Positions 1 through 64,000 of a stretch of 64,000 nucleotides of DNA are shown in pieces. Origin of the DNA: Phycisphaerales bacterium (GTDB lineage: Bacteria; Planctomycetota; Phycisphaerae; Phycisphaerales; UBA1924). The notes beneath the pieces were generated by a model that saw nothing but the letters and a program-made list of their open reading frames with translations, did no database searches and was not told the origin of the DNA. The number at the start of each line of letters is the position of its first letter. Positions within the stretch are counted from its first letter, which is position 1. The position numbers and the translations under genes were made by a program. The stretch lies in NCBI GenBank assembly GCA_905339235.1, contig CAJPFG010000005.1, positions 62,001 to 126,000 of the forward strand, written 5' to 3'.

Positions 1-3000
1 CGGCCCCGCCGAACACCACCGAGAACTCCGGCGTTCGCCACAGGCTCGTTCCGTCGATGGAAATCGCTTCCAGAGATCCGCCGGTTGGGCCCGGCCAGTG
101 CAGCACCGCCGCGTCCGGAGTCATCAGAATCACATTCGGCGACTGCTTGCCGGCGTCTCGCATCCACAACGGTCGCAGGAGCCCGCTCGCGGCGTCAACC
201 CCCCACATCCACACTTCCTCCGCGGTCTCGTCGTAGGTCGCGAGGCAGTCGGTCGCCAACCCCGGCGACTGGTGGAAGATCGGCACGAGCGGGTCGTGCC
301 CCTCGATCACCTGCCCCACGCGGATGCTGGTTCCGATGATCGGCGTCCAGTCCCGTGATCCCAGCCTCTCACGCAGGCCGCGGGCTACTTCCTGAGGAGT
401 CCGCACTCCCTCGGGCATGTTCAGGCTCAGAGTCGGATAATCGCGGGCCAGCCTCCGGAACGTCCGGTACATCGCGCCCTCGTCCAGGGCGGTGCCGGCG
501 AGCCCCGCGAACGCCGACGCCAGCCGCGCCACCGCCCGGTCCTGGTCGCTCCGTCCGATCGCGCCCGAAAGTTCCGCCGCGGAGAGCCCGGCCCCGACCG
601 CCGCGCGAGCCTCGTCCGACTTTCCCTGCGCCGCGTACTTCTCGCCCGACCGCAGCCACACGTCGGCGGAGACCGCCGCCGCCGGATACTTGCGTGCCAG
701 GTCCGCGAGTTGCTCCGCGGAGACATTCGCCGGCAGCGCCTGCACCGCCAGCCTCGCTTCCTCGTCGAACGCCGCGTACGGCGCGGGCCCCACGCGACGC
801 AGAATGCGCGCCAGGCTCGCCGCCGCTTCGTCCGACGCAGTCGCCGACGAGCCCAGGTGGTCCTGGCCCGACGCGTCGCCGGCCGCGGCCTCTCCCAGCG
901 ACGGATCGAGCAGGATCTGCTGGTACGCGTCGATCGCGTCCTTGGCGTGGTCCTGCGTTTCGGCGAACCAGGCGACCTCCAGCAGGTGCCACGCAAGGGC
1001 CTGCGGGGTGTCGGCGCAGCGCCCGACGCGATCGAGAATCGCGCGGAGCACCGCGGGGTCCTTGATGGGCGGAGCCTCCAGCGAGAGAGATCGCTCCGCG
1101 CTGGGAACTACCGCCGGCTGCGCCCACTCACGACGCGCCTGCCGGACCATGCCCAGCAGAAGTTCGTACAACCGCTGCCTCGCGGCCCGGGATTCGTCCG
1201 TCAGCCGATTCGCGTCAAGCAGCCGCAGGGCCGCATCGGCCAGCGGCGGCACGCGATCGCACTGCCCGGCCCGGTAAAGCAGTTCCACGTAGGTCAGCAG
1301 CGGAGCCGGGTCCTTGGGCGACTGTGTGACCCGCCGGTCCAGAAGCGCCTTGGCCTGTTCCCAACTCACATACAGGTGCAACGATCGCGAATCAACCGCC
1401 AGCAGATGGGCCGATTCGGAATCCGGCGGCGTGACGACCAGAATATTGCCCGCCGCGGGCAGGGGAACCCGCGAATCTTCCGTGGGCTGCATGGGGTCCA
1501 CCGAGACCAGGGCATCGTTGAGCGGAACGAGCACTCGCCCCCCTGCAACCACGCACCGCCCCGCGATGCCCGGAACCCGATACTCCGGCGAAAAGTGCAC
1601 CGGCCCGTCCGCGAGCGCATCGGGATCGACGAACGCCACGCGCGTCGATCCCACGCATCCCAGCCGGCCGCCGCCCATCACCAGGTACCGCGGGTCTCCC
1701 AGGCTCGCCCCGTCGCGACGGGATTCGAGTTTTCCGTCGGCCGCTCCCACCCGGATCACGCTGAACGGCCCCGGCTCGATGTAGTAGAGGCTGCCGCCCG
1801 CGAAGACCGGCGCGCACGCTTCGTACGCCGGATTCACCGCGTTCGCCGGCCACCGCATCGACTCCTGCGGCCGTGCCGCCCGCGTAAGCCGGACCCATCG
1901 CGGGCGCCCCGTCGCGGCCTCGAACGCGCCCAGCACCCCCATCTCGTCGCCCCGGTACACCACTCCCTCGCTCACCACGCTCATGTCCGGGCGGAAAATC
2001 CCCCGTCCCCACGGGTTGGTCCCCACATTCCCCAGCAACCGCACCCAGCGGATTTGCCCCGTGTGCAGGTCCATCCCCGCCAGATGTACGCGGCTGACCC
2101 GCACCGCCACGCCCTGCTCGCGCATCGCGACGATCACGCAGTCATCCGCCACCGCGGCCGGCCCCCGGATCGTGGACGCCTCCAGCCGCGTGTCCGCGGT
2201 GCCCGGCTCCGTCCCCCAGAGCAGCCGCCCGCTGCGAGCGTCGAACCCGAATATCGTGCGACGGAATCGCCGCGGATCGCCCTCGAACCCGGCGTTGTGC
2301 GACACCACCACCCCTCGCCCGACCACCGGCATCGCGGGGTCAACCGCGATCCCCGTGTTCAGGCCGGTGAACGCAGCCAGCGGATCGTTATCGCGCCCCT
2401 GGCGTCCACCCGAGCCGATGGCGCTGAACGAGACGTTCCACAATGGTGCCAGCGTGGTCGCGTCGCGCGCCTGCAGCGTCGATGTATCGCCCACGAACAC
2501 AAGGTCACCGCTCAAAGTCGGGAATACCCACGCGCTCCGCGAGGGCGTGTCCTCGCCCGTCTCCGCCGGCCGCACGTCGATCACCGCCGATTGCAGCGGT
2601 ATCGCGGGGAGCGTCGAAAGATCCAGCGCGCCCGTCGCGTCCAGCGGGGTGCGCGACGGGCGGGAAAGTTCCGGGGCCGGCGGCGCCGCGAGCACCGCGC
2701 CCTCCAGCGACGCTTCCTTCGCCCATCGCTCCGCCCACGCCGTGGCCGGCTCGCGCCGCAGAAACGAGGCGATTGTCATGGCCAGGGCCGCCGCGTCCTT
2801 GGCTTCCCGGGACCCCGCCCGCCGATCCGGATGAACTTCCAACTGCTCGAGGTACAGGCGCGCCGATTCAAACCTCCCGCTTTCCAACTCCATCTGCGCC
2901 AGTCGCAGCGTCGCCTCCAGCCCCGCGCTCGTCAGGAACCGCGACCGCTCCACGCCCGCCAGGTCACCCTCGCCCAGCAACTGCGCCGCCCGCGGCCCTT

Positions 3001-3313
3001 CCTGGTCCCGATACCGGGTCAGCAACTCCGGCGTACGCAGCAGCATCGCGTGCACGATCCGCCGAACCGGAAGGTACAGGTCCTCATCGCTCTCCGACGC
3101 CAACAGCCGGTCGCCCTCCGATTCCAGCACGCTCTGCAGAACTCGAAGGGCCTCCGGCACGTTTCCCACGTCCGCCAGTTCTCGCATCCGCGTCAGGGCG
3201 TCGGGGGCAATCACCGAATCGTCCGGGTTGACCCCGCGCGCCCGCTGGGCCATCGCCGCCGGCGACAGGGCCACAGCCCCAATCACGACCAGAAAAAGGA
3301 CTATCGGACGCAT
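1..3313 (-). CDS. Secreted PQQ/beta-propeller plus TPR-like repeat protein, C-terminus outside window
   Basis: The frame is open from an ATG at 3313 to the left edge (over 1,100 residues, no stop seen). The N-terminus MRPIVLFLVVIGAVALSPAAMAQ is a clear signal peptide ending AMA-Q. Next come helical repeat-like segments (ADVGNVPEALRVLQ), then beta-propeller blades of PQQ/WD40-like type (for example IFGFDARSGRLLWG, LHTGQIRWVR, FEAATGRPRWVR), then more TPR-like helices, and a second set of propeller strands (LLRPLWMRDA, SIDGTSLWRTPEF) running off the edge. Proteins of this style are common in Planctomycetota, where they are annotated as PQQ-binding-like repeat proteins, probably periplasmic or surface exposed. 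The molecular function is unknown. Long plus-strand frames across this stretch are shadows of its GC-rich codons. Confidence 0.85.
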   Translation of the reverse strand, partial: MRPIVLFLVVIGAVALSPAAMAQRARGVNPDDSVIAPDALTRMRELADVGNVPEALRVLQSVLESEGDRLLASESDEDLYLPVRRIVHAMLLRTPELLTRYRDQEGPRAAQLLGEGDLAGVERSRFLTSAGLEATLRLAQMELESGRFESARLYLEQLEVHPDRRAGSREAKDAAALAMTIASFLRREPATAWAERWAKEASLEGAVLAAPPAPELSRPSRTPLDATGALDLSTLPAIPLQSAVIDVRPAETGEDTPSRSAWVFPTLSGDLVFVGDTSTLQARDATTLAPLWNVSFSAIGSGGRQGRDNDPLAAFTGLNTGIAVDPAMPVVGRGVVVSHNAGFEGDPRRFRRTIFGFDARSGRLLWGTEPGTADTRLEASTIRGPAAVADDCVIVAMREQGVAVRVSRVHLAGMDLHTGQIRWVRLLGNVGTNPWGRGIFRPDMSVVSEGVVYRGDEMGVLGAFEAATGRPRWVRLTRAARPQESMRWPANAVNPAYEACAPVFAGGSLYYIEPGPFSVIRVGAADGKLESRRDGASLGDPRYLVMGGGRLGCVGSTRVAFVDPDALADGPVHFSPEYRVPGIAGRCVVAGGRVLVPLNDALVSVDPMQPTEDSRVPLPAAGNILVVTPPDSESAHLLAVDSRSLHLYVSWEQAKALLDRRVTQSPKDPAPLLTYVELLYRAGQCDRVPPLADAALRLLDANRLTDESRAARQRLYELLLGMVRQARREWAQPAVVPSAERSLSLEAPPIKDPAVLRAILDRVGRCADTPQALAWHLLEVAWFAETQDHAKDAIDAYQQILLDPSLGEAAAGDASGQDHLGSSATASDEAAASLARILRRVGPAPYAAFDEEARLAVQALPANVSAEQLADLARKYPAAAVSADVWLRSGEKYAAQGKSDEARAAVGAGLSAAELSGAIGRSDQDRAVARLASAFAGLAGTALDEGAMYRTFRRLARDYPTLSLNMPEGVRTPQEVARGLRERLGSRDWTPIIGTSIRVGQVIEGHDPLVPIFHQSPGLATDCLATYDETAEEVWMWGVDAASGLLRPLWMRDAGKQSPNVILMTPDAAVLHWPGPTGGSLEAISIDGTSLWRTPEFSVVFGGA

Positions 3314-3452
3314 CCGGCCTCCCGCAGAACATACGCCGGTTCCACCGGCGGGGTGCCCGCTTCCGTGTCCGAAATCGGCCGATTCGGTCCTCCCGATCAA
3401 CCCGTCAGCCAACCCCGTACGACCCGACCCGCGCCACCCCCCTTCTTCCGGC

Positions 3453-3968
3453 ATGACTCATCTCACCCCACCTTCCCGCCGATGCCTGCGGGGAATGTCA
3501 CGCGTGGGCTTTGACAGAACCGCAGTCGCGGCCGCGGCGAGACAGGCCTTCGCCTGGTTCGACCCCCTCAGCACAGCCCACTCACCCCTGGCCCGTTCCC
3601 AGCGAGTCACCGTGCTCCTCATCGGCACCACGATCATGTGCCTCGCCGACCTCTACATGACCCTGTTGTTCGTGCGAAACGTCGGCATGATCGAGAGTAA
3701 TCCCCTCGCCCGCCTGGTCATGTCCCACAACTCCCCCGCCCTCGTGGTCCTCTGGAAACTCGCCCTCACCGTCTTCGGGATCGGGGTGCTCTTCTTCTTC
3801 CGCCGGGGTCGAAACGCCGAAATCGCCACCTGGGTCGTCTTCATCGCCATGACCGGCCTCATGATCCACTGGATAGGCTTCGCGCAGGGCGCGGCCGCCG
3901 CCGCCGAGGAGTACCACATCCTCGCTCTGACCAACGACCCCAGGTGGGTCGTCATGCCCGGCGAGTGA
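3453..3968 (+). CDS. DUF5658-type small membrane protein
   Basis: A 171-residue protein with a hydrophilic N-terminus of about 50 residues followed by three or four predicted membrane helices (VTVLLIGTTIMCLADLYMTLL; ALVVLWKLALTVFGIGVLFFF; ATWVVFIAMTGLMIHWIGF). The pattern 'D-L-Y-M-T-L...IESNPLARLV' followed by a Lys-containing second helix is typical of DUF5658, a family of unknown function. An ATG at 3495 is an alternative start that would remove the first 14 residues; neither start has a convincing ribosome binding site. It is divergent from the PQQ-repeat gene and lies just upstream of the lipoprotein gene. Confidence 0.7.
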   Translation: MTHLTPPSRRCLRGMSRVGFDRTAVAAAARQAFAWFDPLSTAHSPLARSQRVTVLLIGTTIMCLADLYMTLLFVRNVGMIESNPLARLVMSHNSPALVVLWKLALTVFGIGVLFFFRRGRNAEIATWVVFIAMTGLMIHWIGFAQGAAAAAEEYHILALTNDPRWVVMPGE

Positions 3969-3991
3969 CATCCACCGCCGCCCCGCCGCGG

Positions 3992-3997
3992 TACACT
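3992..3997 (+). promoter_or_regulatory. -10 element TACACT of a leaderless promoter
   Basis: TACACT ends 6 nt before the lipoprotein ATG at 4004, so transcription would start at or next to the start codon. No Shine-Dalgarno sequence is present. No convincing -35 is visible. Confidence 0.4.
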
Positions 3998-4003
3998 CCC
4001 TCA

Positions 4004-4444
4004 ATGCGCTCACTCGTTCTCGCTCTTACCGCGTTCCTTGTTGCGTTGGAGGGCTGCTCGTCCGCCAAGGCCCCTTCCCTGGCCGTGCGTGGCGCGCGCG
4101 TCGCCCAGCAGACCGATGCCGCCACCGTCGTCACGTTCGATCTTTTCGCCGAAAACACCGACGACCGGCAGATCCCCCTCGCCGACATCCGGTACGACGT
4201 GTGGATCAACGGCGTGCAGGCGTTCAACGGCCGTCGATCGGCCCAGATCACGCTTCCGGGCTACGGCGCTCAGACGCTCCTGCTGCCCGCCGCCGTGACC
4301 TCTCAGGTGCCCCAGGGGGCGACCTACCGCATCGCGGGCGAACTCTCCTACCGCCCCGCCAGTTTCTGGCGGGAAACGCTCAACGACGCCGGGCTTCCCT
4401 TCCCCAGCGTGTCGTTCGCGGGTGAAGGCTCGATCGAGCCCTAA
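4004..4444 (+). CDS. Lipoprotein with LEA/WHy-like beta-sandwich domain
   Basis: A 146-residue protein. The N-terminus MRSLVLALTAFLVALEGCSS is a lipoprotein signal with lipobox L-E-G-C (Cys18). The mature part has the alternating strand pattern of LEA type 2/WHy domains (VVTFDLFAENTDDRQIPLADIRYDVWING, then an LPGYGAQTLLLPAAV strand), a fold of small envelope proteins of unknown role. The start is the only ATG that gives the signal peptide, and a -10-like TACACT sits 6 nt upstream. The stop overlaps the stop of the convergent NIF3 gene by 4 nt. Confidence 0.7.
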   Translation: MRSLVLALTAFLVALEGCSSAKAPSLAVRGARVAQQTDAATVVTFDLFAENTDDRQIPLADIRYDVWINGVQAFNGRRSAQITLPGYGAQTLLLPAAVTSQVPQGATYRIAGELSYRPASFWRETLNDAGLPFPSVSFAGEGSIEP

Positions 4445-5580
4445 ATCGTCGCGAGAATGTCGCGGTCCGTCGCGCTCACCACCGCGTTGAACCCGCGCGA
4501 CGAGAGTTGATCGCGCAGGCGCGGCAGGTACCCCCGCTCCGTGCTCGTGTGCCCGCCCAGGATCACGCTCATCCCCGCGTTGAGCGCCCCCAGCACCTCG
4601 TGGTGCTTCATCTCGCCGGTCACGAACACCTCGCATCCGTCCTGATGCGCGATCCGGCTCAGTTCCCCGCCCGACCCCGGCACCACACCCAGCCGCGAAA
4701 CCGGCCGGTCGTTCGCGGGATCGGCCAGCGCATACCGCACGAAGGGGCGCTTGATGAACGACTTCAGTCGCTGCGCCAAGTCGTGCACCGTCGCCGGATG
4801 ATCCAGCGCCAGCCGCCGGCCGGCGCCCGTTCCTCGCCGGGGCGTGGGCTGCAACTCGTACACGTCGATCGCCGGCTCTTCGTAGGGGTGCAGGCCGCGC
4901 AGAGTCTCCACCGCCAGCGGCAGCGCCGCCTTGGAGCACACCATCTCCAGCCGAACCTCGTCCACCTGCTCGACGCGCCCGCGCTGACCGACCTGCGGGT
5001 TCGACGCTTCCGAGCCCAGAAACGTGCCCGTCCCCGCGCTCGAGAACGAGCACAGCGTGTACTGGCCGATGATGCCCGCCCCCGCCGACGCCAGCGCATT
5101 CCGCACCTTTTCCGCCTCGCCCGCCGGCACAAACGTGACGATCTTGATCTGCTGAGTGACCGGATTCTTCGCGTGCGGCGACAGGGCGCGGCAATCGCCC
5201 TTGATCTTCCCCGGGTTTCCCTCCGACAGCCCCTCGCACAGCCAGTCCGTCACTCCGCCCGGCACCGCGTCCAGCGCCGTGTGCGGCGAATACACCGCGA
5301 TCCCCGCCTCGATCGCCCGCAAGATCACCCGCTGCCGCGGCGTCGCGTCCGTCACCCTCGCCAGCGGCTCGAAGATCGGCGGGTGATACGCGATGATCGC
5401 CCCGGCCTTCATCGCCACCGCCTCGCCCAGCACGCTCTCGGTCAGATCGATCGTCAGCACCACCGGCCCGCGAAGTTCGCGTGACCCATCCCCCACCAGC
5501 AGCCCCACCTTGTCCCACGACTCCGCGTGGTCCGGCGGAGCGATCTGCTGCATCGCGTGAACAAGGTCGCTGACTCGCAT
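4441..5580 (-). CDS. NIF3/DUF34 family metal-binding protein
   Basis: A 379-residue protein of the NIF3 family, often labelled GTP cyclohydrolase I type 2, a name resting on limited biochemical evidence. Metal-site motifs are visible: HPPIFEPLARV about residue 67, and near the C-terminus GGHTSTERGYL, the second His/Glu ligand set. At 379 residues it is the long form, with the extra PII-like domain inserted in the middle (about 140-240; KIVTFVPAGEAEKVRNALASAG). The start MRVSDLVHAMQQIAPPDHAE matches the family N-terminus, with GGAG 7-10 nt upstream. It is divergent from ispE. Confidence 0.88.
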   Translation of the reverse strand: MRVSDLVHAMQQIAPPDHAESWDKVGLLVGDGSRELRGPVVLTIDLTESVLGEAVAMKAGAIIAYHPPIFEPLARVTDATPRQRVILRAIEAGIAVYSPHTALDAVPGGVTDWLCEGLSEGNPGKIKGDCRALSPHAKNPVTQQIKIVTFVPAGEAEKVRNALASAGAGIIGQYTLCSFSSAGTGTFLGSEASNPQVGQRGRVEQVDEVRLEMVCSKAALPLAVETLRGLHPYEEPAIDVYELQPTPRRGTGAGRRLALDHPATVHDLAQRLKSFIKRPFVRYALADPANDRPVSRLGVVPGSGGELSRIAHQDGCEVFVTGEMKHHEVLGALNAGMSVILGGHTSTERGYLPRLRDQLSSRGFNAVVSATDRDILATI

Positions 5581-5690
5581 GCGAGGCTCCCGTAGTTTCG
5601 GCCCGATCGCCGGTGCACACCGCGTTCCGCCGTATTGTTGGACGCATCCCGGTCCTGCTCCGGCCTCGGTGTTTTTCTCTGGCTCTTCCC

Positions 5691-6683
5691 ATGCAACCAC
5701 TCACGCGGCGTGCTTACGCCAAAGTCAATCTCATCCTCTCCGTCGGCCCCCCCGAACCGGCGGACGCTCCCAAAGCCGGCTGGCACCCGATCGCCTCATG
5801 GTTCCACGCCATCGACCTTTGGGACGACCTCACCGTCGAGCGTCTGCCCGATTCGGCCCCCGCCGAGTTCCCTATCCGCTGGGCCGCCGACGCCCTCCGC
5901 CCCACACCTATCGACTGGCCCGTCGAGAAAGACCTCGCCCCCCGCGCGCACCGCGCCCTCGAGGCCCTCGCCGGCCGCGCCCTTCCCGTCCGCGTCACCA
6001 TCGCCAAGCGCATTCCCACCGGCTCAGGCCTGGGCGGCGGCTCATCCGACGCCGCGGCCACCCTCCTCGCCCTCAACGACCTCTTCGGGCTCAACCTGAC
6101 CGAACCCACCCTGCGTTCCATCGCGGGAAAAATCGGCTCCGACGCAATCTTCTTCACCGACACCTCCGCCAACCCGCCCCGGCCCGCCCTGGTCACGGGT
6201 TTCGGTGATGGGCTCGAGCGCCTGGCCCGCGCCAAGGCCTCGCTCGTCCTCGTCGTCCCGCCTTGGCCCTGCGCCACCCCCGCCGTCTACCGGGCCTTCG
6301 ACGAAGTCCTCGCCGAAAAAGCCCGCGAACGCGAGATCGAGTGGGTCACCGCCAAGGCCGCCCGTCACGCCCGGGGCCAGTCCGAAGGCCGCCCCCCCGA
6401 GGCCCACCGCGCCAAACCCGATCTCGTCCTCTCCCGAATCGACCGCATGAAAGGCCGCGCCGGCGACAACCTCTTCAACGATCTCGCTCTCGCCGCGTTC
6501 CGCATCGAGCCGCGCCTGGGCGAACTGGTCACCAGCCTCTCCCGTGCGACCCGGTCCACCGTGCACGTCACCGGCAGCGGCAGCGCGCTCTTCGTCATCG
6601 CCGACCGGCCCGAAAAGACTCTGGAACAGGTCCGCCGGGCCCTGCCCATAGGAAGTGACGCAAGGATCGTTTCGCTCGTCTGA
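5691..6683 (+). CDS. ispE: 4-diphosphocytidyl-2-C-methyl-D-erythritol kinase
   Basis: A 330-residue GHMP-family kinase of the MEP isoprenoid pathway, which phosphorylates CDP-ME at the 2-position hydroxyl. The N-terminus RRAYAKVNLILSVGPP holds the conserved AKxNL motif. The GHMP ATP loop is PTGSGLGGGSSDAAATL (about 110-126), and the C-terminal motif is TGSGSALFVI. It carries somewhat longer linkers than E. coli IspE (283 residues), including a charged segment around 230-250. A possible -10 (TATTGT, 5633-5638) lies in the divergent region shared with the NIF3 gene. An enoyl-CoA hydratase-like gene follows after 25 nt. Confidence 0.92.
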   Translation: MQPLTRRAYAKVNLILSVGPPEPADAPKAGWHPIASWFHAIDLWDDLTVERLPDSAPAEFPIRWAADALRPTPIDWPVEKDLAPRAHRALEALAGRALPVRVTIAKRIPTGSGLGGGSSDAAATLLALNDLFGLNLTEPTLRSIAGKIGSDAIFFTDTSANPPRPALVTGFGDGLERLARAKASLVLVVPPWPCATPAVYRAFDEVLAEKAREREIEWVTAKAARHARGQSEGRPPEAHRAKPDLVLSRIDRMKGRAGDNLFNDLALAAFRIEPRLGELVTSLSRATRSTVHVTGSGSALFVIADRPEKTLEQVRRALPIGSDARIVSLV

Positions 6684-6708
6684 CCCGCCAATGCACTACG
6701 GTTCCGCC

Positions 6709-7458
6709 ATGAGTGATCTCGCGCTCTTCACCACCTCCGGTCGCGTCGGCACTCTCACCCTCAACCGACCCGACGCGCGCAACGCCATGTCCATCGACCT
6801 TTTGCGCGCCCTTTCCGCCCGCATCGATGAACTCGCCTCGCGTTCCGACCTCTCGGTCCTGATCGTCACCGGCGCCGGCAAGTCCTTCTGCGCCGGCATG
6901 GACCTCAAGGCGGTCCTGGACGATCCCGCCGCGCCCGGCGTGCTCCTGCACCTGCTCGCTGATTTCACGTTGAAACTCCGCGCCTTGCCCATGGTCACGC
7001 TCGCCAAGGTCAACGGCGCGGCCATCGGCGGCGGATGCGGCCTCTCCTGCGTCTGCGACCTCGCCCTCACCCACGCCGACAGCAAAATGGGCTACCCCGA
7101 AGTCGACCTGGGCGTCTGTCCGGCCGTCGTGGCGCCCTGGCTCGTCCGCAAGATCGGCCCCGGCCGCGCCCGCCGCGTCCTGCTCTCCGGCGGCCTGATG
7201 TCCGGCCAACAGGCCTTCGACCTCGGCATGGTCGATCGCGTCGTTCCCAACGCCGCCGATCTCGACGCCGCAGCCGACGAAATGGCCAATCGCCTCGCGA
7301 CCGGCGGCCCCCACGCCCTCCGCGCCACCAAAGACTTGCTGAACCAGATCGACGGTTCACTCGACGCGGCCATCGTCAAACGCGGCGCCGACCTCTCCGC
7401 CAAAGTCGTCACGATGCCCGAGACGCTCGCGATCCTCCGCACGAAACTCTCGAAGTAG
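6709..7458 (+). CDS. Enoyl-CoA hydratase/isomerase family protein
   Basis: A 249-residue crotonase-fold protein. The oxyanion-hole segments are visible: GKSFCAGMDLKAV (about 62-74) and KVNGAAIGGGCGL (about 102-114). The acidic residue in MGYPEVDLGVCP corresponds to one of the catalytic Glu positions of hydratases. The exact CoA substrate cannot be told. ATG 6709 is preferred because it starts just before the conserved first strand; an in-frame ATG at 6691 is the alternative. TACGGT ends 7 nt upstream, which may be a leaderless -10, but the gene may also be co-transcribed with ispE. Confidence 0.85.
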   Translation: MSDLALFTTSGRVGTLTLNRPDARNAMSIDLLRALSARIDELASRSDLSVLIVTGAGKSFCAGMDLKAVLDDPAAPGVLLHLLADFTLKLRALPMVTLAKVNGAAIGGGCGLSCVCDLALTHADSKMGYPEVDLGVCPAVVAPWLVRKIGPGRARRVLLSGGLMSGQQAFDLGMVDRVVPNAADLDAAADEMANRLATGGPHALRATKDLLNQIDGSLDAAIVKRGADLSAKVVTMPETLAILRTKLSK

Positions 7459-7489
7459 TTTCTCGATCCCACCTCGAGGCCTCGCCGCG

Positions 7490-8791
7490 TTACCCGCCCG
7501 CCTTCGCCTTCACCGCCAGCACCTGATCCACCCGCTGATAGTCCATGTCCACCACTTCCAGCCGCCACCTGTGCCACTCCACCGACTCCCCCTTCTTGGG
7601 GATGTGACCCAGCAGCGCCACCACCAACCCCGCCACCGTCGAGACATCCGGAAGGTCCTGTTCGACCTCGGGCGAAACCCGCAACGTCACCACCATCTCG
7701 TGCAGCGGCATGCGGCCGTCGAGCAGGTACGACCCGTCCGCGCGACGCACCGCCCCGGGCGGCTCTTCATCCCCCTGGCGAGCCAGGCTCCCCACCAGCG
7801 CCTGCACGATGTCGTTGATCGTGATGATCCCCTCCGTGCCGCCATGTTCATCCACCACGAACGCCACGTGCGTCCGTGCCCGCTGCATCGTGTCCAGCAA
7901 GTTCAGCGCCGGCGTGTTCTCCGGAACGTACAGAGGCTTCTGCGCCACCACCGCCGGCTTGAAATCGTTGCCCGCCAGCAGCCCGTACGCGATCAGGTCC
8001 TTGATGTGCACCACGCCCACCAGGTCGTCAAACGATCCGCGGCACACCGGAAAGTGCGAGAACGGGCTCGTCCCCAGCAACACCCGCACCTCGTCGAGCG
8101 GCATCGACTCGTCAATCCACACGATCTCCGACCGCGGCACCATCAGCGCCTTCACCCGCAACTCCCCCAGCCGGAACGCCCTCTGAAAGATCGCGTGCTC
8201 CAGCGGATCGAACACCCCCGTTGACGCCGCCCGCGCCACCAGCGCCTTCACATCCTCTTCCGAAATATCGTCCGTCGCTCGCGGCCGGACCCCCAACATC
8301 CGCGCCACCCCCTCCGTCGAAGCGCTCAGCAGCCGCACCGGGATCGAGGCAAAGGCCGCCAGCGCCGCCAGCGGCCGCGCAATCGCCGACGCGATCGCCT
8401 CCGGGTGCGCCAGCGCGATCCGCTTGGGCACCAACTCCCCCAGCACCAGCGACGCGTACGTGATGCACAGCACCACGATCACCAGCGCGATCGTGTCGCT
8501 GTACTTCTCCAACGCCGGGATCGTCGCCAGCCACTCCCCCAGCGGCCCCGACAGCCGATCTTCACCAAACGCCCCAGCGAAAATCCCGATCAGCGTGATC
8601 CCCACCTGCACCGTCGAAAGAAACCGCGTCGGCTCCCGCGCCAGGGTCAGCGCCGCCGCCGCGCCCCGATTTCCCTTCGCCGCGGCCTGCTGAAGCCGCG
8701 ACGGCCGCGACGTCATCATCGCCAGTTCCGACATCGCGAACACCGCGTTCAGGAGCAACAGGAATAGCAGAATGAGTATCGCTGCGAGCAT
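7490..8791 (-). CDS. CorC/HlyC (CNNM-type) membrane transporter with CBS domains
   Basis: A 433-residue protein. Residues about 1-190 form the DUF21/CNNM membrane domain: the first helix is MLAAILILLFLLLLNAVFAM, followed by ELAMMTSRPSRLQQAAAKG and two more hydrophobic segments. A CBS pair follows (about 205-330; LMVPRSEIVWIDESMPLDEV and DTMQRARTHVAFVVDEHGGTEGIIT). The C-terminal CorC_HlyC domain covers about 345-430. The family is linked to magnesium or cobalt efflux; the older label hemolysin is misleading. It is divergent from transketolase. Confidence 0.9.
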   Translation of the reverse strand: MLAAILILLFLLLLNAVFAMSELAMMTSRPSRLQQAAAKGNRGAAAALTLAREPTRFLSTVQVGITLIGIFAGAFGEDRLSGPLGEWLATIPALEKYSDTIALVIVVLCITYASLVLGELVPKRIALAHPEAIASAIARPLAALAAFASIPVRLLSASTEGVARMLGVRPRATDDISEEDVKALVARAASTGVFDPLEHAIFQRAFRLGELRVKALMVPRSEIVWIDESMPLDEVRVLLGTSPFSHFPVCRGSFDDLVGVVHIKDLIAYGLLAGNDFKPAVVAQKPLYVPENTPALNLLDTMQRARTHVAFVVDEHGGTEGIITINDIVQALVGSLARQGDEEPPGAVRRADGSYLLDGRMPLHEMVVTLRVSPEVEQDLPDVSTVAGLVVALLGHIPKKGESVEWHRWRLEVVDMDYQRVDQVLAVKAKAGG

Positions 8792-8796
8792 GGTGC

Positions 8797-8802
8797 ATTA
8801 TC
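8797..8802 (-). promoter_or_regulatory. -10 element GATAAT of the CorC-type gene
   Basis: On the minus strand GATAAT ends 5 nt before the ATG at 8791 and no Shine-Dalgarno sequence is present. This fits a leaderless start like those at other genes in the window. Confidence 0.45.
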
Positions 8803-8858
8803 CGCGAACCGAGTCCCCGGTGCGGCCCAAACCGTGACCCGATCTCGCCTGTCGATAC

Positions 8859-8874
8859 TGGCACCAGATTTGCA
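8859..8874 (+). promoter_or_regulatory. Sigma-54 promoter (-24/-12) upstream of transketolase
   Basis: TGGCAC (8859-8864), five bases, then TTGCA (8870-8874) matches the sigma-54 consensus TGGCACN5TTGCW exactly. The GG (8860-8861) and GC (8872-8873) dinucleotides have the required 10 bases between them. Transcription would start near 8886, leaving a leader of about 168 nt before tkt, which contains a small hairpin (CCGCCT/AGGCGG, 8902-8916). No sigma-54 activator gene is seen in the window. Confidence 0.6.
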
Positions 8875-9053
8875 CATTGGACCGCCCTCCCGGGTTGCCA
8901 TCCGCCTCCGAGGCGGCGATACTCCGTCGTCGCCGACGCGAGTTCTGGCGGTCTGGGGGGCGTTTGGTCCCCGCGCGATGATTGCGCGTCGGAAAGGTCC
9001 CGCCTTGATTTCCCCGGGCCGCGAACACCGGCCCGTGTTCCAGGGAGGTTTTC

Positions 9054-11015
9054 ATGTCCTTCGAAGCAGCCGTTCACGCTCAAGCCATCGAACTCGACCG
9101 CCTTTCTCTCGAAATGTGCGCCGCCGCCGGCAGCGGCCACCCCACCAGCGCCATGAGCATCGGTCACATCGTGACCGTCCTCATGTTCAGCACCATGCGA
9201 TGGACCCCCGAGTACCCCGACTACCCAACTTCCGACCGCCTCGTCCTCAGCGAAGGCCACGCCGTCCCCGCCGTCTACGCCGCGGCCGCCAAACTCGGCA
9301 TCATGATCGGCAAGGACCCCGAAAAGCGCCGCAAACTCACCGTAGACGAACTCAAGAACCTCCGCTCCGGCCCGAGCGAACTCGAGGGCCACCCCAACCC
9401 CATGGAGGGCTTCCCCTTCTTCGACGCCGCGACCGGCAGCCTGGGCCAGGGCCTTTCCATCGCCGCCGGCCTGGGCGAGGCCGCGCGGATCGACGGCTCC
9501 GACCGCCGCATCTACTGCATCTGCGGCGACGGAGAGTCCCGCGAAGGCCAGATCGCCGAGGCCCTGGACTTCATCATCGACCGCAAACTCAAGAACGTCC
9601 TCCCCATCTTCAACTGCAACGAATACGGCCAGGCCGACCGCGTCAGCCCGCAGCAGTCCGCCGATGTTCTCGTCGCCAAACTCGAAGCCGCCGGTTTCGA
9701 GGTCAAGCCCATCGACGGCCACAACCCCGCCCAGATCAAGTCCGCCTTCGACGCCTTCATCGCCGGCGCCCGCTCCGGCAAGCCCCTCGCGGTGGTCGCC
9801 AAGACCGTCAAGGGCTGGGGCGCTCCCAGCACCCACGGCAACGGTTGGCACGGCAAGCCCCCCACCGGCGACGCCCTCAAGAAGGCCCTCACCGAACTCG
9901 ACCAGAAACGCATCGAACTCACCAGCGCCCTGGCCACCAACGACGCCTTCACCATCGACCCACCCGCCGAGGTCAGCAAGCAGCCCTCCGAGCCCAAGGA
10001 AGTGCCCACCTTCAGCGCCTTCATGAAATCCACCGACATGGAGAGCCTGCTCCAGAGCGGCAGCATGGCCACCCGCAAGGCCTACGGCATCGCCCTCCGC
10101 GCCCTGGGCCAGGCCAACGACCGCGTCGTCGTCCTCGACGCCGACGTCTCCAACTCCACCTTCGCCGAGATGTTCAAGAAAGACGCCGCCTGCGCCTCGC
10201 GCTTTGTCGAGTGCAAAATCGCCGAGCAGAACATGTTCTCAGCCGCGGCGGGCCTCTCCGCCGCCGGCAAGATCCCCTTCGCCTCCACGTTCGCCAAGTT
10301 CGTCGCCCGCGGCCTGGACCAGATCGAGATGGCTATCTACTCCGGGGCCAACCTCAAGGTCGTCGGCTCCCACGCCGGCATCACCCTCGCCGCCGACGGC
10401 CCCAGCCAGATGTCCCTCCCCGACGTCGCCTGGTTCCGTTCCTTCACCACCATGAAGGACCACCGCGGCAACCCCGGCTGCTACATCCTCCAGCCCGCCG
10501 ACGCCTACGCCGCGTACGCCCTGACCCTCGCCATGGCCGAATACGAGGGCGCCTGCTACATGCGAACCCTCCGCGCCGACACCGAGTTCATCTACAACGA
10601 CAACGTCACCTTCAACCTCGGCGGCTTCGAGGTCCTCTCCGAGGGACGCGACATCGCCATCTGCGCCGCCGGATACATGGTCCACGAGGCCAACAAGGCC
10701 GTGGAACTCCTCGACAAGGACGGCATCTCCGCCACCCTCATCGACCTGTACTCCCTCCCCTTCGACACCGACGGCGTCCTCGACGTCATCGGCCAGAACA
10801 GCGGCCTGGTGCTCTCGGTGGAAGACAACTTCGGCGGCGGCATCGGCTCGGCCATCGCCGACGCCCTCCTCGACAGCGGCGACGCCTTCAAACTCCGCCA
10901 GATGCACGTCAAACGCATCCCCAAGAGCGCCAGAACCCCCGAAGAACTCCTCCAGATGTGCAACCTCACCGCCGCGGACATCGTCAAGAACGCGCGGGAG
11001 ATGCTGGGAGTCTGA
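9054..11015 (+). CDS. tkt: Transketolase
   Basis: A 653-residue thiamine-diphosphate enzyme moving two-carbon ketol units between sugar phosphates in the pentose phosphate pathway. The N-terminal half has the substrate-entry motif AAGSGHPTSAMS and the ThDP/metal motif ICGDGESREGQIAEAL with NCNEYGQ. The pyrimidine-binding domain starts near 325 (MATRKAYGIALRALG) and holds the catalytic-Glu region CKIAEQNMFSAAAGLS. The C-terminal domain ends in LQMCNLTAADIVKNAREMLG. A strong Shine-Dalgarno AGGGAGG (9042-9048) sits upstream of the ATG. The extremely uniform C-ending codons suggest high expression. Confidence 0.95.
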   Translation: MSFEAAVHAQAIELDRLSLEMCAAAGSGHPTSAMSIGHIVTVLMFSTMRWTPEYPDYPTSDRLVLSEGHAVPAVYAAAAKLGIMIGKDPEKRRKLTVDELKNLRSGPSELEGHPNPMEGFPFFDAATGSLGQGLSIAAGLGEAARIDGSDRRIYCICGDGESREGQIAEALDFIIDRKLKNVLPIFNCNEYGQADRVSPQQSADVLVAKLEAAGFEVKPIDGHNPAQIKSAFDAFIAGARSGKPLAVVAKTVKGWGAPSTHGNGWHGKPPTGDALKKALTELDQKRIELTSALATNDAFTIDPPAEVSKQPSEPKEVPTFSAFMKSTDMESLLQSGSMATRKAYGIALRALGQANDRVVVLDADVSNSTFAEMFKKDAACASRFVECKIAEQNMFSAAAGLSAAGKIPFASTFAKFVARGLDQIEMAIYSGANLKVVGSHAGITLAADGPSQMSLPDVAWFRSFTTMKDHRGNPGCYILQPADAYAAYALTLAMAEYEGACYMRTLRADTEFIYNDNVTFNLGGFEVLSEGRDIAICAAGYMVHEANKAVELLDKDGISATLIDLYSLPFDTDGVLDVIGQNSGLVLSVEDNFGGGIGSAIADALLDSGDAFKLRQMHVKRIPKSARTPEELLQMCNLTAADIVKNAREMLGV

Positions 11016-11018
11016 AGT

Positions 11019-11037
11019 CCTCCCCCAAGGGGGGAGG
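11019..11037 (+). terminator. Hairpin just downstream of transketolase
   Basis: CCTCCCCC (11019-11026), loop AAG, GGGGGAGG (11030-11037) begins 4 nt after the tkt stop. There is no T-run, so this is either a weak terminator or part of an interspersed palindromic repeat that continues with a G-rich stretch to about 11070. Confidence 0.45.
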
Positions 11038-11135
11038 TGCCGAGTCTTCGAGGCGGAGGGGGTGGGGGCCGCCAACACGCGAGCCTCACCCGATTGCATT
11101 ACAAACCTTTCCCTTGCATGTCTGGGGTATGGGTG

Positions 11136-11156
11136 GCACAGGCGTCCCGCCTGTGC
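11136..11156. repeat. Palindromic intergenic repeat of the 'TGVPPV' type
   Basis: GCACAGGCG (11136-11144), TCC, CGCCTGTGC (11148-11156) is a perfect 9-bp inverted repeat within GGTGGCACAGGCGTCCC. From memory, this motif, which translates to TGVPPV when misread as coding, is dispersed in intergenic regions of many Planctomycetota and Verrucomicrobiota genomes. The whole stretch 11016-11220 is non-coding and consists of this and the preceding palindrome. Confidence 0.55.
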
Positions 11157-11220
11157 GAAAGCGAAAAAGGCCGCGGGCACCGTCCCCCTCGGCCTCCGAA
11201 CTCTCTCCCGCCGCGCTCCC

Positions 11221-13044
11221 CTACGGACACGGCGCGCCGTTCACGACCTGCTCCACCGCCTCAACGTCGAACCCGTTGAGTGATCCGTCCTGGTTGAAAT
11301 CGGGATCGGCCTGGCAGAAGTTCAGCATGTCACCATTCACCGCCTGTTCCATGGCCTCTACGTCGAAGCCGTTGACAGCGCCGTCGCAGTTCACGTCCGG
11401 GCAGCATGCACCGTGATTCAAGAGCACGGCGATGTCGTTGCTCGTACTGTCAGCGACTGCCAGATCGGGCCTACCGTCGCCGTTGAAGTCCCCGATTGCG
11501 ATGGACATGGCGCCGCCCCCTGTTGCGAAGTTGACGGCGGGTAGAAACGCGCCGTGCGACACACCGACCAATACCGATACGTCGTTGCTGTTCGCATTGG
11601 CCACCGCAAGGTCAAGGCTGCCGTCACCGTTCAAGTCGGCGAGCGCGACGAACCGAGGCGCCGATCCAACCGGGTAGGTAAACGAATCGCCGGATGCACT
11701 GCTCAGGATCACGGAAACCGTCCCGTCCGATTCGTTTGCAACAACCAGGTCGGACCACCCGTCCTCATCAAAGTCGCTGGCGACGAGTGCACGCGGATTG
11801 CTGCCAACGGGGATGCTCATTGACCCGCTGAACGTCCCATCGCCAATTCCATGCAGCACAGAAACCGACGCCGAGAAGAAGTTCGCAGTGGCGACGTCCA
11901 TCTTTTGATCCCCGTTGAAGTCGCCGGCAGTCACGGAAATGGGACCGTCGTCTGTGGGGTAGTCGGTGCGAGGCAGGAATCCCCCGGCGGCTCCGAGCAT
12001 CACGGACACCGTGTCGCTCATTTCGTTCGCCACCACCAGGTCCATCCAGGGATCCGAGTTCAGGTCCACGACAGTCAGCCAGTGCGGCTCATCTCCGACG
12101 GGATAATGAGTTGAGGACGGGAACATTCCAGCACCGTCACCGCTGAGCACCGAGACGCTGTCGCTGATCTGATTCGCGACGATGACATCAACGAGGCCAT
12201 CGAGATCGAAGTTGCCGGCAACCAGGTACCGTGGCCCCGCCCCTGCGGGGGACGAGTTTGTCGCGCCTTGGAATGTGCCGTCACCATTCCCGAGCAGCGT
12301 CGAGACCCCATTGGCGTGTGTGAGCGCAAGGTCGATGGCGCCGTCCGCGTCAAAGTCCCCTTGCACAATGGAGTTTGGATGCGGATCGGCCGCGTAGTTC
12401 GCAACTCCAAACGAAAGGCAGTTCGGTCTGTCCCGGGCCACGACACTGAACTCCCCGGCATTGTTCACCCAATCGTTGCTGTCCATGACTCCGAGCCAGA
12501 GCCTTGTCGCACCCGCGGGCGCGATGAAGGCTTGGGCCGCTCCCGAAGCGGTGTTCCCGTCGCCGATGAAGAACGGTTGTTTCAGCCGCGGCCAGTAGAC
12601 GAACAAGTTCTGGCTTGTCGGCTCCGAGAAGTCAAGAGCCGGTGGCGCGGGTGTCGAGTCCGGCTGCGAGTCGTCGAGGAACACGCCGATCAAACTGCCC
12701 GCGGGTGCCGTGATTGACGCGATGCCGTTCTCGGCCCCGGCCGCGTGAAAGGTCACGTTCGCTTCACCGTCGGGCGGGTAGGAGTTGCCGCCGAGATCCA
12801 CCCGTCCGCTTGACTGGAGGTATACCGGCGTGCGAGGCAGGATTGGAACGGAGGTCAGCAGCCGCGGAGACTGCGCCGGCGCCACGCTTTGACCCGGGGC
12901 GCTTGCCGTCGAACCGTCTGGCATCCCAGACAGCCAGGGATCTGCACAGCCCGGCACGACGCACACCTGCGCCGACGCCGATACGCCAACGAACACTGAA
13001 GCCGCGGAGATTGCTCCGATCACAAGTCGACGATCTTGACACAT
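11221..13044 (-). CDS. Secreted FG-GAP/VCBS repeat protein with C-terminal dockerin-like domain
   Basis: A 607-residue exported protein. The signal peptide is residues 1-25 (ending SASA-Q). A 200-residue N-terminal region resembles a PPC-type beta domain. Residues about 200-545 are tandem FG-GAP/VCBS repeats, each around 46 residues with GDFDxDGxxDLxVAN...VSVLLG signatures that usually bind calcium in a beta-propeller. The last 60 residues carry two dockerin/EF-hand-like units (CDGAVNGFDVEAMEQAVNG and NQDGSLNGFDVEAVEQVVNG), a C-terminal domain widespread in Phycisphaerae secreted proteins. It is probably surface or extracellular; the binding partner is unknown. The Shine-Dalgarno GAGG lies about 9 nt upstream of the ATG. 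It lies downstream of the kinase gene on the same strand. Confidence 0.88.
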   Translation of the reverse strand: MCQDRRLVIGAISAASVFVGVSASAQVCVVPGCADPWLSGMPDGSTASAPGQSVAPAQSPRLLTSVPILPRTPVYLQSSGRVDLGGNSYPPDGEANVTFHAAGAENGIASITAPAGSLIGVFLDDSQPDSTPAPPALDFSEPTSQNLFVYWPRLKQPFFIGDGNTASGAAQAFIAPAGATRLWLGVMDSNDWVNNAGEFSVVARDRPNCLSFGVANYAADPHPNSIVQGDFDADGAIDLALTHANGVSTLLGNGDGTFQGATNSSPAGAGPRYLVAGNFDLDGLVDVIVANQISDSVSVLSGDGAGMFPSSTHYPVGDEPHWLTVVDLNSDPWMDLVVANEMSDTVSVMLGAAGGFLPRTDYPTDDGPISVTAGDFNGDQKMDVATANFFSASVSVLHGIGDGTFSGSMSIPVGSNPRALVASDFDEDGWSDLVVANESDGTVSVILSSASGDSFTYPVGSAPRFVALADLNGDGSLDLAVANANSNDVSVLVGVSHGAFLPAVNFATGGGAMSIAIGDFNGDGRPDLAVADSTSNDIAVLLNHGACCPDVNCDGAVNGFDVEAMEQAVNGDMLNFCQADPDFNQDGSLNGFDVEAVEQVVNGAPCP

Positions 13045-13066
13045 ACCTTACCTCACGTGACGAAGG

Positions 13067-13095
13067 ACTATGGGTTGATGCCGAGACGTCGCCAA
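13067..13095 (-). promoter_or_regulatory. Promoter of the FG-GAP/dockerin gene
   Basis: On the minus strand, TTGGCG (13090-13095), a 17-nt spacer and CATAGT (13067-13072) form a sigma-70-like promoter. It would give a leader of about 15-20 nt containing the GAGG ribosome binding site. Confidence 0.45.
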
Positions 13096-13209
13096 GACGA
13101 TGTCGTCAGGGCTGAGCCTCACGGCTCCGGCATCCACCTCCGAAACGTGAAGAACGTGTCCTCATAGACAGCTGCCATACGAGACGCGGCTCGCGTGATC
13201 AGCTTTGTC

Positions 13210-15387
13210 TTACGGCCACGGCACCGAGTCTGGCTTCGTCCATGGCCTGGTCGCGCGGGATAGCGTGTCCACGAGTCGCCACTGCCCAGATTCCCAGGCC
13301 TGTCCCATTCTCACCTTCCACTCTTCCGAGGGCTGGGAGCGCAGAACTTGCCCAGTTCGCGGATCAACGAACAGGTTCATGCCGAACGAACCGCGGGGCG
13401 CGGCGTCGTCCCTAACTTCAACCCCGGGTGGACACGCATGAATCACCAGTTTGAGTTCAACCGAAGTTTCGGTGGCGGGTACGAGGCCCGGGCCCTCAAC
13501 GACAATGCCGCACACCTCCCTGTCCTTCGTGGTGATTGTGATAGGGCCATCAAGAAAACGATACCAGGCCGTGTCGGGCGGATCCCGGTGCTGACCGGGG
13601 AAACGCAGGTTCACGACGCCAGTACGGTCACGGCTACCTTCGTTAGATTCACGCAGCGTCGGCCGGAGAGCAAAGTAGACCTGTGGGTAGTTCTCGGCGG
13701 CGAGCGGCGGGCGGTTTTCAATGGGCTGTGCGTACGTATGAGGATTAGACACGCCCCGTAGTACGATGAGGCCCCCCGACTTGTCGGGGATGAACGCTCG
13801 AACTGAGCATGCCCCCACGTGCCACGCTTCAGTCAGGACGGCACCCGTTGCAAGGTCGTACACTCGGACGCAACTGCGGTCTTCGGTGGCATGAATGTGG
13901 GAAACTACCGCCTCTTCGCCTGGATGGTCAGGATCGGTGAAGACATCCGCAAGCAAGGTACTATTTGCGCGGAAGGTATCCGTCGAGTCCCGCAGGCCGA
14001 TTGGCGCCTCGATGTCAGGGGTCTTGAAGCCGGTTGACCACATCGGATGCTCGTAGTCGGGGTTCGGATCAACGCGAAAGCACGCAAGGCCGCAGTACGC
14101 CGGGCCGAGAGATCTGGTCGTATGGCTTGAGAGAAGCAGCACTCGCCCGCCGCCACGTTCGGACGCAAGACGTGCGAGCTTCGCGACGGGTGGGGCGTAG
14201 CCATCAGGAGGCCTATCCAACTCCCACTCCTGCACGACCTCATTGGTCCGCGTCAACAACTGAACGCGAGAAAGATCCCCGGCAACACGTACGTCGATCA
14301 CCTGCTTCTTGAAGTAATACCACCCAGCGACACCAGCGATTGTGGTGAGACCCAAGACACATATCCCCACGCCACTCGCGAGCGCTGCCGTCGTCTTCAC
14401 CGGATGCCTCCCCGCCCACCGCACCACCCGCGTCCACGCCCCCGGCAACCCCGCCTCCACCGCCTCCCCCCGCATCCACCGCTCCAACTCCTCCGCCAAC
14501 TCCCCCGCGCTCCCATACCGCGCCCCGGCCTCCTGCGCGCACGCCTTCCCCAACACCGCCGCCAGCCCCTTCGGCAAGTCCGGCCTCAAACTCCGCGCCT
14601 CGCGCGGCGGCTCAAACGCCACCCGCCGGATCGCCTCGTGCACCGACGTGTGCGTGTCGTGCGGCGTCTGCCCCGTCAGAATCTCGTACGCGGTTGCCCC
14701 CAGTCCGTACACATCCGTCCGCGTCGAGACGTTCGCCCGCTCGCCCCGCGCCTGCTCGGGCGCCATGAACGCCGGCGTCCCCACCGGCGAGTCCGTCTGC
14801 GACATCGTCGTCACAGGCGCATCCGCGTGGAACGCCAGCCCGAAGTCCACGATCATCACATCGCCCGCCGGCGTCACCAGGATGTTCCCGGGCTTCAGGT
14901 CCCGATGGATCACGCCGCGCTCGTGCAGCGCCTGCACCGCTCGCGCGGCCTTCTCCAGCAGCACCACCCGCCCCCGCACCTCCGCGCGGTCCAACTCCGC
15001 GCAGTGATCGTCCAGCCTCCGCCCCTCCACGAAATCCTCCGCGATGTACAGCCGCCCCTCGTGCACCCCATAATCCAGAATCCGCGGCACATTCGGCAGG
15101 TGCAGCGTCTCCAGCATCTCCAACTCCCGCCACGCCCGCCGTAGCCCGCTCTCGCCCGCCAGGTCGCGCAGCACCTTCAGCGCCACCGGCCGGTCCGACC
15201 CCTCCCGGAACGCCCGGAACACGCTCCCGCCCCCGCCCTGCCCAACCGCGCGGTCGATGGTGTACCCGGGAATGTCCGGTGACCCCGGCGGCGCGCTCCG
15301 GTCTTCATCGCGCTCCAGCGCGCGCAACAGCCGCCCCGCCGCGTCCGGCGTCACGCGCTCGATCGAACTCGGATCGCCCTTCGACAT
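13210..15387 (-). CDS. Transmembrane Ser/Thr protein kinase (Hanks type)
   Basis: A 725-residue protein with kinase domain about 42-308: glycine loop GQGGGGSV (49-56), VALK lysine (71), catalytic loop HRDLKPGN (161-168), DFG (181-183) and APE (209-211). All key residues are present, so it should be active. A single membrane helix follows (about 334-357, GICVLGLTTIAGVAGWYYF). The remaining 365 residues lie across the membrane and match no domain I recognise. ATG 15387 is preferred over an in-frame GTG at 15399. It is divergent from an ECF-like sigma factor, a pairing frequent in Planctomycetota that suggests a phosphorylation-controlled transcription circuit. Confidence 0.92.
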   Translation of the reverse strand: MSKGDPSSIERVTPDAAGRLLRALERDEDRSAPPGSPDIPGYTIDRAVGQGGGGSVFRAFREGSDRPVALKVLRDLAGESGLRRAWRELEMLETLHLPNVPRILDYGVHEGRLYIAEDFVEGRRLDDHCAELDRAEVRGRVVLLEKAARAVQALHERGVIHRDLKPGNILVTPAGDVMIVDFGLAFHADAPVTTMSQTDSPVGTPAFMAPEQARGERANVSTRTDVYGLGATAYEILTGQTPHDTHTSVHEAIRRVAFEPPREARSLRPDLPKGLAAVLGKACAQEAGARYGSAGELAEELERWMRGEAVEAGLPGAWTRVVRWAGRHPVKTTAALASGVGICVLGLTTIAGVAGWYYFKKQVIDVRVAGDLSRVQLLTRTNEVVQEWELDRPPDGYAPPVAKLARLASERGGGRVLLLSSHTTRSLGPAYCGLACFRVDPNPDYEHPMWSTGFKTPDIEAPIGLRDSTDTFRANSTLLADVFTDPDHPGEEAVVSHIHATEDRSCVRVYDLATGAVLTEAWHVGACSVRAFIPDKSGGLIVLRGVSNPHTYAQPIENRPPLAAENYPQVYFALRPTLRESNEGSRDRTGVVNLRFPGQHRDPPDTAWYRFLDGPITITTKDREVCGIVVEGPGLVPATETSVELKLVIHACPPGVEVRDDAAPRGSFGMNLFVDPRTGQVLRSQPSEEWKVRMGQAWESGQWRLVDTLSRATRPWTKPDSVPWP

Positions 15388-15509
15388 GGCCGCGGCCACA
15401 CAAATCCGTGTGCCTAAACCCGTAGAAACTCCCCTTGCGGAAACGCACGGGACATGTCACCATAGTGCCCGTTGTTCTACGGGGCCAAGCGGCCGTCGGG
15501 AGTCCGATC

Positions 15510-16250
15510 GTGGGCACTCTCACCAATCTCGAACGCACGCAGGCACACTTCCAGACCACGCGATGGTCGCTGGTCGCCCGCCTCCACCACGGCGACGAAG
15601 CCGACCGCTCCCGCGCCTTCGAGGATCTCGCCCGCACCTACTGGCCGCCGGTCTACGCCTACCTTCGCGCCAAGGGCCTCTCCCGCGACGCCGCGAGCGA
15701 GTCCACCCAGGCCTTCTTCGCCGACGTCGTCATCGGCCGCGAACTCATCGCTACCGCCCACGGCGGCCGCCTCCGCGCCCTCGTCCGCACCGCCGTCCAG
15801 CGCTACGTCATCGACCTCGCCCGGCGCGAAAGAGTCCGCGGCGGAGACCAGCCCAAAATCCCCATCAACCCCGAAACCGCCGACACCCTCGTCGCCGCGG
15901 CCGCGGGCATCGAGCCCGACGCCGCCTTCGAAAAATCCTGGGCCACGGCGATCGTCCGCGAGGCCGCGCGCCGCTGCGAAGCCCACTTCCGCGACACCGG
16001 CAAGCCCGGACACTGGGAAGCCTTCGAAGCCCAGGTCTTCCTCCCCATCTGCGCCCACGTCGCGCCCGTCCCCCTCGCCCAACTGGCGGCGAGATTTAAC
16101 ACCCGCACCCCCGCCGACATCGGCGCATGGATCCAGGTCGTCCGCAAGCGCTTCCAGACCCTCATCCAGGAAGTCGCCGCCGAAACCGCCGACTCCGAAC
16201 CCGCGGCACGCGACGAATACGACGCGGTGCGGCTCGCACTCGGAAGTTGA
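15510..16250 (+). CDS. ECF-like RNA polymerase sigma factor, planctomycete type
   Basis: A 246-residue protein from a GTG start with GGGAG (15498-15502) 7 nt upstream. Region 2 is recognisable: FQTTRWSLVARL, then DLARTYWPPVYAYLRAKG and ESTQAFFADVV, the pattern of the large planctomycete sigma-70-family group. The C-terminal region 4 is FNTRTPADIGAWIQVVRKRF. In-frame GTG 15465 and TTG 15435 are possible but lack a ribosome binding site. The 122-bp gap to the divergent kinase should hold both promoters; no clear one could be assigned. Confidence 0.82.
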   Translation: MGTLTNLERTQAHFQTTRWSLVARLHHGDEADRSRAFEDLARTYWPPVYAYLRAKGLSRDAASESTQAFFADVVIGRELIATAHGGRLRALVRTAVQRYVIDLARRERVRGGDQPKIPINPETADTLVAAAAGIEPDAAFEKSWATAIVREAARRCEAHFRDTGKPGHWEAFEAQVFLPICAHVAPVPLAQLAARFNTRTPADIGAWIQVVRKRFQTLIQEVAAETADSEPAARDEYDAVRLALGS

Positions 16251-16477
16251 GTTGCGATCATTCCGCAGTGGGGCCGTTCCTTTGGTCAGTTGGCAGCCGC
16301 TGGGCAGGACTTCGGGGCTTTGAGCATGTGGACAATGCTACTTGTCGACCGATACGTTGACTCTGATACCATCGCATCCACTCAAACCAGAGGAAGCCAC
16401 ATCGCAAAGGTCAGCCCAGGTTGTTCCGGTAGTCCTCAGGCGAGGGCGGTGGGGTGACAAACGGTCGGGAGCGAGCG
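16251..16477. other. Intergenic region before the ImmA-type gene
   Basis: This 227-nt gap is more AT-rich than its surroundings. Candidate promoter elements for the downstream pair are TACCAT (16367-16372) with TTGTCG upstream (16342-16347, 19-nt spacer), or TGGACA (16329-16334), 17 nt, ATACGT (16352-16357). Neither is decisive. Confidence 0.3.
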
Positions 16478-17665
16478 TTGACGAGAGTGCCCATCAAACC
16501 TGAACTTCTCCGCTGGGCATGCGACCGCGCGGGCAAGTCTGAGTCCTCGCTCATCGAGAGGCTTCCGGCGATCAAGAAATGGCTGGCTGGCGAGAAGTTG
16601 CCCACGCTCAAGCAACTCGAGGCCTTTGCCAATGCGACTCGGACGCCCTTCGGCTTCTTCTTCCTTGCGGAGCCGCCGGTCGAAACGATCCCGATCCCGG
16701 ACTTTCGCACGATCAGAAGCGAACGCGTACGAGACCCTTCGCCCGATCTGCTCGACACCATCTATCTTTGCCAACAGCGTCAGGACTGGTACCGCCAGAA
16801 CGCTCTCGTGCTCGGCGAGCCGCCGCTCGACTTCACCGGCTCCGCGACCGTTCAGAGTGACGATGTCGCCTTCGCCGCTCGTATCCGTCGGGCCGTGGGT
16901 TTCGACCTCGACGCCCGGGCCGAGGCGTCCACCTTTCTTGACGCCCTCCGCATGATGATCGATGCTGCTGATCAGGCGGGCGTCCTCGTCATGGTCAGCG
17001 GCATCGTCGGGCACAACTCCCACCGCCCCCTCGATACCGCCGAGTTCCGCGGCTTCGCCCTCAGCGACGACCTCGCCCCGCTCATCTTCATCAATGGCAC
17101 CGACACCAAGTCCGGCCAGATGTTCACGCTTGCCCACGAACTGGCCCACTTGTGGCTCGGGGAGTCCGGCGTGTCAGATGTCACACCCGCGTCCTCCCTG
17201 CCGGCGCGAGCGAGTGTCGAGCGATGGTGCAACGCCGTCGCCGCGGAGATGCTGGTCCCGCTCGATGGCTTCCGTCAGGCCTACAGCCGCCGGGCAGACC
17301 TGCGGCTGGAGGTGCAGCGCCTCAGCCGCCAGTACAAGGTCAGCACGCTCGTCATCCTCCGCCGGATGCTCGACGCCGGAGGCCTTTCGCGCGAAGCGTT
17401 CCAAGCCGCGTTTGACGCCGAACTCAAGCGACTCAAAGCGGAACTCGCCAAGAGGAAGGCGGCCAGCACCGGCGGTGACTACTACGCCACGACCAGCGTC
17501 CGCGTCAGCGAGCGGTTTGCCAAAGCCGTGCTCGCCAGCACCTGGGAGGGGCGCTCCACCTTCACGGAGGCATTCCGTCTGCTCGGCTGCCGCAACGTCA
17601 AGACCCTCGAATCCCTCGGCGATCGCCTCGGCATGAGCGATTACCTCCGAGGGGGAGCGGTCTGA
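16478..17665 (+). CDS. HTH plus ImmA/IrrE-type metallopeptidase, antitoxin-like
   Basis: A 395-residue protein. An XRE-like N-terminus (PIKPELLRWACDRAGKS... LPTLKQLEAFANAT, about 5-60) is followed by an ImmA/IrrE (COG2856) domain with zinc motif HELAH at about 220-224 and downstream ASVERWCNAVAAEMLVP. The C-terminal region is helical. TTG 16478 is chosen because it gives the family N-terminus (TRVPIKPELLRWA) and has GGGAG (16467-16471) 6 nt upstream; GTG 16454 would add eight residues. The stop TGA overlaps the next ATG by one base, so the two proteins are translationally coupled. Such fusions regulate by binding DNA and cleaving a partner regulator. Confidence 0.8.
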   Translation: MTRVPIKPELLRWACDRAGKSESSLIERLPAIKKWLAGEKLPTLKQLEAFANATRTPFGFFFLAEPPVETIPIPDFRTIRSERVRDPSPDLLDTIYLCQQRQDWYRQNALVLGEPPLDFTGSATVQSDDVAFAARIRRAVGFDLDARAEASTFLDALRMMIDAADQAGVLVMVSGIVGHNSHRPLDTAEFRGFALSDDLAPLIFINGTDTKSGQMFTLAHELAHLWLGESGVSDVTPASSLPARASVERWCNAVAAEMLVPLDGFRQAYSRRADLRLEVQRLSRQYKVSTLVILRRMLDAGGLSREAFQAAFDAELKRLKAELAKRKAASTGGDYYATTSVRVSERFAKAVLASTWEGRSTFTEAFRLLGCRNVKTLESLGDRLGMSDYLRGGAV

Positions 17666-18156
17666 TGGCCTATTTCCTCGATACTGGTGTGTTCATCGAG
17701 GCCAAGCGACGTTTCTACGGCCTGCACTTCGTCCCCGGCTACTGGGACTGGCTCATGCGCGAGGCCAGAGCCGGTACGATCCGCTCCATCGAGAAGGTCG
17801 CCGACGAGATCGGTGCGCAGCAGGACGACCTGAGCGCATGGGCAGCGACCTTGCCCGGCGGCTTCTTCCTGCGTCCCGACGCCGCATTCAGTGCCGCGTT
17901 CCAGCAAGTAAGCCAATGGGCCATGACTTCGGCATTCCAGTCTGCGGCGTACAGCGAGTTCTTTGCGGTGGCTGACTCGTATCTCGTTGCGCAGGCCCTC
18001 GCGGGCGGGCACACCGTCGTAACGCTGGAAAAGCCCGCCACCACGCCCAGCAAGAGGAAGATCAAAGTCCCCGATGCGTGCGCTGGCGTCGGAATCAAGT
18101 GCATGACGCCGTACGAGGTGATGCGGCTGTACGGCGTGCGGTTGGTGCTGCAGTGA
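17665..18156 (+). CDS. DUF4411 PIN-like protein, probable toxin
   Basis: A 163-residue DUF4411 protein. The N-terminus MAYFLDTGVFIEAKRRFY contains the first PIN-type acidic residue (D6). Further acidic positions are E43 in SIEKVADEI and D109 in FFAVADSYLVA, followed by GGHTVVTLEKPA; C-terminal PDACAGVGIKCMTPYEVMR matches the family end. PIN-like folds are usually Mg-dependent ribonucleases, so toxin activity is inferred. It is coupled to the upstream HTH-ImmA gene, a common genomic partner of DUF4411. GC and codon use are less extreme than in neighbouring housekeeping genes, which fits acquisition by transfer. Confidence 0.78.
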   Translation: MAYFLDTGVFIEAKRRFYGLHFVPGYWDWLMREARAGTIRSIEKVADEIGAQQDDLSAWAATLPGGFFLRPDAAFSAAFQQVSQWAMTSAFQSAAYSEFFAVADSYLVAQALAGGHTVVTLEKPATTPSKRKIKVPDACAGVGIKCMTPYEVMRLYGVRLVLQ

Positions 18157-18271
18157 CGAACGTGCGTTGTGGCGCAAGTCCCGTGAAATGCACGAACTAC
18201 GCGTCTAAAAGCGGCGCAAACCCATTATTTTCAAGGGCATATGATACCAAACAAATAACTTCCGATTTGGC

Positions 18272-18299
18272 TTGACAACCCATCCATATACCGTATCAT
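18272..18299 (+). promoter_or_regulatory. Sigma-70 promoter of a leaderless HTH gene
   Basis: A perfect -35 TTGACA (18272-18277), a 16-nt spacer and -10 TATCAT (18294-18299), 7 nt before the GTG at 18307. This is the best -35/-10 pair in the window, in an AT-rich island (about 18200-18300). It predicts transcription starting at or within a base of the start codon. Confidence 0.7.
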
Positions 18300-18306
18300 C
18301 CGTCCG

Positions 18307-19113
18307 GTGTCAGTGAACTCCCCCATCTTCCGCCCCTCCCCAGACCTCGCCGGCAAGGTCATCGAATCTCTCTGCAGCGCCGACCTCTCCTTCCGCCAGG
18401 TCGCCCTCGCCAACGGCACAACCGTCGAGGCCCTCTCCGCCTGGATCGCCCGCGAAGACATTCAGCAGAGACTCACCGGAATCGCCTGCGGCGCGGCCGA
18501 GCACGCACGCCTGGTCGCCGCCCTCCATGTCTCCACCGCCGTCGGCGCTGCCAAGTTCGCCATGGAACAGGCCCGCGAACTCCTCAAGGCCGCGCCGCCC
18601 CTCGATTCAGCCGCGCCCAAGCCGGCCGAATCCGCCAGTCCGGCTGCCAGAGCTTCCAGCCACCGCCCGCTCCTCACTCAGTTCGAGTTCCGCCGTCGTC
18701 TCTGCGAAACCTCCCGCCTCTCCGCCGGCGTCATGCTCCGCATCGCGAAATTCAACCCCGTCATCGCCGCCCCGCGCGGCCTCCCCGAGCCGCGCCAGGC
18801 CTCGCCTTCAACATCCGTTCCGCCCTCCGCGTCACCAACGCCCCGCGCGCCCGCACCACAGCCCGCGGCCGCCCGCGCCGACTTCGCCAACTCATCGCCC
18901 GCAGATCCGCAGTCCGCGCCTGCGCACGTCAACAGCCATTCCACCCGCGTCACCAGCGATGCCCCAACTGCGTCCGGGCCACGCGCAGAGGCGCCTTCCA
19001 TTCATCATTCCTCGCTCAGCATTCCGCATTCCAGCCGCAACCTCAATCGCCCCAAGGCCGCCTCGCTCATCTCTCACGCCGGCGCCGCCCCTCTCTGCAC
19101 CGGCCCGCCCTGA
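18307..19113 (+). CDS. Small HTH-type protein with degenerate Pro/Ser-rich tail
   Basis: A 268-residue frame from a GTG. The first 65 residues look like a helix-turn-helix of the transposase/homeodomain-like kind (LAGKVIESLCSADLSFRQVALANGTTVEALSAWIARED); a second helical stretch covers about 120-155 (FEFRRRLCETSRLSAGVMLRIAKFNP). From about residue 160 the frame becomes Pro/Ala/Ser-rich and is crossed by a short interspersed repeat. A more protein-like end (VFDSEAAIAAYRRQVVRTKLADIARAQ) lies in another frame up to 19252, so the gene may be frameshifted. The start is fixed by the promoter immediately upstream. I cannot assign a function. Confidence 0.5.
   Translation: MSVNSPIFRPSPDLAGKVIESLCSADLSFRQVALANGTTVEALSAWIAREDIQQRLTGIACGAAEHARLVAALHVSTAVGAAKFAMEQARELLKAAPPLDSAAPKPAESASPAARASSHRPLLTQFEFRRRLCETSRLSAGVMLRIAKFNPVIAAPRGLPEPRQASPSTSVPPSASPTPRAPAPQPAAARADFANSSPADPQSAPAHVNSHSTRVTSDAPTASGPRAEAPSIHHSSLSIPHSSRNLNRPKAASLISHAGAAPLCTGPP
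19000..19032. repeat. Short interspersed 'ATTCATCATTCC / CATTCCGCATTCC' element
   Basis: A run of near-repeats of ATTC(C/A)xCATTCC units, compositionally unlike its GC-rich surroundings. Similar strings translating as HHSS/IPHSS occur in many planctomycete and verrucomicrobial genomes (from memory). Here it lies inside the 3' part of the HTH frame and may have disrupted it. The gap 19114-19329 otherwise holds only the possible alternate-frame C-terminus. Confidence 0.4.
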
Positions 19114-19329
19114 CGCCTCCCCGTTCCAGGCGGGCCGGGTCGTCTTCGATTCTGAGGCCGCGATCGCCGCGTATCGGCGCCAGGTCGTACGCACCAAACT
19201 CGCGGACATCGCCCGCGCCCAGTGCGCCCTCAAGCGCGGCGGTCATCGCTGACGCGCCGGGGCGCGTGCATCGGCCCGGGCCGATACGCGTCGTTTGCGG
19301 GGCCCGCCCGGGCAAAGCCGAATAGCCGG

Positions 19330-19764
19330 TCAGTCTTCGCCGCCCCGCCGGCGCTTGATCTCGCCGCGGTGCTTCTTCTCGGCCAGGCGGCGTTCCTTGC
19401 TTCCGCGCGAAGGCCGCGTCGCCCGCCGCTTCTTCGGGCGAACAAGCGCCCGCTTCACAAGATCGGAAAGGCGATCGATGGCCTCGCTCTTGTTGCGCTC
19501 TTGCGAGCGATTCTCGTCCGCCGGGATGACCAACTCATCGTGAGTCGTCAGGTAGAGCGAACCCAGCGACCGCAGCCGATCGAGCGCGTCGAACGGGATC
19601 GGCAGGTCCGCGAGCCGCACGCGGAGCACGGCCTTGGTCGCCCGCTTGTTGACGTTCTGTCCGCCGGGGCCGGAACTGCTCGCGAAGGTGAACGACAGCG
19701 CCGCGTCGGGAACCGTGACGCCGGGGGCGAGTCGAACTCCGGGCGTTTCGGGCAGGGGCTGCAC
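19330..19764 (-). CDS. arfB: ArfB/YaeJ-like peptidyl-tRNA hydrolase (class I release-factor domain)
   Basis: A 144-residue protein with the release-factor GGQ motif in context SSGPGGQNVNKRATKAVLRV (about 27-46) and a strongly basic C-terminal tail (KKRRATRPSRGSKERRLAEKK). That tail is what ArfB-type rescue factors insert into the empty mRNA channel of stalled ribosomes. It lacks the codon-recognition domain of PrfA/PrfB. GTG 19764 is chosen because the family starts shortly before the PGVRLAPGVTVPDAAL strand and the divergent gene begins at 19793. TACGTT ends 5 nt upstream, a weak leaderless -10. Confidence 0.82.
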   Translation of the reverse strand: MQPLPETPGVRLAPGVTVPDAALSFTFASSSGPGGQNVNKRATKAVLRVRLADLPIPFDALDRLRSLGSLYLTTHDELVIPADENRSQERNKSEAIDRLSDLVKRALVRPKKRRATRPSRGSKERRLAEKKHRGEIKRRRGGED

Positions 19765-19781
19765 GCCCAAACGTATGGCCG

Positions 19782-19787
19782 TACCAT
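19782..19787 (+). promoter_or_regulatory. -10 element TACCAT of a leaderless promoter
   Basis: TACCAT ends 5 nt before the peptidase ATG at 19793. There is no Shine-Dalgarno sequence, in keeping with a leaderless start. Confidence 0.5.
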
Positions 19788-19792
19788 CGGCG

Positions 19793-20986
19793 ATGTCCGA
19801 GCGAACGCAACTTCCAACCATCGTCCGCGCCACGCATCGCCGGTGGTTGAGCGAGTTGACGCAGATTCCCACCGCCGCGGGCCGCGAGCAGCGGGTGATG
19901 CGTTGGATCGAGCGGTGGGCGGCGGAGCGCCCCGAGATCGTCGCCGAGCCAGACGCGGCCGGGAACATCGCCATCCGCCGGCGCGAGTCCCCGCTCACCA
20001 TCGCGCCCGTCTGGTTCACCGCCCACCTCGACCACCCGGCCTTTGTCGTTGAGCGGATCATCGCGCCGGGAGTGCTCGAACTGTCGTTCCGGGGCGGAGT
20101 GATGGACGACTACTTCAAGAACGGCCGGATCGCGGTCTTCGATCACGAGGACCGCCGGTTCCCGGGGGTGCTCACGGGTTCGGTGGATGGCCCCGGCCCG
20201 TTCAAGCGGTACACCGCCGAACTCGCATCGTCGGAAGCGGATTCGCTGAAGATCGGCGACGTGGCCGTCTGGGACCTCCCCGCCGCCGAGGAGATCGACG
20301 GGTGCATTCACACCAGCGCGTGCGACGACCTCGCGGCCGCGGCGGCGGCGCTCGCCTCGTACGACGCGCTCCTGGGTCTGGGCCCGCCCGCGCAGGACGT
20401 GCGGCTGCTCTTCACCCGCGCCGAGGAGATCGGCTTCGTGGGCGCGATCGCCGCGTGCCGGCTGGGCACCCTTCCCGGCGGCTCTCGCATCATCGCGCTG
20501 GAAAACAGCCGGAGTTTCCCCGACTCGCCTATCGGCGGCGGCCCGATCGTCCGGGTTGGAGATCGGCTTTCGATCTTCACGCCGCGACTGACCGACGCGG
20601 TCGCCAAGCGCGCCGAGGACATCGCCGGCGCTCCGCCCCAGCCCATCGCCTCCCAGAAGCGCTCCGAGCCGCCCGCGTGGAAGTGGCAACGGAAACTCAT
20701 GGCCGGCGGCGCCTGCGAGTCCTCGGTCTTCTGCGACGCGGGGTACGAGTGCACCTGTGTGTGCCTGCCGCTGGGAAACTACCACAACATGGGCGACCTC
20801 GCGGCCGTGCAGGCGGGCACGAATGCCAGCCCGGCCGTGATCGAGCGGGAGTTCATTTCACTCACCGACTTCGACGGGCTGGTGGACCTGCTCGTGGCCT
20901 GCGGCAGGAACCTCCCGGCCGCGGGCTCGCTCTCGTCGCGGTTCGAGAAACTCTACGACGAACGGGCCTTCGTGCTGAAGGATTGA
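19793..20986 (+). CDS. M42/M20-type zinc aminopeptidase-like protein
   Basis: A 397-residue co-catalytic metallopeptidase. The segment VWFTAHLDHPAFVVE (about 68-82) carries the first metal His-x-Asp; HTSACDDLAAAAAAL (about 173) holds the bridging Asp; TRAEEIGFVGAIAA (about 206) holds the catalytic and metal Glu pair. A later YECTCVCLPLGNYHNMG carries the last His ligand. The layout is that of M42 glutamyl/tetrahedral aminopeptidases, with some M20 character. The peptide substrate is unknown. The gene is divergent from arfB and convergent with the TIGR03790 gene. Confidence 0.85.
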   Translation: MSERTQLPTIVRATHRRWLSELTQIPTAAGREQRVMRWIERWAAERPEIVAEPDAAGNIAIRRRESPLTIAPVWFTAHLDHPAFVVERIIAPGVLELSFRGGVMDDYFKNGRIAVFDHEDRRFPGVLTGSVDGPGPFKRYTAELASSEADSLKIGDVAVWDLPAAEEIDGCIHTSACDDLAAAAAALASYDALLGLGPPAQDVRLLFTRAEEIGFVGAIAACRLGTLPGGSRIIALENSRSFPDSPIGGGPIVRVGDRLSIFTPRLTDAVAKRAEDIAGAPPQPIASQKRSEPPAWKWQRKLMAGGACESSVFCDAGYECTCVCLPLGNYHNMGDLAAVQAGTNASPAVIEREFISLTDFDGLVDLLVACGRNLPAAGSLSSRFEKLYDERAFVLKD

Positions 20987-21004
20987 CGCGGCCGCCGGCC
21001 CACG

Positions 21005-22609
21005 TCATCGCCTTGCGGTCAGCAGGTCCGCCCGCTCCCAGCCGCGGATCGCCCGCACCACGAACGCGCGGTCCGCGGCGTCGGTGGTGCCGTTCCGGTT
21101 GACGTCGGTGGGCGCCGCCTCCCACGCGTAGAGATCATCCACGCCGATCCGCCCGTTGGCGGCGATGTCTTCGCTGGTTCGCGCGGCGCGGGCCAGCGGG
21201 TCGCCGATGGCCATCTGCTGCCAACTGATCGCGGGGATCGAACTCCACGCGGCCTCGGCCCAGGACATCTCGCCCCGGACGAAGTTCCGCGCGAGATAGC
21301 GCGTATCGGGTACCGAATCCGCGAGGGGCTCCCAGCAGTTTCCCACTCCGAACGTCCCGCCGGCCGCGAGGTAGTCGGCGACCTGCTGCTGGGGCGCGAA
21401 GGCGTTCTGCCCCAGCCCGCCGAAGGCGCGGCAGTTGTAACTTTCCATGGAGTTGATGATCGTCCCGTTGGGCATGTTGTAACTCGTGGCCCAGAACGTC
21501 CGGGAGTTCAATCCGCCCGGCGAGGTCAGGGGCTGGCCGGAGTGATTGGTGCCGTAGTGGGCAATCAGCACCACAGGTTCGTTCACCAGGATCACCGGAG
21601 GCTGCCACGTGTAACGCGGGCCGATCAGGAACTGCGAGCCGCCCGAGAGGGCGTTGTACCGGGTGAACGCCGGCGCGAAGCGCGTGTCCGCGAGCAGTTC
21701 GTCGCGGGTGGTCTCGTAGTCGTCGGCGTCGCGGAGCGCCGGGAACCCGCTGGCGCTGTTGTCGAACTCGTCGTTGGCGCCGGGGTTGGCGATGCCGTCG
21801 CTGGCGCTTTCGTCGAGCACGGCCGCGTGGTTCAGGGTGTCGTACATGATCGACTGCGCACGATCGAGCAATGCCTGTACGTCCGCGACGCTGTTGCCGT
21901 CGAGGCGGCAGACGAGGTAAATGTCCCCGGGGCCCAGGCGCTGGGGGGAGCCGAGCGTGCCTGAGGGGCTCCAAGTGGGGCCGGGCGTGGAAACCGTGTA
22001 CGTTCGCGCCGTGAACTCGATGTTGGTCTGCGGCGTGAACCGGATCGGGTTCTGCGATCTCCAGAACGGATTGACGATCACCCCGTCGGCCCGGCTGTCC
22101 GCCGGTCCCCCGGCCTCGCCGGCGGTCAGGTCCTGCCACAGCAGCATCAGTTCGGTGTCCACGCTCGCCATGGTGGGATCGCTGGCGTTGTATTCATCGA
22201 TCAGTTGCAGGGGATTGTCGCCCGCGGCGGGATTGTCCGTGTCCAGGATGCGGTGGGGGAGGCCCTTGGTGGTCACCAGGCACCGCACGCCCTGCGAGAG
22301 GCCCTGAGCCGAGAGGTACGAGCGCAGCGGGTTCCGCAGGCGCGCGATGAAATCGGTGTGCGAGATGTCCGGCCCGACGGTCTGGACGGCGCCCAGCGCG
22401 GCCAGATCAACCACGCGGACGCCCGGGCGTTTCCCGTTCAGGTTTCCGGCGCCGCCGGGCACCTTCTTTGAGCCGGCGTAGTACTCCGCCACGTCGCGCG
22501 ACGACGCGATCCGGCTGTCGTAGACGACCAGAACTTCTTCGGGGCGCAGTTGACCGAAAGCGGTCCCGCCGCCGATCGCCACAGCCAGAGCCATCCAGCA
22601 TGCCTTCAC
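21005..22609 (-). CDS. TIGR03790 family secreted protein with dockerin-like C-terminus
   Basis: A 534-residue exported protein. GTG 22609 has a strong Shine-Dalgarno GGGAGGAT (22613-22620) and gives a signal peptide (ALAVAIGGGTAFGQ). The body matches TIGR03790: LRPEEVLVVYDSRIASSRDVAEYY near the start, RCLVTTKGLPHRI, and VVLIAHYGTNHSG late. TIGR03790 is of unknown function and typical of Planctomycetota and neighbouring phyla. The last 55 residues (DIAANGRIGVDDLYAW... DVNRNGTTDAADRAFVVRAI) are a dockerin-like EF-hand pair as in the FG-GAP protein at 11-13 kb, suggesting a shared sorting or docking system. Confidence 0.85.
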   Translation of the reverse strand: MKACWMALAVAIGGGTAFGQLRPEEVLVVYDSRIASSRDVAEYYAGSKKVPGGAGNLNGKRPGVRVVDLAALGAVQTVGPDISHTDFIARLRNPLRSYLSAQGLSQGVRCLVTTKGLPHRILDTDNPAAGDNPLQLIDEYNASDPTMASVDTELMLLWQDLTAGEAGGPADSRADGVIVNPFWRSQNPIRFTPQTNIEFTARTYTVSTPGPTWSPSGTLGSPQRLGPGDIYLVCRLDGNSVADVQALLDRAQSIMYDTLNHAAVLDESASDGIANPGANDEFDNSASGFPALRDADDYETTRDELLADTRFAPAFTRYNALSGGSQFLIGPRYTWQPPVILVNEPVVLIAHYGTNHSGQPLTSPGGLNSRTFWATSYNMPNGTIINSMESYNCRAFGGLGQNAFAPQQQVADYLAAGGTFGVGNCWEPLADSVPDTRYLARNFVRGEMSWAEAAWSSIPAISWQQMAIGDPLARAARTSEDIAANGRIGVDDLYAWEAAPTDVNRNGTTDAADRAFVVRAIRGWERADLLTARR

Positions 22610-22756
22610 GGAATCCTCCCGTCTCGTCCCAGAACCACGATACCGGGGCGGGGCCGGCACTCCAAGCGGATTCGCCCGGCGATTCGACGGGTTGCATCGT
22701 CCACCGGGAATCTGTTCTTGAACGGGTCTTGACCGGGTGTCGCGGGGAGGCTCCCA

Positions 22757-23065
22757 TTGCGCGTGAAGATCGAAGAAGAAGCCAAATCCCGGGGCTCTCC
22801 GCCCGCGTGCCGCCTGAGCGTCAAGGTGGTGCCGGGCAGCCGAAAGAGCCAGATTGTCGGGGTGCTCGGCGACCGTTTGAAGATCAAGGTGGCGGCGCCG
22901 CCCGAGGACGGGCGCGCCAACCGGGCGATGTGCGAGTTGCTCGCCGGGGCGCTGGGAATCAGTTCCCGGGGCGTTTCGGTGATCGCGGGTTTGACCCACC
23001 CGGAGAAGACCGTTCGGGTCGAAGGGCTGACCGGGCCGCAGGTTCGAACGCGGCTGGGGGTGTAA
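22757..23065 (+). CDS. DUF167/YggU family protein
   Basis: A 102-residue protein with the family core CRLSVKVVPGSRKSQIVGV, LKIKVAAPPEDGRANRAMCELLA and GLTHPEKTVRVEG. The start is TTG 22757, supported by GGGGAGG (22744-22750) 6 nt upstream; GTG 22763 is the alternative. The function of the family is unknown. It precedes holA by 51 nt. Confidence 0.88.
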   Translation: MRVKIEEEAKSRGSPPACRLSVKVVPGSRKSQIVGVLGDRLKIKVAAPPEDGRANRAMCELLAGALGISSRGVSVIAGLTHPEKTVRVEGLTGPQVRTRLGV

Positions 23066-23103
23066 CGCGAAACCCTGTCAACCCGCGAGGGAATCCTCTT
23101 CGG

Positions 23104-23109
23104 TACCAT
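23104..23109 (+). promoter_or_regulatory. -10 element TACCAT of a leaderless promoter
   Basis: TACCAT ends 7 nt before the holA ATG at 23117. No spaced Shine-Dalgarno sequence is present. Confidence 0.5.
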
Positions 23110-23116
23110 TCGGGGA

Positions 23117-24151
23117 ATGGCAAAGCGTCCCTCCAAAGAGGTCGGCTCGACCGCACGCACGGGCGGATTGGACGCCGCGTGCCGTGTCGGGCTGCTTGCG
23201 GGCAAGGAGGCGTTCCTGCGTCACATCCACACGCAGAACCTGCGTGAGGTCCTCACGAGCAAGTACGGCCCGGTGGATACGGTGCTGTACGACGGCCTGA
23301 CTTCCACGGCCGCGGACGTGCTGGACGAGTGCCGGAGTTTCGGCCTGATTGCCTCGTACAAACTCGTGATTCTGGACAACGCCGAGGACCTGGTGAAAGA
23401 GGACAACCGGCCGCTGTTCGAGCGGTACTGCGAGTCGGTCGTCGATCAGGAGGTGGGGGCCACCTTGCTTCTGCGTGCCGATACGTGGCGTGCCGGCAAG
23501 TTGGACAAACTCATCGAAAAGGTCGGGGCGATCGTCAAGTGCGAGGAGCCGACCTTCGACAAGGCGGTGGACTGGGTCGTCGGCAGGGCCAAGAAAGAAC
23601 ACAAGGCGGCGATCGATCCGAACGCGGCGACCATGCTGGTGGAGCGGGTGGGCACGCGCCTCACGCGGCTGGACAGCGAACTGGGGAAACTCGCGGCCGC
23701 GGCAGGGACGGATCCGATTACTCCGCAACTGGTCGGCTACTTCGTCGGGGTCTCGCGGGAGGAAGAGGTCTGGGGGATTCAGTCCACGCTGCTGACCGCG
23801 CCGCCCGAGGAAGCCCTGAAGCATCTTCGGTACGTTCTGGATGTCTCGCGGCAGTCGCCGACGCTGGTGTCGTACGCGCTGGTGGACCTGGCCCGCAAGG
23901 TGCACGGGGCCTCGCGGGCGCTGAAGCAGGGGGCGCGGCCGGCGGATCTGGGCAAGCCTCTGCGCCTGTGGGGATCATCGGGCGAGGCCATTCTCAACGC
24001 GGCTCGAAAGACCGATCCGGATCGCGCGCTGGCGCTGCTCCGCAGCGCGGTCCGCGGAGATCAGCGCTCGAAAAGCGGCCTTGGCGAACCGGAGCGCACG
24101 CTTGAGATGGTGGTGTTGGAGTTCTCTCGAACGCTGAGCGGCACCGCGTGA
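23117..24151 (+). CDS. holA: DNA polymerase III delta subunit
   Basis: A 344-residue clamp-loader subunit that opens the beta clamp. The N-terminal AAA-like domain begins GLLAGKEAFLRHIHTQNLREVL; YKLVILDNAEDLVKEDNRPLFERY is the Walker-B-like region; GKLDKLIEKVGAIVKCEEPT and MLVERVGTRLTRLDSELGKLAAAAG are the typical domain II/III signatures. The beta clamp gene dnaN is in the same window, 11 kb away. A terminator hairpin follows about 90 nt downstream. Confidence 0.9.
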   Translation: MAKRPSKEVGSTARTGGLDAACRVGLLAGKEAFLRHIHTQNLREVLTSKYGPVDTVLYDGLTSTAADVLDECRSFGLIASYKLVILDNAEDLVKEDNRPLFERYCESVVDQEVGATLLLRADTWRAGKLDKLIEKVGAIVKCEEPTFDKAVDWVVGRAKKEHKAAIDPNAATMLVERVGTRLTRLDSELGKLAAAAGTDPITPQLVGYFVGVSREEEVWGIQSTLLTAPPEEALKHLRYVLDVSRQSPTLVSYALVDLARKVHGASRALKQGARPADLGKPLRLWGSSGEAILNAARKTDPDRALALLRSAVRGDQRSKSGLGEPERTLEMVVLEFSRTLSGTA

Positions 24152-24242
24152 AGGGCGAGCGCGGCCGCGGTTTGCTGCAATCAAGGCCCGGCAATCGCAC
24201 ATTGAAGGGGTGTCGGGTTCTGTGCCCGGACCAAAAGCAACA

Positions 24243-24269
24243 ACGCCCCCGACGAAAGGGGGCGTGTTT
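24243..24269. terminator. Intrinsic terminator between convergent holA and the small-protein gene
   Basis: ACGCCCCC (24243-24250), loop GACGAAA, GGGGGCGT (24258-24265), followed by GTTTC on the plus strand and by TTGTTGCTTTTG on the minus strand. It can serve both holA and the convergent gene ending at 24335. Confidence 0.75.
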
Positions 24270-24334
24270 CGATCTCCCCTCACCCCGTTGCGTGCAGGGT
24301 GCTGGCTCGTGCCAGTGCCCCGGGGTGAGCGCGC

Positions 24335-24562
24335 TCAGGCGGCTCGGGGTGAGTCGGGGAGGCCCAGGTCCTGCCCGAGCAAGTCGCGCAGGTTGGCCAG
24401 TTGGCGGGACATGCGATCCAGAGCCTCTTCGGCGGCCCGGACCGGATCGTCGATCCCTCCGGCTTCGCCCCGGAAGCGCAGGGGCTTGGCGGGGACGGGT
24501 CTACCCGGGAAGGGGATGATGTCTTCCGGCGCATCGTCGAAATGCAGTTTCAGGTTGCCCAA
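24335..24562 (-). CDS. Conserved-looking 75-residue protein of unknown function
   Basis: It starts at TTG 24562 with a near-perfect Shine-Dalgarno AGGAGGG 6-7 nt upstream, which decides the start. The sequence is LGNLKLHFDDAPEDIIPF, then PGRPVPAKPLRFRGEAGG, then an amphipathic helix (DPVRAAEEALDRMSRQLANLRDLLGQDLGL). The acidic-then-proline-rich linker plus C-terminal helix is reminiscent of a small adaptor or subunit, but I do not recognise the family. It would be missed if only ATG starts are allowed. Confidence 0.6.
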   Translation of the reverse strand: MGNLKLHFDDAPEDIIPFPGRPVPAKPLRFRGEAGGIDDPVRAAEEALDRMSRQLANLRDLLGQDLGLPDSPRAA

Positions 24563-24716
24563 TCCGTTCCCTCCTGGCGCGGCGGAGCGCGCGCGCCGGA
24601 GAACCATCGGGCGGGATCTTGGGTCAGATGCGGTGGAGAGTCGCATAGCGGATGAACCCCTGCTCATCTCCCCGTTGTGCCCGGCGTTGTCCGCACACCT
24701 TCCGCGGTTTCACGCG

Positions 24717-24768
24717 CGAGAACTCGGGTTGACCATGCAGACATCGGACCGAGAAGCATGAGTTCTCG
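24717..24768. other. Large inverted repeat in the 306-nt gap 24563-24868
   Basis: CGAGAACTC (24717-24725) and GAGTTCTCG (24760-24768) form a perfect 9-bp inverted repeat 34 nt apart, with an inner CATGC/GCATG pair (24734-24738 and 24756-24760, sharing one base with the outer arm). It could fold as an RNA on either strand, in the ferredoxin 3' region or the leader of the 75-residue protein gene. The rest of the gap shows no coding potential. Confidence 0.4.
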
Positions 24769-24868
24769 TGAAGGAGGGGTCCGGCGCGGGCGAGGGCGGG
24801 TGGCCCGATAACGTGGGCGGGGTCCCGGATCGCGGGCGGATAGCCCGGGACGGGGACTCGGGGGCGGG

Positions 24869-25135
24869 TCAGCCCTTGTTCTTGTAGTAGTCGAGGTTGA
24901 CCTGAACGTACTTGTTCCACTCTGCCGGGACGTCCTCCTGCTGGAAGATGGCCTTGACGGGGCATTCGTCCACGCACAGGGCACAGTCGATGCAGGTGTC
25001 GGGGTCGATGAAGAGTTGATCGGCCTTGGCGAAGTCGGGGTCGTTCTTGGTGGGGTGGATGCAGTCCACCGGGCACACCGCCACGCAGGAGGTGTCTTTG
25101 GTTCCGATGCAGGGCTCGGTGATGACGTGCGGCAT
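24869..25135 (-). CDS. fdxA: 7Fe-type ferredoxin (3Fe-4S plus 4Fe-4S)
   Basis: An 88-residue electron carrier. The first motif C9-x7-C17-x3-C21-P (CIGTKDTSCVAVCPVDC), with an Asp in the gap, is that of seven-iron ferredoxins, giving a 3Fe-4S cluster plus the shared cysteine. The second motif CIDCALCVDECP binds the 4Fe-4S cluster. The length and C-terminus (WNKYVQVNLDYYKNKG) match the FdxA type. The redox partner is not visible here. Confidence 0.92.
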   Translation of the reverse strand: MPHVITEPCIGTKDTSCVAVCPVDCIHPTKNDPDFAKADQLFIDPDTCIDCALCVDECPVKAIFQQEDVPAEWNKYVQVNLDYYKNKG

Positions 25136-25584
25136 TAACTCGTTCCGTCCTTTGCTTCGTCGTTCGTGAGTCGAAGTTTACCCATTCCGGAACCGCCGCG
25201 GGTGCGTGCGATCGGGCGCCGGCGGGGAGCCGAGCGAGTCGCGGCGGTGTCGGTGAGAAGCACGGCGAGAGGCGATCCCACTTGTCTGCCGTCCAAAACC
25301 CGGTATTCTTTCTGCTGGTGGTGGCATCCGCGCGGCGGCGCTCCGGCAGAGCGAACCGTCTGGCGCGGGTCGGTGGCGTCCGGGCGTCAGGAAGTCCGCC
25401 CGGATGGCGGTTGGTTGAGCGCGGCGGAGATGAAGATCCGCGCGGCAACGACCGACGAATAGTCCGAGCGTACAGCCACCCCGCCAAGCGAACGCGCGCC
25501 GCGCGCGTCAACGCTGGGCGCCGCCGACCGCACCGCACTCGCCGGGCGCACGCCGCGCCGGCCAGCGCACGAGACTCTCGCACG
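25136..25584 (+). other. Long leader and promoter region of speA
   Basis: A 449-nt gap. A promoter TTGTCT (25282-25287), 16 nt, TATTCT (25304-25309) would give a leader of about 270 nt. The leader contains a strong hairpin, CGTCCGGGCG / CGCCCGGATG (about 25377-25406) with loop TCAGGAAGTC, and a 10-codon upstream frame MKIRAATTDE* (25430-25462). The speA frame itself stays open upstream to 25282, but that stretch is Arg/Ala-rich and not protein-like. No known riboswitch class was recognised. Confidence 0.45.
25282..25309 (+). promoter_or_regulatory. Candidate promoter of speA
   Basis: TTGTCT, a 16-nt spacer and TATTCT. It is the only good -35/-10 pair in the 449-nt gap before speA. Confidence 0.45.
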
Positions 25585-27588
25585 ATGGCCACCATTACGC
25601 CTTCCCGGTCCGCCTTCCTCCATGGGCAATGGACCGCCGCGGACTCCGCCGCGCTCTACGGCGTTCCCGACTGGGGCAAGGGCTACGTCGGCGTCAACGC
25701 GTCCGGGCACGTCATGGTGACACCGGGCAAGGACCCGGGCAAGCAGATCGACCTGTTCGAGGTCGTGTCGGGGCTTCGCGAGCGGGGCATCCACACGCCG
25801 GTCCTGCTTCGATTCAACGACATCCTGACGCACCGGCTCCGCGAGATCCGTGGGGCATTCGACGGGGCGATGACCGAGCAGGGGTACACGGGCGGCTACT
25901 CGTGCGTGTACCCCATCAAGGTGAACCAGCAGCGGCACGTGTGCGAGCAGATCGCGGGCCTGGCGGTGGAACTGAACTTCGGGCTGGAGGCCGGGTCGAA
26001 GCCGGAGTTGCTGGCGGTGCTGGGGCTGTCGGCGACGGCCGGGGGCCCGGGCGTCAACGGGTTGCCGATCATCTGCAATGGATTCAAGGATGATGAGTTC
26101 ATCGAGACGGTGACGCTGGCGACCAAACTGGGGCGGAACATCATCCCGGTGGTGGAGAAGTTCTCCGAACTCGAACTGATCGTGAAGCACGCCAAGGCGT
26201 ACGGCGTGCGCCCGAAGATCGGGCTTCGGGTGAAACTTTCGGCGCGCGGTGCGGGGCGGTGGGAGGGCTCGGCGGGCGTTCGCTCCAAGTTCGGGCTGTT
26301 CGTGTCGGAATGCCTGAAGGCGGTGGAGTTCCTGAAGGCCCATGGGATGCTGGACTGCCTGAACCTGCTCCACTGCCACGTGGGGAGCCAGTTGTTCGAC
26401 ATCAAGGTGCTGAAGAACGCGGTGAACGAACTGGCGCACGTGTACTGCGAACTGAAGAAGATGGGGGCGGGCCTGTCGATGCTGGACATCGGCGGGGGCA
26501 TGGGCGTGGATTACGACGGCTCGCAGAGCGCGTGGTCGAGCAGCATCAACTACACGGTGCAGGAGTACGCCGCGGATGTGGTGTACCGCATCAAGAGCGT
26601 GTGCGATTCGGCGGAGGTTCCGCACCCGAAGATCATCAGCGAGTCGGGGCGGGCGATGGTGGCGTATTCGTCGGTGCTGATCCTGGACGTGCTGGGGACC
26701 AGCCGGTTCGAGAGCAACCCGGATCTGGAGACGATCGAAAAGGCCGTGAAGGCCGAGACCGAGGCGCCCCAGCCGGTGCTGGACCTGCTGGAGGCGTACC
26801 GGAGCATGACGGACCGCAACCTGCTGGAGGCGTACCACGACGCCACGCAGGCCCGCGACGAGGCGATGAGTTTGTTCAGCCTGGGGTACATGAGCCTGCC
26901 GATGCGGGGCGTGGCGGAACAGTTGTTCTGGGCGATCTGCTCGCGTCTGCTGGACAAGGCCAGCAAGAAGGGCGAGTTGCCCGAGGAGTTCGAGGGGCTG
27001 CCGGAGTTGATGAGCGACATCTACTTCTGCAACTTTTCGCTGTTCCAGTCGATGCCCGACTCGTGGGCGATCGACCAGTTGTTCCCGATCGTGCCGATCC
27101 ACCGGCTGAACGAGGAGCCCACGCGCCGGGGCATTCTCGCGGACATCACGTGCGACAGCGACGGCAAGGTCGATCACTTCGTGGACAAGCGGATCGACAA
27201 GAAGACGATGGAGTTGCACGAGGTGAAGCCCGCGCCCGGCCCGGAGGCGGACGGGGTGACCGGGGTGGAGCCGTACTACCTGGGCGTCTTCCTGCTGGGG
27301 GCGTACCAGGAGATCCTGGGAGATCTGCACAACCTGCTGGGCGACACGCACGCGGTGCACATCTCGCTGGACGAGACCGGCGAATGGGAGATTGACGAGG
27401 TGATCGAGGGCGACACGGTGGAGGAAGTGCTGGCGTACGTGCAGTACGACGTGCCGGACCTCAAGAAAGCCATGCGGCTGGACATCGAGGCCGCGTGCCG
27501 GCAGGGGCGGCTGACGCTGGCGGAGGGGAAGAGTCTGCTCAAGTACTACGACGATGGGTTGGAGGGGTATACGTACCTGGAGGGGTGA
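25585..27588 (+). CDS. speA: Biosynthetic arginine decarboxylase
   Basis: A 667-residue PLP enzyme of alanine-racemase fold converting arginine to agmatine, the first step of a putrescine/spermidine route. The N-terminus WTAADSAALYGVPDWGKGYVGVNASG is characteristic. The PLP lysine lies in SCVYPIKVNQQRHV, the PLP phosphate loop in LDIGGGMGVDYDGS, and the substrate motif in ICSRLLDKASKK...DIYFCNFSLFQSMPDSWAIDQLFPI. The family ends near 630-660 residues, so it is full length. ATG 25585 is the start closest to the family N-terminus. A small unknown gene follows after 2 nt and is probably co-transcribed. Confidence 0.95.
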   Translation: MATITPSRSAFLHGQWTAADSAALYGVPDWGKGYVGVNASGHVMVTPGKDPGKQIDLFEVVSGLRERGIHTPVLLRFNDILTHRLREIRGAFDGAMTEQGYTGGYSCVYPIKVNQQRHVCEQIAGLAVELNFGLEAGSKPELLAVLGLSATAGGPGVNGLPIICNGFKDDEFIETVTLATKLGRNIIPVVEKFSELELIVKHAKAYGVRPKIGLRVKLSARGAGRWEGSAGVRSKFGLFVSECLKAVEFLKAHGMLDCLNLLHCHVGSQLFDIKVLKNAVNELAHVYCELKKMGAGLSMLDIGGGMGVDYDGSQSAWSSSINYTVQEYAADVVYRIKSVCDSAEVPHPKIISESGRAMVAYSSVLILDVLGTSRFESNPDLETIEKAVKAETEAPQPVLDLLEAYRSMTDRNLLEAYHDATQARDEAMSLFSLGYMSLPMRGVAEQLFWAICSRLLDKASKKGELPEEFEGLPELMSDIYFCNFSLFQSMPDSWAIDQLFPIVPIHRLNEEPTRRGILADITCDSDGKVDHFVDKRIDKKTMELHEVKPAPGPEADGVTGVEPYYLGVFLLGAYQEILGDLHNLLGDTHAVHISLDETGEWEIDEVIEGDTVEEVLAYVQYDVPDLKKAMRLDIEAACRQGRLTLAEGKSLLKYYDDGLEGYTYLEG

Positions 27589-27590
27589 GG

Positions 27591-27836
27591 ATGACGATTG
27601 AACAGATGAAGGCTGTTCATGGTGCCAGGCCGTTCAAGCCGTTCGTGATTCGCCTCGCCGACGGCCGGAAGTACGAGGTGCGTCACCCGGAGTTTCTGGC
27701 GTTTTCGCGGAGCGGTCGCACCATCCACTTTGTAACCCCGCAGGACACGCTCGATCACATTGACTTGCTGCTGGTGGTTTCTGTGGAAGAACTTCGGGAT
27801 CGCGGCGCGAACGGCAGGCGGCGACGAGCGGGCTGA
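27591..27836 (+). CDS. Small planctomycete protein with 'PFKPFxxxLADGR' domain
   Basis: An 81-residue protein starting 2 nt after the speA stop with a GGAGGGGTGAGG ribosome binding site. It has the core KAVHGARPFKPFVIRLADGRKYEVRHPEF, then FVTPQDTLDHIDLLLVVSVEEL. The same N-terminal domain begins the protein at 28313 (PFRPFRVRLSDGRAFEVMQAQQV). Stand-alone proteins of this type are frequent and unannotated in Planctomycetota. The family resembles a small beta-rich fold; its role is unknown. Coupling to speA suggests co-expression but need not mean a shared function. Confidence 0.7.
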   Translation: MTIEQMKAVHGARPFKPFVIRLADGRKYEVRHPEFLAFSRSGRTIHFVTPQDTLDHIDLLLVVSVEELRDRGANGRRRRAG

Positions 27837-28001
27837 TGAGTTCCCCGATGTCTCAGTTTTGTGGCCTTCCGTCTCCCGCTCCGCGGGCAATGGCGTTGAT
27901 GAGGGCGAGGATTCGTCGGCCCTTCACGAAGCACGAGAGGGAGATTCTGTTCGGACCGCAGGGCGAGGATTGCGGGGCGCTAAGCGGCTCGCCGCGACCT
28001 T

Positions 28002-28298
28002 GTGCAAGCACTCGGGCTTCTCAAGAGCCGAGCGTATTGGACGGTGTTCCACGTGCTGGACTGGGCGTACAACGCCCGATGGCTCCTGACAGCGATCGAT
28101 CACCTGGACAAGTTCACTGATCGTGAACTGGACGACATCGTGTGGGGAGTGATGCTTCATGCGCCGCACCACCTGCGGGCGGCGCACGTGATTGCGATGC
28201 GGGAAGACGTTATGGATGTGTGGGACGACGCAAAGAAGCTGCGACGGAGCAAGCGGCAAACGCGGGCTCGCGCGACAAGCACGGGAAGAAAACGGTAG
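28002..28298 (+). CDS. Hypothetical protein, possibly the C-terminal part of a frameshifted gene
   Basis: A 98-residue frame from a GTG without a ribosome binding site: VQALGLLKSRAYWTVFHVLDWAYNARW... LHAPHHLRAAHVIAMRE, ending in a basic tail. Just upstream a different frame (27836 to about 27985) has coding-like codon use, MALMRARIRRPFTKHEREILFGPQGEDC, and then loses it exactly where this frame opens after a stop at 27981. The two pieces may be one gene split by a single-base indel. I do not recognise a family. Confidence 0.45.
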   Translation: MQALGLLKSRAYWTVFHVLDWAYNARWLLTAIDHLDKFTDRELDDIVWGVMLHAPHHLRAAHVIAMREDVMDVWDDAKKLRRSKRQTRARATSTGRKR

Positions 28299-28312
28299 AC
28301 TCGCCTGCTCAG

Positions 28313-29773
28313 ATGTCCGCGCTCACATTCATTCAGATGTGGCAGGCGAGCCCGTTCCGCCCCTTTCGCGTCCGGCTGAGTGATGGCCGCGCGTTTGAGG
28401 TGATGCAGGCTCAGCAGGTGGCGGGGTCGGCGGACCTGCGGCAGTTTGTGGTGATGGTCGAGGGCGGGCCGGTGGCGTTCGGGCCCGAACTGGTGGCGGA
28501 GTGCGAGGTTCTGGGGGCGTCGCCGTTCGAGCGGTCGGCCGAGAACCCGTACGGGTTCGACGAGGAGGCGATGGCCCGCCTCCGGGCGGGAGGGGTGGAT
28601 CCGAGCCGAGTCGCCCAGTACAAGCCCGACCCGGGCGGCATGCTGCTCATGGGGTATGCGACGACCGATCGTCTGAGGTTTGTGCAGTTCGCGATCAAGG
28701 CTGCGGACGGCAGGATGATGCTGACGACACTCCTGACGCGCTGGAACCTGGTGGGCGTGGAGTCGTTCGAGAACGGCCGGACGCTGTACCTGGTTCACGC
28801 GGACGACCCGCTCTTGCAGAAGCGGGTGATCGTGTGGCCGCCGGACCGGGCGACGTTCGAGTCCTTCGCCGAGGCCGCGCCGGTCGCGGAGATCCAGCGC
28901 CAACTGAACGAGATGGACGAAGCGGCGACGGCGAACCCGCGGGGCGTTGACGCCGCGCCGGGGTACCTGGAATCCGTGAAGCGCCGGGACGAGGCCGAGC
29001 CGAGCGCCAATGGGCCGAGCGCGGACCGGTTCAAGGTCGAGACGGACCCGCTCGAAGTCTCGCCGCACCGGTTCGAGGATGAACTCAGGTTGGCGCCGGC
29101 GGCGGGCGGGCGGGCGGTGTTCGATCTCTTCGGCACCGGGTGGTACGGGTCCGCGACGCTGGATCCCGGGGCATGGAGTTTCGAGTTGAAGCGCGGCGCC
29201 GAGCCGGAATGCTCGATCCGGGTGAAGATGTGGCCGGGATCAAAACTCGCGTCTGTCGAGCGGGGAACGGGAAAGTTCCCGCTGTGGTTTGTCGAGCCGC
29301 TGCTTCGCAACTACGGGCTGCACGAGGATCGGGGCGCGTTCGATCGCGTGCTGCTCGCCGGCCCGCGGCCGCACACCGAGCCGCAGATCGTGCTGCCGCT
29401 GGAGGACGGGTACTCGATGGAGTTGTGGGCGGGTGAACCGGCGATCGCAACGCCGTTCCTGCACCCGCGGCTGGTGGGGCCGCGCGGGCTGGCGATCCTG
29501 GACCTGCGTGGGACGGCGTGGGGAGCGATGGTGGAGACGCAGCCGCGGCTGCGTGTTCGGCTGATCAACCGGGACGAATCGGGCCGGTACGACGCCGCGA
29601 AATACCGGCTGCACGTGGACCTTGCGGGGCGGTGCGTGACGAGCCCGGACCTGAAGGGATCGATGGCGCTGGGGGCGCTGCACGGCGCGGCCCATGCCTC
29701 GCGCGTGGCGTCGATGCTGGTGTCGAGGATGGAGGAGGCGTTTTCGCGTGGTCGGGATCTTGTGGTCCGGTGA
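28313..29773 (+). CDS. Planctomycete hypothetical protein with N-terminal 'PFRPFxxxLSDGR' domain
   Basis: A 486-residue protein. Residues 1-75 match the small protein at 27591 (SPFRPFRVRLSDGRAFEVMQ). The middle (about 75-230) contains LRFVQFAIKAADGRMMLTTLLTRWNLVGVESFENGRTLYLVH. The C-terminal half (about 250-470) alternates strands and short helices (VFDLFGTGWYGSATLDPGAWSF; IVLPLEDGYSMELWAGEPA). There is no signal peptide, so it is likely cytoplasmic. Function unknown; the shared domain next door suggests local duplication. Confidence 0.65.
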   Translation: MSALTFIQMWQASPFRPFRVRLSDGRAFEVMQAQQVAGSADLRQFVVMVEGGPVAFGPELVAECEVLGASPFERSAENPYGFDEEAMARLRAGGVDPSRVAQYKPDPGGMLLMGYATTDRLRFVQFAIKAADGRMMLTTLLTRWNLVGVESFENGRTLYLVHADDPLLQKRVIVWPPDRATFESFAEAAPVAEIQRQLNEMDEAATANPRGVDAAPGYLESVKRRDEAEPSANGPSADRFKVETDPLEVSPHRFEDELRLAPAAGGRAVFDLFGTGWYGSATLDPGAWSFELKRGAEPECSIRVKMWPGSKLASVERGTGKFPLWFVEPLLRNYGLHEDRGAFDRVLLAGPRPHTEPQIVLPLEDGYSMELWAGEPAIATPFLHPRLVGPRGLAILDLRGTAWGAMVETQPRLRVRLINRDESGRYDAAKYRLHVDLAGRCVTSPDLKGSMALGALHGAAHASRVASMLVSRMEEAFSRGRDLVVR

Positions 29774-29800
29774 GTCGCCGGCACGCGCGGCGGTTGGCGG

Positions 29801-31492
29801 TTACTCCCGCACCCGCAGCACCACGAGCGTCAGGTCGTCTGGGCGGGCGGTGAGGCCGGCGAACTGGCGGACTTCCCAGAGGATGCGTTCGGCGACCTTG
29901 GTGGCGGTGGCCTCGCGGTCGTCGGTGAAAGCGTGGAGGATGGCCTCGCGCACGCGTTTCTTGCCGAAGCGCTCGCCGTTGAAGTTGGTGGCGTCGGTGA
30001 GGCCGTCGGTGTAGCCGACGATGACATCGCGCGGCCGCAGGTCGAAGACGGCCCTCTGGTAACGCTGGCTGGGGTCGATACCCACGACCATGCCGCCGAC
30101 GGAGAGTTCGTCGATGTCGGCGGTGGTTGGGGCGCGGTGCTTGGGGACGCGGAGGATGATGGGGGGCTCGTGGCCGGCGGAGCAGTAGGTGAGTCGGAGT
30201 TTGGCGGGGTCGATGACGCCGTACCAGAGGCTGGAGAACTCGTTGTCGCGGGTGTCGCGGCAGAGGGCCTGGTTGACGCGGGCGACGATTTCGTCGAGGT
30301 CATAGACCTCCTGGGCGTGGGCGCGGAGGCTGGAACGCACGGAGGCCATGAGCAGGGCCGCGGCGATGCCCTTGCCGACCACGTCGCCGATGGCGATTCC
30401 CAGGTGGCCGGAGAGTTCGATGAAGTCGTAGAAGTCGCCGCCGAGTTCGAAACTAGGGATGTAGCGGGCGGCGACGTCGAGGCGGGGGACGCTGGGGACG
30501 CCCTTGGGGAGCATTCGGCGCTGCACGTCGCCGGCGAGTTGGAGTTGGCGCTGCACGCGCTGTTCTTCCTGCTCGAAGCGGAGGAGGCGGGACTGTTCGA
30601 GTGCGGCCGCGGCCTGCTGGGCGAGGGAGGCGAGCAGTCGCTTGTCGAGTTCATCGAAGGCACGGGGCTCGTGGCCGTAGAGGCGGATGATGCCCAGGGT
30701 GCGATCTTTGAAGACCAGGCCGGCGTGGAGGGCGGCGCGGAGGCCTTCGTGGCGGATCTGGTCGCAGAGGTTGACGCGCTCGTCGAGAAAGAGATCCTCG
30801 ACGACCACCATTTTGCCGGCGATGACGGAGCGGTCGAAGGTGCGGTCCTTGCTGAGGGGCTGGGGGTTTTCGAGCCATTCGCGGGAGAGGCCGCGGCTGG
30901 CCTTGAGCAGGACGTCCTCTTCAAGTTCGGCGATGCCGCCGTCGGGGTTTTCCTTGAAGAGGACGATGGAGCCGGCGTCGAGTTCGAGGACTTCGAGGGC
31001 GGAGTCGAGTGCGACCTGAAGGACTTTCTCGGGGCCGGCGGCGCGGACGAGCAGGGAACTCATTCGCGCAAGGGCGGCGATCTCGCGGAGGCGGTGGCGG
31101 AGTTCGGCCTCGTACTGGACGATCTCGCTGGTGGTGCGGGCGAGCAGGGCGAGGGCGCGCTCGAGTCGGTCGCGCGCGTCGGGGCCGAGGGTCGGCTGAC
31201 CCTCGGTCAGGGTGAGCGCGCCGATTCGCACGCCGCTGAGAGCCAGCGGGAACGACGCCACTGGCGGCGGGCCGGGCAGGTCCTTGGCGCTGCGCACCTC
31301 CCAGCCGCCCTCCCTGGGGACGACGACCTGCCCGTGGTTGTCGCGCAGATCGACGCGGACGCCGGTGAGCCGGGTGAGTTCGGCGCAGAGCGCGGCGAGC
31401 GAGCCGTCGGTCAGAAAGTCCACGATGGACGTAGGGCTTTCGGGCGCGAGGATCGGCTGCGCGGCGGGGGCTGTCGTGGGGGTGGTGGTCAT
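29801..31492 (-). CDS. PP2C-type SpoIIE/RsbU phosphatase with PocR-like and GAF sensory domains
   Basis: A 563-residue protein. The N-terminus (about 20-115) resembles a PocR ligand-binding domain (LAALCAELTRLTGVRVDLRDNHGQVV). A GAF domain spans about 145-300 (SSLLVRAAGPEKVLQVALDSALE... LGIIRLYGHEPRAFDELDKRLLASLAQQ). A coiled linker leads to the SpoIIE phosphatase domain (about 330-560) with metal-binding ELGGDFYDF, AIGDVVGKGIAAALLMA, YCSAGHEPPII and VGYTDGLTDA. RsbU-like enzymes dephosphorylate anti-sigma antagonists; no RsbV/RsbW partner lies nearby. It follows the secreted TPR protein gene by 16 nt on the same strand. Confidence 0.88.
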   Translation of the reverse strand: MTTTPTTAPAAQPILAPESPTSIVDFLTDGSLAALCAELTRLTGVRVDLRDNHGQVVVPREGGWEVRSAKDLPGPPPVASFPLALSGVRIGALTLTEGQPTLGPDARDRLERALALLARTTSEIVQYEAELRHRLREIAALARMSSLLVRAAGPEKVLQVALDSALEVLELDAGSIVLFKENPDGGIAELEEDVLLKASRGLSREWLENPQPLSKDRTFDRSVIAGKMVVVEDLFLDERVNLCDQIRHEGLRAALHAGLVFKDRTLGIIRLYGHEPRAFDELDKRLLASLAQQAAAALEQSRLLRFEQEEQRVQRQLQLAGDVQRRMLPKGVPSVPRLDVAARYIPSFELGGDFYDFIELSGHLGIAIGDVVGKGIAAALLMASVRSSLRAHAQEVYDLDEIVARVNQALCRDTRDNEFSSLWYGVIDPAKLRLTYCSAGHEPPIILRVPKHRAPTTADIDELSVGGMVVGIDPSQRYQRAVFDLRPRDVIVGYTDGLTDATNFNGERFGKKRVREAILHAFTDDREATATKVAERILWEVRQFAGLTARPDDLTLVVLRVRE

Positions 31493-31508
31493 GGGCGCCG
31501 CGGCGAAG

Positions 31509-33194
31509 TCATTTGGCGGGCTCTTCCTGGGGCTTTTCGGCGAGCCAGATCCGTCGCAGCAGGGCGAGGAGTGGGTCGGGCTCCGGGTTGGCGATTTCCA
31601 ACTGGGCGGCCTGGGCGGCGCGTTCGCGTTCGAGCGTGCCCAGGCCGCGCTCGATCGCGGGGCGGTCGTTGGTCTGGAACCCGAGGTACGCGAGTAGCAG
31701 GGCGCTCTCGGGGCTGGCGAGGGCCTTCTTCGCGGCGGAACGGTCGAGGGCGGCGGTGAGGTCGTTTTTGATACCGGTGAGCCGCTCGGGCTCGGGCATG
31801 GTCGAGCCGGAGAAGACCACGCCGAGGACTTCCGGGTGCTGCTCGAAGAGGGTTCGCAGGTTCATCGCGGCCGAGAGGTACAGGCCGGCGCCGATCTGGG
31901 CGTGGAGGCGACCCTGCATCGCGGTGACGTCGCCGGGGCGCATGGCCAGGGCGCGGGCGAACTGCTCTTCGGCGTCGAAGAACTTGCGTGTGCCGATGAG
32001 TTTTTCGCCCTGCGAAACGTGCTCGGCGTAGAGATCGCCGGGATTGGGGTTGGCCGCGAGGTATGACTGAACCCGCCCGCCGGTCTGGCGGATGGATTCG
32101 AGCAGTTCGTCATCAACCCCGGCGAAAGCCATTCGCTTCTTGTTCTCGTCGGAATCGGGGTCCAGGTCCATGGGGCGCGGGCCGCCGCTGAGGCCGCTCT
32201 TGATGAGGTGCTCGCGCATCGCGTCGAGATTGATTTCCCAGGCGGGTCGATCGGCGGCGGCGGGCGGTTTGGTTCCGTCGGTGGGGAAGCCGGGTGCCTC
32301 GGGTGGCGGCGGTTCGGGGATTGCAGGCGGCGGGGTTGTCGGCGGGGTGGTGGGAGGCTCGGGCTTCTCGGGCTTGTCGCCCTCGCGAGTCTTGAGACGT
32401 TCGAGAAGGTCGTCGTAGGCGGTGCGGGCAGGGGCCGCGCTGTCGAGAGGAGTGCTTGCGGGCTCGCCGGAGGCGTCGGTCGGGGCGGCGGTGGAAGCGG
32501 GGGGCACGGCGAGGGCGGGAGTGTTCTTTTCGACGTATCGCTGGGTGGCCAGATCGGGTATGAGCAGGTCGTTGCGGACGCCCAGCAGGGTGGAGGCGGT
32601 CATTCGCTCGAAGCCCTCGCGGGTCTGGCGATAGCCGATGAGGGCGGGGCTGAGCCCCCGCGTGGCGCTGAAAGAGGCCGTGGATCGGAGCGTTCCGGCA
32701 TCGGGGGCCACCGAGTCGGCGCCGCCGCGGTCGAAGACGGTGGAGGAGTAGACCACGCGTTCGGCGGGGGGCGTCGAGAGGTTGGTCGTGATGCCGGCGA
32801 GGCGGTTGAAGATGCCCGAATCGCGGGCGTTGCCCGTGGTGAACGCGTACTGGTACTGGAGCGATTCGGTGCCCCGGAAGCCGACGCCGGTGCCGGAACT
32901 GTACGTGTCGCGGCGGAATCGGAAGAGGGAATCGCTCCCGAGCGCGGCCCGGAACTCATCGACATCCGCGTACGGCGACGCGATCTGCAGTGACCGGCCG
33001 TCGGTCGCACTGCCGGTCACGATGGCGTTGCGCATTCGGACTTCGTTGGCGAAGTCGAGGCGGCGGGATTCCAAGATGCCGGTGCTTTGCGTGGTGCGCT
33101 CGAGGGAACGGCCGTCGCCGAGGGCATTCTGGGCCGACGCGGCGCTCGACCCGGCCGCGAGCACGAGAAACGCGATGTGTACCTGCTTGGACAT
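31509..33194 (-). CDS. Secreted protein with proline-rich linker and TPR-like C-terminus
   Basis: A 561-residue protein with signal peptide HIAFLVLAAGSSAASAQ (cleaved near residue 21) and GGAG 7 nt before the ATG. Residues 25-220 are strand-rich with no recognised domain. A Pro-rich linker (KPEKPEPPTTPPTTPPPAIP, about 275-310) leads to TPR-like helices at about 395-555 (LIGTRKFFDAEEQFARALAMRPGDVTAMQG; LYLSAAMNLRTLFEQHPEVLG). It is likely periplasmic and of unknown function. The 66-bp divergent gap to metG holds the promoters of both. Confidence 0.7.
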   Translation of the reverse strand: MSKQVHIAFLVLAAGSSAASAQNALGDGRSLERTTQSTGILESRRLDFANEVRMRNAIVTGSATDGRSLQIASPYADVDEFRAALGSDSLFRFRRDTYSSGTGVGFRGTESLQYQYAFTTGNARDSGIFNRLAGITTNLSTPPAERVVYSSTVFDRGGADSVAPDAGTLRSTASFSATRGLSPALIGYRQTREGFERMTASTLLGVRNDLLIPDLATQRYVEKNTPALAVPPASTAAPTDASGEPASTPLDSAAPARTAYDDLLERLKTREGDKPEKPEPPTTPPTTPPPAIPEPPPPEAPGFPTDGTKPPAAADRPAWEINLDAMREHLIKSGLSGGPRPMDLDPDSDENKKRMAFAGVDDELLESIRQTGGRVQSYLAANPNPGDLYAEHVSQGEKLIGTRKFFDAEEQFARALAMRPGDVTAMQGRLHAQIGAGLYLSAAMNLRTLFEQHPEVLGVVFSGSTMPEPERLTGIKNDLTAALDRSAAKKALASPESALLLAYLGFQTNDRPAIERGLGTLERERAAQAAQLEIANPEPDPLLALLRRIWLAEKPQEEPAK

Positions 33195-33247
33195 GAATCA
33201 TCTCCAGGAATCGGTGCATGGTAGGGGTGGCCCGCCACGGTCCCCCG

Positions 33248-33253
33248 TACCAT
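33248..33253 (+). promoter_or_regulatory. -10 element TACCAT of a leaderless promoter
   Basis: TACCAT ends 7 nt before the metG ATG at 33261, with no Shine-Dalgarno sequence between. Confidence 0.5.
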
Positions 33254-33260
33254 TGGCCCC

Positions 33261-34931
33261 ATGGCCGATCCGTATTACCTCACCACGCCCATCTACTACG
33301 TGAACGACCGCCCCCATATCGGTCACTGCTACACCACGACGGTTGCCGACGTGATGGCCCGGTTCCAGCGGCTGGTCCGGGGCCAGGGGGCCGGCGGGGA
33401 TGTGTTCTTCCTGACTGGTACGGATGAACACGCCGACAAGGTCGTGACCTCTGCCACGGCCAAGGGGCATACCCCCCAGGACTGGTGCGACCGCAACGCC
33501 CAGGCGTTCCGGGAGGCCTTTGCGTTCATGGGGGTCTCCAACGACGATTTCATCCGTACGACCGAGGCCCGCCACAAGGACCGGGTGCCGGTGTATATCG
33601 AGGGGCTGATCAAATCGGGGGAGATCTACAAAGGGGAGTTCACGGGGTGGTATGACGAGAGCGCGGAGGAGTACGTTCCCGAGGCGGCGGCGAGGGAGCA
33701 GCAGTACAAGGCGAAGATCACGGGGCGGCCGCTGCTGAAGCGCACCGAACCGTGCTACTTCTTCCGGTTGTCGAAGTACCAGCAGGTGCTGCTGGACCAC
33801 ATCACGGCGAATCCGGGGTTCATCCAGCCCGACTCGCGGCGGCAGGAGGTGCTGGGGCGGCTTCGGCAGGGGCTCAACGACGTGCCCGTGTCGCGACCGG
33901 TGACCGACGACCCGGCGACGCAGTGGGGCATCCGGGTTCCGGGCGATCCGGCCCACCGCGTGTACGTGTGGATCGACGCGCTGTTCAACTACCTGACGGT
34001 GGTGGATACCCCGCAGCGGCGGCGGTTCTGGCCGGCGGACGTGCACCTGATCGGCAAGGACATCCTGTGGTTTCACGCTGTAATCTGGCCGGCGCTGCTG
34101 CTGGCGTTGCAGAAGTCCGGGCCGGATTTCGGGTGGGTGGGGCTGCCGCGATGTGTCTTCGGGCACGGATGGTGGGTGAGCGAAGGGCAGAAGATGTCCA
34201 AGACCCTGGGCAACTTCATCGACCTTGAAAAACTCGAGGCGTACGCGAAGTGGGCCCCGAACAAGGAGAAGATCCCCGTCGGGCTGGACGCCGTGCGCTG
34301 GTACCTGGTCACGCAGGGGCCGCTGAGCGGCGGGGATGCGGATTTCAGCCACGCCAAGTTCGTGGAGGTGTACAACGCCGACTTGGCGAACGGCATTGGG
34401 AACTGCGCCAGCCGCGTGGGAAACATGGTGGAGAAGTACTTTGGCGGCGTGCTCCCGGCGCAGGCGCCCGGAAGCGAGGTTGGCGACGGGTTTGAATGGC
34501 CGTCGCTGGTGCGGGCGGCGTGGGAGAAGGCCGCGGCGGGGCTGGAGAAGTTCGACCTCGCCGCGGTGCTGGGCGCTCCGGTGGAACTGATCCGACACGT
34601 GGATCAGTACATCAACGCGACCTCGCCGTTCAAGGTCGCAAAGACGGTGGAAACCGATCCGGGCGCCAAGGAGCGGCTCGCGGCGATCCTGTGCAACTGC
34701 GCGGAATCGGTCCGCGTGGCGTCGGTGCTAGCCTCGCCCGCGATGCCCTCGAAGATGGGGCAACTGTGGAAGACCTGGAACTGCGAGCCGCCGGCCGGGG
34801 CGACCCTGGCGGACCTTTGCGTCTTTGGCGGCAGGCACTCCCTGCGGGCCGGGCAGGGGATCGCCAAGGGGGAGATTCTCTTTCAGCGTGCGAACGCGGG
34901 AGATCCATTGCCGGGGGCGGCCGGCGATTGA
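33261..34931 (+). CDS. metG: Methionyl-tRNA synthetase
   Basis: A 556-residue class I synthetase. HIGH-like motif PHIGH (18-22) and KMSKT (311-315) are intact, with the anticodon-binding helices near FGHGWWVSEGQ and after 370. The connective-peptide region reads GEFTGWYDESAEEYVPEAAA and has no cysteines, so the zinc knuckle found in many MetRS is absent; this resembles MetG2-type enzymes. There is no C-terminal tRNA-binding (EMAP-like) domain. dnaN lies 123 nt downstream. Confidence 0.93.
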   Translation: MADPYYLTTPIYYVNDRPHIGHCYTTTVADVMARFQRLVRGQGAGGDVFFLTGTDEHADKVVTSATAKGHTPQDWCDRNAQAFREAFAFMGVSNDDFIRTTEARHKDRVPVYIEGLIKSGEIYKGEFTGWYDESAEEYVPEAAAREQQYKAKITGRPLLKRTEPCYFFRLSKYQQVLLDHITANPGFIQPDSRRQEVLGRLRQGLNDVPVSRPVTDDPATQWGIRVPGDPAHRVYVWIDALFNYLTVVDTPQRRRFWPADVHLIGKDILWFHAVIWPALLLALQKSGPDFGWVGLPRCVFGHGWWVSEGQKMSKTLGNFIDLEKLEAYAKWAPNKEKIPVGLDAVRWYLVTQGPLSGGDADFSHAKFVEVYNADLANGIGNCASRVGNMVEKYFGGVLPAQAPGSEVGDGFEWPSLVRAAWEKAAAGLEKFDLAAVLGAPVELIRHVDQYINATSPFKVAKTVETDPGAKERLAAILCNCAESVRVASVLASPAMPSKMGQLWKTWNCEPPAGATLADLCVFGGRHSLRAGQGIAKGEILFQRANAGDPLPGAAGD

Positions 34932-34990
34932 CCGGGATTTGCGTGCAATTCCGTGCGTTCGGGCCCTGTCGCCCTTTCGCGGTCCGCCTC

Positions 34991-34999
34991 TGGTACACT
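34991..34999 (+). promoter_or_regulatory. Candidate extended -10 upstream of dnaN
   Basis: TGGTACACT (TG-n-TACACT) in the 123-nt gap between metG and dnaN would start transcription near 35006, leaving a leader of about 50 nt with GGAG at 35043-35046. No good -35 is seen. Confidence 0.3.
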
Positions 35000-35054
35000 T
35001 GAAGCCAAGCCAACGGATAGCCCGCTCCGCGCGGGTGATGATGGAGCATCGGGA

Positions 35055-36233
35055 ATGAAAGTTATCTGTGATCGTGGGGCCCTGCTCGAGGGCATCAACC
35101 TCGTTTCCGGCGCCGTCGCGGCCCGCACACCCCGCCCGCAACTTCAGTGCGTGAAGATCACCGCCACCAAGACCGGGGGCGCGGGTGAACTCGTGCTGTC
35201 CGCGACGGATGCGGAGGTCGCGCTGCGGCTTTCTCTCTCCAAGGTGGACGTGCAGAAGACCGGCGAGGCGCTGATCCCGGCGGACAAGATCCGCCAGATC
35301 GTCTCGGCCGAGGAGAACGAACCCACCCTGACTCTCGAGACCGAGGGCGAGGCGATGCATATCCGCGGGGCGGACGCCCACTTCAAGATCTTCGGGTATC
35401 CCACCGCCGACTTCCCGCCGATCCCGGACTTTGCGGGAGTCGCCGCGGGGACGGGGGGAGCCGCCAAGGCGAAGGCCGTCATCACGCACCCGGCAGGATC
35501 GCTGGCGGAACTGGTGGCGAGGACGCTGTTCGCGACGGCGCGGGAGACTTCCCGGTACGCGATCAACGGGGTGCTTCTGAAGCGCGACGGCAAGCGGCTG
35601 GAACTGGTGGCGACGGATGGGCGGCGGCTGGCGCTGGCGCGGGCAAACCTGACGGGCGGGGAGAAGGACGGCAAGGGCGTGCAGTGCATCGTGCCGACCA
35701 AGGCCCTGGGCATGCTCCAGAAGTTGATCCAGGAGCACGACGAGCCGGTGCAGATCGCGATCACCGACAACCAGATTCTGTTCAGTTTCGGCACGGCGGG
35801 CAGCCCCGGGCGGGCGGTGCTGGTGAGCAATCTGGTTGAGGGCGCGTTCCCTCCCTACGAGGACGTGATCCCCAAGGACCAGGACAAGAAGGTGACGTTC
35901 GATCGCGACGTGGTGACCTCGGCGGTGCGGCGTGCGGCGCTGCTGACCAACGAGGAATCGCGCGGCGTGCGGATGGCCTTCAAGGGGAAGGACAAGAAAC
36001 TGGACCTCTCGAGCCGCGCACCGGAGATGGGCGAGGCCAACGTAAGCGCCGATTTGGCGGGGTACGACGGGGAGGACATCGAGATCGGGTTCAACCCGGC
36101 GTTCATCGTGGATGCGCTGAAGATCCTGAACGATCCGCAGGTGATCATGGAACTCAAGGCGCCCAACAAGCCGGGCCTGATCAAGAGCGGGACGGACTTC
36201 ATGTACGTGGTGATGCCCGTGAATCTGCAGTAG
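35055..36233 (+). CDS. dnaN: DNA polymerase III beta subunit (sliding clamp)
   Basis: A 392-residue protein with three clamp domains. Domain 1 begins KVICDRGALLEGINLVSGAVAAR with LVLSATDAEVALRLSL; domain 2 has YAINGVLLKRDGKRLELVATDGRRLALA; domain 3 ends in GFNPAFIVDALKIL and the C-terminal DFMYVVMPVNL, which forms the partner-binding pocket. It carries a Gly/Ala/Lys insertion (GVAAGTGGAAKAKAV, about 132-146) between domains 1 and 2. It is not next to dnaA or recF here but follows metG. It ends 1 nt before the stop of the convergent CPBP gene. Confidence 0.95.
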   Translation: MKVICDRGALLEGINLVSGAVAARTPRPQLQCVKITATKTGGAGELVLSATDAEVALRLSLSKVDVQKTGEALIPADKIRQIVSAEENEPTLTLETEGEAMHIRGADAHFKIFGYPTADFPPIPDFAGVAAGTGGAAKAKAVITHPAGSLAELVARTLFATARETSRYAINGVLLKRDGKRLELVATDGRRLALARANLTGGEKDGKGVQCIVPTKALGMLQKLIQEHDEPVQIAITDNQILFSFGTAGSPGRAVLVSNLVEGAFPPYEDVIPKDQDKKVTFDRDVVTSAVRRAALLTNEESRGVRMAFKGKDKKLDLSSRAPEMGEANVSADLAGYDGEDIEIGFNPAFIVDALKILNDPQVIMELKAPNKPGLIKSGTDFMYVVMPVNLQ

Positions 36234-36234
36234 A

Positions 36235-37950
36235 TCAGTCGGCCAACTGCCTGAGCAGCGAGATCGCCATGGTGAGGATCATGGCGTTGTGGAGCGCGTG
36301 CCCGGCCATGGGGCCGATGAGGCTGCCGCGCCATTCCCGGGTCAGGGCGAAGGCGAACCCCAGCGTGGTGACGGGGAGCATGAGCAGCAGGCCGATGGGG
36401 TGCATGACGCCGAAGGCGATGGCGGAGACCGCGGCGGAGGCGAAGAGCCCGAAGCGCGAGCGGAGGTGACGGAAAAAAGCGCCGCGGAAGATCGATTCTT
36501 CGACGAGGGGCGCCCAGATCGTCGCGAGCGTGAAGAGCAGGAACAGTTCGAGCAGGCTGGATCCCTCGAGCAGTTCGGCGATCGGGCTTTGCTTGACGAC
36601 CTCTTCCGCGGTCAGGAACTGCCAGCACGTGACCGCGAGCACGATCGCGAAGATGCCGCCGAACACGGCGGCGTTGACCGGCCGCGCCCGCCCGGCGCTT
36701 CGGGGCTGGATGACGTACGCGAGCGCGAAGACCACCGCGAAGACTCCGCCGAGAACAATCAGTGTGACGATCGGGCGCATGAGCGCGTGCTGCCCGGACA
36801 GCCAGTCGGGCCAGCCAGAGTTTTTCATAATCAGTTGGCGGGCGACAACCACGCAAACGGTGATGGCCCCGGCGAGGGCCAGGAGCGGGAGTGCGGCGAA
36901 GTACGAGAACAGCCCCGCGCGGACTTCGCGCCAGAAGCCCTCGCCGGAGTGCCATCCCATGGCGCGTCGGTGCTCGGCCCAACCCACCCCGCGCAGCAGG
37001 GGGTAGAGCGGCGCAAGGAGGAGCAGCCACTGGCCCGCGAGGCTGGCGGCGTTGAGCCAGTCGGGCATGACGTGGTTGTTCGCGAAGACGATCAGAGTGA
37101 GCGAGAGTTTGAACAGCGCGAAGAGCGCGACGAAGAAGGGGAGGACCTCCAGGTAGACGCTTCCGCCGGGGGCGGGCGGGATGAACGCGGGGCGCATGCC
37201 GCCCCTGGCGAGCCTCACGCTCATGAGGATGCACATCACGATGGCGAGGACCACGACCGCGAGGAATCCCAAGCCGAACAAAGCGATGGTCGCGATCAGA
37301 AGCCCCCCGCCCGACACGATCTTCGACCGGTCGGGATCGGTCTCGGGCAGGCCGTAGACGGACGCAACGCGCGCGAACCAGCCGTGGCGGGTTTCGAAGC
37401 GGGCTCGGTCTTCCGGGCTGGCCGATGCGGGGCCCGAATCAATGATGCTCCTGTACAACTCGATGTCGGCGGTCAGCCCGGGAGTGGGCGTTTCCGCGTC
37501 GGCGTCCTGCGACTCGACTTCGGCGAGGCGTTTGATGGCCGCGTCCTCGCCGAGCAGTTCCCCCGCGACGATGGCGGCACGGAAGCGGTCCACGATGGTC
37601 TGAGCGCCCTCGTCGATCTGCGTCATTCCCATTTCCCGTTCGGCCTGCTGGAAGGGGAGTGAGTTGGCGAGTTTGACCCAGATCTTGGAGTTGAGCGTCA
37701 CCGGGTCCAGGCCGGGGGCCTCGACGACATGTTCGGCGGGAGTCTGCGGCCCGGCCTTTGTCGGCCGCTCCCCCAACTGGTTCATCAGAACCGTGGTGAG
37801 CACGAAGACGATGGCGAGCAGCCAAGCCACCTTCGCGGCCAGGGGACTGCCCGGGTCCGGAGCGCGGTCCCCGGCGGGTGGAGGCGGATCCGCGGCGACG
37901 AACGTTGGCGGGTAGGGGTCCATGCCCGGGGAAGGGGGAAGGTCGGTCAT
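36235..37950 (-). CDS. CPBP family intramembrane metalloprotease
   Basis: A 571-residue membrane protein with about ten hydrophobic helices. The C-terminal CPBP (Abi) domain has the diagnostic motifs EESIFRGAFFRHL (EExxxR), FGVMHPIG (xxxH) and GHALHNAMIL (HxxxN), which form the metal site. The N-terminal 230 residues hold one membrane helix and a helical soluble stretch. Family members are related to prenyl-protein endopeptidases; bacterial substrates are mostly unknown. ATG 37950 is chosen over an upstream in-frame start that would run into the rplM leader. Confidence 0.85.
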   Translation of the reverse strand: MTDLPPSPGMDPYPPTFVAADPPPPAGDRAPDPGSPLAAKVAWLLAIVFVLTTVLMNQLGERPTKAGPQTPAEHVVEAPGLDPVTLNSKIWVKLANSLPFQQAEREMGMTQIDEGAQTIVDRFRAAIVAGELLGEDAAIKRLAEVESQDADAETPTPGLTADIELYRSIIDSGPASASPEDRARFETRHGWFARVASVYGLPETDPDRSKIVSGGGLLIATIALFGLGFLAVVVLAIVMCILMSVRLARGGMRPAFIPPAPGGSVYLEVLPFFVALFALFKLSLTLIVFANNHVMPDWLNAASLAGQWLLLLAPLYPLLRGVGWAEHRRAMGWHSGEGFWREVRAGLFSYFAALPLLALAGAITVCVVVARQLIMKNSGWPDWLSGQHALMRPIVTLIVLGGVFAVVFALAYVIQPRSAGRARPVNAAVFGGIFAIVLAVTCWQFLTAEEVVKQSPIAELLEGSSLLELFLLFTLATIWAPLVEESIFRGAFFRHLRSRFGLFASAAVSAIAFGVMHPIGLLLMLPVTTLGFAFALTREWRGSLIGPMAGHALHNAMILTMAISLLRQLAD

Positions 37951-38094
37951 CCCCCAATCATCGGTCGAAACGGGTCGCGATGCCAACCGGCGCGGCGGGC
38001 CTTGTCCGCCAAAGGGCCGTTGCCTAACCTTCCGCCCAGTCAGTAGCCCCCGGAAGCAGGACCAATCTGGGGCATCAGCCAAACTCTGCCGGCC

Positions 38095-38183
38095 GGGCGT
38101 TCGGAGAACGCCCTTCCCGGCCCGCCCCGCCCGGTAGGCGGCGATCAAGATCGGCCCGCGTGGGCTCGGTCGGCGGCTAGCCC
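38095..38183 (+). promoter_or_regulatory. Structured leader of rplM-rpsI
   Basis: Two hairpins precede the rplM ribosome binding site: GGGCGTTC/GAACGCCC with a GGA loop (38095-38113), then GGGCT/AGCCC (38162-38166 and 38179-38183) ending 20 nt before the Shine-Dalgarno sequence. In other bacteria L13 operons are autoregulated through leader RNA; whether this is such a site is inference. Confidence 0.35.
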
Positions 38184-38215
38184 GTCGCTGATCCACGCAT
38201 CCGAGGAGGTACTCG

Positions 38216-38653
38216 ATGTCTCGTCGCCAAACCTACCTCGCCAAGCCCGGCGAGATCAAGAAGACCTGGCGCGTCGTCAACGCCGAGGGGATTCCCCTCG
38301 GGCGGCTGGCCGCGGAAGTTGCGGTGGTGCTGATGGGCAAGCACCGCCCGGAGTACACGCCGCACACCGATACCGGCGAGGGCGTGGTGGTGACCAACGC
38401 GACGAAGGTGGCGCTGACGGGTCGCAAGGCCGAGCAGCGGCTGTACATGTGGTACACGAAGTACCCCGGCGGGCATAAGACCCGCACCTACGGGCAGTTG
38501 CGTGAAAGCAAGCCCGAGTTGCTGATCGAGAACGCGGTGCGGCGCATGCTGCCGAAGAACCGGCTGTCGCGCGTGATGATGAAGAATCTCCGCGTGGTGG
38601 GCGGGGCGGAGCACGAGTTCGCGAACCTGAGCCCCACGGAACTGAAGGTGTAA
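38216..38653 (+). CDS. rplM: 50S ribosomal protein L13
   Basis: A 145-residue protein with typical KTWRVVNAEGIPLGRLAAEVAVVLMGKHRPEYTPHTD and the C-terminal VRRMLPKNRLSRVMMKNLRVV. Shine-Dalgarno GAGGAGG (38203-38209) precedes the ATG. It forms an operon with rpsI, 47 nt downstream, as in most bacteria. Confidence 0.97.
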   Translation: MSRRQTYLAKPGEIKKTWRVVNAEGIPLGRLAAEVAVVLMGKHRPEYTPHTDTGEGVVVTNATKVALTGRKAEQRLYMWYTKYPGGHKTRTYGQLRESKPELLIENAVRRMLPKNRLSRVMMKNLRVVGGAEHEFANLSPTELKV

Positions 38654-38700
38654 CCAGCCCGCGGCCGCTCGCCATCGAGCCCGCTTGAAAGGAAGTTGAA

Positions 38701-39207
38701 ATGAGCACGATTCCAGCGATCCAGATGCCCGGGCTGACGCCTCCCGTTCCCCCGGCGCAGGCGACCCGTCCGGTGAAAGTGGCCAAGCCAGCCGACAAGA
38801 GGGGCTGGTGGTGGGGAACGGGCCGTCGCAAGACCGCCGTCGCGCGGATACGCATCCGCCCGGCCACCGGACCGGCTACGTTCGTGGTGATCGGGAAGAC
38901 GGGCAAGAAGAAGACCCCCGAGGTCTACTTCGCCGAGGACCGCGACCGCAACGACTGTTACGCCGCGTTCAAGGCGACGAACATGGAAGGGAAGTTCGAG
39001 GTCGTGGCGGTGTGCCACGGCGGGGGTTTCATGGGTCAGGCCCAGGCGATCCGGCTGGGTATCGCCCGGGCGCTGAGCGGGTACGACCCCACGTGTGAAG
39101 CCGCGTTGCGTCAGGCGGGCTTCCTGACCCGCGACTCGCGCGAGGTGGAACGCAAGAAGTACGGCCAGGCGGGCGCCCGCCGGCGGTTCCAGTTCTCGAA
39201 GCGTTAA
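38701..39207 (+). CDS. rpsI: 30S ribosomal protein S9 with N-terminal extension
   Basis: A 168-residue protein. The S9 core starts at WWWGTGRRKTAVARIRIRP (about 38) and ends KKYGQAGARRRFQFSKR, the invariant C-terminal tail that reaches the P-site tRNA. The core is preceded by about 37 extra residues rich in Pro/Ala (MPGLTPPVPPAQATRPVKVA), absent from E. coli S9 (130 residues). A Shine-Dalgarno AGGAAG at 38689-38694 supports this start. A strong terminator follows. Confidence 0.95.
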   Translation: MSTIPAIQMPGLTPPVPPAQATRPVKVAKPADKRGWWWGTGRRKTAVARIRIRPATGPATFVVIGKTGKKKTPEVYFAEDRDRNDCYAAFKATNMEGKFEVVAVCHGGGFMGQAQAIRLGIARALSGYDPTCEAALRQAGFLTRDSREVERKKYGQAGARRRFQFSKR

Positions 39208-39236
39208 TCGACCGGCCAAAGGTGTCGAACTTGCAC

Positions 39237-39263
39237 AAGCCCCGGCTTCCGCCGGGGCTTTTT
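39237..39263. terminator. Intrinsic terminator of the rplM-rpsI operon
   Basis: AAGCCCCGGC (39237-39246), loop TTCC, GCCGGGGCTT (39251-39260) followed by TTT: a 10-bp perfect stem. It lies 30 nt after the rpsI stop and abuts the stop of the convergent gene (39265), and could act on both strands. Confidence 0.9.
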
Positions 39264-39264
39264 G

Positions 39265-41229
39265 CTAGCGCCCCCAGCCTTCCGGTGGGGCCCTGGTCGC
39301 GAGGTCGAGTTCTTCCTGCGACTTGGCGTCGGGGAGTCTGGCGCGGATGTCGCGGAGCATGGCGAGCGCGGAGTCCATTCCGAGCGTGCTCTGCCAGGCG
39401 CGGGCGAGCAGCATCGCGTCGCGGAGGCCCTGGTACGACCGGGTATTGGCCTTGAGAAGCGTGAGAAGGGGTTCGTCGGGCCTCCCATCCAGCAACGGGC
39501 CGGCGCTGAGCCAGAGGGCATCGCGATAGATGGGGTCGCGCTGCGACGCGGGGGCGAGGCGGGCGAAGGCCTTCCAGACATCGGCGGTCTCGCCTGCGCG
39601 GAAGAGCGGGAGCACGGCACAGGCCGCGACCTCGGGGGTGAGTTTGTGGGGCCGGGTCGCGATGAGAGCAGAGGCGAGGCGAGCCACATCGGCGTCGCGT
39701 CCGGCGAGGCTCATGGCGGTCATGGCGGGCGAGAAATCCTCGGCGGTCAGCAGATCGCGCAGGTGTTCCTGAACATCGCGGGCGCCGTCAAAGATCGGAG
39801 CGTCCGCCACGCGCTTGGCCATGGGTCCCACCGTGTACAGCGGGTCGCCCAGGACGGTGATCTTCCACCACGGGGCGGGCTCGTTGCGGACCGCGGCCCC
39901 GAAGGGTGCCCCGCTGAGCAGCCGCGCCGCCACAACGGGTGTGGGGACGAAGCCCTGTAGGAAGGGTTCGTGCACGGAGCCCATGTAGAGGAACACGCCT
40001 CGCTCCAGCCAGCGGCCGCAGATCCGGTCGCGCTTTCCGGCCGAGAGGGCGGACCAGGAGTGCACAAAGACCGCGGCGGCGGGGGTCGAGAGGATGGGGA
40101 CGTCGCCGGGTTTGCACTGTCCGGGTTCAAGGTCGAAGAAATCGTCGTTGCCCTTGGTGTTGACGAAGATGAGGCCGGCCCCGACAGGGCGTGCGACCCG
40201 GGCTCGCCAGTCGGCCGCGCCCCCGCGGGGGGAGTCAAGGAGTTCGGTGTTGAACCCGACTCTCTTGGAATAGTCGGCGACCTTGGCGCCGTCAAAGGTG
40301 TTCCAGGGCGGTGTGTCGGGGTAGCCGTCGAAGACCCAGGAAGAGTCGGGTTGGAGGAAGAGCGAGCACATGGCCCAATAGGCGGCGCGGGCCGGCGAAC
40401 CGAAGATCTGGCCGCACCAGGCCCATCGCTGCGTGGGGGTGGCGGCGTCGCCCAGGCGGCCGATGCGGTCGCTCATGGCGAGGGCTTCCTTGCCGGTGTC
40501 GTAACGGTTGGGGGTGTTGAGGCAAAGGGTGACGGCGTCGAGGGAGTCTCCCAGGCCCCGCCAGGGGAGGCCGGTGGATTCCGCGCCGAGTTCGATGGCG
40601 CGGAGCAAGGCGTCGGTCTCGGGGGCGCCGAAGGTTGAGTCGATTCCCTGGCGGGCCTTGACGAAAACCAGGGGCTGCCCGCGGCCGGCGGCGAGGGCGA
40701 GCCCGGCGGTCCAGGCGGGATCGTCCAACCCGATGACTACCACGCCCGGTGGCTGGTGGCCGGAGGCCTTCCAATGCGCGAGGAGGGCCTCGTCGCTGGG
40801 GTGCTCGCCGACAAGGCCCCAGGCCCTCGACTGCGCTGTGGTCAGAGCCGTGACGTCGATCCTGGCGAAACCGGCTTCCGAGAAGGGAGCCTCCGTGTTG
40901 CCATCCTTGGACCAGCGGAGGGTCTGTTTGGGGGCGAAGGCGCGTGCGAACAGGGCGATGTGGTCGCGGGATTCGAGCGTGCCGTCGTCGATGAGCACGG
41001 GGAAACGTCGCGTGGGGGTCCACCGCGAGATCGCTTCGATGTACGAGGCCGCGTCGCGGACGATGATGAGGGTCTCGCTGGCGCTGGCGGCGCGCCGGGT
41101 TGCTTCGACGCGCTGCCCCAGTTTGACCTGCGGCGGAATGCCCTGCGGGGGCGGCTGGGGGGCCGGAGGCTGTGCCTGTGCGACCGCCAGCCCAAGCAAC
41201 AAGCCCAACGCGCCGGATCGCATGTCCAT
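39265..41229 (-). CDS. Large secreted protein of unknown function
   Basis: A 654-residue protein from ATG 41229 (ATG 41223 is equally possible) with a signal peptide (GALGLLLGLAVAQAQ) and a Pro/Gln-rich linker. Residues about 45-240 have a Rossmann-like rhythm (SETLIIVRDAASYIEAI; RRFPVLIDDGTLESRDHIALFARAF; PPGVVVIGLDD). The centre is Trp/Cys-containing and globular (WAWCGQIFGSPARAAYWAM; NTKGNDDFFDLEPGQCKPGDVP). The last 120 residues are helical. I do not recognise a family; the first part recalls putative cell-wall-binding repeat 2 domains, without firm support. Confidence 0.65.
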   Translation of the reverse strand: MDMRSGALGLLLGLAVAQAQPPAPQPPPQGIPPQVKLGQRVEATRRAASASETLIIVRDAASYIEAISRWTPTRRFPVLIDDGTLESRDHIALFARAFAPKQTLRWSKDGNTEAPFSEAGFARIDVTALTTAQSRAWGLVGEHPSDEALLAHWKASGHQPPGVVVIGLDDPAWTAGLALAAGRGQPLVFVKARQGIDSTFGAPETDALLRAIELGAESTGLPWRGLGDSLDAVTLCLNTPNRYDTGKEALAMSDRIGRLGDAATPTQRWAWCGQIFGSPARAAYWAMCSLFLQPDSSWVFDGYPDTPPWNTFDGAKVADYSKRVGFNTELLDSPRGGAADWRARVARPVGAGLIFVNTKGNDDFFDLEPGQCKPGDVPILSTPAAAVFVHSWSALSAGKRDRICGRWLERGVFLYMGSVHEPFLQGFVPTPVVAARLLSGAPFGAAVRNEPAPWWKITVLGDPLYTVGPMAKRVADAPIFDGARDVQEHLRDLLTAEDFSPAMTAMSLAGRDADVARLASALIATRPHKLTPEVAACAVLPLFRAGETADVWKAFARLAPASQRDPIYRDALWLSAGPLLDGRPDEPLLTLLKANTRSYQGLRDAMLLARAWQSTLGMDSALAMLRDIRARLPDAKSQEELDLATRAPPEGWGR

Positions 41230-41333
41230 GGCGGATGGTACGGAGCGGGGTGCCGGGGGTTCGTCCAAGGGGCTATTGAGTGACGGAAGACCGTATTGTG
41301 CGCATCCGGGAGAAGAACCCCAGGAGCCCTGTC

Positions 41334-42596
41334 ATGCGCACGACCCGTCGCGAGTTCCTTCAGGCTTCATTGGCGGCTTCGGCCGCGCTGGCGGTGAGCC
41401 CGATGGCTTTCGCGCATCCCGGGCGGGCCAATCTGCGGATCCTGATCCTCGGCGGGACGGGGTTTCTCGGTCCGGCGATCGTGGAGGATGCGCAGAAGCG
41501 CGGGCACGACCTGACGCTGTTCAACCGGGGGAGGCGCGAGAAAACCAAGGGCACGTCGTTCGACGGCGTGACCAAACTCCATGGAAACCGCGATCCCGAA
41601 AAGTTCGCCGAAGATCCCAAGTCGGAAGGACCCAAGGGCCTGTCCGAGATCGAGGAGGCGATCAAAGGCGGAGCGAAGTGGGACGCGGTGATCGACACGA
41701 GCGGGTACTACCCCCGGATCGTGAAGGCCTCGGCGGAGATGCTCGCGCCGGCCGCGGGGATGTACTGCTTTATCTCGTCGGTGTCGGTGTACAAGAGCAA
41801 CGACAAGGCGAATGAGGACGAGTCGGCGGAGGTCGGGAAACTGGCGGACCCGACGGTGGAGACGATGGGGGCCCAGTTCGAGAACTACGGGCCGCTGAAG
41901 GCGTTGTGCGAGCAGGCCGCGGAAGCGGCGTTTCCCAGGCGGGCGCTGAACATCCGGCCGGGGTACATCGTGGGGGTGCGGGACGACAGCGACCGGTTTA
42001 CGTACTGGCCGGTGCGCACGAGCCAGGGCGGGACGATGCTGGTGCCGGGGGATTCCAAGGACCCGGTGCAGTTCGTGGATGTGCGCGACCTGGCGGCGTT
42101 CATACTCAACTGCATCGAGCGCAAGACCACGGGGGTGTTCAACGTCACGGGCCCGGCGAAGGCCTGCGCCTGGGGCGAGGTGATCGGGGCGTGCGACCAG
42201 GCGACCCGCGCGGTGGGCAAGTCGCCCGCTGAGAAGGTGTGGATCTCGGCGGAGGATCTGGAAAAACTCGGGCCGGACGAGGGAGTGGATTTCCCGATCT
42301 GGATTCCGCCCAAGGGGGAGTACACCGGTTTCCACACGCGAAGCATCGCCAAGGCGGTGGCGGCGGGGCTGACGACCCGCCCGGCGGCGGCGACATGCGA
42401 GGAGATCCTGCGCTGGTGGCCGGGGGAGATCGGGCGTCGCACCCGCGTGACCAAGGAAATGCAGGACAAGGCCGAGGCCGATGGCAAGCCCGCCCCGCAG
42501 ATGCCCGATCCCAGCAGGGTCAAGACCGGACCGACTCCGCAGCGCGAAGCAGAGGTAATCGCGAAGGTGAGGGCGGCGAAGGAAGAGAAGAAGTAG
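41334..42596 (+). CDS. Tat-exported NAD(P)-dependent epimerase/dehydratase-like protein
   Basis: A 420-residue protein. The N-terminus TTRREFLQASLAASAALAVSPMAFA is a twin-arginine signal (RREFLQ). The mature enzyme begins with the Rossmann loop ILILGGTGFLGPAIVEDAQKRGHDLTLFNRG. The short-chain-dehydrogenase Ser and Tyr regions appear as CFISSVSVYKS and, degenerate, YGPLKALCEQ (Tyr and Lys spaced by three). Export through Tat implies folding with its cofactor before secretion. A C-terminal Lys/Ala-rich tail follows. The start has AGGAG (41322-41326) 7 nt upstream. Substrate unknown. Confidence 0.82.
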   Translation: MRTTRREFLQASLAASAALAVSPMAFAHPGRANLRILILGGTGFLGPAIVEDAQKRGHDLTLFNRGRREKTKGTSFDGVTKLHGNRDPEKFAEDPKSEGPKGLSEIEEAIKGGAKWDAVIDTSGYYPRIVKASAEMLAPAAGMYCFISSVSVYKSNDKANEDESAEVGKLADPTVETMGAQFENYGPLKALCEQAAEAAFPRRALNIRPGYIVGVRDDSDRFTYWPVRTSQGGTMLVPGDSKDPVQFVDVRDLAAFILNCIERKTTGVFNVTGPAKACAWGEVIGACDQATRAVGKSPAEKVWISAEDLEKLGPDEGVDFPIWIPPKGEYTGFHTRSIAKAVAAGLTTRPAAATCEEILRWWPGEIGRRTRVTKEMQDKAEADGKPAPQMPDPSRVKTGPTPQREAEVIAKVRAAKEEKK

Positions 42597-42624
42597 GCCG
42601 CCCGGCCTAGAGGCGTCGGCCCTC

Positions 42625-42630
42625 TACCAT
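42625..42630 (+). promoter_or_regulatory. -10 element TACCAT of a leaderless promoter
   Basis: TACCAT ends 7 nt before the trpE ATG at 42638, with no Shine-Dalgarno sequence. No trp leader peptide or attenuator can fit in this arrangement. Confidence 0.5.
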
Positions 42631-42637
42631 CGCCCGC

Positions 42638-44269
42638 ATGCCCAACCTCTTGCGGGAGGAGTTCGTCGGACTGGTCGAGCGCGAACGCCGTGTTTCGCCC
42701 GATGCGGCGCTGTGCGTCCCGGTTTGTGTGCGACTGCTGGCCGACCAGTTGACCCCCGTGGTCGCGTACCGCCGGCTCGTCGCCGCTGATGAGCGGACGG
42801 CCCCTTCGTTTCTGCTCGAATCCGTCGAAGGCGGCGAGCGGCAGGGCCGGTACTCCATCCTCGGAGCCCAGCCGGTCTTCGAGCAGGTGTGTCGGGCGAA
42901 TGATGCCCGATGGAAAGACCACCGCGAGTACGACCTGATAAGCGATGTGGAGGAGCGTCAGGTCTGCATCGGCCCGCAGGCCGGGTGGCCGGACCCGTTT
43001 GCAACGCTCCGTGCCTGCATGGGGAACATGCGGCTGCTGGTGGTACCGGGGGTACCGTCGTGCTTTCTGGGGGGCTGGGTTGGGTACGCCGCGTACGACA
43101 GCGTGAGGTACACCGAGCCATCGAAACTTCCGTTCTCAAGCGCCCCCGCCGATGATCGCGCGTTGCCGGACCTGCATTTCGGCTTCTACGACGGGGTCGT
43201 GGTCTTCGATCACGTGGCGAAGACGGTGGCGGTGGTGCAGATCGCGATCGTGAAGCCGGGCGATGAAGCCGGATCGGCCTACGCGAGGGTCCAGGGGGCG
43301 ATCGCCGTCCGGATCGCGCAACTCGATCGGCACACCGAGCCGCTCCGCAGCGGGGAGATGACCACCGGCGCGGCCGGCGCGCCGCTGCCCAGCAATCTCA
43401 CCCGAGAGCAGCACGCCGCGATGGTTGTCCGCGCCCAGGAGTACATCCGCGCCGGGGATGTCTTCCAAGTCGTGCTGGGCCAGCGCTTCGAGCGGGAGAG
43501 CACGGCCGATCCGTTCGACGTGTACCGCGCGCTGCGTGCCGTCAACCCCAGCCCCTACATGGTGTACATGCAGTGCGAGGGGTGCATCCTGGTGGCGAGT
43601 TCGCCGGAGATTCTGTGCCGCGTGAAGCATGACGAGCAGGGGCGGTCTGTGGTGACAAACCGGCCGCTCGCGGGGACGCGCCGGCGCGGGAAGACGCCCG
43701 AGGAGGACGCGGCGCTGGAGCGGGAGTTACTCGCGGACGCCAAGGAGCGGGCCGAGCACATCATGCTGGTGGACCTTGGGCGCAACGACGTGGGGCGGGT
43801 GGCCGAGCCGGGGACGATCCGCACGCCGCGGCTCATGGAGATCGAGCGGTACAGCCACGTGATGCACATCAGTTCGACGGTGACGGGGGTGCTGCGCGAG
43901 GGGCTGGACTGCTGGGATGCGCTGCGGGCGGCGCTGCCGGTGGGGACGATCAGCGGCGCGCCCAAAGTTCGCGCGATGCAGATCATCGACGAACTGGAGC
44001 CGGTGCGGCGCGGGCCGTACGGCGGGGGCATGGGGTACGTCGGTCTCGACGGGCAGATGGACATCGCGCTGACGCTCCGCACGATGGTGGTGCCGACGGC
44101 GCTGCGGACCCGCGGCCCGGACGGGCGGGACGTGTGGATGTACCACCTTCAAGCGGCGGGGGGAATTGTCGCGGACTCCAGGGCCGGGGACGAGTACCAG
44201 GAAACGGTCAACAAGGCGGCGGCGCTGGCGAGGGCGATTGACGTGGCGGAGCGGGCGTTTGGGGGGTGA
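42638..44269 (+). CDS. trpE: Anthranilate synthase component I
   Basis: A 543-residue chorismate-utilising enzyme making anthranilate with a glutamine amidotransferase partner (trpG, not in this window). The feedback site for tryptophan is visible as SFLLESVEGGERQGRYSILG (about 52-71). Catalytic-domain motifs include AGDVFQVVLGQRFERE, NPSPYMVYM, RPLAGTRRRG, HIMLVDLGRNDVGRV, VGTISGAPKVRAMQIIDELE and the C-terminal QAAGGIVADSRAGDEYQETVNKAAA. It stands alone rather than in a trp operon. It is convergent with the first ParDE module. Confidence 0.94.
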   Translation: MPNLLREEFVGLVERERRVSPDAALCVPVCVRLLADQLTPVVAYRRLVAADERTAPSFLLESVEGGERQGRYSILGAQPVFEQVCRANDARWKDHREYDLISDVEERQVCIGPQAGWPDPFATLRACMGNMRLLVVPGVPSCFLGGWVGYAAYDSVRYTEPSKLPFSSAPADDRALPDLHFGFYDGVVVFDHVAKTVAVVQIAIVKPGDEAGSAYARVQGAIAVRIAQLDRHTEPLRSGEMTTGAAGAPLPSNLTREQHAAMVVRAQEYIRAGDVFQVVLGQRFERESTADPFDVYRALRAVNPSPYMVYMQCEGCILVASSPEILCRVKHDEQGRSVVTNRPLAGTRRRGKTPEEDAALERELLADAKERAEHIMLVDLGRNDVGRVAEPGTIRTPRLMEIERYSHVMHISSTVTGVLREGLDCWDALRAALPVGTISGAPKVRAMQIIDELEPVRRGPYGGGMGYVGLDGQMDIALTLRTMVVPTALRTRGPDGRDVWMYHLQAAGGIVADSRAGDEYQETVNKAAALARAIDVAERAFGG

Positions 44270-44270
44270 T

Positions 44271-44576
44271 TCAGGAGAGGTCTTCGAGTTCCGAGGGAAG
44301 ATCTCGTGCTCCGTGCAGCACGCGGACGATGTGAACGGGGCGCAGGTCGGCACGGTACACGATGAGATACGGAGAAACCACCCAGAAGCGGTGGCGCTCG
44401 TCCGCGAATTCGAGCCGGGTGAATCCGGCGAGGGGCTTCAGCCCGATTCGCCGAATAGCGTCGAGGAAGCGGTCGTACAGCTTGCCCGCGATGATTGGGC
44501 CGGCCGCCTCTTCGACGTGATCGCTGATGCCGATCAAGTCCTTTTCGGCGTCGGGCGTGATGATGGGATCGCTCAT
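44271..44576 (-). CDS. parE: ParE/RelE-superfamily toxin
   Basis: A 101-residue protein: SDPIITPDAEKDLIGISDHV, then IRRIGLKPLAGFTRLEF and the conserved HRFWVVSPYLIVYRADLRPVHIVRVLHGARDL. This is the ParE/RelE fold; most members of this subgroup poison gyrase, though RelE-like ribosome-dependent RNases look alike. Its ATG overlaps the antitoxin stop by 4 nt. The operon order antitoxin-toxin is typical. Confidence 0.85.
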   Translation of the reverse strand: MSDPIITPDAEKDLIGISDHVEEAAGPIIAGKLYDRFLDAIRRIGLKPLAGFTRLEFADERHRFWVVSPYLIVYRADLRPVHIVRVLHGARDLPSELEDLS

Positions 44577-44857
44577 CCCGCCTTCCTCCGCACGCCGCGA
44601 ACGCGTCTTCGGAGATCGGCGAAGACCTGCGATGCGGGCCTTCCCTCCCCGCGGTCGGCCTGAGCGGAACCCTCCGCGATCATCCGCCGCACGCGTTCGA
44701 CCGCGGCCTTCCTGGCCTCTTCGCGTTCTTCGAGGGCGCGCAGGGCGTCGCGCATGACCTCGCTGGAGGACTGGTACCGCCCGGAACGGACGAGCCCCTC
44801 CACGAGGGACTTCTGGCGGGGGGTCATGGAGACCGTCATGGTGGATCGCTTTGCCAT
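44573..44857 (-). CDS. parD: ParD-type ribbon-helix-helix antitoxin
   Basis: A 94-residue protein: TMTVSMTPRQKSLVEGLVRSGRYQSSSEVMRDALRALEE is a CopG/Arc/MetJ ribbon-helix-helix DNA-binding domain, followed by a basic, flexible tail that would wrap the toxin. The promoter immediately upstream is leaderless and contains a partial palindrome, which suggests autorepression. Confidence 0.85.
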   Translation of the reverse strand: MAKRSTMTVSMTPRQKSLVEGLVRSGRYQSSSEVMRDALRALEEREEARKAAVERVRRMIAEGSAQADRGEGRPASQVFADLRRRVRGVRRKAG

Positions 44858-44891
44858 GCGCACATTGTAACACATACGCATACAGCGGCAA
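44856..44891 (-). promoter_or_regulatory. Promoter/operator of the first parDE operon
   Basis: On the minus strand TTGCCG (44886-44891), a 16-nt spacer and TACAAT (44864-44869), ending 6 nt before the parD ATG: a leaderless promoter. ATGCG/CGCAT arms (44856-44860, 44877-44881) flank the -10 and overlap the start codon, a plausible ParD operator. Confidence 0.6.
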
Positions 44892-44931
44892 GTGGCCGAT
44901 CCGGCCCGCGCCTTCCGCAAGCCCGCGGCAC

Positions 44932-44937
44932 TACCAT
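44932..44937 (+). promoter_or_regulatory. -10 element TACCAT of clpS
   Basis: TACCAT ends 5 nt before the clpS ATG at 44943, with no Shine-Dalgarno sequence; a leaderless start is predicted. Confidence 0.5.
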
Positions 44938-44942
44938 CGCTC

Positions 44943-45296
44943 ATGGGTACGCAGACCCAGCCCAGACCTGACACCAAACCCGGCACCGATCAGCCGCGGG
45001 CGTGGAACGTGGTGCTGCTGGACGACGACGAACATACGTACGAGTACGTGATCCGGATGGCGCAGGAGTTGTTCGCGTACTCGCCCGAGCGTGCGTTCCG
45101 GGCTGCGCAACACGTGGACGAGCACGGGCGCGTGGTGCTGCTGACGACCCACAAGGAGCACGCGGAACTGAAGCGGGATCAGATCCTCGCGTACGGGAAG
45201 GATGCGTTGCTGGCGCGGAGCAAGGGCTCGATGTCGGCGGTGATCGAGCCGGCCGAGTTTGAAGGAGAGCCGCCCAACGGCGGGCCGAGCGGGTAA
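44943..45296 (+). CDS. clpS: ATP-dependent Clp protease adaptor ClpS
   Basis: A 117-residue N-end-rule adaptor that delivers substrates to ClpA/C. The core begins WNVVLLDDDEHTYEYVIRMAQELF (about 20-43), with the acidic D-D-D segment of the N-degron pocket, and continues AAQHVDEHGRVVLLTTHKEHAELKRDQILAYGKD. A disordered, proline-containing N-terminal tail (needed for ClpA modulation in E. coli) is present. No clpA lies in the window. The gene is sandwiched between two ParDE modules. Confidence 0.92.
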   Translation: MGTQTQPRPDTKPGTDQPRAWNVVLLDDDEHTYEYVIRMAQELFAYSPERAFRAAQHVDEHGRVVLLTTHKEHAELKRDQILAYGKDALLARSKGSMSAVIEPAEFEGEPPNGGPSG

Positions 45297-45306
45297 TCGC
45301 CGTATG

Positions 45307-45345
45307 GGTTGCATGTGTGGCACAATCGCAACCGCGTGCTATGAT
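45307..45345 (+). promoter_or_regulatory. Promoter/operator of the second parDE operon
   Basis: GTGGCA (45317-45322), 17 nt, TATGAT (45340-45345) with an extended TG, ending 5 nt before the ATG at 45351: leaderless. An inverted repeat GGTTGC/GCAACC (45307-45312, 45328-45333) brackets the -35 and could be the antitoxin operator. Confidence 0.55.
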
Positions 45346-45350
45346 CGCCC

Positions 45351-45629
45351 ATGAAGCGGCGAACGACCATGAACGTCTCGGTACCCCCCGTACTCCGTCG
45401 CTGGATCGAGAAGCGCACCAAGTCAGGGTCATTCGAAACGACCAGCGAGTACATCCGGTACCTCGTCCGTCGCGACCGTTCACTGTCGGCGCTTCGGGAG
45501 CAGGTTGAGCACGACCTCCTCCAAGCGCTGGATGAGCACGCGGAGCCGTGGACAAAGGCGGACATCGATTCGATTCGATCCGAGGGCCGGCGACGGCTCG
45601 CGAAGTCTGTCCGGCGGAAGTCGGCGTGA
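45351..45629 (+). CDS. parD: Second ParD-like ribbon-helix-helix antitoxin
   Basis: A 92-residue protein: TTMNVSVPPVLRRWIEKRTKSGSFETTSEYIRYLVRRDRS is a ribbon-helix-helix domain of ParD type. The tail (LLQALDEHAEPWTKADIDSIRSEG) matches the toxin-binding segment of type II ParD antitoxins. Only weakly similar to the first antitoxin, so the two modules are not a recent duplication. Confidence 0.85.
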   Translation: MKRRTTMNVSVPPVLRRWIEKRTKSGSFETTSEYIRYLVRRDRSLSALREQVEHDLLQALDEHAEPWTKADIDSIRSEGRRRLAKSVRRKSA

Positions 45630-45943
45630 AGCGCTCAATCGTCCGGAGTCCGGCGGCAACGCGGCACCTCCTCGACCACTTCGTCTACATCGGGGAGAGC
45701 AGCCTGCAGGCCGCGGACCGGTTCCTTTTCTGCGTTGACAGGACGCTCATGCTGTTGGCGGATCACCCGAACATCGGGCGGCGGGTGATCACCGGACGTC
45801 GCCGTCTTCGCAGCCTGAGGCGATGGCCCGTCTCCGGATTCAGGAACTTCCTCATCTTCTATCGTGCCGACTCCAAGACTCTCACCGTAGTTGGCATCTA
45901 TCACGGCGCGAGGGACCTCGACACAGTCTTCGGGGTGGAGTGA
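45626..45943 (+). CDS. parE: Second ParE/RelE-superfamily toxin
   Basis: A 105-residue protein from a GTG that overlaps the antitoxin stop (GTGA). SIVRSPAATRHLLDHFVYIGE, then GRRVITGRRRLRSLRRWPVSGFRNFLIFYRADSKTLTVVGIYHGARDLDTVF. The C-terminal strands GFRNFLIFYR...YHGARDL are diagnostic of ParE toxins. Confidence 0.85.
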   Translation: MKRSIVRSPAATRHLLDHFVYIGESSLQAADRFLFCVDRTLMLLADHPNIGRRVITGRRRLRSLRRWPVSGFRNFLIFYRADSKTLTVVGIYHGARDLDTVFGVE

Positions 45944-45981
45944 TTGCGCTCGCTCGGCGCGGTCATACCGTTCGCCTCCTC

Positions 45982-46929
45982 ATGGCCCGTCCTTTCGTCA
46001 TCCAGACCGAAGACCTCGACCCCGCCGCCGCGGCGTGGCTGCGCGAGTCGTGCGACCTCGTCGAGTGCCCGTTCTCCCGCCAGCCGGAGTTTGACGCGCT
46101 GCTCCCGAAGGCCGACGGACTGGTGGTGCGGACCTACACACGCGTGGACCGGGCGCTGCTCGACAAGGCGCCGCGATTGAAGTGCGTGGCACGCGCGGGC
46201 GTGGGGCTGGACCGGATCGACGCGCCGGAGTGCCGCCGGCGGGGCGTCGAGGTCGTTCACACCCCCGACGCCAACTCGGTGGCCGTGGCGGAGTACGTGT
46301 TCGCCCTGCTGCACGATGCCCTTCGTCCTCGCGCGTACTTGCGCGAGGCGGTGAGCGAGGACCGCTGGAACGTGCTCCGCCGCGAGAACCACGCGCCCGC
46401 CCAGTTCAGCGAACTCACGCTGGGGATTCTGGGCCTGGGTCGGGTGGGGTCTCGCGTGTCGCGCATCGCGCAGGGGTTCGGGATGGAGGTGCTGTACAGC
46501 GACCTGGTGCGAATCCCCGCCACCCGGCGGCACGGGGCGATCCCGGTGTCGGTGCAGGAACTCTTCCGTCGCAGCGACATCCTCACCATCCACATCGACT
46601 CGCGGGAGGGGAACTTCCGGTTCGTGGGCAAGGCGTTGCTGGGGGTGCTGCGCAGCAGCGCCATCGTCGTGAACACCAGCCGCGGCATGGTCGTGGACCC
46701 GGTTGGCTTGGCCGAGTTTCTGAGGGCGAACCCGCACGCCAAGGGGCTGATTGACGTTCACGACCCGGAACCCTTCGGGGCCGACTATCCGCTGCTGGGG
46801 ATTCCCAACGCGTTTCTGCTCCCGCATCTCGCCGCGGCGACCACCGCGGCGCACGTGAACATGAGTTGGGTGGTCAAGGACCTCTGGCGGGTGCTCCAGG
46901 GCGAGCGGCCCGAGCATCCCGCGCCGTAG
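45982..46929 (+). CDS. D-isomer-specific 2-hydroxyacid dehydrogenase family protein
   Basis: A 315-residue NAD-dependent dehydrogenase. The catalytic-domain motif ARAGVGLDRIDAPECRRRGVEVVHTPDANSVAVAEY is followed by the Rossmann loop GILGLGRVGSRVSRIAQGFGMEVLYSD, the HIDSREGNFRFV segment and NTSRGMVVDPVGLAEFL. Where the family has catalytic Glu and His, this protein reads HDPEPFGADYPLLGIPNAFLLPHLAAAT. It resembles phosphoglycerate dehydrogenase without the regulatory ACT domain; the substrate is not certain. Confidence 0.88.
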   Translation: MARPFVIQTEDLDPAAAAWLRESCDLVECPFSRQPEFDALLPKADGLVVRTYTRVDRALLDKAPRLKCVARAGVGLDRIDAPECRRRGVEVVHTPDANSVAVAEYVFALLHDALRPRAYLREAVSEDRWNVLRRENHAPAQFSELTLGILGLGRVGSRVSRIAQGFGMEVLYSDLVRIPATRRHGAIPVSVQELFRRSDILTIHIDSREGNFRFVGKALLGVLRSSAIVVNTSRGMVVDPVGLAEFLRANPHAKGLIDVHDPEPFGADYPLLGIPNAFLLPHLAAATTAAHVNMSWVVKDLWRVLQGERPEHPAP

Positions 46930-46932
46930 ACA

Positions 46933-48819
46933 TCAGCGTCGCGATTCGAGTTGAGCCCACCGCTCGTACAGCGAGGCGACGGTCGCGTGGGCTTCCCCGA
47001 GTTCGCGGCACGCGACCTCCATTCTCCGGTGATCGGCCAGCGTGGCGGGGTCGTTCATGGCTATTTCGAGGTCTTTCACGCGTGACTCGGCGGCGAGGAT
47101 CGATCCCTCCATCGCGTCCAGTTCCCGCTGCTCCATGTACGAGAGTTTCTTTCGGGGCGGGGTCGCGGGCGTGGCGTCGGGCGCGGCCGGCACGGTGTCT
47201 TTGGCGGTCCGTTCCTCTCGGGCGGAAGTCTTCTGCCACGCCTCCCATTGGTCGTAGTCGGCAAAGTGGCGCGATCCGCCCCTTCCGTCCAGAGCGACCA
47301 GGTGGCTCGCCAGGCGCGCCAGCATCGCACGGTCGTGCGTGACAAGGACGATCGCGCCGGGAAACTCCTCCATGCTCTCTTCCAGGACTTCCAGCGATGG
47401 GATGTCGAGGTCGTTGGTAGGTTCGTCGAGGATGAGCACGTCGGCGGGCTCGAGCATCAGGCGCGCGATGTGGATCCTGGCGAGTTCGCCCCCCGAGAGG
47501 GAGCGCACCGGCTGTTTGAGTTGCCAGGTGTCGAAGAGGAACTTGCGGGACCAGGTGTTGATGTGGAGCGTGCCGCCGCGGTAGATCACCGAATCGGCGT
47601 GAGGGGAGAGCGCCTCGGCGAGCGTCATGGCCGGGTCGATCTCGGTGCGGTGCTGCGAGAAGAGAACAACGCGGAGCGATTCGGCGCGCCGGATCGTGCC
47701 CGGGGCCGGTGCGCCGGGCGGAACTCCCACCGCGTCCGCGGCTTCTTTCAGCGCCTCGGGCGTGGGCGGGTCGGGCGGCAAGTCGCCCATGAGCACGCGG
47801 ATAAGCGTTGACTTCCCCGATCCGTTGGGCCCCAGGAGGCCCAGGCACTGCCCCGGCGACAGAATCAGGTCCAGGTCCGTGAAGAGCCGGCGGCCGCCCA
47901 GCGATTTGGTGAGGGCTCGTGCAACCAGGAGTTTGCGAGTCAGGCGCTCGGTGGCGTTCCAGTCGATAGCCGTGGCCTGGCGCGCGGCGGTGCGGGCTCG
48001 CAGGTCCGACAAATCGTCGATCCTCGCGTAGGAGGCGTCGATGCGGCTTTTGGACTTGGTGCGACGGGCCTTGGCTCGACGGGAGAGCCACCGCAGATCC
48101 TCACGGACTTGATTCTCGAGCGACCGTTGCTGCTTGATCTGGCCGTCGAGGAACTCTTGCTTGCGCCGGAGGAACTCCGAGTAGTTTCCCTCAACCGCGA
48201 AGAGCCCCTTGGGATACTGGGTGGAGAGTTCCGCGATCCGCGTGCCGGTGTTCTCGAGAAACTCGCGGTCGTGCGTCACGACGATGCTGGCGAAATCGGC
48301 CCCCCGCAGGAGGCTCTCGAGCCACTGGATGCCTTCCACGTCGAGGTGATTGGTCGGCTCATCCAGGAACAACGCGTCCGGTTCTTTCGCGATCTCCCGC
48401 GCGATCGCGAGTCGCTTGCGCTGGCCACCCGAGAGTGTGGCCGTGGGGGCATCGAGAGACTCGAACCCCACGCGGTACAGCGCCTGCTCCGCGGCCAGTT
48501 CCGCCTCGTGCTCGTCGTGGATGTGAGCCAGTCCCGCCTCCACAACCGTGCCCACGACGGCCGAGCGCACGGTGGAACCGTCGGGAAACGTGTCCTTCTG
48601 CGAGACATACGCGACGCGCAGCCCCTTGCGCCGGGAGGTTTCACCCTCATCGGGGGACTCCTGACCCGCCAGGATCTTGAGGAGCGTGGATTTCCCGGCC
48701 CCGTTGGGCCCTACCAGGGCGAGTCGGTCGCCGTCATTCAGGTTGATGTCGATCCCGCGGAAGAGCGTGCGGGAGCCGAAGGTCTTGGAGAGATTCCGTG
48801 CGTTCAGCAGCACCGCCAT
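46933..48819 (-). CDS. ABC-F family ATPase (Uup-like)
   Basis: A 628-residue cytoplasmic protein with two ABC cassettes and no membrane domain. The first has Walker A GPNGAGKST, signature LSGGQRKRLAIAREI and LFLDEPTNHLD; the second GPNGSGKST, LSGGELARIHIARLM and LILDEPTNDLD. The linker has the basic RRAKARRTKSKSRID motif of the ABC-F P-site tRNA-interaction region. The C-terminal 90 residues form a coiled coil (KKLSYMEQRELDAMEGSILAAE), as in Uup. Such proteins act on ribosomes or on DNA intermediates. A weak -10 TACCTT ends 8 nt before the start. It is divergent from pdxJ. Confidence 0.9.
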   Translation of the reverse strand: MAVLLNARNLSKTFGSRTLFRGIDINLNDGDRLALVGPNGAGKSTLLKILAGQESPDEGETSRRKGLRVAYVSQKDTFPDGSTVRSAVVGTVVEAGLAHIHDEHEAELAAEQALYRVGFESLDAPTATLSGGQRKRLAIAREIAKEPDALFLDEPTNHLDVEGIQWLESLLRGADFASIVVTHDREFLENTGTRIAELSTQYPKGLFAVEGNYSEFLRRKQEFLDGQIKQQRSLENQVREDLRWLSRRAKARRTKSKSRIDASYARIDDLSDLRARTAARQATAIDWNATERLTRKLLVARALTKSLGGRRLFTDLDLILSPGQCLGLLGPNGSGKSTLIRVLMGDLPPDPPTPEALKEAADAVGVPPGAPAPGTIRRAESLRVVLFSQHRTEIDPAMTLAEALSPHADSVIYRGGTLHINTWSRKFLFDTWQLKQPVRSLSGGELARIHIARLMLEPADVLILDEPTNDLDIPSLEVLEESMEEFPGAIVLVTHDRAMLARLASHLVALDGRGGSRHFADYDQWEAWQKTSAREERTAKDTVPAAPDATPATPPRKKLSYMEQRELDAMEGSILAAESRVKDLEIAMNDPATLADHRRMEVACRELGEAHATVASLYERWAQLESRR

Positions 48820-48926
48820 GGGCAGAGAAGGTAGGGCGATTCGGACCCGCCCGCGCCGGCGGCCCTTCGCAACGGGCGCCGATGGTGCTTTTTTGGGATT
48901 GGAGCGCGGAGTTCGCCGGCGGACCG

Positions 48927-48932
48927 TAGAAT
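48927..48932 (+). promoter_or_regulatory. -10 element TAGAAT of pdxJ
   Basis: TAGAAT ends 8 nt before the pdxJ ATG at 48941; no Shine-Dalgarno sequence. Confidence 0.4.
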
Positions 48933-48940
48933 CCGCAATC

Positions 48941-49696
48941 ATGCCGCTGCTTTCGGTCAATATCGATCATGTCGCCACGATTCGACAGGCCCGGTATCGC
49001 CAAGCGAAGGACTATGGAGAACCCGATCCGGTCCGGGCGGCGCACGAGGCTGAGATGGGCGGGGCGGACGGCATTACGGTCCACCTGCGGGAAGACCGGC
49101 GTCATATCACCGACCGGGATGTGGAGCTGCTGCGCCCGCTGGTTCGGGTGAAGTTCAACCTGGAGATGGCCGGGACGGACGAAATGGTCGCGATCGCGGG
49201 CCGGATCAAGCCGCACAGCGCGATGCTGGTCCCGGAGGGTCGAAACGAAGTGACGACCGAGGGAGGGCTCAATGTCGCGGGGCAGGCCACCCGGCTCCGG
49301 GAGGTGGTCAAGCACCTGCGCGAGGCGGGGTGTCTGGTTTCGGCGTTCATCGATGCCGATGTGGCGCAGGCGGAGGCGGCCAAGGTCGCGGGGTTCGACG
49401 TGTGCGAGGTGCACACCGGTCCCTATGCGGATGCGTTCCTCAAGTGCGGCGGCGACTTCCGGCTGGGCCCGCTGACGGCCGAGTTCGACAAGGTTCGGCG
49501 GATGGGCGAGCGGATCATGGCCTTGGGCATGCGGTTCAATGCCGGCCATGCCTTGAACTATGCAAACGTCGGGCCGATCGCGGTCATTCCGGGGGTGAGC
49601 GAACTGCACATCGGGCACGCGATCGTCAGTCGCGCCATGTTCGTGGGCCTTCGGGAGGCCGTGCACGCCATGAAGCGCGCGATGGGAGAACCCTGA
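48941..49696 (+). CDS. pdxJ: Pyridoxine 5'-phosphate synthase
   Basis: A 251-residue TIM-barrel enzyme that condenses 3-amino-2-oxopropyl phosphate with deoxyxylulose 5-phosphate. Motifs: LSVNIDHVATIRQAR, DGITVHLREDRRHITDRDV, NLEMAGTDEMV, VPEGRNEVTTEGGLNV, FIDADVAQAEAAKVAGFDVCEVHTGPYAD and the phosphate loop VIPGVSELHIGHAIVSRAMFVGL. Length and motifs are complete. This organism thus uses the deoxyxylulose-dependent B6 route, consistent with the MEP-pathway gene ispE in this window. Confidence 0.95.
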   Translation: MPLLSVNIDHVATIRQARYRQAKDYGEPDPVRAAHEAEMGGADGITVHLREDRRHITDRDVELLRPLVRVKFNLEMAGTDEMVAIAGRIKPHSAMLVPEGRNEVTTEGGLNVAGQATRLREVVKHLREAGCLVSAFIDADVAQAEAAKVAGFDVCEVHTGPYADAFLKCGGDFRLGPLTAEFDKVRRMGERIMALGMRFNAGHALNYANVGPIAVIPGVSELHIGHAIVSRAMFVGLREAVHAMKRAMGEP

Positions 49697-49847
49697 GGCG
49701 GGGTCGCCTCCGGGTCGGAAGTACGCGCAGATTTGTGTGGGCAATGCGCTTCATCTTGGCGGACAAGACTTTGCGCGCGATCTGGAGTGCGAAAGTGCAA
49801 CCGGCGGGGTTCCATCGGTTACCATTCGGTAGAACGCTGACCCGGGC

Positions 49848-51389
49848 ATGGCCGCCAAGAAACCAAAATCCCCTGTGACATCCGCCGGTGGTGATGTCGC
49901 CAAGCCGCGCAAGGCTGGCTCGAAGATGTTTGCGGGCTTCGAGGAGGCCTCGAACTACCTGCGCGCCCGTTTTAACGTCGAGGCTGTTCGTCCATCGCAT
50001 GTGGACTCGGGGACCACGTTCCGGCTGGACCGGATGACCGCGCTGCTGGAGCGGGTGGGGAATCCCCAGTCATCGTTCAAGTCGGTCCATGTTGCAGGGT
50101 CCAAGGGCAAGGGAAGCGTGTGCGAGATGGCCGCGTCGTGCCTGGAGGCGTGCGGGTTCACGACAGGCCTGTACACCAGCCCGCACCTGATCGAGGTCTC
50201 CGAGCGGATTCGGATCAGCCAGCGCCGGATATCGCCGGAGGAGTTCGTAACTCATCTGGGGCGTGCGGCGGCGGCTGCAACGGAGGTGGCCAAGCCGCAC
50301 GGGGAGGCGACGTATTTCGAACTGCTGACGGCCGTCGCGTTCCTGCACTTTGCGGAACAGGCCGTGGATATCGCGATTATTGAGTGCGGCCTGGGGGGTC
50401 GCAACGACGCGACCAACGTGATCGTTCCCGAGGTATCCGCGTTGACCGCTATTCAACTGGAGCACACGCAACTGCTTGGCTCCACGCTCGAGGAGATCGC
50501 GCTCCAGAAGGCGGGCATCCTGAAACCGGGTGTGCAGGCGGTGAGTGTTCCGCAGCCCGCGTCGGTCGCCAAGGTTTTCAAGGACGAGGCGGCCCGGGTG
50601 GGTGCACCGATCGGATTCCTGGGTGATGAGATCGACTATTCGTACCGCTTCGAGTCCACGCCCGACCGCGGCCCGCACACGCGGGTGGTAGTCACCACGA
50701 AGCGCAGCCAGTTCGAACATCTGGCCGTGCCCCTCAAGGGCGAGCATCAGGCGGCGAACTGCGGCTTGGCGCTGGCGATCCTGGACCGGCTGCGCGAGCG
50801 GGGGTTGGAAACTCCGGAGGCGCTCGTGGCCCGGGGCCTGGAGCGAACCCCGGCCAATGGGAGGCTGGAACTGGTGCACTCCCGTCCGCGAGTGCTGGTA
50901 GACGGCGCCCACAACCCCGAGTCGATCCAGGCGCTGGTTCGCGCGGTGGGGGCGCAGGTCCGTTACGACTCGATGGTGTGCGTGTTCGGTTGCGCGGCGG
51001 ACAAGGACATCGCCGGGATGCTGCAGGCCCTTTCGATGGGCGCGGACAAGGTGATCTTCACCCGGGCGAGCGAGAGCACCAGGGCGGCCGACCCCCGGGA
51101 ACTCAACCGCAAGTTCGCGGACCAGTTCGGAAAGGTCGCCCAGACGACCACGACGGTGAAGGATGCGCTGAACCTCGCCGCCCGGGCCGTGACGCGCGAC
51201 GACCTGATTATCGTGACCGGCTCGTTCCTGGTTGCCGGAGAGGCCAAGCGGCTGCTCATGGAGAAGGCCGGCCAGGCCCGGGCCGACGCCACGATCGACC
51301 CGAACCTGCGGGAAGTGAAGCCCTCCGCGATTGCCCCGCGGCCCGGGGACGCCCCTCAATCAAGGTCATCAAACGCCGATGCGCGGTGA
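49848..51389 (+). CDS. folC: Folylpolyglutamate synthase/dihydrofolate synthase
   Basis: A 513-residue Mur-ligase-like enzyme. VHVAGSKGKGSVCEMAAS (about 82-99) is the P-loop; GLYTSPHLIEVSERIRI and IAIIECGLGGRNDATNV follow, then EEIALQKAGILKPGVQAVSVPQ, LVDGAHNPESIQALVRAVG and VFGCAADKDIAGML. It carries an N-terminal extension of about 40 residues and a disordered C-terminal tail. A TACCAT at 49820-49825 is a candidate -10 giving a short leader. The leuS leader begins 6 nt after the stop. Confidence 0.92.
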   Translation: MAAKKPKSPVTSAGGDVAKPRKAGSKMFAGFEEASNYLRARFNVEAVRPSHVDSGTTFRLDRMTALLERVGNPQSSFKSVHVAGSKGKGSVCEMAASCLEACGFTTGLYTSPHLIEVSERIRISQRRISPEEFVTHLGRAAAAATEVAKPHGEATYFELLTAVAFLHFAEQAVDIAIIECGLGGRNDATNVIVPEVSALTAIQLEHTQLLGSTLEEIALQKAGILKPGVQAVSVPQPASVAKVFKDEAARVGAPIGFLGDEIDYSYRFESTPDRGPHTRVVVTTKRSQFEHLAVPLKGEHQAANCGLALAILDRLRERGLETPEALVARGLERTPANGRLELVHSRPRVLVDGAHNPESIQALVRAVGAQVRYDSMVCVFGCAADKDIAGMLQALSMGADKVIFTRASESTRAADPRELNRKFADQFGKVAQTTTTVKDALNLAARAVTRDDLIIVTGSFLVAGEAKRLLMEKAGQARADATIDPNLREVKPSAIAPRPGDAPQSRSSNADAR

Positions 51390-51394
51390 TGACC

Positions 51395-51531
51395 TATAGT
51401 CAGCCCATGAGGTTTGAGGTGCCTCGCTCGCTGCTTCCGGGGACGCGTTCACATACCTGACGCGCGCGAGGTTGTCCATGGTTTCTTCAAGGCCCCGCCC
51501 GCGGGGCCTTGCTTATTTTCAGGGGATGCCG
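51395..51531 (+). promoter_or_regulatory. leuS leader: promoter, 17-codon leader frame and terminator-like hairpin
   Basis: TATAGT (51395-51400) ends 6 nt before ATG 51407, which opens a 17-codon frame MRFEVPRSLLPGTRSHT* (51407-51460) with adjacent Leu codons CTG CTT. Then come AAGGCCCC(GC)/(GC)GGGGCCTT (51489-51510) and TGCTTATTTTC, a textbook intrinsic terminator ending one base before the leuS Shine-Dalgarno sequence. CCTCGC (51422-51427) can pair with GCGAGG (51466-51471) as an alternative fold. This looks like a translation-coupled attenuator; no T-box motif is present. Confidence 0.5.
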
Positions 51532-54500
51532 ATGACCCAACCAGCCCGAGACTCCACGCCGACCCATCGCTATACCGCCGATCTGGCCGGAGAGATCGAG
51601 TTGCGCTGGCAGACCCGGTGGGAGCAGGCCGCGGCGTTCCGGCAGCCGAACCCCGGCGAGCCGGGCTTCGACGCCACCAAGCCCCGGTTCTACTGCCTGG
51701 ACATGTTCCCGTACCCCAGCGGGGCGGGGCTGCACGTGGGCCACCCGGAGGGGTACACGGCAACCGACATAATTTCCCGCTACAAGCGCATGAAGGGCTT
51801 CAATGTGCTGCACCCGATGGGCTGGGATGCCTTTGGCCTTCCGGCCGAGCAGTACGCGATCCAGACGGGGGTTCACCCCGCCATCACCACGCGCGGCGCC
51901 ATCGACAACTTTCGGCGGCAGTTGAAGCGGTTTGGTTTTTCGTACGACTGGTCGCGCGAGTTCGGGACCATCGACGAAGGCTACTACGCGTGGACCCAGT
52001 GGGTCTTCCTGCGCCTGTACAACGCCTGGTTCGACGAGAAGGCGAGGATCGCGCGGCATATCGATGAACTGGTCGCGATGGCTTCGCGCGGCGAGGCGGC
52101 GACGCCGCGCGAATGGGGCAGGATGACCGCCGACGAGCAGCGCGACTTCATCGACTCCAGGCGCCTGGCCTATCGCTCGGAGATGGTGGTGAACTGGTGC
52201 CCCAAGTTGGGAACGGTGCTGGCCAACGACGAGGTGATCGACGGCAGAAGCGAGCGCGGCGGGTATCCCGTTGTGCGAAAGCCGCTCAGGCAGTGGGTCT
52301 TCCGGATCACCGCGTACGCCGACAGGCTTCTGCAGCAACTCGCGGCGGTTGACTGGCCCGAATCGACCAAGGCGATGCAGGCGGAGTGGATCGGGCGCAG
52401 CGAGGGAGCCGAGGTGGATTTCGCGATTCAGCACCCGGAAACCGAGGGCGGGTCGCTGCGGGTCTTTACCACTCGCCCCGACACGCTTTTCGGCGCGACG
52501 TACATGGTCGTGGCGCCCGAACACCCGCTGGTCGCGGCGGTGCTGGCGCATCCCGCGCCGGAGACGGACGTGGCTGCGCTGCGGGCCTACGTCGAGCGGA
52601 CGCGCTCCCGCAGCGACCTCGAGCGGCAGGAGAGCAAGGAAAAAACCGGCGTGTTCACGGGCGTGCACGCGATCAACCCGGGCACCGGTGAGCGCATCCC
52701 GGTGTGGGCCGCGGACTACGTGCTGATCGGCTACGGCACGGGCGCGATCATGGCGGTGCCGGCGCACGACGAGCGGGACTACGAGTTCGCGAAAGCGTTC
52801 GGGCTGGCGATCCGCGACGTGGTATATCCCCGGGCGGTGCTAGCGGTGCGGTATTTCGCGCGGCACGCGTATCCGACGACCGATCCGGGGCCGCACTGGC
52901 GCGACCAGATGGCGGAGTTCATGACGCTGGTGGCGGCGTCGGGCGAGAAGATCGACGACTTCGGGCACTGGCTGGACGTGGCCCTGGCGGCGCCCCATGC
53001 CGGGCCGGACAAGAAGGGCCGGGCCGCGTCGCACGGGGCGTGGCTGGAGACGTTCGACGAACTGGGCTTCACGAGTTTCGCCGACGTGCGTCGGCGGTTC
53101 GAGGAAGCGTCGTACTACGGGCACCACGGGGAGTCGTACGACGGCCCGGGGATCGTGGCGAACTCGACCAACTCGGAAGTGTCGCTGGACGGGATGGAAA
53201 AAGCCGACGCGATCCGCGCGGTCACGGACTGGCTGTCGCGGACGGGGCGCGGGCACGGCAAGGTCACGTTCCGCCTGCGCGACTGGGTATTCTCGCGCCA
53301 GCGCTACTGGGGCGAACCGTTTCCGATCGTCTACGACGGCGCGGGGCGTGCGTACCCGATCGGGGAGGCGCACCTGCCCGTCCGGCTCCCGGAACTCGCG
53401 GATTACGCGCCGGTCGAGAGCGACGATCCCCAGCCGCTGCTGGCGAAGGCCGCGGCGTGGGTAAGCACCACCGCCGGGCAGGCGGGCGTGGACCCGGCGC
53501 TGCTGCCGCCGGACACGCCGGTGCGTCGCGAGACCAACACGATGCCGGGCAGCGCCGGTTCATCGTGGTACGCGATCCGGTATTGCGACCCGGGGAACTC
53601 GCGGCGATTCGCCGGGCGGGAGGCGGAGCGGTATTGGATGGGCCCTTCTTCCGGGGGGGGGGTCGGAGGGGTGGACCTGTACGTTGGCGGGTCTGAGCAC
53701 GCGGTGGGCCACCTGCTGTACGCGCGGTTCTGGCAGAACGTGCTGTTTGACCTGGGAGAGGTGTCAACCCCCGAGCCGTTCCGCCGTCTATTCCACCAGG
53801 GATTGATCACGAGTTTCGCCTACCAAGACCACGAAAAGCACCTTGTTCCCGTGGACGAGGTGGACGAGGCCTCCGAAGGCGAGTTCGTGCGGCGCGCCAC
53901 GGGCGAGCGTGTGACGCAGATCGTGGCCAAGATGTCCAAGAGCCTGAAAAACGTCGTGAATCCCGACGAGGTCATCGCCGAGTTCGGCGCCGACACGTTC
54001 CGGCTGTACGAGATGTACATGGGCCCGCTGGAGGCGAGCAAGCCGTGGAATCCGCGAGACATCACGGGCCTGTACCGGTTTCTGCAGCGCGCGTGGCGGC
54101 TGGGTGCGAACGAGGAAACGGGCGAACTCAAGACAGCGCCGCAGCCCGACGGCAAGATCGAGCGGCTGCTCCACAGGCTCATCTCCAAGGTAAGCGGCGA
54201 TGTGGAACGCCTTTCGTTCAACACTGCGATCGCGGGCATGATCGAGTTCACCAACGCGTGCGTGGCCATCGATAAGGGCTCGGGAGCACTGACTTCGGAT
54301 CAACTGGCTCGCTTCGCGCTGGTGCTGTCGCCCTTCGCGCCCCACCTGGCCGAGGAGTTGTGGTCGCGCCTGGGCCGGTCGGGATTCGCCATGCACCAGC
54401 CGTGGCCCATTTTCGACGGGGCGATGCTGAAGGATGACACCGTCGAGGTTCCGGTGCAGGTGGCGGGAAAAGTCCGCGGGCGCGTGATGATCCCGGCGGG

Positions 54501-54624
54501 CGCGGACGTCAAGACCCACGAGACCATCGCCCTCGCGGACGCGAAGGTGCAGGAGTTCATCGCGGGCAAGCCCGTGAAGAAGATCATCGTCGTGCCGGGG
54601 CGCATGGTGAACGTGGTGGTGTGA
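51532..54624 (+). CDS. leuS: Leucyl-tRNA synthetase with large insertions
   Basis: A 1,030-residue class I synthetase, about 170 longer than E. coli LeuRS. HIGH motif HVGH (68-71) and KMSKS (800-804) are intact; the CP1 editing domain shows TTRPDTLFGATYMVVAPEHPL and GYGTGAIMAVPAHDERDYEFA. An extra segment of roughly 95 residues sits after the editing domain (VYPRAVLAVRYFARHAYPTT to ASYYGHHGESYDGPG), and a shorter one near MASRGEAATPREWGRMTADE. The zinc-domain cysteines of the E. coli type are absent. ATG 51532 is chosen because AGGGGA (51521-51526) is correctly spaced; ATG 51526 overlaps it. Confidence 0.95.
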   Translation: MTQPARDSTPTHRYTADLAGEIELRWQTRWEQAAAFRQPNPGEPGFDATKPRFYCLDMFPYPSGAGLHVGHPEGYTATDIISRYKRMKGFNVLHPMGWDAFGLPAEQYAIQTGVHPAITTRGAIDNFRRQLKRFGFSYDWSREFGTIDEGYYAWTQWVFLRLYNAWFDEKARIARHIDELVAMASRGEAATPREWGRMTADEQRDFIDSRRLAYRSEMVVNWCPKLGTVLANDEVIDGRSERGGYPVVRKPLRQWVFRITAYADRLLQQLAAVDWPESTKAMQAEWIGRSEGAEVDFAIQHPETEGGSLRVFTTRPDTLFGATYMVVAPEHPLVAAVLAHPAPETDVAALRAYVERTRSRSDLERQESKEKTGVFTGVHAINPGTGERIPVWAADYVLIGYGTGAIMAVPAHDERDYEFAKAFGLAIRDVVYPRAVLAVRYFARHAYPTTDPGPHWRDQMAEFMTLVAASGEKIDDFGHWLDVALAAPHAGPDKKGRAASHGAWLETFDELGFTSFADVRRRFEEASYYGHHGESYDGPGIVANSTNSEVSLDGMEKADAIRAVTDWLSRTGRGHGKVTFRLRDWVFSRQRYWGEPFPIVYDGAGRAYPIGEAHLPVRLPELADYAPVESDDPQPLLAKAAAWVSTTAGQAGVDPALLPPDTPVRRETNTMPGSAGSSWYAIRYCDPGNSRRFAGREAERYWMGPSSGGGVGGVDLYVGGSEHAVGHLLYARFWQNVLFDLGEVSTPEPFRRLFHQGLITSFAYQDHEKHLVPVDEVDEASEGEFVRRATGERVTQIVAKMSKSLKNVVNPDEVIAEFGADTFRLYEMYMGPLEASKPWNPRDITGLYRFLQRAWRLGANEETGELKTAPQPDGKIERLLHRLISKVSGDVERLSFNTAIAGMIEFTNACVAIDKGSGALTSDQLARFALVLSPFAPHLAEELWSRLGRSGFAMHQPWPIFDGAMLKDDTVEVPVQVAGKVRGRVMIPAGADVKTHETIALADAKVQEFIAGKPVKKIIVVPGRMVNVVV

Positions 54625-54644
54625 CCACGCGCGGCCGCGAGCAA

Positions 54645-54732
54645 CGGTGGGGGGGGGATTCGAACCCCCGAGGGAGACGAGCCCCCTACCGGATTTCAAG
54701 TCCGGCGCGTTCAACCGCTCTGCCACCCCACC
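54645..54732 (-). tRNA. tRNA-Ser(UGA)
   Basis: An 88-nt gene read on the minus strand. Acceptor GGTGGGG pairs with CCCCACC; D arm GCAGAGCGGTTGAA; anticodon stem CCGGA/TCCGG with loop CTTGAAA, anticodon TGA (54696-54698); a long class II variable arm (GGGGGCTCGTCTCCCTC); T arm GGGGG-TTCGAAT-CCCCC; discriminator G. CCA is not encoded. It sits 38 nt downstream of the diacylglycerol-kinase-like gene on the same strand. Confidence 0.97.
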
Positions 54733-54770
54733 AACCGCCCAAGCGTAGGAAACGCCGGGCGGGTGGTCGC

Positions 54771-55655
54771 TCACGCGGGAAGCAGGACCCGCAGGGACGC
54801 GGGTTCGACACAAATCGACACGTCCAGCGGCCCGTCGGTCGGCAGGATCAGTTCCCCGTCGGCCTGCGCGCTGGTGTCGGGTGTGTGGGAGACCAGCCGT
54901 ACCTGCCCGGCCCGGATCCGGATGACGTCCGCGCGGTGGTCCCTGCGTCGGGCGTCGATGGTTCGGGCGAGGGCCTGGAGTCCGGTTTCGCAGGGCATGA
55001 ACACGATGTCGAGAAGTCCGTCCGAAGGATCCGCGTCGGCCGCGGGATCGATTCGCATCGCGTACTGCCGCATGTTGGCGATCACGGCGATCCCCGGTTG
55101 CTCGCGGACGACGCGCTGTCCATCGACCTCGATGGTCAGGCGGGGGATCGACGGGCGCAGCACTTCCGCGGCGATGGGCCCGATGTACGACGCGTGAGTG
55201 ATGGGCCCGCGCCGGGCCGCGTGCAGGCGGCGGATGACCCCCGCGTCGGGCCCCACGCTGCACATGACGGCGAAGGGGATCTCGCGGCCGCCCGCGGCGA
55301 GCACGGCGAGGTCCACGGCGCGCGTGGCGCCCGCGCCGACCGAGGCCACGATCTCCGAGGCGTCGGGCCGGAAGAAGAACTCGCGTGCGAAGAGGTTTTC
55401 GGTGCCCAGCGGGGCGTGGTACAGGGCCGTGCGAGATCCGCGGAGCGCGGGGAGAAGCGAGTGGACGGTTCCGTCTCCGCCGATGGCCGCGACGGCGTCC
55501 TCACCGCTCAACGCGTCCGCGAGCGAGGGAACGGGGGCCAGCGGGATGTGAGTGGGCTCGTGCCCGTGTTCGCGGAGCAGGCGCAGGGAATCGGAGAGGA
55601 TCGAGAGTGCCCGTCCGCGACCTGACTTTGGATTGGCCACCAGCGCAACTCGCAC
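54771..55655 (-). CDS. Diacylglycerol/sphingosine kinase-like (DAGK, YegS family) protein
   Basis: A 294-residue protein from a GTG. The start VRVALVANPKSGRGRALSIL has the family nucleotide-binding NPxSGxG motif; AIGGDGTVHSLLPAL is the GGDGT ATP loop; LGTENLFAREFF corresponds to the GTxNDFAR motif, here with Glu-Asn-Leu. The C-terminal domain is beta-rich (VDLAVLAAGGREIPFAVMCSVGPDAGVIRRLHAA). It probably phosphorylates a lipid or sugar-lipid; substrate unknown. TACCGT ends 5 nt before the GTG. It is divergent from gmk across 49 bp. Confidence 0.82.
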   Translation of the reverse strand: MRVALVANPKSGRGRALSILSDSLRLLREHGHEPTHIPLAPVPSLADALSGEDAVAAIGGDGTVHSLLPALRGSRTALYHAPLGTENLFAREFFFRPDASEIVASVGAGATRAVDLAVLAAGGREIPFAVMCSVGPDAGVIRRLHAARRGPITHASYIGPIAAEVLRPSIPRLTIEVDGQRVVREQPGIAVIANMRQYAMRIDPAADADPSDGLLDIVFMPCETGLQALARTIDARRRDHRADVIRIRAGQVRLVSHTPDTSAQADGELILPTDGPLDVSICVEPASLRVLLPA

Positions 55656-55691
55656 GGCGGACGGTATCCACCGTTCCTCCGGCGGCGGTGG

Positions 55692-55697
55692 TATCCT
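55692..55697 (+). promoter_or_regulatory. -10 element TATCCT of gmk
   Basis: TATCCT ends 7 nt before the gmk ATG at 55705, without a Shine-Dalgarno sequence; a leaderless start is predicted. Confidence 0.45.
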
Positions 55698-55704
55698 CTC
55701 GCCC

Positions 55705-56331
55705 ATGAACTCGCCGGACAAGCGACTGCCCACGGATACCGACGACGGGATGCTGCTGATCATCAGCGGGCCCAGCGGCGTGGGAAAGACCACGATCACG
55801 CGGGGTGTGGAGCGTTCGATCGCGGACGCGGTATTCTCGGTTTCATGGACCACGCGGGGCCGCACGCCGGCCGATGTCGAGGGAGTGGATTATCACTTCG
55901 TGACCGATGACGAGTTCGAGGCGATGAAGGCGCGGAGTGGCTTCCTCGAGACCGCGGGCATTTATGGCAAGAAGTACGGCACGCCCAGGGACTGGGTGGT
56001 CGAGCAGATCAAGCGGGGGCGGCTGGTGATCCTCGAGATCGACGTGCAGGGCGCCATCCAGGTCAAGGGGCAGATGCCCGAAGCCTTCGCGATGTTCGTG
56101 CTCCCGCCGACGGAGGAGGAGTTGCTCTCACGGCTCCGAGACCGCAAGCGGGAGGATGAAGATCACATCCAGAAGCGATTCGCGGCCGCGCGGAAGGAGA
56201 TCTCCGCGGCGCGGACCTGCGGGGTCTACGACGTGTTCATCGTCAACGGGACGCTGGAAACGGCGATCGGCGAGGCGGTGGAACAGGTCCGGGCGGAGCG
56301 GCAGCGGCGCCGGAGCGCACGGCGGCCGTAG
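55705..56331 (+). CDS. gmk: Guanylate kinase
   Basis: A 208-residue enzyme converting GMP to GDP. P-loop ISGPSGVGKTTITRG (about 20-34), GMP-binding SWTTRGRTPADVEGVDYHFV and GFLETAGIYGKKYGTP, then VILEIDVQGAIQVK and the LID LRDRKREDEDHIQKRFAAAR. The usual SxTTRxPRxxE reads SWTTRGRTPADVEG, so the second loop Arg is shifted but the rest is complete. Confidence 0.95.
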   Translation: MNSPDKRLPTDTDDGMLLIISGPSGVGKTTITRGVERSIADAVFSVSWTTRGRTPADVEGVDYHFVTDDEFEAMKARSGFLETAGIYGKKYGTPRDWVVEQIKRGRLVILEIDVQGAIQVKGQMPEAFAMFVLPPTEEELLSRLRDRKREDEDHIQKRFAAARKEISAARTCGVYDVFIVNGTLETAIGEAVEQVRAERQRRRSARRP

Positions 56332-56337
56332 CGTCGA

Positions 56338-57156
56338 TCAGAGACCCTTCAGGTTCTTGATGAATCGGGGGCGCTGCTCCTCATCGAGCAGGAGAATGGC
56401 GCGGCCGAACAGGCGCCGGTTGTCGGCCTCGGTCGCGTTCTCGCCCTTGGCGGCGTGCTCCGAGGTCAGTTCACGCAGGCGGCGCTGTTGCTCCCTGGTG
56501 AGTTTGAGCCCACGGGTGGCGTACCGGTACACGAGATCCCCGGAGTAGAGCACTCGCTGGAAGGAGCGTTCGACTTCCCTTCCGAAGGACTCCAGTTTGG
56601 ATGTGAGCACGATCTCGATACGGCCGGGCCGCTTCCCATCGGCCTTGGGCCGGCGGTGCCGATCCGCGACCAGGGCGGCGCGGTACTCGCCGAGAAGGGT
56701 ATCAAACCGCTCGCGATCCGGCTCGGGCAGCACCCCGGCGATTCGCTGCTGGAGCGGGCCCTTCTCGTGGAGCGGGCGGAACTTCCGCATCGCCTCGATG
56801 GCGAGCATCAACTGGTCGAACTTGTCGCCGGTATTTTCCGCATTGCCGAACATGGTCAGCAGCGGGATGTTGTCCACTACAAAGTCGTCGATGAACTTCG
56901 CACGGGCCGCCAGAATGCCCTGCGCGGCGGCGTGGGCCTGGCGCTGAACCTCGGTTGCGTCCGGCGCATCCAGGCGGAGGAGTTGCAGCGCGGCCTCTTC
57001 GGGCGGGACCTCGGTCGGCTTGACCTCGCCGTTGAACGACACCTCGACCAGCGTCGAAGTTGCCGCGGCGGGAGCGGCCGTCGGGCCCGCGAGTGGAGGG
57101 TCCGGGGCCGTCGGCCAGATCAGGCTCCAGGCCGCGAGAATGCACGGGAGGATCAT
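56338..57156 (-). CDS. Secreted helical protein of unknown function
   Basis: A 272-residue protein with a signal-peptide-like start (MILPCILAAWSLIWPTAPD) and a low-complexity Ala/Pro linker. From about 50 onwards it is mostly helical and charged (QAHAAAQGILAARAKFIDDFV; EAMRKFRPLHEKGPLQQRIAGVL; LTREQQRRLRELTSEHAAK). The LTREQQRRLREL repeat recalls the LTxxQ motifs of Spy/CpxP-type periplasmic chaperones, but only weakly. It is convergent with gmk, 6 nt apart. Confidence 0.6.
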   Translation of the reverse strand: MILPCILAAWSLIWPTAPDPPLAGPTAAPAAATSTLVEVSFNGEVKPTEVPPEEAALQLLRLDAPDATEVQRQAHAAAQGILAARAKFIDDFVVDNIPLLTMFGNAENTGDKFDQLMLAIEAMRKFRPLHEKGPLQQRIAGVLPEPDRERFDTLLGEYRAALVADRHRRPKADGKRPGRIEIVLTSKLESFGREVERSFQRVLYSGDLVYRYATRGLKLTREQQRRLRELTSEHAAKGENATEADNRRLFGRAILLLDEEQRPRFIKNLKGL

Positions 57157-57227
57157 GGGTACTCCGGGATGGCCCTTGGGGCCGTCACCGGATTATTCGG
57201 CGACCGGTGTTCCGGCGTTTCAGGCGT

Positions 57228-57263
57228 TACCATGCGTTTCCATCGGTGCACGGATGCGGGAGG
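57228..57263 (+). promoter_or_regulatory. -10 and Shine-Dalgarno of the first SPINDLY-type gene
   Basis: TACCAT (57228-57233) is the likely -10; GGGAGG (57258-57263) lies 6 nt before an in-frame CTG at 57270. This decides the unusual start codon of the downstream gene. Confidence 0.5.
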
Positions 57264-57269
57264 TGTTCA

Positions 57270-59066
57270 CTGTCCAGATCGGGCGCGGCCATTCAGAACG
57301 CGATTGCTCTGTTCGAGTCGGGCCGGCATGAGCAGGCGAAGCAGACCCTGAGGTTGCTGCTGCAGCGGTCACCGCAGGATCCGCAGGCGAACAAATACCT
57401 CGCGATGTTCCATGGCGGGCTGCATGAAGATGAGCAGGCCCTGGTGTTCATCACCCGGGCGGCGATGGCCGCGCCGAACGACCAGGAGATTCAGTTCATT
57501 CTCGGCAACGTCGCGATGATTCTGAAGAAGTACAAGGAGGGCGTTCGGGCGTATTCCGCGGTCATCCGGCTCAACCCCGATTCCATCAATGCGTACGACG
57601 GGCTGGGCAAGTGCCTGCTGAGTCTGGGAGACTACCCCGCGGCGATGGAGGCGTACGAGAAGGCGATTGCTCGGAATCCCGACAATGAAGACATCTACTA
57701 CCGGATGGGGGTTGCGCTCGCGGTGGTGGGTCGGGTCGAGGAAGCGCTGGCGGTGGCCCGGCGTGGGCTGGAGCGCCTGCCCAATAGCCTGGCGCTGCTC
57801 GAGTTTGTCACGTACAACCAGAACTTTAAGCACGGGGTCGATCCGATCGCCCATCGGCAGGATCACGAGCGGCTGGGGCGGTTGGTCGCCGCGGCAGCGT
57901 CCCGCCCCGTGCGCCCGTTCGGGAATACCCCCGATCCGGAGCGGCCGCTTCGCGTGGCGTTCCTATCGGGAGATTTCGTGCTGCACGCGTGCGCGTTTTT
58001 TCTTGAAGGCCCGTTGCGGGCCCTGGACCGAAGCCGCATCGTGCCATTCCTGTACTCGGCGCGGGAGCAGTTGGACCCGTACAGCGAGCGATTCAAGTCG
58101 CTGGGAGAATGGCGGAACGTTTTCGGGCTCAAGAACGAGCAGATCGACGAACTGGCGCGGGCGGACGGGATCGACGTGCTGGTGGAGTGCGCCGGGTGGA
58201 CTGATCGTGCGATCATGTTCGCGTGCACTCCACGGGTGGCGCCGGTGCAGATTACGTACCTGGGATATCCGAACACCACCGGGCTGCCGTCGATCGACTA
58301 TCGCATCGTGGATTGGAAGACCGATCCCGTGGGGGCGGAATCGCAGTGCACCGAGCAACTCGTGCGGCTGCCGCGCACGTTCCTGTGCTATCGGCCGTAC
58401 GAAAAGGCGATGGGGCCGTTCGACGAGCGGCCGGCGAGCGCGGTCTCGGGCACGGGCGTGACGTTCGGGTCGTTTAACCGCGTGACGAAGATCAGCGACG
58501 CCGCGCTTCGGGCGTGGGGGGAGATCCTCCGCCGGACACCGGGCAGCCGGCTCATGGTGAAGATCCAGATCGCGTCGGGCGAGGTGACGACGAACTTCTC
58601 CCGCAAAATCGAGTCGCTGGGGGTGCCGCGCGAGCGCGTGGTGGGGGCGGAGTTCGTGGAAAAAACAGGCGATCACTTCCCGATGTACCGGAAGATGGAC
58701 ATCGCCCTGGACAGTTTCCCGTATAACGGCACCACTACCACGTGCGAGGCGATGTGGATGGGTGTTCCCGTTGTGGCGCTCGCCGGCCAGACCCACCGGG
58801 CACGCGTGGGCGTGTCGCTCCTGGAGAGCGTGGGCGCTTCGGAACTGGTCGCCGCGAACGAGGAGGAATACGTGAATCTGGCCGTGGGGCTGGCGGGCGA
58901 CCCCGGGCGCCTGGCGGGCTATCACCGGTCGTTGCGCTCCCGCATGTCGGCTTCGCCGCTGATGGACGCTCCCGGTTTCGCCCGTGACTTCGAGGCCGCC
59001 GTCCGCGGGGCGTGGCGGGCATGGTGCGAAAGCCCGCTCGGGCGGGCGGGGGCAAGAACCTCGTAG
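57270..59066 (+). CDS. TPR-SPINDLY (GT41-like) O-GlcNAc transferase-type protein 1, CTG start
   Basis: A 598-residue protein if it starts at CTG 57270, as the GGGAGG site 6 nt upstream and the exact alignment with its two paralogues indicate (GTG 57246 would add eight residues). TPR helices cover about 5-165 (RHEQAKQTLRLLLQRSPQDPQANKYLAMF; INAYDGLGKCLLSLGDYPAAMEAYEKAI). The GT41 part follows: LSGDFVLHACAFFLEGPL, with the His of the catalytic region, ITYLGYPNTTGLPSIDYRIVD, VTFGSFNRVTKISD and DIALDSFPYNGTTTTCEAMWMGVPVVAL. It would transfer a sugar from a nucleotide donor to Ser/Thr of proteins; donor and targets are unknown. First of three tandem paralogues. Confidence 0.85.
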   Translation: MSRSGAAIQNAIALFESGRHEQAKQTLRLLLQRSPQDPQANKYLAMFHGGLHEDEQALVFITRAAMAAPNDQEIQFILGNVAMILKKYKEGVRAYSAVIRLNPDSINAYDGLGKCLLSLGDYPAAMEAYEKAIARNPDNEDIYYRMGVALAVVGRVEEALAVARRGLERLPNSLALLEFVTYNQNFKHGVDPIAHRQDHERLGRLVAAAASRPVRPFGNTPDPERPLRVAFLSGDFVLHACAFFLEGPLRALDRSRIVPFLYSAREQLDPYSERFKSLGEWRNVFGLKNEQIDELARADGIDVLVECAGWTDRAIMFACTPRVAPVQITYLGYPNTTGLPSIDYRIVDWKTDPVGAESQCTEQLVRLPRTFLCYRPYEKAMGPFDERPASAVSGTGVTFGSFNRVTKISDAALRAWGEILRRTPGSRLMVKIQIASGEVTTNFSRKIESLGVPRERVVGAEFVEKTGDHFPMYRKMDIALDSFPYNGTTTTCEAMWMGVPVVALAGQTHRARVGVSLLESVGASELVAANEEEYVNLAVGLAGDPGRLAGYHRSLRSRMSASPLMDAPGFARDFEAAVRGAWRAWCESPLGRAGARTS

Positions 59067-59076
59067 GATCGCCGCT

Positions 59077-60840
59077 GTGAGCGCTTTGAGCAACACCATC
59101 CAGACGGCGGTGCATGAAGCCTCGGCCGGGCGGCCCGACAAGGCGAAGGACCTGCTCCGGCGCCTGCTCCAGCGATCACCCACCGATCCCGCGGTGCTCA
59201 AAGCACTGGCCGAAGTGCACGCGTCTCTGGGAGAGCGTGAGCAGGCGGCGCTGTTCATTCGCCGGGCCGCCGCCGGATCGCCCCGCGATGTCGGTCTGCG
59301 ATTCCAGGCCGGTGAGATGCTCCTGGGGTTGGGGCGGGCGAAGGAGGCCGAGGCGGAGTTCGCGGAGTGCAATCGGCTCGCGCCCGGGGAACTGGCGCCG
59401 TACAACCGACGCGTCCGGGCCCTGCTCGCGCTGGGGCAGGACGACCGGGCCGGTGAAGTTTCCGAGCGATCGATCACTCTCATGCCCGACCGAGTCGAGG
59501 CGTACTGGCAGTGGTTCTCGCTGCTGGCCAAGATCGGGCGGATCGAAGAGGCGGTGGCCGTGTGCCGGCGCGGGCTTGCCCGCCTCCCGGACAATCCGGA
59601 TTTGCTGGAATACCTGTGCTATCTGCTCAACTACGCGGAGAGGGTTGATCCTCACGAGCATCTGGGCCTGCACCGGCGGTTGGGAGAGATCATCACGCGG
59701 ATGGTGCCCGCGGCCGCGCCGTTTACGAACGATCGAATTTCCGATCGACCCCTCCGCGTCGCGTTTCTTTCGGGCGACATCTGCGCCCACGCCTGTGCAT
59801 TCTTTCTCGCGGGTGTGATTGGGAACCTGGACCGCAACCGCGTCACGCCGGTCCTGTATGCGAACAACCCGCCCGACGCCACCACGATCAACTTCGGGGG
59901 CATTGCGCTTCTTCGACATGTGAACGACCTGTCGGACGACCAACTGTCCTCGCTCGTGCGACAGGACGCGATCGACATTCTCGTCGAGTGCAACGGATGG
60001 ACGGGCCGCCATCGGCTTCGGGCCGTGGCGCGCCGGCTGGCGCCGGTGCAGGTGACGTACCTGGGCTATCCCAACACCACCGGCCTCGCCGCGGTGGACG
60101 CACGGATCGTGGACGGCTTCACCGACCCTCCCGGCGCCGAGGCGTGGGCCACGGAGCGGCTCGTTCGCCTACCGGGATGCTTCCTGACGTACACGATTCC
60201 CGCGCAGGCCCCGCCGCCGCGATCTTCGGGGTATGTCGAACGTGGCGAGGGCGGGCCCACGTTTGTCTCGTTCAACCGAGTGACCAAGATGACTCCGGGG
60301 CTGCTGGGCTTGTGGGCGCGAGTGGTCCGCGAGACGCCCGGCTCGAGACTTCTTTTCAAGACCGATGCGTTGCCGGGCGCCGAACGAGAGGCCCGGCGCA
60401 AATGGGAACACGCGGGAGGCGAGCCCGGCGCCCTGGCCTTCACCCCATTCGAGCCCGATCCGGCGCGGCACCTGGCGGCGTACAGCATGGGAGATGTCGC
60501 TCTCGACCCGTTTCCGTACAACGGAACCACCAGCACGCTCGAAGCGCTGCAGATGGGCGTTCCGGTCGTTTCCCTCGTGGGCGATCAGCACCGCTCGCGG
60601 GTTGGCGCCTCCTTGCTCAGCGCCGTCGGGCTTGCAGACCTGATCGCACGCGACGAGAAGGATTACATCAGGCTGGCGAGAGAACTGGCCGGCGATCGTG
60701 CGCGGCTCGCGGCACTGCACGCCACGCTCCGAGACCGGCTCGTGTCGTCGCCGGTATGCGACGGAGCGTCGTACGCCCGCCGATTCGAGGATGCGCTCGC
60801 CGCGCTATGGCGAAACTGGTGCGAGAGGAGTGGTGCGTGA
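59077..60840 (+). CDS. TPR-SPINDLY (GT41-like) protein 2
   Basis: A 587-residue protein starting at GTG 59077, 10 nt after the first paralogue. TPR region about 5-170 (RPDKAKDLLRRLLQRSPTDPAVLKALAEVH), then LSGDICAHACAFFLAGVI, VTYLGYPNTTGLAAVDARIVD, TFVSFNRVTKMTPG and DVALDPFPYNGTTSTLEALQMGVPVVSLVGDQHRSRVGASLL. It is closest to protein 1 (shared HACAFF in place of the common HSVxFF). Differences in the sugar-nucleotide loop (TTSTLEAL rather than TTTTCEAM) suggest a different acceptor or donor. Confidence 0.88.
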   Translation: MSALSNTIQTAVHEASAGRPDKAKDLLRRLLQRSPTDPAVLKALAEVHASLGEREQAALFIRRAAAGSPRDVGLRFQAGEMLLGLGRAKEAEAEFAECNRLAPGELAPYNRRVRALLALGQDDRAGEVSERSITLMPDRVEAYWQWFSLLAKIGRIEEAVAVCRRGLARLPDNPDLLEYLCYLLNYAERVDPHEHLGLHRRLGEIITRMVPAAAPFTNDRISDRPLRVAFLSGDICAHACAFFLAGVIGNLDRNRVTPVLYANNPPDATTINFGGIALLRHVNDLSDDQLSSLVRQDAIDILVECNGWTGRHRLRAVARRLAPVQVTYLGYPNTTGLAAVDARIVDGFTDPPGAEAWATERLVRLPGCFLTYTIPAQAPPPRSSGYVERGEGGPTFVSFNRVTKMTPGLLGLWARVVRETPGSRLLFKTDALPGAEREARRKWEHAGGEPGALAFTPFEPDPARHLAAYSMGDVALDPFPYNGTTSTLEALQMGVPVVSLVGDQHRSRVGASLLSAVGLADLIARDEKDYIRLARELAGDRARLAALHATLRDRLVSSPVCDGASYARRFEDALAALWRNWCERSGA

Positions 60841-62603
60841 GCCAGATCGCGGCCCGAGTGATGCAGGCGGAGGCGCTGCTCGCGCAGGGTAAAGGCGAGG
60901 AGGCCCTCGCGCTGGCGCAGCGTCTGCTTCCCAAGTCGCCGGGCGATCCCGGGCTCAACAGCCTGATGGCGTCGATCCTGCTGCGGCTGGGGCGGTACGA
61001 GCAGGCGGAGTTCTATGCGAGGCGTGCCCAGGCCGCGGAGCCCGCGAGCGCGGGGCTGATGGTGAATCTCGCGATCGCGCTGAAGGCGAACAAGAAGGAA
61101 GGCGAGTCGCTGGCGGTGCTGCGGCGCGCGGTGGAGGTTAGTCCCGCGGATGCCCCGGCGCGGCTGGCGCTCGCCAATGCGCTGCTGGACATCCACGACG
61201 CGCCCGCCGCGGCCGAGCAGTTGCGGTTGGGCCTTGCGCTGAAGGACGACGCGCAGATGAGTGTGTCGTACTCGGGAGCGCTGCTGACGATGGGGTACGT
61301 CGAAGAGTCCGTGGAGTTCACGCGAAGGGCGCTCGCGAAGTTCCCCCACGAGGCGTACCTCGCCGGCGGGCTGCCGATGTCGATGACGTACCTGTACGGG
61401 GCCGACCCCGACGAGGTGGCGGAGGCGCACCGGGCGTACGGGCGGCTGATGGCGAGGCTGCGCCCGGGGATTCGGCATCGGCACACGAACCCGTGCGATC
61501 CCGACCGCACACTGCGAGTCGGGTTGGTGTCGCCGGACTTCCGCCAGCACTCCGTGTCCTTCTTCATCGAGCCGTTCTTCGAGCATCACGATCGCGCGGC
61601 GTTTGAACTCGTGGGATACTCCGCGTCCCGCGACCCCGACCGTGTTACGGAGCGCCTGCGGTCGTATGCGTCGGCGTGGCGCGAGATCCCGAATCTCACG
61701 GACATCCAGACCGCCCAGCGCGTGCACGAGGACCGCATCGATGTTCTCATCGATCTCGCGGGTCACACGCTGGGCAACCGGCTGCCGACGTTCGCGCTCC
61801 GGCCCGCGCCCGTGCAGGTGACCTACTGCGGATATCCGGACACCACGGGCCTCCCGGAGATCGACTGGCGGATCGTGGATTCGCTGACGGACCCGGCGTG
61901 GTCGAAGGCCCAGGCGCGGGCGAGCGAGACGCTGTGGCGGCTTGATCCGTGCTTCCTGTGTTACCGCCCGCTCCGCGAGGCGCCGCGGCCTGTGCGCGAT
62001 CCGGGCTGGCCCGGCCCGGTCTTCGGCAGTTTCAACGCGAGCCGGAAGATCAACCGGGGGGTGATCGCGGCATGGGCGAAGATTCTGCACCGCGTGCCCG
62101 GGTCCAGCATGATCCTCAAGTCCTTCGATTTCGCCGCGAAGGGGGCGATGGAGCGCATCCGCGAAGAGTTCGCGAAGCACGGGGTTGGCGAGGGCCGGCT
62201 CACGTTTATGAGCGCCACCAAGTCGCTCACGGATCACCTGGCCCTGTACTCGCGCATGGATGTCGCGCTCGATGCCTTTCCGTACAACGGAACGACCACC
62301 ACGTGCGAGGCGCTGTGGATGGGCGTGCCCGTTGTGGCGCTGCGCGGGGAATCGCACGCGGGAAGGGTGGGAGTCAGCCTGCTCACCAACGCGGGGGTGA
62401 GCGAACTGATCGCCGCGGACGAGGAACAGTACGTGAGCCTCGCTGCGGCCCTGGCGGAGGATGCCCCGCGGCTGGCGGCGTACCGCGCGGAACTGCGATC
62501 CGCGATCGCGGGCTCCGCGATCTGCGACACGCAGGGGTTTTCGCGACGCTTCGAGGGAGCGCTGCGAGCCATGTGGAAAGCGTGGTGCGCGCGGGGCGGG
62601 TAG
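60837..62603 (+). CDS. TPR-SPINDLY (GT41-like) protein 3
   Basis: A 588-residue protein. The GTG overlaps the stop of protein 2 (GTGA) and has GAGAGGAG (60823-60830) upstream, so the genes are coupled. TPRs cover about 3-175 (GEEALALAQRLLPKSPGDPGLNSLMASILLRLG). The catalytic part is the most canonical of the three: VSPDFRQHSVSFFIEPFFEHH, then VTYCGYPDTTGLPEIDWRIVD, VFGSFNASRKINRGVI and DVALDAFPYNGTTTTCEALWMGVPVVALRGESHAGRVGVSLL. It probably represents the ancestral activity, with 1 and 2 derived from it. Confidence 0.9.
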   Translation: MSQIAARVMQAEALLAQGKGEEALALAQRLLPKSPGDPGLNSLMASILLRLGRYEQAEFYARRAQAAEPASAGLMVNLAIALKANKKEGESLAVLRRAVEVSPADAPARLALANALLDIHDAPAAAEQLRLGLALKDDAQMSVSYSGALLTMGYVEESVEFTRRALAKFPHEAYLAGGLPMSMTYLYGADPDEVAEAHRAYGRLMARLRPGIRHRHTNPCDPDRTLRVGLVSPDFRQHSVSFFIEPFFEHHDRAAFELVGYSASRDPDRVTERLRSYASAWREIPNLTDIQTAQRVHEDRIDVLIDLAGHTLGNRLPTFALRPAPVQVTYCGYPDTTGLPEIDWRIVDSLTDPAWSKAQARASETLWRLDPCFLCYRPLREAPRPVRDPGWPGPVFGSFNASRKINRGVIAAWAKILHRVPGSSMILKSFDFAAKGAMERIREEFAKHGVGEGRLTFMSATKSLTDHLALYSRMDVALDAFPYNGTTTTCEALWMGVPVVALRGESHAGRVGVSLLTNAGVSELIAADEEQYVSLAAALAEDAPRLAAYRAELRSAIAGSAICDTQGFSRRFEGALRAMWKAWCARGG

Positions 62604-62606
62604 GTT

Positions 62607-64000
62607 CTACAAGGGCTCCGCGATGAGCCGGTCCACGTGGCGCCACCATTCGCTCTGGAATCGGCACGCGGGGTCGAGAGCGCGCTTGGCGGCGAGAAAC
62701 TCCGGCAGTCGGGGGTGGCATCGGAGCAGTTGTGATCGGGTGGCCCACCGGTGGTAGGTGAGGTAGAACGAGCCTCCCAGGTCGGCCGCGGCGTCGATAA
62801 GGGCTCGTGCCGCCGCCTTCACGGGCGCGATGCCCGCCGGGGTATGCCGCACGAGCAGATTGAAGATCACACAGGCCCAGTCGCCCCGCGCCCAGGGCAG
62901 GAACGACTCGTGATCCTGGCGGATGGCCCGGATGGTTCCGTAGATGTCGTCCACGCCGGTGGCGCGAAGCACCGCCCGCGCCGACGCGATGAACGCCATC
63001 AGCCCTTCGGGGGGCACGTACAGTTCCGTGATCATGAGCGACGTCGGGCCTTCCTGCGGCAGCGCCCTGGCGAGGAACTCCGCGTACGAGGGGATGTACG
63101 TCGAGAGTTGCATCGAGTCTGACCAGTACGTGCGTCCGTGCGTGTCCAGGTAGTGCCGGGAGTACCTCCGGAACGCCTCGCGCTTGTCGGTGTGGGCCAG
63201 GTGCAGCAGGGACAGCCACTGGCGTTCGTCCAGGTCCGCCTCGGTGCTCGGCGGCTCTTCGGTGCTGACCGGTTCGTAGCACGCGAACACGCCGCGCCGG
63301 AGGAACGAGTCATCCTTCGGGTCGATCGCGTACTGAAAATCGCCGTACAGGAAGCCCTGGTCGATCCTCCGCCACACGGCGTGCATGGCGTCGTCGATGT
63401 CGATGATGTCAACGTGTCTGCGCAGGCGGAGGCGGGGCCCAAGACGGATCGTGGCGTCGACGATCACGCCGAAGAGCCCGTAGCCGCCGCACACGAGCGA
63501 GAACAACTCGCCGCGCTCTTCGCGGGAACATCGCACAAGATCGCCCGAGGGCGTGACGAGCGTGAGGCACTCGATGTCCGAGATCAGGGGCGGCCGCGTG
63601 AGGCCTCGGCCGTGCGCGTTGGCGCTGATTGCGCCGCCGAGCGTCAGGTCGTCCGCGCCGGTCTGTTTCTGGCGGATGCCCCAGGGGCGTTCCAGCGTCC
63701 CGGTTTCATGCGAGGCCCGGATGATCGCCGGCCAGGCGGCGCCCGCGCCGATCCGCAGCAGGCCGAGATCCGGGTCGAGTTCCTGCGATTGGTCCAGTGC
63801 GGTCAGGTCCAGGTGAACCGTTCCCGCGCCGAACTGCTGGCCACCCATCGCGTGCCGGCCGCCGGAAATGGAGATGGCGGAGTTGGTCCGCGCCGCATCC
63901 TGAATCGCGGCGGCCACTTCTTCCGCGCAGGCGGGCCGAACCACCCGCTGGACTTTGGTGGCGTTTAGCCGGGAATGGACATCGTTGAGCGTGACACTCA
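62607..64000 (-). CDS. FAD-dependent oxidoreductase (FAD_binding_4 type), N-terminus outside window
   Basis: The frame is open to the right edge, so the start is missing; 464 residues are visible. The FAD-binding PCMH part reads RPACAEEVAAAIQDAARTNSAISISGGRHAMGGQQFG, then LDLTALDQ, LLRIGAGAAWPAII and DLTLGGAISANAHGRG. VCGGYGLFGVIVDATIRL closes the domain. The C-terminal part resembles sugar-lactone oxidases/decaprenylphosphoryl-ribose oxidases (FLPWARGDWACVIFN). It lies convergent to the glycosyltransferase operon, its stop 4 nt from the last stop. Confidence 0.85.
   Translation of the reverse strand, partial: SVTLNDVHSRLNATKVQRVVRPACAEEVAAAIQDAARTNSAISISGGRHAMGGQQFGAGTVHLDLTALDQSQELDPDLGLLRIGAGAAWPAIIRASHETGTLERPWGIRQKQTGADDLTLGGAISANAHGRGLTRPPLISDIECLTLVTPSGDLVRCSREERGELFSLVCGGYGLFGVIVDATIRLGPRLRLRRHVDIIDIDDAMHAVWRRIDQGFLYGDFQYAIDPKDDSFLRRGVFACYEPVSTEEPPSTEADLDERQWLSLLHLAHTDKREAFRRYSRHYLDTHGRTYWSDSMQLSTYIPSYAEFLARALPQEGPTSLMITELYVPPEGLMAFIASARAVLRATGVDDIYGTIRAIRQDHESFLPWARGDWACVIFNLLVRHTPAGIAPVKAAARALIDAAADLGGSFYLTYHRWATRSQLLRCHPRLPEFLAAKRALDPACRFQSEWWRHVDRLIAEPL

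Follow-up and report, generated by a model that had tools for sequence, protein, structure and literature searches.

Probable leucine-responsive attenuation of leuS through a leaderless leader peptide in Phycisphaerales

The leucyl-tRNA synthetase gene, leuS, in the 64,000-nucleotide stretch of Phycisphaerales DNA analysed here (hereafter the window) is preceded by a short reading frame and a terminator, which very probably form a ribosome-mediated transcription attenuator that is peptide-coupled and responsive to leucine. Five observations taken together led us to this reading: the layout is conserved, Leu codons and especially CTT are placed in frame, the antiterminator covaries, a promoter proximal to leuS is missing, and peptides matched to the downstream gene are also found before thrS and asnB. 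Peptide-coupled attenuation of leuS had been proposed in the earlier note, and the in-frame Leu codons, the covarying alternative pairing and the missing proximal promoter support the proposal. The features of the locus are listed in Table 1.

Table 1. Features of the leuS leader locus in the window
Feature	Position	Strand	Basis
folC (neighbour 5' of the leader, outside the switch)	49848..51389	+	ORF, 513 aa
-10 box TATAGT	51395..51400	+	sequence; 6 nt 5' of ATG 51407
Leaderless leader-peptide frame MRFEVPRSLLPGTRSHT	51407..51460	+	17 codons, stop 51458-51460
CCTCGC, complementary to GCGAGG 51466-51471 (candidate protector, 1:2)	51422..51427	+	sequence; swap test
Tandem putative control codons CTG CTT (codons 9-10)	51431..51436	+	sequence; comparison of leaders
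Putative antiterminator 5' strand, begins right after the stop codon	51461..51473	+	duplex -17.0 kcal/mol; swap-test covariation
Predicted intrinsic terminator stem-loop, 10 bp, loop 51498-51501	51488..51511	+	hairpin prediction
U-rich tail CTTATTTT, includes TATTTT	51512..51519	+	sequence
Shine-Dalgarno-like AGGGG of leuS	51521..51525	+	sequence
leuS, leucyl-tRNA synthetase (regulated gene)	51532..54624	+	ORF; homologues in 152/163 family genomes

The -10 box, the ATG at 51407, the 17-codon frame, the CTG-CTT pair, the perfect 10-bp hairpin with its tail and the AGGGG, all described previously, are present in the sequence. Only 5 nt separate the end of folC from TATAGT, and leuS is the next gene after folC. 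No recognisable -35 element was found upstream of the leader, and a promoter scan was empty at the locus. The GC-rich, perfect hairpin begins 27 nt after the leader stop codon, and nothing comparable to it appeared in 100 shuffles. The 137-nt region (51395-51531) as a whole was no more structured than its own shuffles (z -0.38). AGGGG is located 6 nt before the ATG of leuS. An Rfam scan of the window at the gathering threshold returned only a tRNA, with no T-box or other Rfam element at the leader, in agreement with the earlier statement that a T-box is missing. A tRNA-Ser(TGA) gene is located on the minus strand at 54644-54733 of the window, 19 nt past the leuS stop codon and convergent with leuS.

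The switch would work as follows. RNA polymerase would begin at the leader ATG or immediately beside it, a start site suggested by the geometry of the box, so that the peptide would be translated leaderless. When charged tRNA-Leu is ample, the ribosome would reach the stop codon and cover the first 8-10 nt beyond it, which belong to the antiterminator 5' strand; the hairpin at 51488-51511 would then form and transcription would stop. When leucine is short, the ribosome would stall 8-9 codons short of the stop codon, at CTG-CTT, and would leave the stop-proximal strand free to pair with the 5' arm and loop of the terminator, and the polymerase would enter leuS. In this scheme we infer the start site, the stalling, the efficiency of termination and the direction of the response.

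The survey covered the upstream regions of 150 leuS genes: the window's own, 137 more from its family, where one genome contributed two, and 12 from other families of the order. The detector looked for a box, a spacing of 4-9 nt, ATG or GTG, a frame of 8-35 codons and a terminator 8-45 nt from the stop codon. It found the leader layout upstream of 29 of the 150 leuS genes, two of these being evident false hits (L058 and L066); about four in five of the leuS genes examined thus have no leader. The two false calls were kept in the residue counts that set the detected leuS leaders against those of thrS and asnB, and were removed from the 29 loci of the promoter test, to which L035 and L075 were added. 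The same detector gave 0 of 150 on reversed leuS regions, 1, 1 and 2 of 150 on Markov shuffles, and 0 of 30 upstream of trpE loci, that of the window included. The trpE gene of the window (about 42740-44242; G000:C5:104740-106242) showed no leader-terminator layout within 700 nt upstream. Over both strands of the whole window, the architecture was convincing only before leuS; two calls on the minus strand were rejected for their weak -10 boxes and for hairpins that are not canonical. Allowing one mismatch, the motif CTCGCTCGCTGCTT occurs at 4 other sites in the window's own genome, and the one whose start was inspected (L052) was an ordinary stretch. A pattern scan of named genomes gave 6 matches, 4 of them in Phycisphaerales/Phycisphaerae; the matches in Muribaculaceae (L159) and Devosia (L161) were set aside, as their flanks show no leader layout.

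A curated set of 28 leaders from 16 genera, which omits L031, L032, L048, L050, L122 and L013, was used for further comparison. These leaders have 14-30 codons (median 17). All 28 carry a TAnnnT-like box 5-8 nt 5' of the start codon, partly through selection, a spacing that would fit a start codon at the transcription start as in Streptomyces lividans, and an intrinsic terminator between the leader ORF and leuS. The gap from stop codon to stem is 22-35 nt, mostly 24-31 nt.

The composition of the frames points to leucine. Leu codons account for 79 of 486 codons (16.3%) in frame, compared with 28 of 458 and 33 of 458 (6-7%) in frames +1 and +2, and in 27 of the 28 curated leaders a Leu codon stands in frame 4-10 codons ahead of the stop codon. 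Of the 79 leader Leu codons, 34 are CTT, compared with 21 of 367 in the adjoining leuS sequences, although tests on these codons are inflated by kinship, since codons of related genomes are not independent. CTT is present in 24 of the 28 leaders and in 14 of the 16 genera, mostly 4-8 codons before the stop codon. Because CTT is frequent in the leaders, rare in leuS and placed near the stop codon, it is the likely control codon, and it would be decoded slowly. The earlier note had held that a hairpin conserved without its Leu codons would indicate a plain folC terminator. The opposite was found, as the 27 leaders with Leu near the stop codon come from a set of 16 genera. Two refinements to that reading are that the key codon is probably CTT and that the layout is not tied to folC.

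Leu is the commonest residue, or jointly so, in only 14 of the 29 leuS leaders, and the peptide sequence is not conserved across leaders, while the Leu codons and the layout are. About half of the leaders also have a conserved TCG ahead of the Leu codons, some 9 codons before the stop codon. Moreover, L092 (G064) retains the motif and the complete layout with no Leu codon at all; the CTT of L101 aligns to CCT there. The conserved TCG and the case of L092 would fit an attenuator that responds to translation in general, or to another ligand, rather than to leucine, for example through nascent-peptide arrest at a motif S-P/L-L or through a CTCGC-binding protein. We regard such sensing as very unlikely. 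L098, L103, L006 and L064 share no common motif, yet have Leu/CTT at a similar distance, and the leaders of thrS and asnB described below have Thr and Asn instead.

The alternative pairing was analyzed by a swap test. A segment around the stop codon, reaching from 8 nt upstream to 18 nt downstream of it, was paired computationally against the antiterminator 3' strand (the terminator 5' arm plus loop) of its own or of another leader. For all 28 leaders, the matched pairings gave -20.5 kcal/mol versus -17.8 kcal/mol for swapped ones, and 0 of 10000 permutations did as well. When each genus was represented by one sequence (n=16), the median p was 0.001. Reversed sequences gave p 0.4-0.7, and ORF segments gave no signal or a slight one, with a median p of 0.02 for one 14-nt ORF segment (-30..-16). 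In a scan of segments, the main pairing signal was located from -10 to +14 around the stop codon. The comparison of leuS leaders for covarying stems that had been proposed earlier thus brought out a covarying pairing between the stop-codon region and the terminator 5' arm. In the window, the predicted pairs are 51461-64/51500-03, 51466-68/51496-98 and 51470-73/51491-94, derived by hand from the duplex in Table 1.

The predicted effect of ribosome position is consistent with the mechanism. When a ribosome was placed in silico at the Leu codon rather than at the stop codon, the terminator arm had more upstream pairing in 24 of 27 leaders, the exceptions being L098, L060 and L069. Genus g6 (L006, L060, L069) has a weak antiterminator or none. 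CCTCGC and GCGAGG, previously put forward as an alternative fold, are indeed complementary; they are not the antiterminator, a role that falls to the pairing of the stop-codon region and the terminator 5' arm. A swap test of the ORF against the post-stop region gave a median p of 0.012, with a related control that was not clean, and the pair may at best be a protector, weakly supported across the group.

The leader and a leuS-proximal box are mutually exclusive. Of the leader-bearing loci, 0 of 29 have a TAnnnT box 4-9 nt upstream of the assigned leuS ATG, versus 73 of 121 others (Fisher p 2e-10), which suggests that leuS relies on the leader promoter where a leader is present. The claim of the earlier note that there is no room for another promoter was, however, too strong, because TATTTT at 51514-51519 in the terminator tail is located 6 nt before an in-frame alternative ATG at 51526 and could be a second, leaderless promoter for it. 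What speaks for a leadered read-through message, without settling the matter, is the Shine-Dalgarno-like AGGGG in front of ATG 51532.

These results also bear on the simplest alternative, in which the hairpin is a plain folC terminator, leuS has a promoter of its own and the short frame arose by chance. The hairpin does lie shortly downstream of folC, the TATTTT of the tail is a possible -10 box, and a box adjoins the leuS ATG in the many relatives just counted. We nevertheless consider this explanation quite improbable. A promoter-like box stands between folC and the hairpin; folC is upstream at only some leader-bearing leuS loci, and the leader also occurs at loci such as L034-L036, L038, L040 and L042, upstream of which folC was not detected. 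Chance would not be expected to produce the Leu/CTT enrichment or the covarying pairing at the stop codon, and an independent promoter is at odds with the mutual exclusion of leader and proximal box.

For the specificity of the attenuator, a covariance model was built from 25 leaders. In the window's own genome only the leuS leader matched, at 94.9 bits, the next match reaching 23.3 bits. Family-wide, all 26 matches above 50 bits were leuS leaders, of which 24 were training members and two were held out (G185 and G142); that of G142 is an additional Leu-rich leuS leader found by the model (MNPSPAQLLLALFDPL). The held-out leaders of G184 and G017 scored 43 and 40 bits, and a training member, L065 (G126), was missing from the stricter family-wide scan. 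A 44-bit match in G015 was rejected as a gene-end terminator. Promoter, ORF and terminator do make up a complete unit, such as a free-standing small RNA or small protein gene with its own terminator would have, leaving leuS uncontrolled. That the unit is kept only before leuS, as judged from the matches in the window's own genome, that its peptide is unconserved apart from the Leu codons and layout, and that all 29 leader-bearing loci have no proximal TAnnnT at leuS make such a gene extremely doubtful, and attenuation of leuS remains the preferred reading.

Most of the weak matches that the model gave in other genomes were terminators at gene ends. Inspection of 17 such stretches gave one new leuS leader, two leaders before thrS and one before asnB, the others having no leader. 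Among the best 30 matches to a thrS query, 12 of 30 loci have Thr-rich leaders with the same layout (Thr 75 of 181 residues). Among the best 30 matches to an asnB query, Asn-rich leaders (Asn 37 of 214 residues) were found at 8 of the 10 closest loci, and none at the 20 more distant homologues. These rates (12/30 and 8/30) are not population rates, because the queries came from leader-bearing loci and the 30 best matches were taken. The thrS leaders, at L236, L238, L241, L243-L248, L250, L258 and L263, are of the leaderless type with terminators (e.g. MTGTTTTTTTDRSG and MTSTRATTTTTNDSTA). At L217 (G096), a Thr-rich leader, MKTRRATLTTTTNSRNG, is located about 320 nt upstream of thrS. The asnB leaders, at L268-L275 and L221, are likewise of the leaderless type with terminators (e.g. 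MTRYCVNTNTINNANRIGGVSGTR); the eight detected ones use AAT 25 times and AAC 12 times (AAU 25/37).

Each residue is concentrated in the leaders of its own gene: Leu is 77 of 501 in the leuS leaders versus 11 of 395 in the thrS and asnB sets, Thr is 75 of 181 in the thrS leaders versus 68 of 715 in the other two sets, and Asn is 37 of 214 in the asnB leaders versus 19 of 682. Swap tests were not significant for thrS (p 0.18) or asnB (p 0.55). Judged from composition, the matching of residue to gene is hard to explain except by attenuation. Another Leu gene, leuA, was unsuitable for comparison, because TIGR00973-type leuA was found in only 1 of 120 family genomes; leucine synthesis in the family may rely on another enzyme type or may be missing.

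Within the window's genus (7 genomes), only the window's genome has an intact leader. L031 (G002) and L032 (G006) keep the promoter and an ORF with MRxxVPRS; neither the tandem Leu codons nor a canonical terminator remains, and the frame has no Leu in G002 and 3 Leu in 45 codons in G006. No leader was found upstream of leuS in G001 and G004. Comparison of these upstream regions indicates that the switch is readily gained and lost. L050 (G038), from another family of the order, has a TCG CCG CTG CTT core and a terminator, with an in-frame TAG separating the frame from the ATG; it could be a decayed leader, a sequence error or a case of read-through.

In the attenuators of the E. coli trp and leu operons, stalling of the ribosome releases a strand located at the leader stop codon or beyond it, and this strand competes with the terminator. 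The leuS leader would use a stop-region strand against the terminator in the same way, whereas the E. coli leaders have a Shine-Dalgarno site and control biosynthesis operons, not leuS. T-box riboswitches similarly subject tRNA synthetase genes to charging-dependent control of termination, but read the uncharged tRNA directly. The closest likeness is leuL2 of Streptomyces lividans TK24, described in part of PMC8079986 as a leaderless, short, Leu-rich peptide (MRAVRLLLSEPR) followed by a hairpin and U run directly before leuS. It belongs to Actinobacteria and its peptide is different; the comparison covered the layout of peptide, hairpin and U run. The classical leuS attenuators predicted in Streptomyces avermitilis and S. 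coelicolor, as the relevant part of PMC1262725 presents them, likewise have a leader ORF with Leu codons, an antiterminator and a terminator, but are from another phylum. The LEU element before leuA in Actinobacteria, from the same part of that paper, shares a leader peptide with a Leu run and differs in its pseudoknot, its gene and its proposed mechanism.

A survey of 2010 (PMC2965389) states that its authors knew of leader-peptide systems demonstrated in Proteobacteria and Actinobacteria only, and adds Firmicutes. PMC4833913 counts leader genes in Planctomycetes and names no leuS in the part concerned. Among open-licence PMC papers, we found no report of such attenuators in Planctomycetes/Phycisphaerales and none of an Asn peptide attenuator before asnB. 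The leuS leader would thus be a known type of attenuator in a new phylum, working like the classical attenuators.

Somewhat more speculatively, we lean towards the view that Phycisphaerales have a general set of leaderless-peptide attenuators that replace T-boxes as amino-acid sensors, with Leu for leuS, Thr for thrS and Asn for asnB. The switch strand would start from the leader stop codon, and the control codons would often end in U (CUU, AAU), heightening the sensitivity of the ribosome to tRNA charging. If leuS is indeed attenuated in this way, leaderless leader peptides would have either originated or spread in a phylum distant from Streptomyces, and transcription would have to be tightly coupled to translation in these bacteria, a point that would bear on the organisation of the planctomycete cell.

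Follow-up and report, generated by a model that had tools for sequence, protein, structure and literature searches.

In bacteria, CTG makes up about 0.024% of annotated start codons, a figure quoted in PMC11497404 and PMC11983097, and the output obtained from CUG in E. coli is given in PMC11497404 as approximately 0.86% of that from AUG. Few bacterial CTG starts have good support, and they escape gene callers that accept only ATG, GTG and TTG. For the RepFIB rep gene, the CTG start was proven by N-terminal sequencing together with a CTC mutant (PMC11983097). A literature search on CTG starts in Planctomycetes found nothing relevant. OGT1, a gene in the 64,000-nucleotide stretch of Phycisphaerales DNA analyzed here (the window), very probably starts at CTG as judged from sequence comparison and would add to this known, very rare class; the codon is kept in two diverged species, and GTG or ATG takes its place in sister species.

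The OGT1 start region in the window

OGT1 is followed by two paralogues, OGT2 and OGT3 (Table 1). The OGT1 protein matched several TPR families of Pfam as well as PF13844 (E 3.6e-41; 141.5 bits against a cut-off of 25), and combines the catalytic domain with N-terminal TPR repeats as in glycosyltransferase family 41 (GT41, OGT/SPINDLY type; the label 'SPINDLY' is taken from the preliminary description). OGT2 and OGT3 likewise belong to the TPR and GT41 (PF13844) type. Proteins of this GT41 and TPR type are numerous in the seven genomes of the genus sampled here, with 8-19 matches per genome, frequently two to four side by side in tandem.

The preliminary description had proposed CTG 57270 as start codon of OGT1, and its positions for this codon, for the GGGAGG at 57258-57263 and for GTG 57246, ATG 57254 and GTG 57263 proved to be right. 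ATG 57254 and GTG 57263 are indeed out of frame and run into a stop ending at 57331. The spacer between GGGAGG and CTG 57270 consists of six nucleotides (TGTTCA), and the anti-Shine-Dalgarno pairing for this codon, -9.8 kcal/mol, is the sole strong match at proper spacing among the in-frame candidates. This genome has a canonical 16S tail (GGATCACCTCCTTT), and its CACCUCC offers GGAGGTG seven bases for pairing. As described before, a good alternative ATG, GTG or TTG is absent nearby: GTG 57246 has no ribosome-binding site (+1.7 kcal/mol), and GTG 57207 reaches -3.3 kcal/mol. The homologous start position of OGT1 thus has an in-frame CTG with a properly spaced Shine-Dalgarno sequence (SD) and, by sequence argument, is without a usable in-frame ATG, GTG or TTG. 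When read from the CTG, the three paralogues align free of gaps over residues 1-35, and the (Q/P)(R/K)SP motif stands at residues 32-35 in all of them (QRSP, QRSP and PKSP), in agreement with the earlier alignment.

Table 1. Features of the OGT1 locus, with positions in the window
Feature	Position	Strand	Description	Evidence
OGT1	57270..59066	+	598-aa TPR + glycosyltransferase family 41 protein	Pfam, synteny
OGT2	59077..60840	+	paralogue, GTG start, 10 nt past OGT1	
OGT3	60837..62603	+	paralogue, GTG start, 4-nt overlap with OGT2 stop	
Extended SD	57258..57265	+	GGGAGGTG	G005 copy identical; pairing energies
GGGAGG	57258-57263	+	core of extended SD	
Proposed start codon of OGT1	57270..57272	+	CTG	G005 CTG, other GTG/ATG orthologues
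Out-of-frame GTG	57263..57265	+	inside ribosome-binding site	kept in G005 within GGGAGGTG
Upstream in-frame TTG	57060	+	candidate start	
Upstream in-frame GTG	57093	+	candidate start	
Upstream in-frame GTG	57207..57209	+	candidate start, rejected	
Upstream in-frame GTG	57246..57248	+	candidate start, rejected	
Conceptual in-frame peptide upstream of CTG 57270			FRRYHAFPSVHGCGR	

Orthologous starts and the shared CTG

The genus was sampled with the genomes G000 to G006, G000 being that of the window; scans of further genome contigs and of viral contigs yielded no useful relatives. An OGT1 orthologue is present in all seven; the six others show 56-61% identity, and the seven orthologues form one clade (support 100/100). 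The syntenic orthologue of G005 (60% identity) carries AACGGGAGGTGCACG-CTG at the homologous residue, i.e. GGGAGGTG-CACG-CTG, with the same spacing as in G000. GTG occupies exactly the CTG column in G003, in G001 (CAGGAGGCACC-GTG) and in G004 (GAAGGAGGCAGTG-GTG), and in G002 and G006 an ATG is found one codon after it. CTG itself is therefore present in two of the seven species, and the start position, as CTG, GTG or ATG, in 7/7; the tree leaves common descent of the two CTG codons without resolution. The frame of G003, G002 and G006 is closed by a stop 15-29 codons upstream, and zero ATG, GTG or TTG codons are located between this stop and column 1/2, which fixes the N-terminus in these three species without appeal to an SD. 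In homologues from the family's other genera, the first plausible start falls somewhere from column -1 to column 5. The preliminary description had pointed to orthologues with CTG or another start behind the GGGAGG as a check, and the comparison bears it out, with CTG and GGGAGGTG in G005, GTG in three species and ATG in two. A conserved upstream ATG or GTG, named there as contrary evidence, was not found in these genomes, three of which have the close in-frame stops. The orthologues thus support its reading of a CTG start.

The gene order is also partly kept. A divergent gene (window 56338-57156, minus strand), whose 272-aa product has zero Pfam matches, is the neighbour of OGT1 in four further species of the genus: in G005 and G003 within the order dagK, gmk, divergent gene, OGT1, the first two names being our assignment by sequence appearance, and still so in G001 and G004. 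Scans of the divergent region for consensus promoters and terminators found nothing.

Fourfold sites of G000 and G005 agree at 43%, so that unconstrained bases are largely randomised between the two genomes. In a test made after the G005 match had been seen, and hence descriptive, 12 of 15 bases in the block from GGGAGG to CTG were identical, including all of GGGAGGTG and the CTG (binomial p ~0.004). A scan of codon columns near syntenic gene starts on two contigs (202,788 and 231,321 bases), likewise made afterwards and descriptive in its figures, found CTG in both genomes at 16/2366 columns, and a strong SD in both at one of these 16, that of OGT1 (-9.8/-9.8; next best -4.5/-5.7). The prediction of a CTG or other start at the OGT1 column came from the preliminary description and preceded the G005 match. 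A search for widespread CTG starts across 47 syntenic gene pairs gave a negative result. Since only one of the 16 shared CTG columns has a strong SD, the sample depicts a genus without wide use of CTG starts, in which OGT1 is an exception. A second candidate CTG start, in a paralogue of the window's genome (G000:C10, L044), was rejected, as a GTG two codons later in frame and 6 nt after TACACT is better.

Other explanations for the start of OGT1

Ahead of CTG 57270 the frame stays open over 78 codons in G000, and a start farther upstream is thus not precluded by a stop codon; in G005 the frame is open for 42 codons. Three of the in-frame candidates, TTG 57060, GTG 57093 and GTG 57207, were missing from the preliminary description. 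Initiation at GTG 57246 or 57207, extending the protein by 8 or 21 residues, would use the usual codons among which a gene caller limited to ATG, GTG and TTG would pick, and G005 offers an in-frame ATG 24 codons upstream of its CTG. Nevertheless, we consider such a start improbable, as it would leave the strong conserved SD unused. GTG 57246 lacks an SD and has no counterpart in G005, and the SDs of GTG 57207 and of the G005 ATG (-3.8) are weak. Moreover, the upstream codons are not coding-like: the 21 codons before the CTG score -0.12 bits/codon versus 0.41 on average within the gene, a value as low as in 0.17% of in-gene windows, with a GC3 of 0.62 versus 0.84 in OGT1, and the corresponding scores in G005 are -0.09 upstream and 0.46 downstream. 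The upstream peptides of G000 and G005 are unlike, having in common essentially GRC alone, which is encoded by the SD bases. In G003, G002 and G006 such an extension is impossible.

A downstream start appears far less probable still. TTG 57354 and ATG 57405, the next in-frame codons of the usual type, are without a properly spaced SD by inspection, and either would leave the conserved N-terminal helix untranslated, at the cost of the first TPR-like helix; residues 1-35, however, are conserved as protein across species and paralogues while fourfold sites are saturated. The out-of-frame codons might instead initiate, at ATG 57254 or GTG 57263 followed by a frameshift, or belong to a short regulatory ORF that overlaps the beginning of the gene. 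G005 also has the counterpart of GTG 57263, inside GGGAGGTG, but this GTG belongs to the ribosome-binding site and extended anti-SD pairing accounts for its conservation, G005 has no ATG 57254, and a slippery site was not noticed on inspection, so that we assign this explanation a negligible probability. Equally hard to credit is a sequencing or assembly error that removed an ATG or GTG start, or a decaying gene. The window comes from a draft assembly in 45 contigs, and one base change separates GTG from CTG, yet a separate assembly from another species (60% protein identity) contains the same CTG and SD, and the 598-codon frame is intact with the GC3 given above.

Proposed initiation at CTG and comparison with known systems

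OGT1 in all likelihood starts at CTG 57270, where the 30S subunit would be held by the unusually strong extended SD GGAGGTG, the initiator fMet-tRNA would pair imperfectly with CUG, and the 598-residue GT41 enzyme would be produced at a low rate. The start position is well supported by the comparisons above. The protein made from it would begin with Met, and the weak codon may be kept to hold down OGT1, perhaps also the closely packed OGT2-OGT3; given the 10-nt gap and the 4-nt overlap, weak initiation at OGT1 could affect all three genes. As CUG is weak in E. coli and the same has been argued for RepFIB rep, low expression enabled by a strong SD would be the most economical function. In G000 and G005 alike, the start region shows less folding than shuffled sequences do (z 1.7 and 1.25). 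This genome encodes IF3 and an initiator tRNA with the three customary G-C pairs, which gives no hint of generally relaxed initiation; an unusual anti-SD, an unusual initiator tRNA and a missing IF3 were each looked for in this genome and none was found.

With a longer 16S tail, pairing energies are -16.8 and -14.0 in the CTG species, -10.3 and -12.2 in the GTG species with an SD, and weakest (-5.0, -3.7 and -3.7) in the SD-less GTG/ATG species, a ranking that was noticed after the fact and comprises seven species representing fewer independent lineages. It fits the published link of non-AUG starts to stronger SDs (PMC5622118). That CUG is a selected expression brake on the operon, sensed via IF3 or fMet-tRNA supply like sigR, with the SD rising as the codon weakened, is a tentative and rather unlikely extension; it would envisage a series within one genus from SD-less ATG/GTG through SD with GTG to the strongest SD with CTG.

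SD-less homologues (L005, L007, L003, L093, L094, L096 and L099) have a TACNNT box ~6-10 nt before the start codon, which suggests leaderless transcripts in this family. The box occurs in 5/40 starts of syntenic genes (20 pairs) compared to 2.5% at control positions. Resembling it, TACCAT and TTCCAT are found in the window (57229-57243), 35 and 26 nt ahead of the CTG, and TACCAT 22 nt ahead of the CTG of G005. If the two in the window were -10 elements, the transcript would not include the in-frame GTG 57207.

The CTG pair and the GTG/ATG sister species form a natural series in which compensation of a weak start codon by a strong SD could be tested. RepFIB rep of F-like plasmids (PMC11983097) resembles OGT1 as read here: a good ribosome-binding site precedes a CTG start that annotation overlooked, and this CTG is thought to set low expression; rep is, however, an enterobacterial plasmid replication gene, whereas OGT1 is a chromosomal-type glycosyltransferase gene whose CTG start is proposed from sequence comparison. 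In Streptomyces sigR (PMC5472188), a usual GTG that was misannotated as start lies within the extended AGGAGGTG ribosome-binding site, much as GTG 57263 lies within the extended SD of OGT1, and in both genes a non-standard codon shortly after the SD, kept across species, is the true or proposed start. It differs in its GTC start, in the demonstrated repression by IF3 and in encoding an oxidative-stress sigma factor. With the annotated bacterial CTG starts OGT1 shares the codon and the expected low-efficiency initiation with fMet, but it is backed, beyond annotation, by conservation in two species whose neutral sites are saturated.
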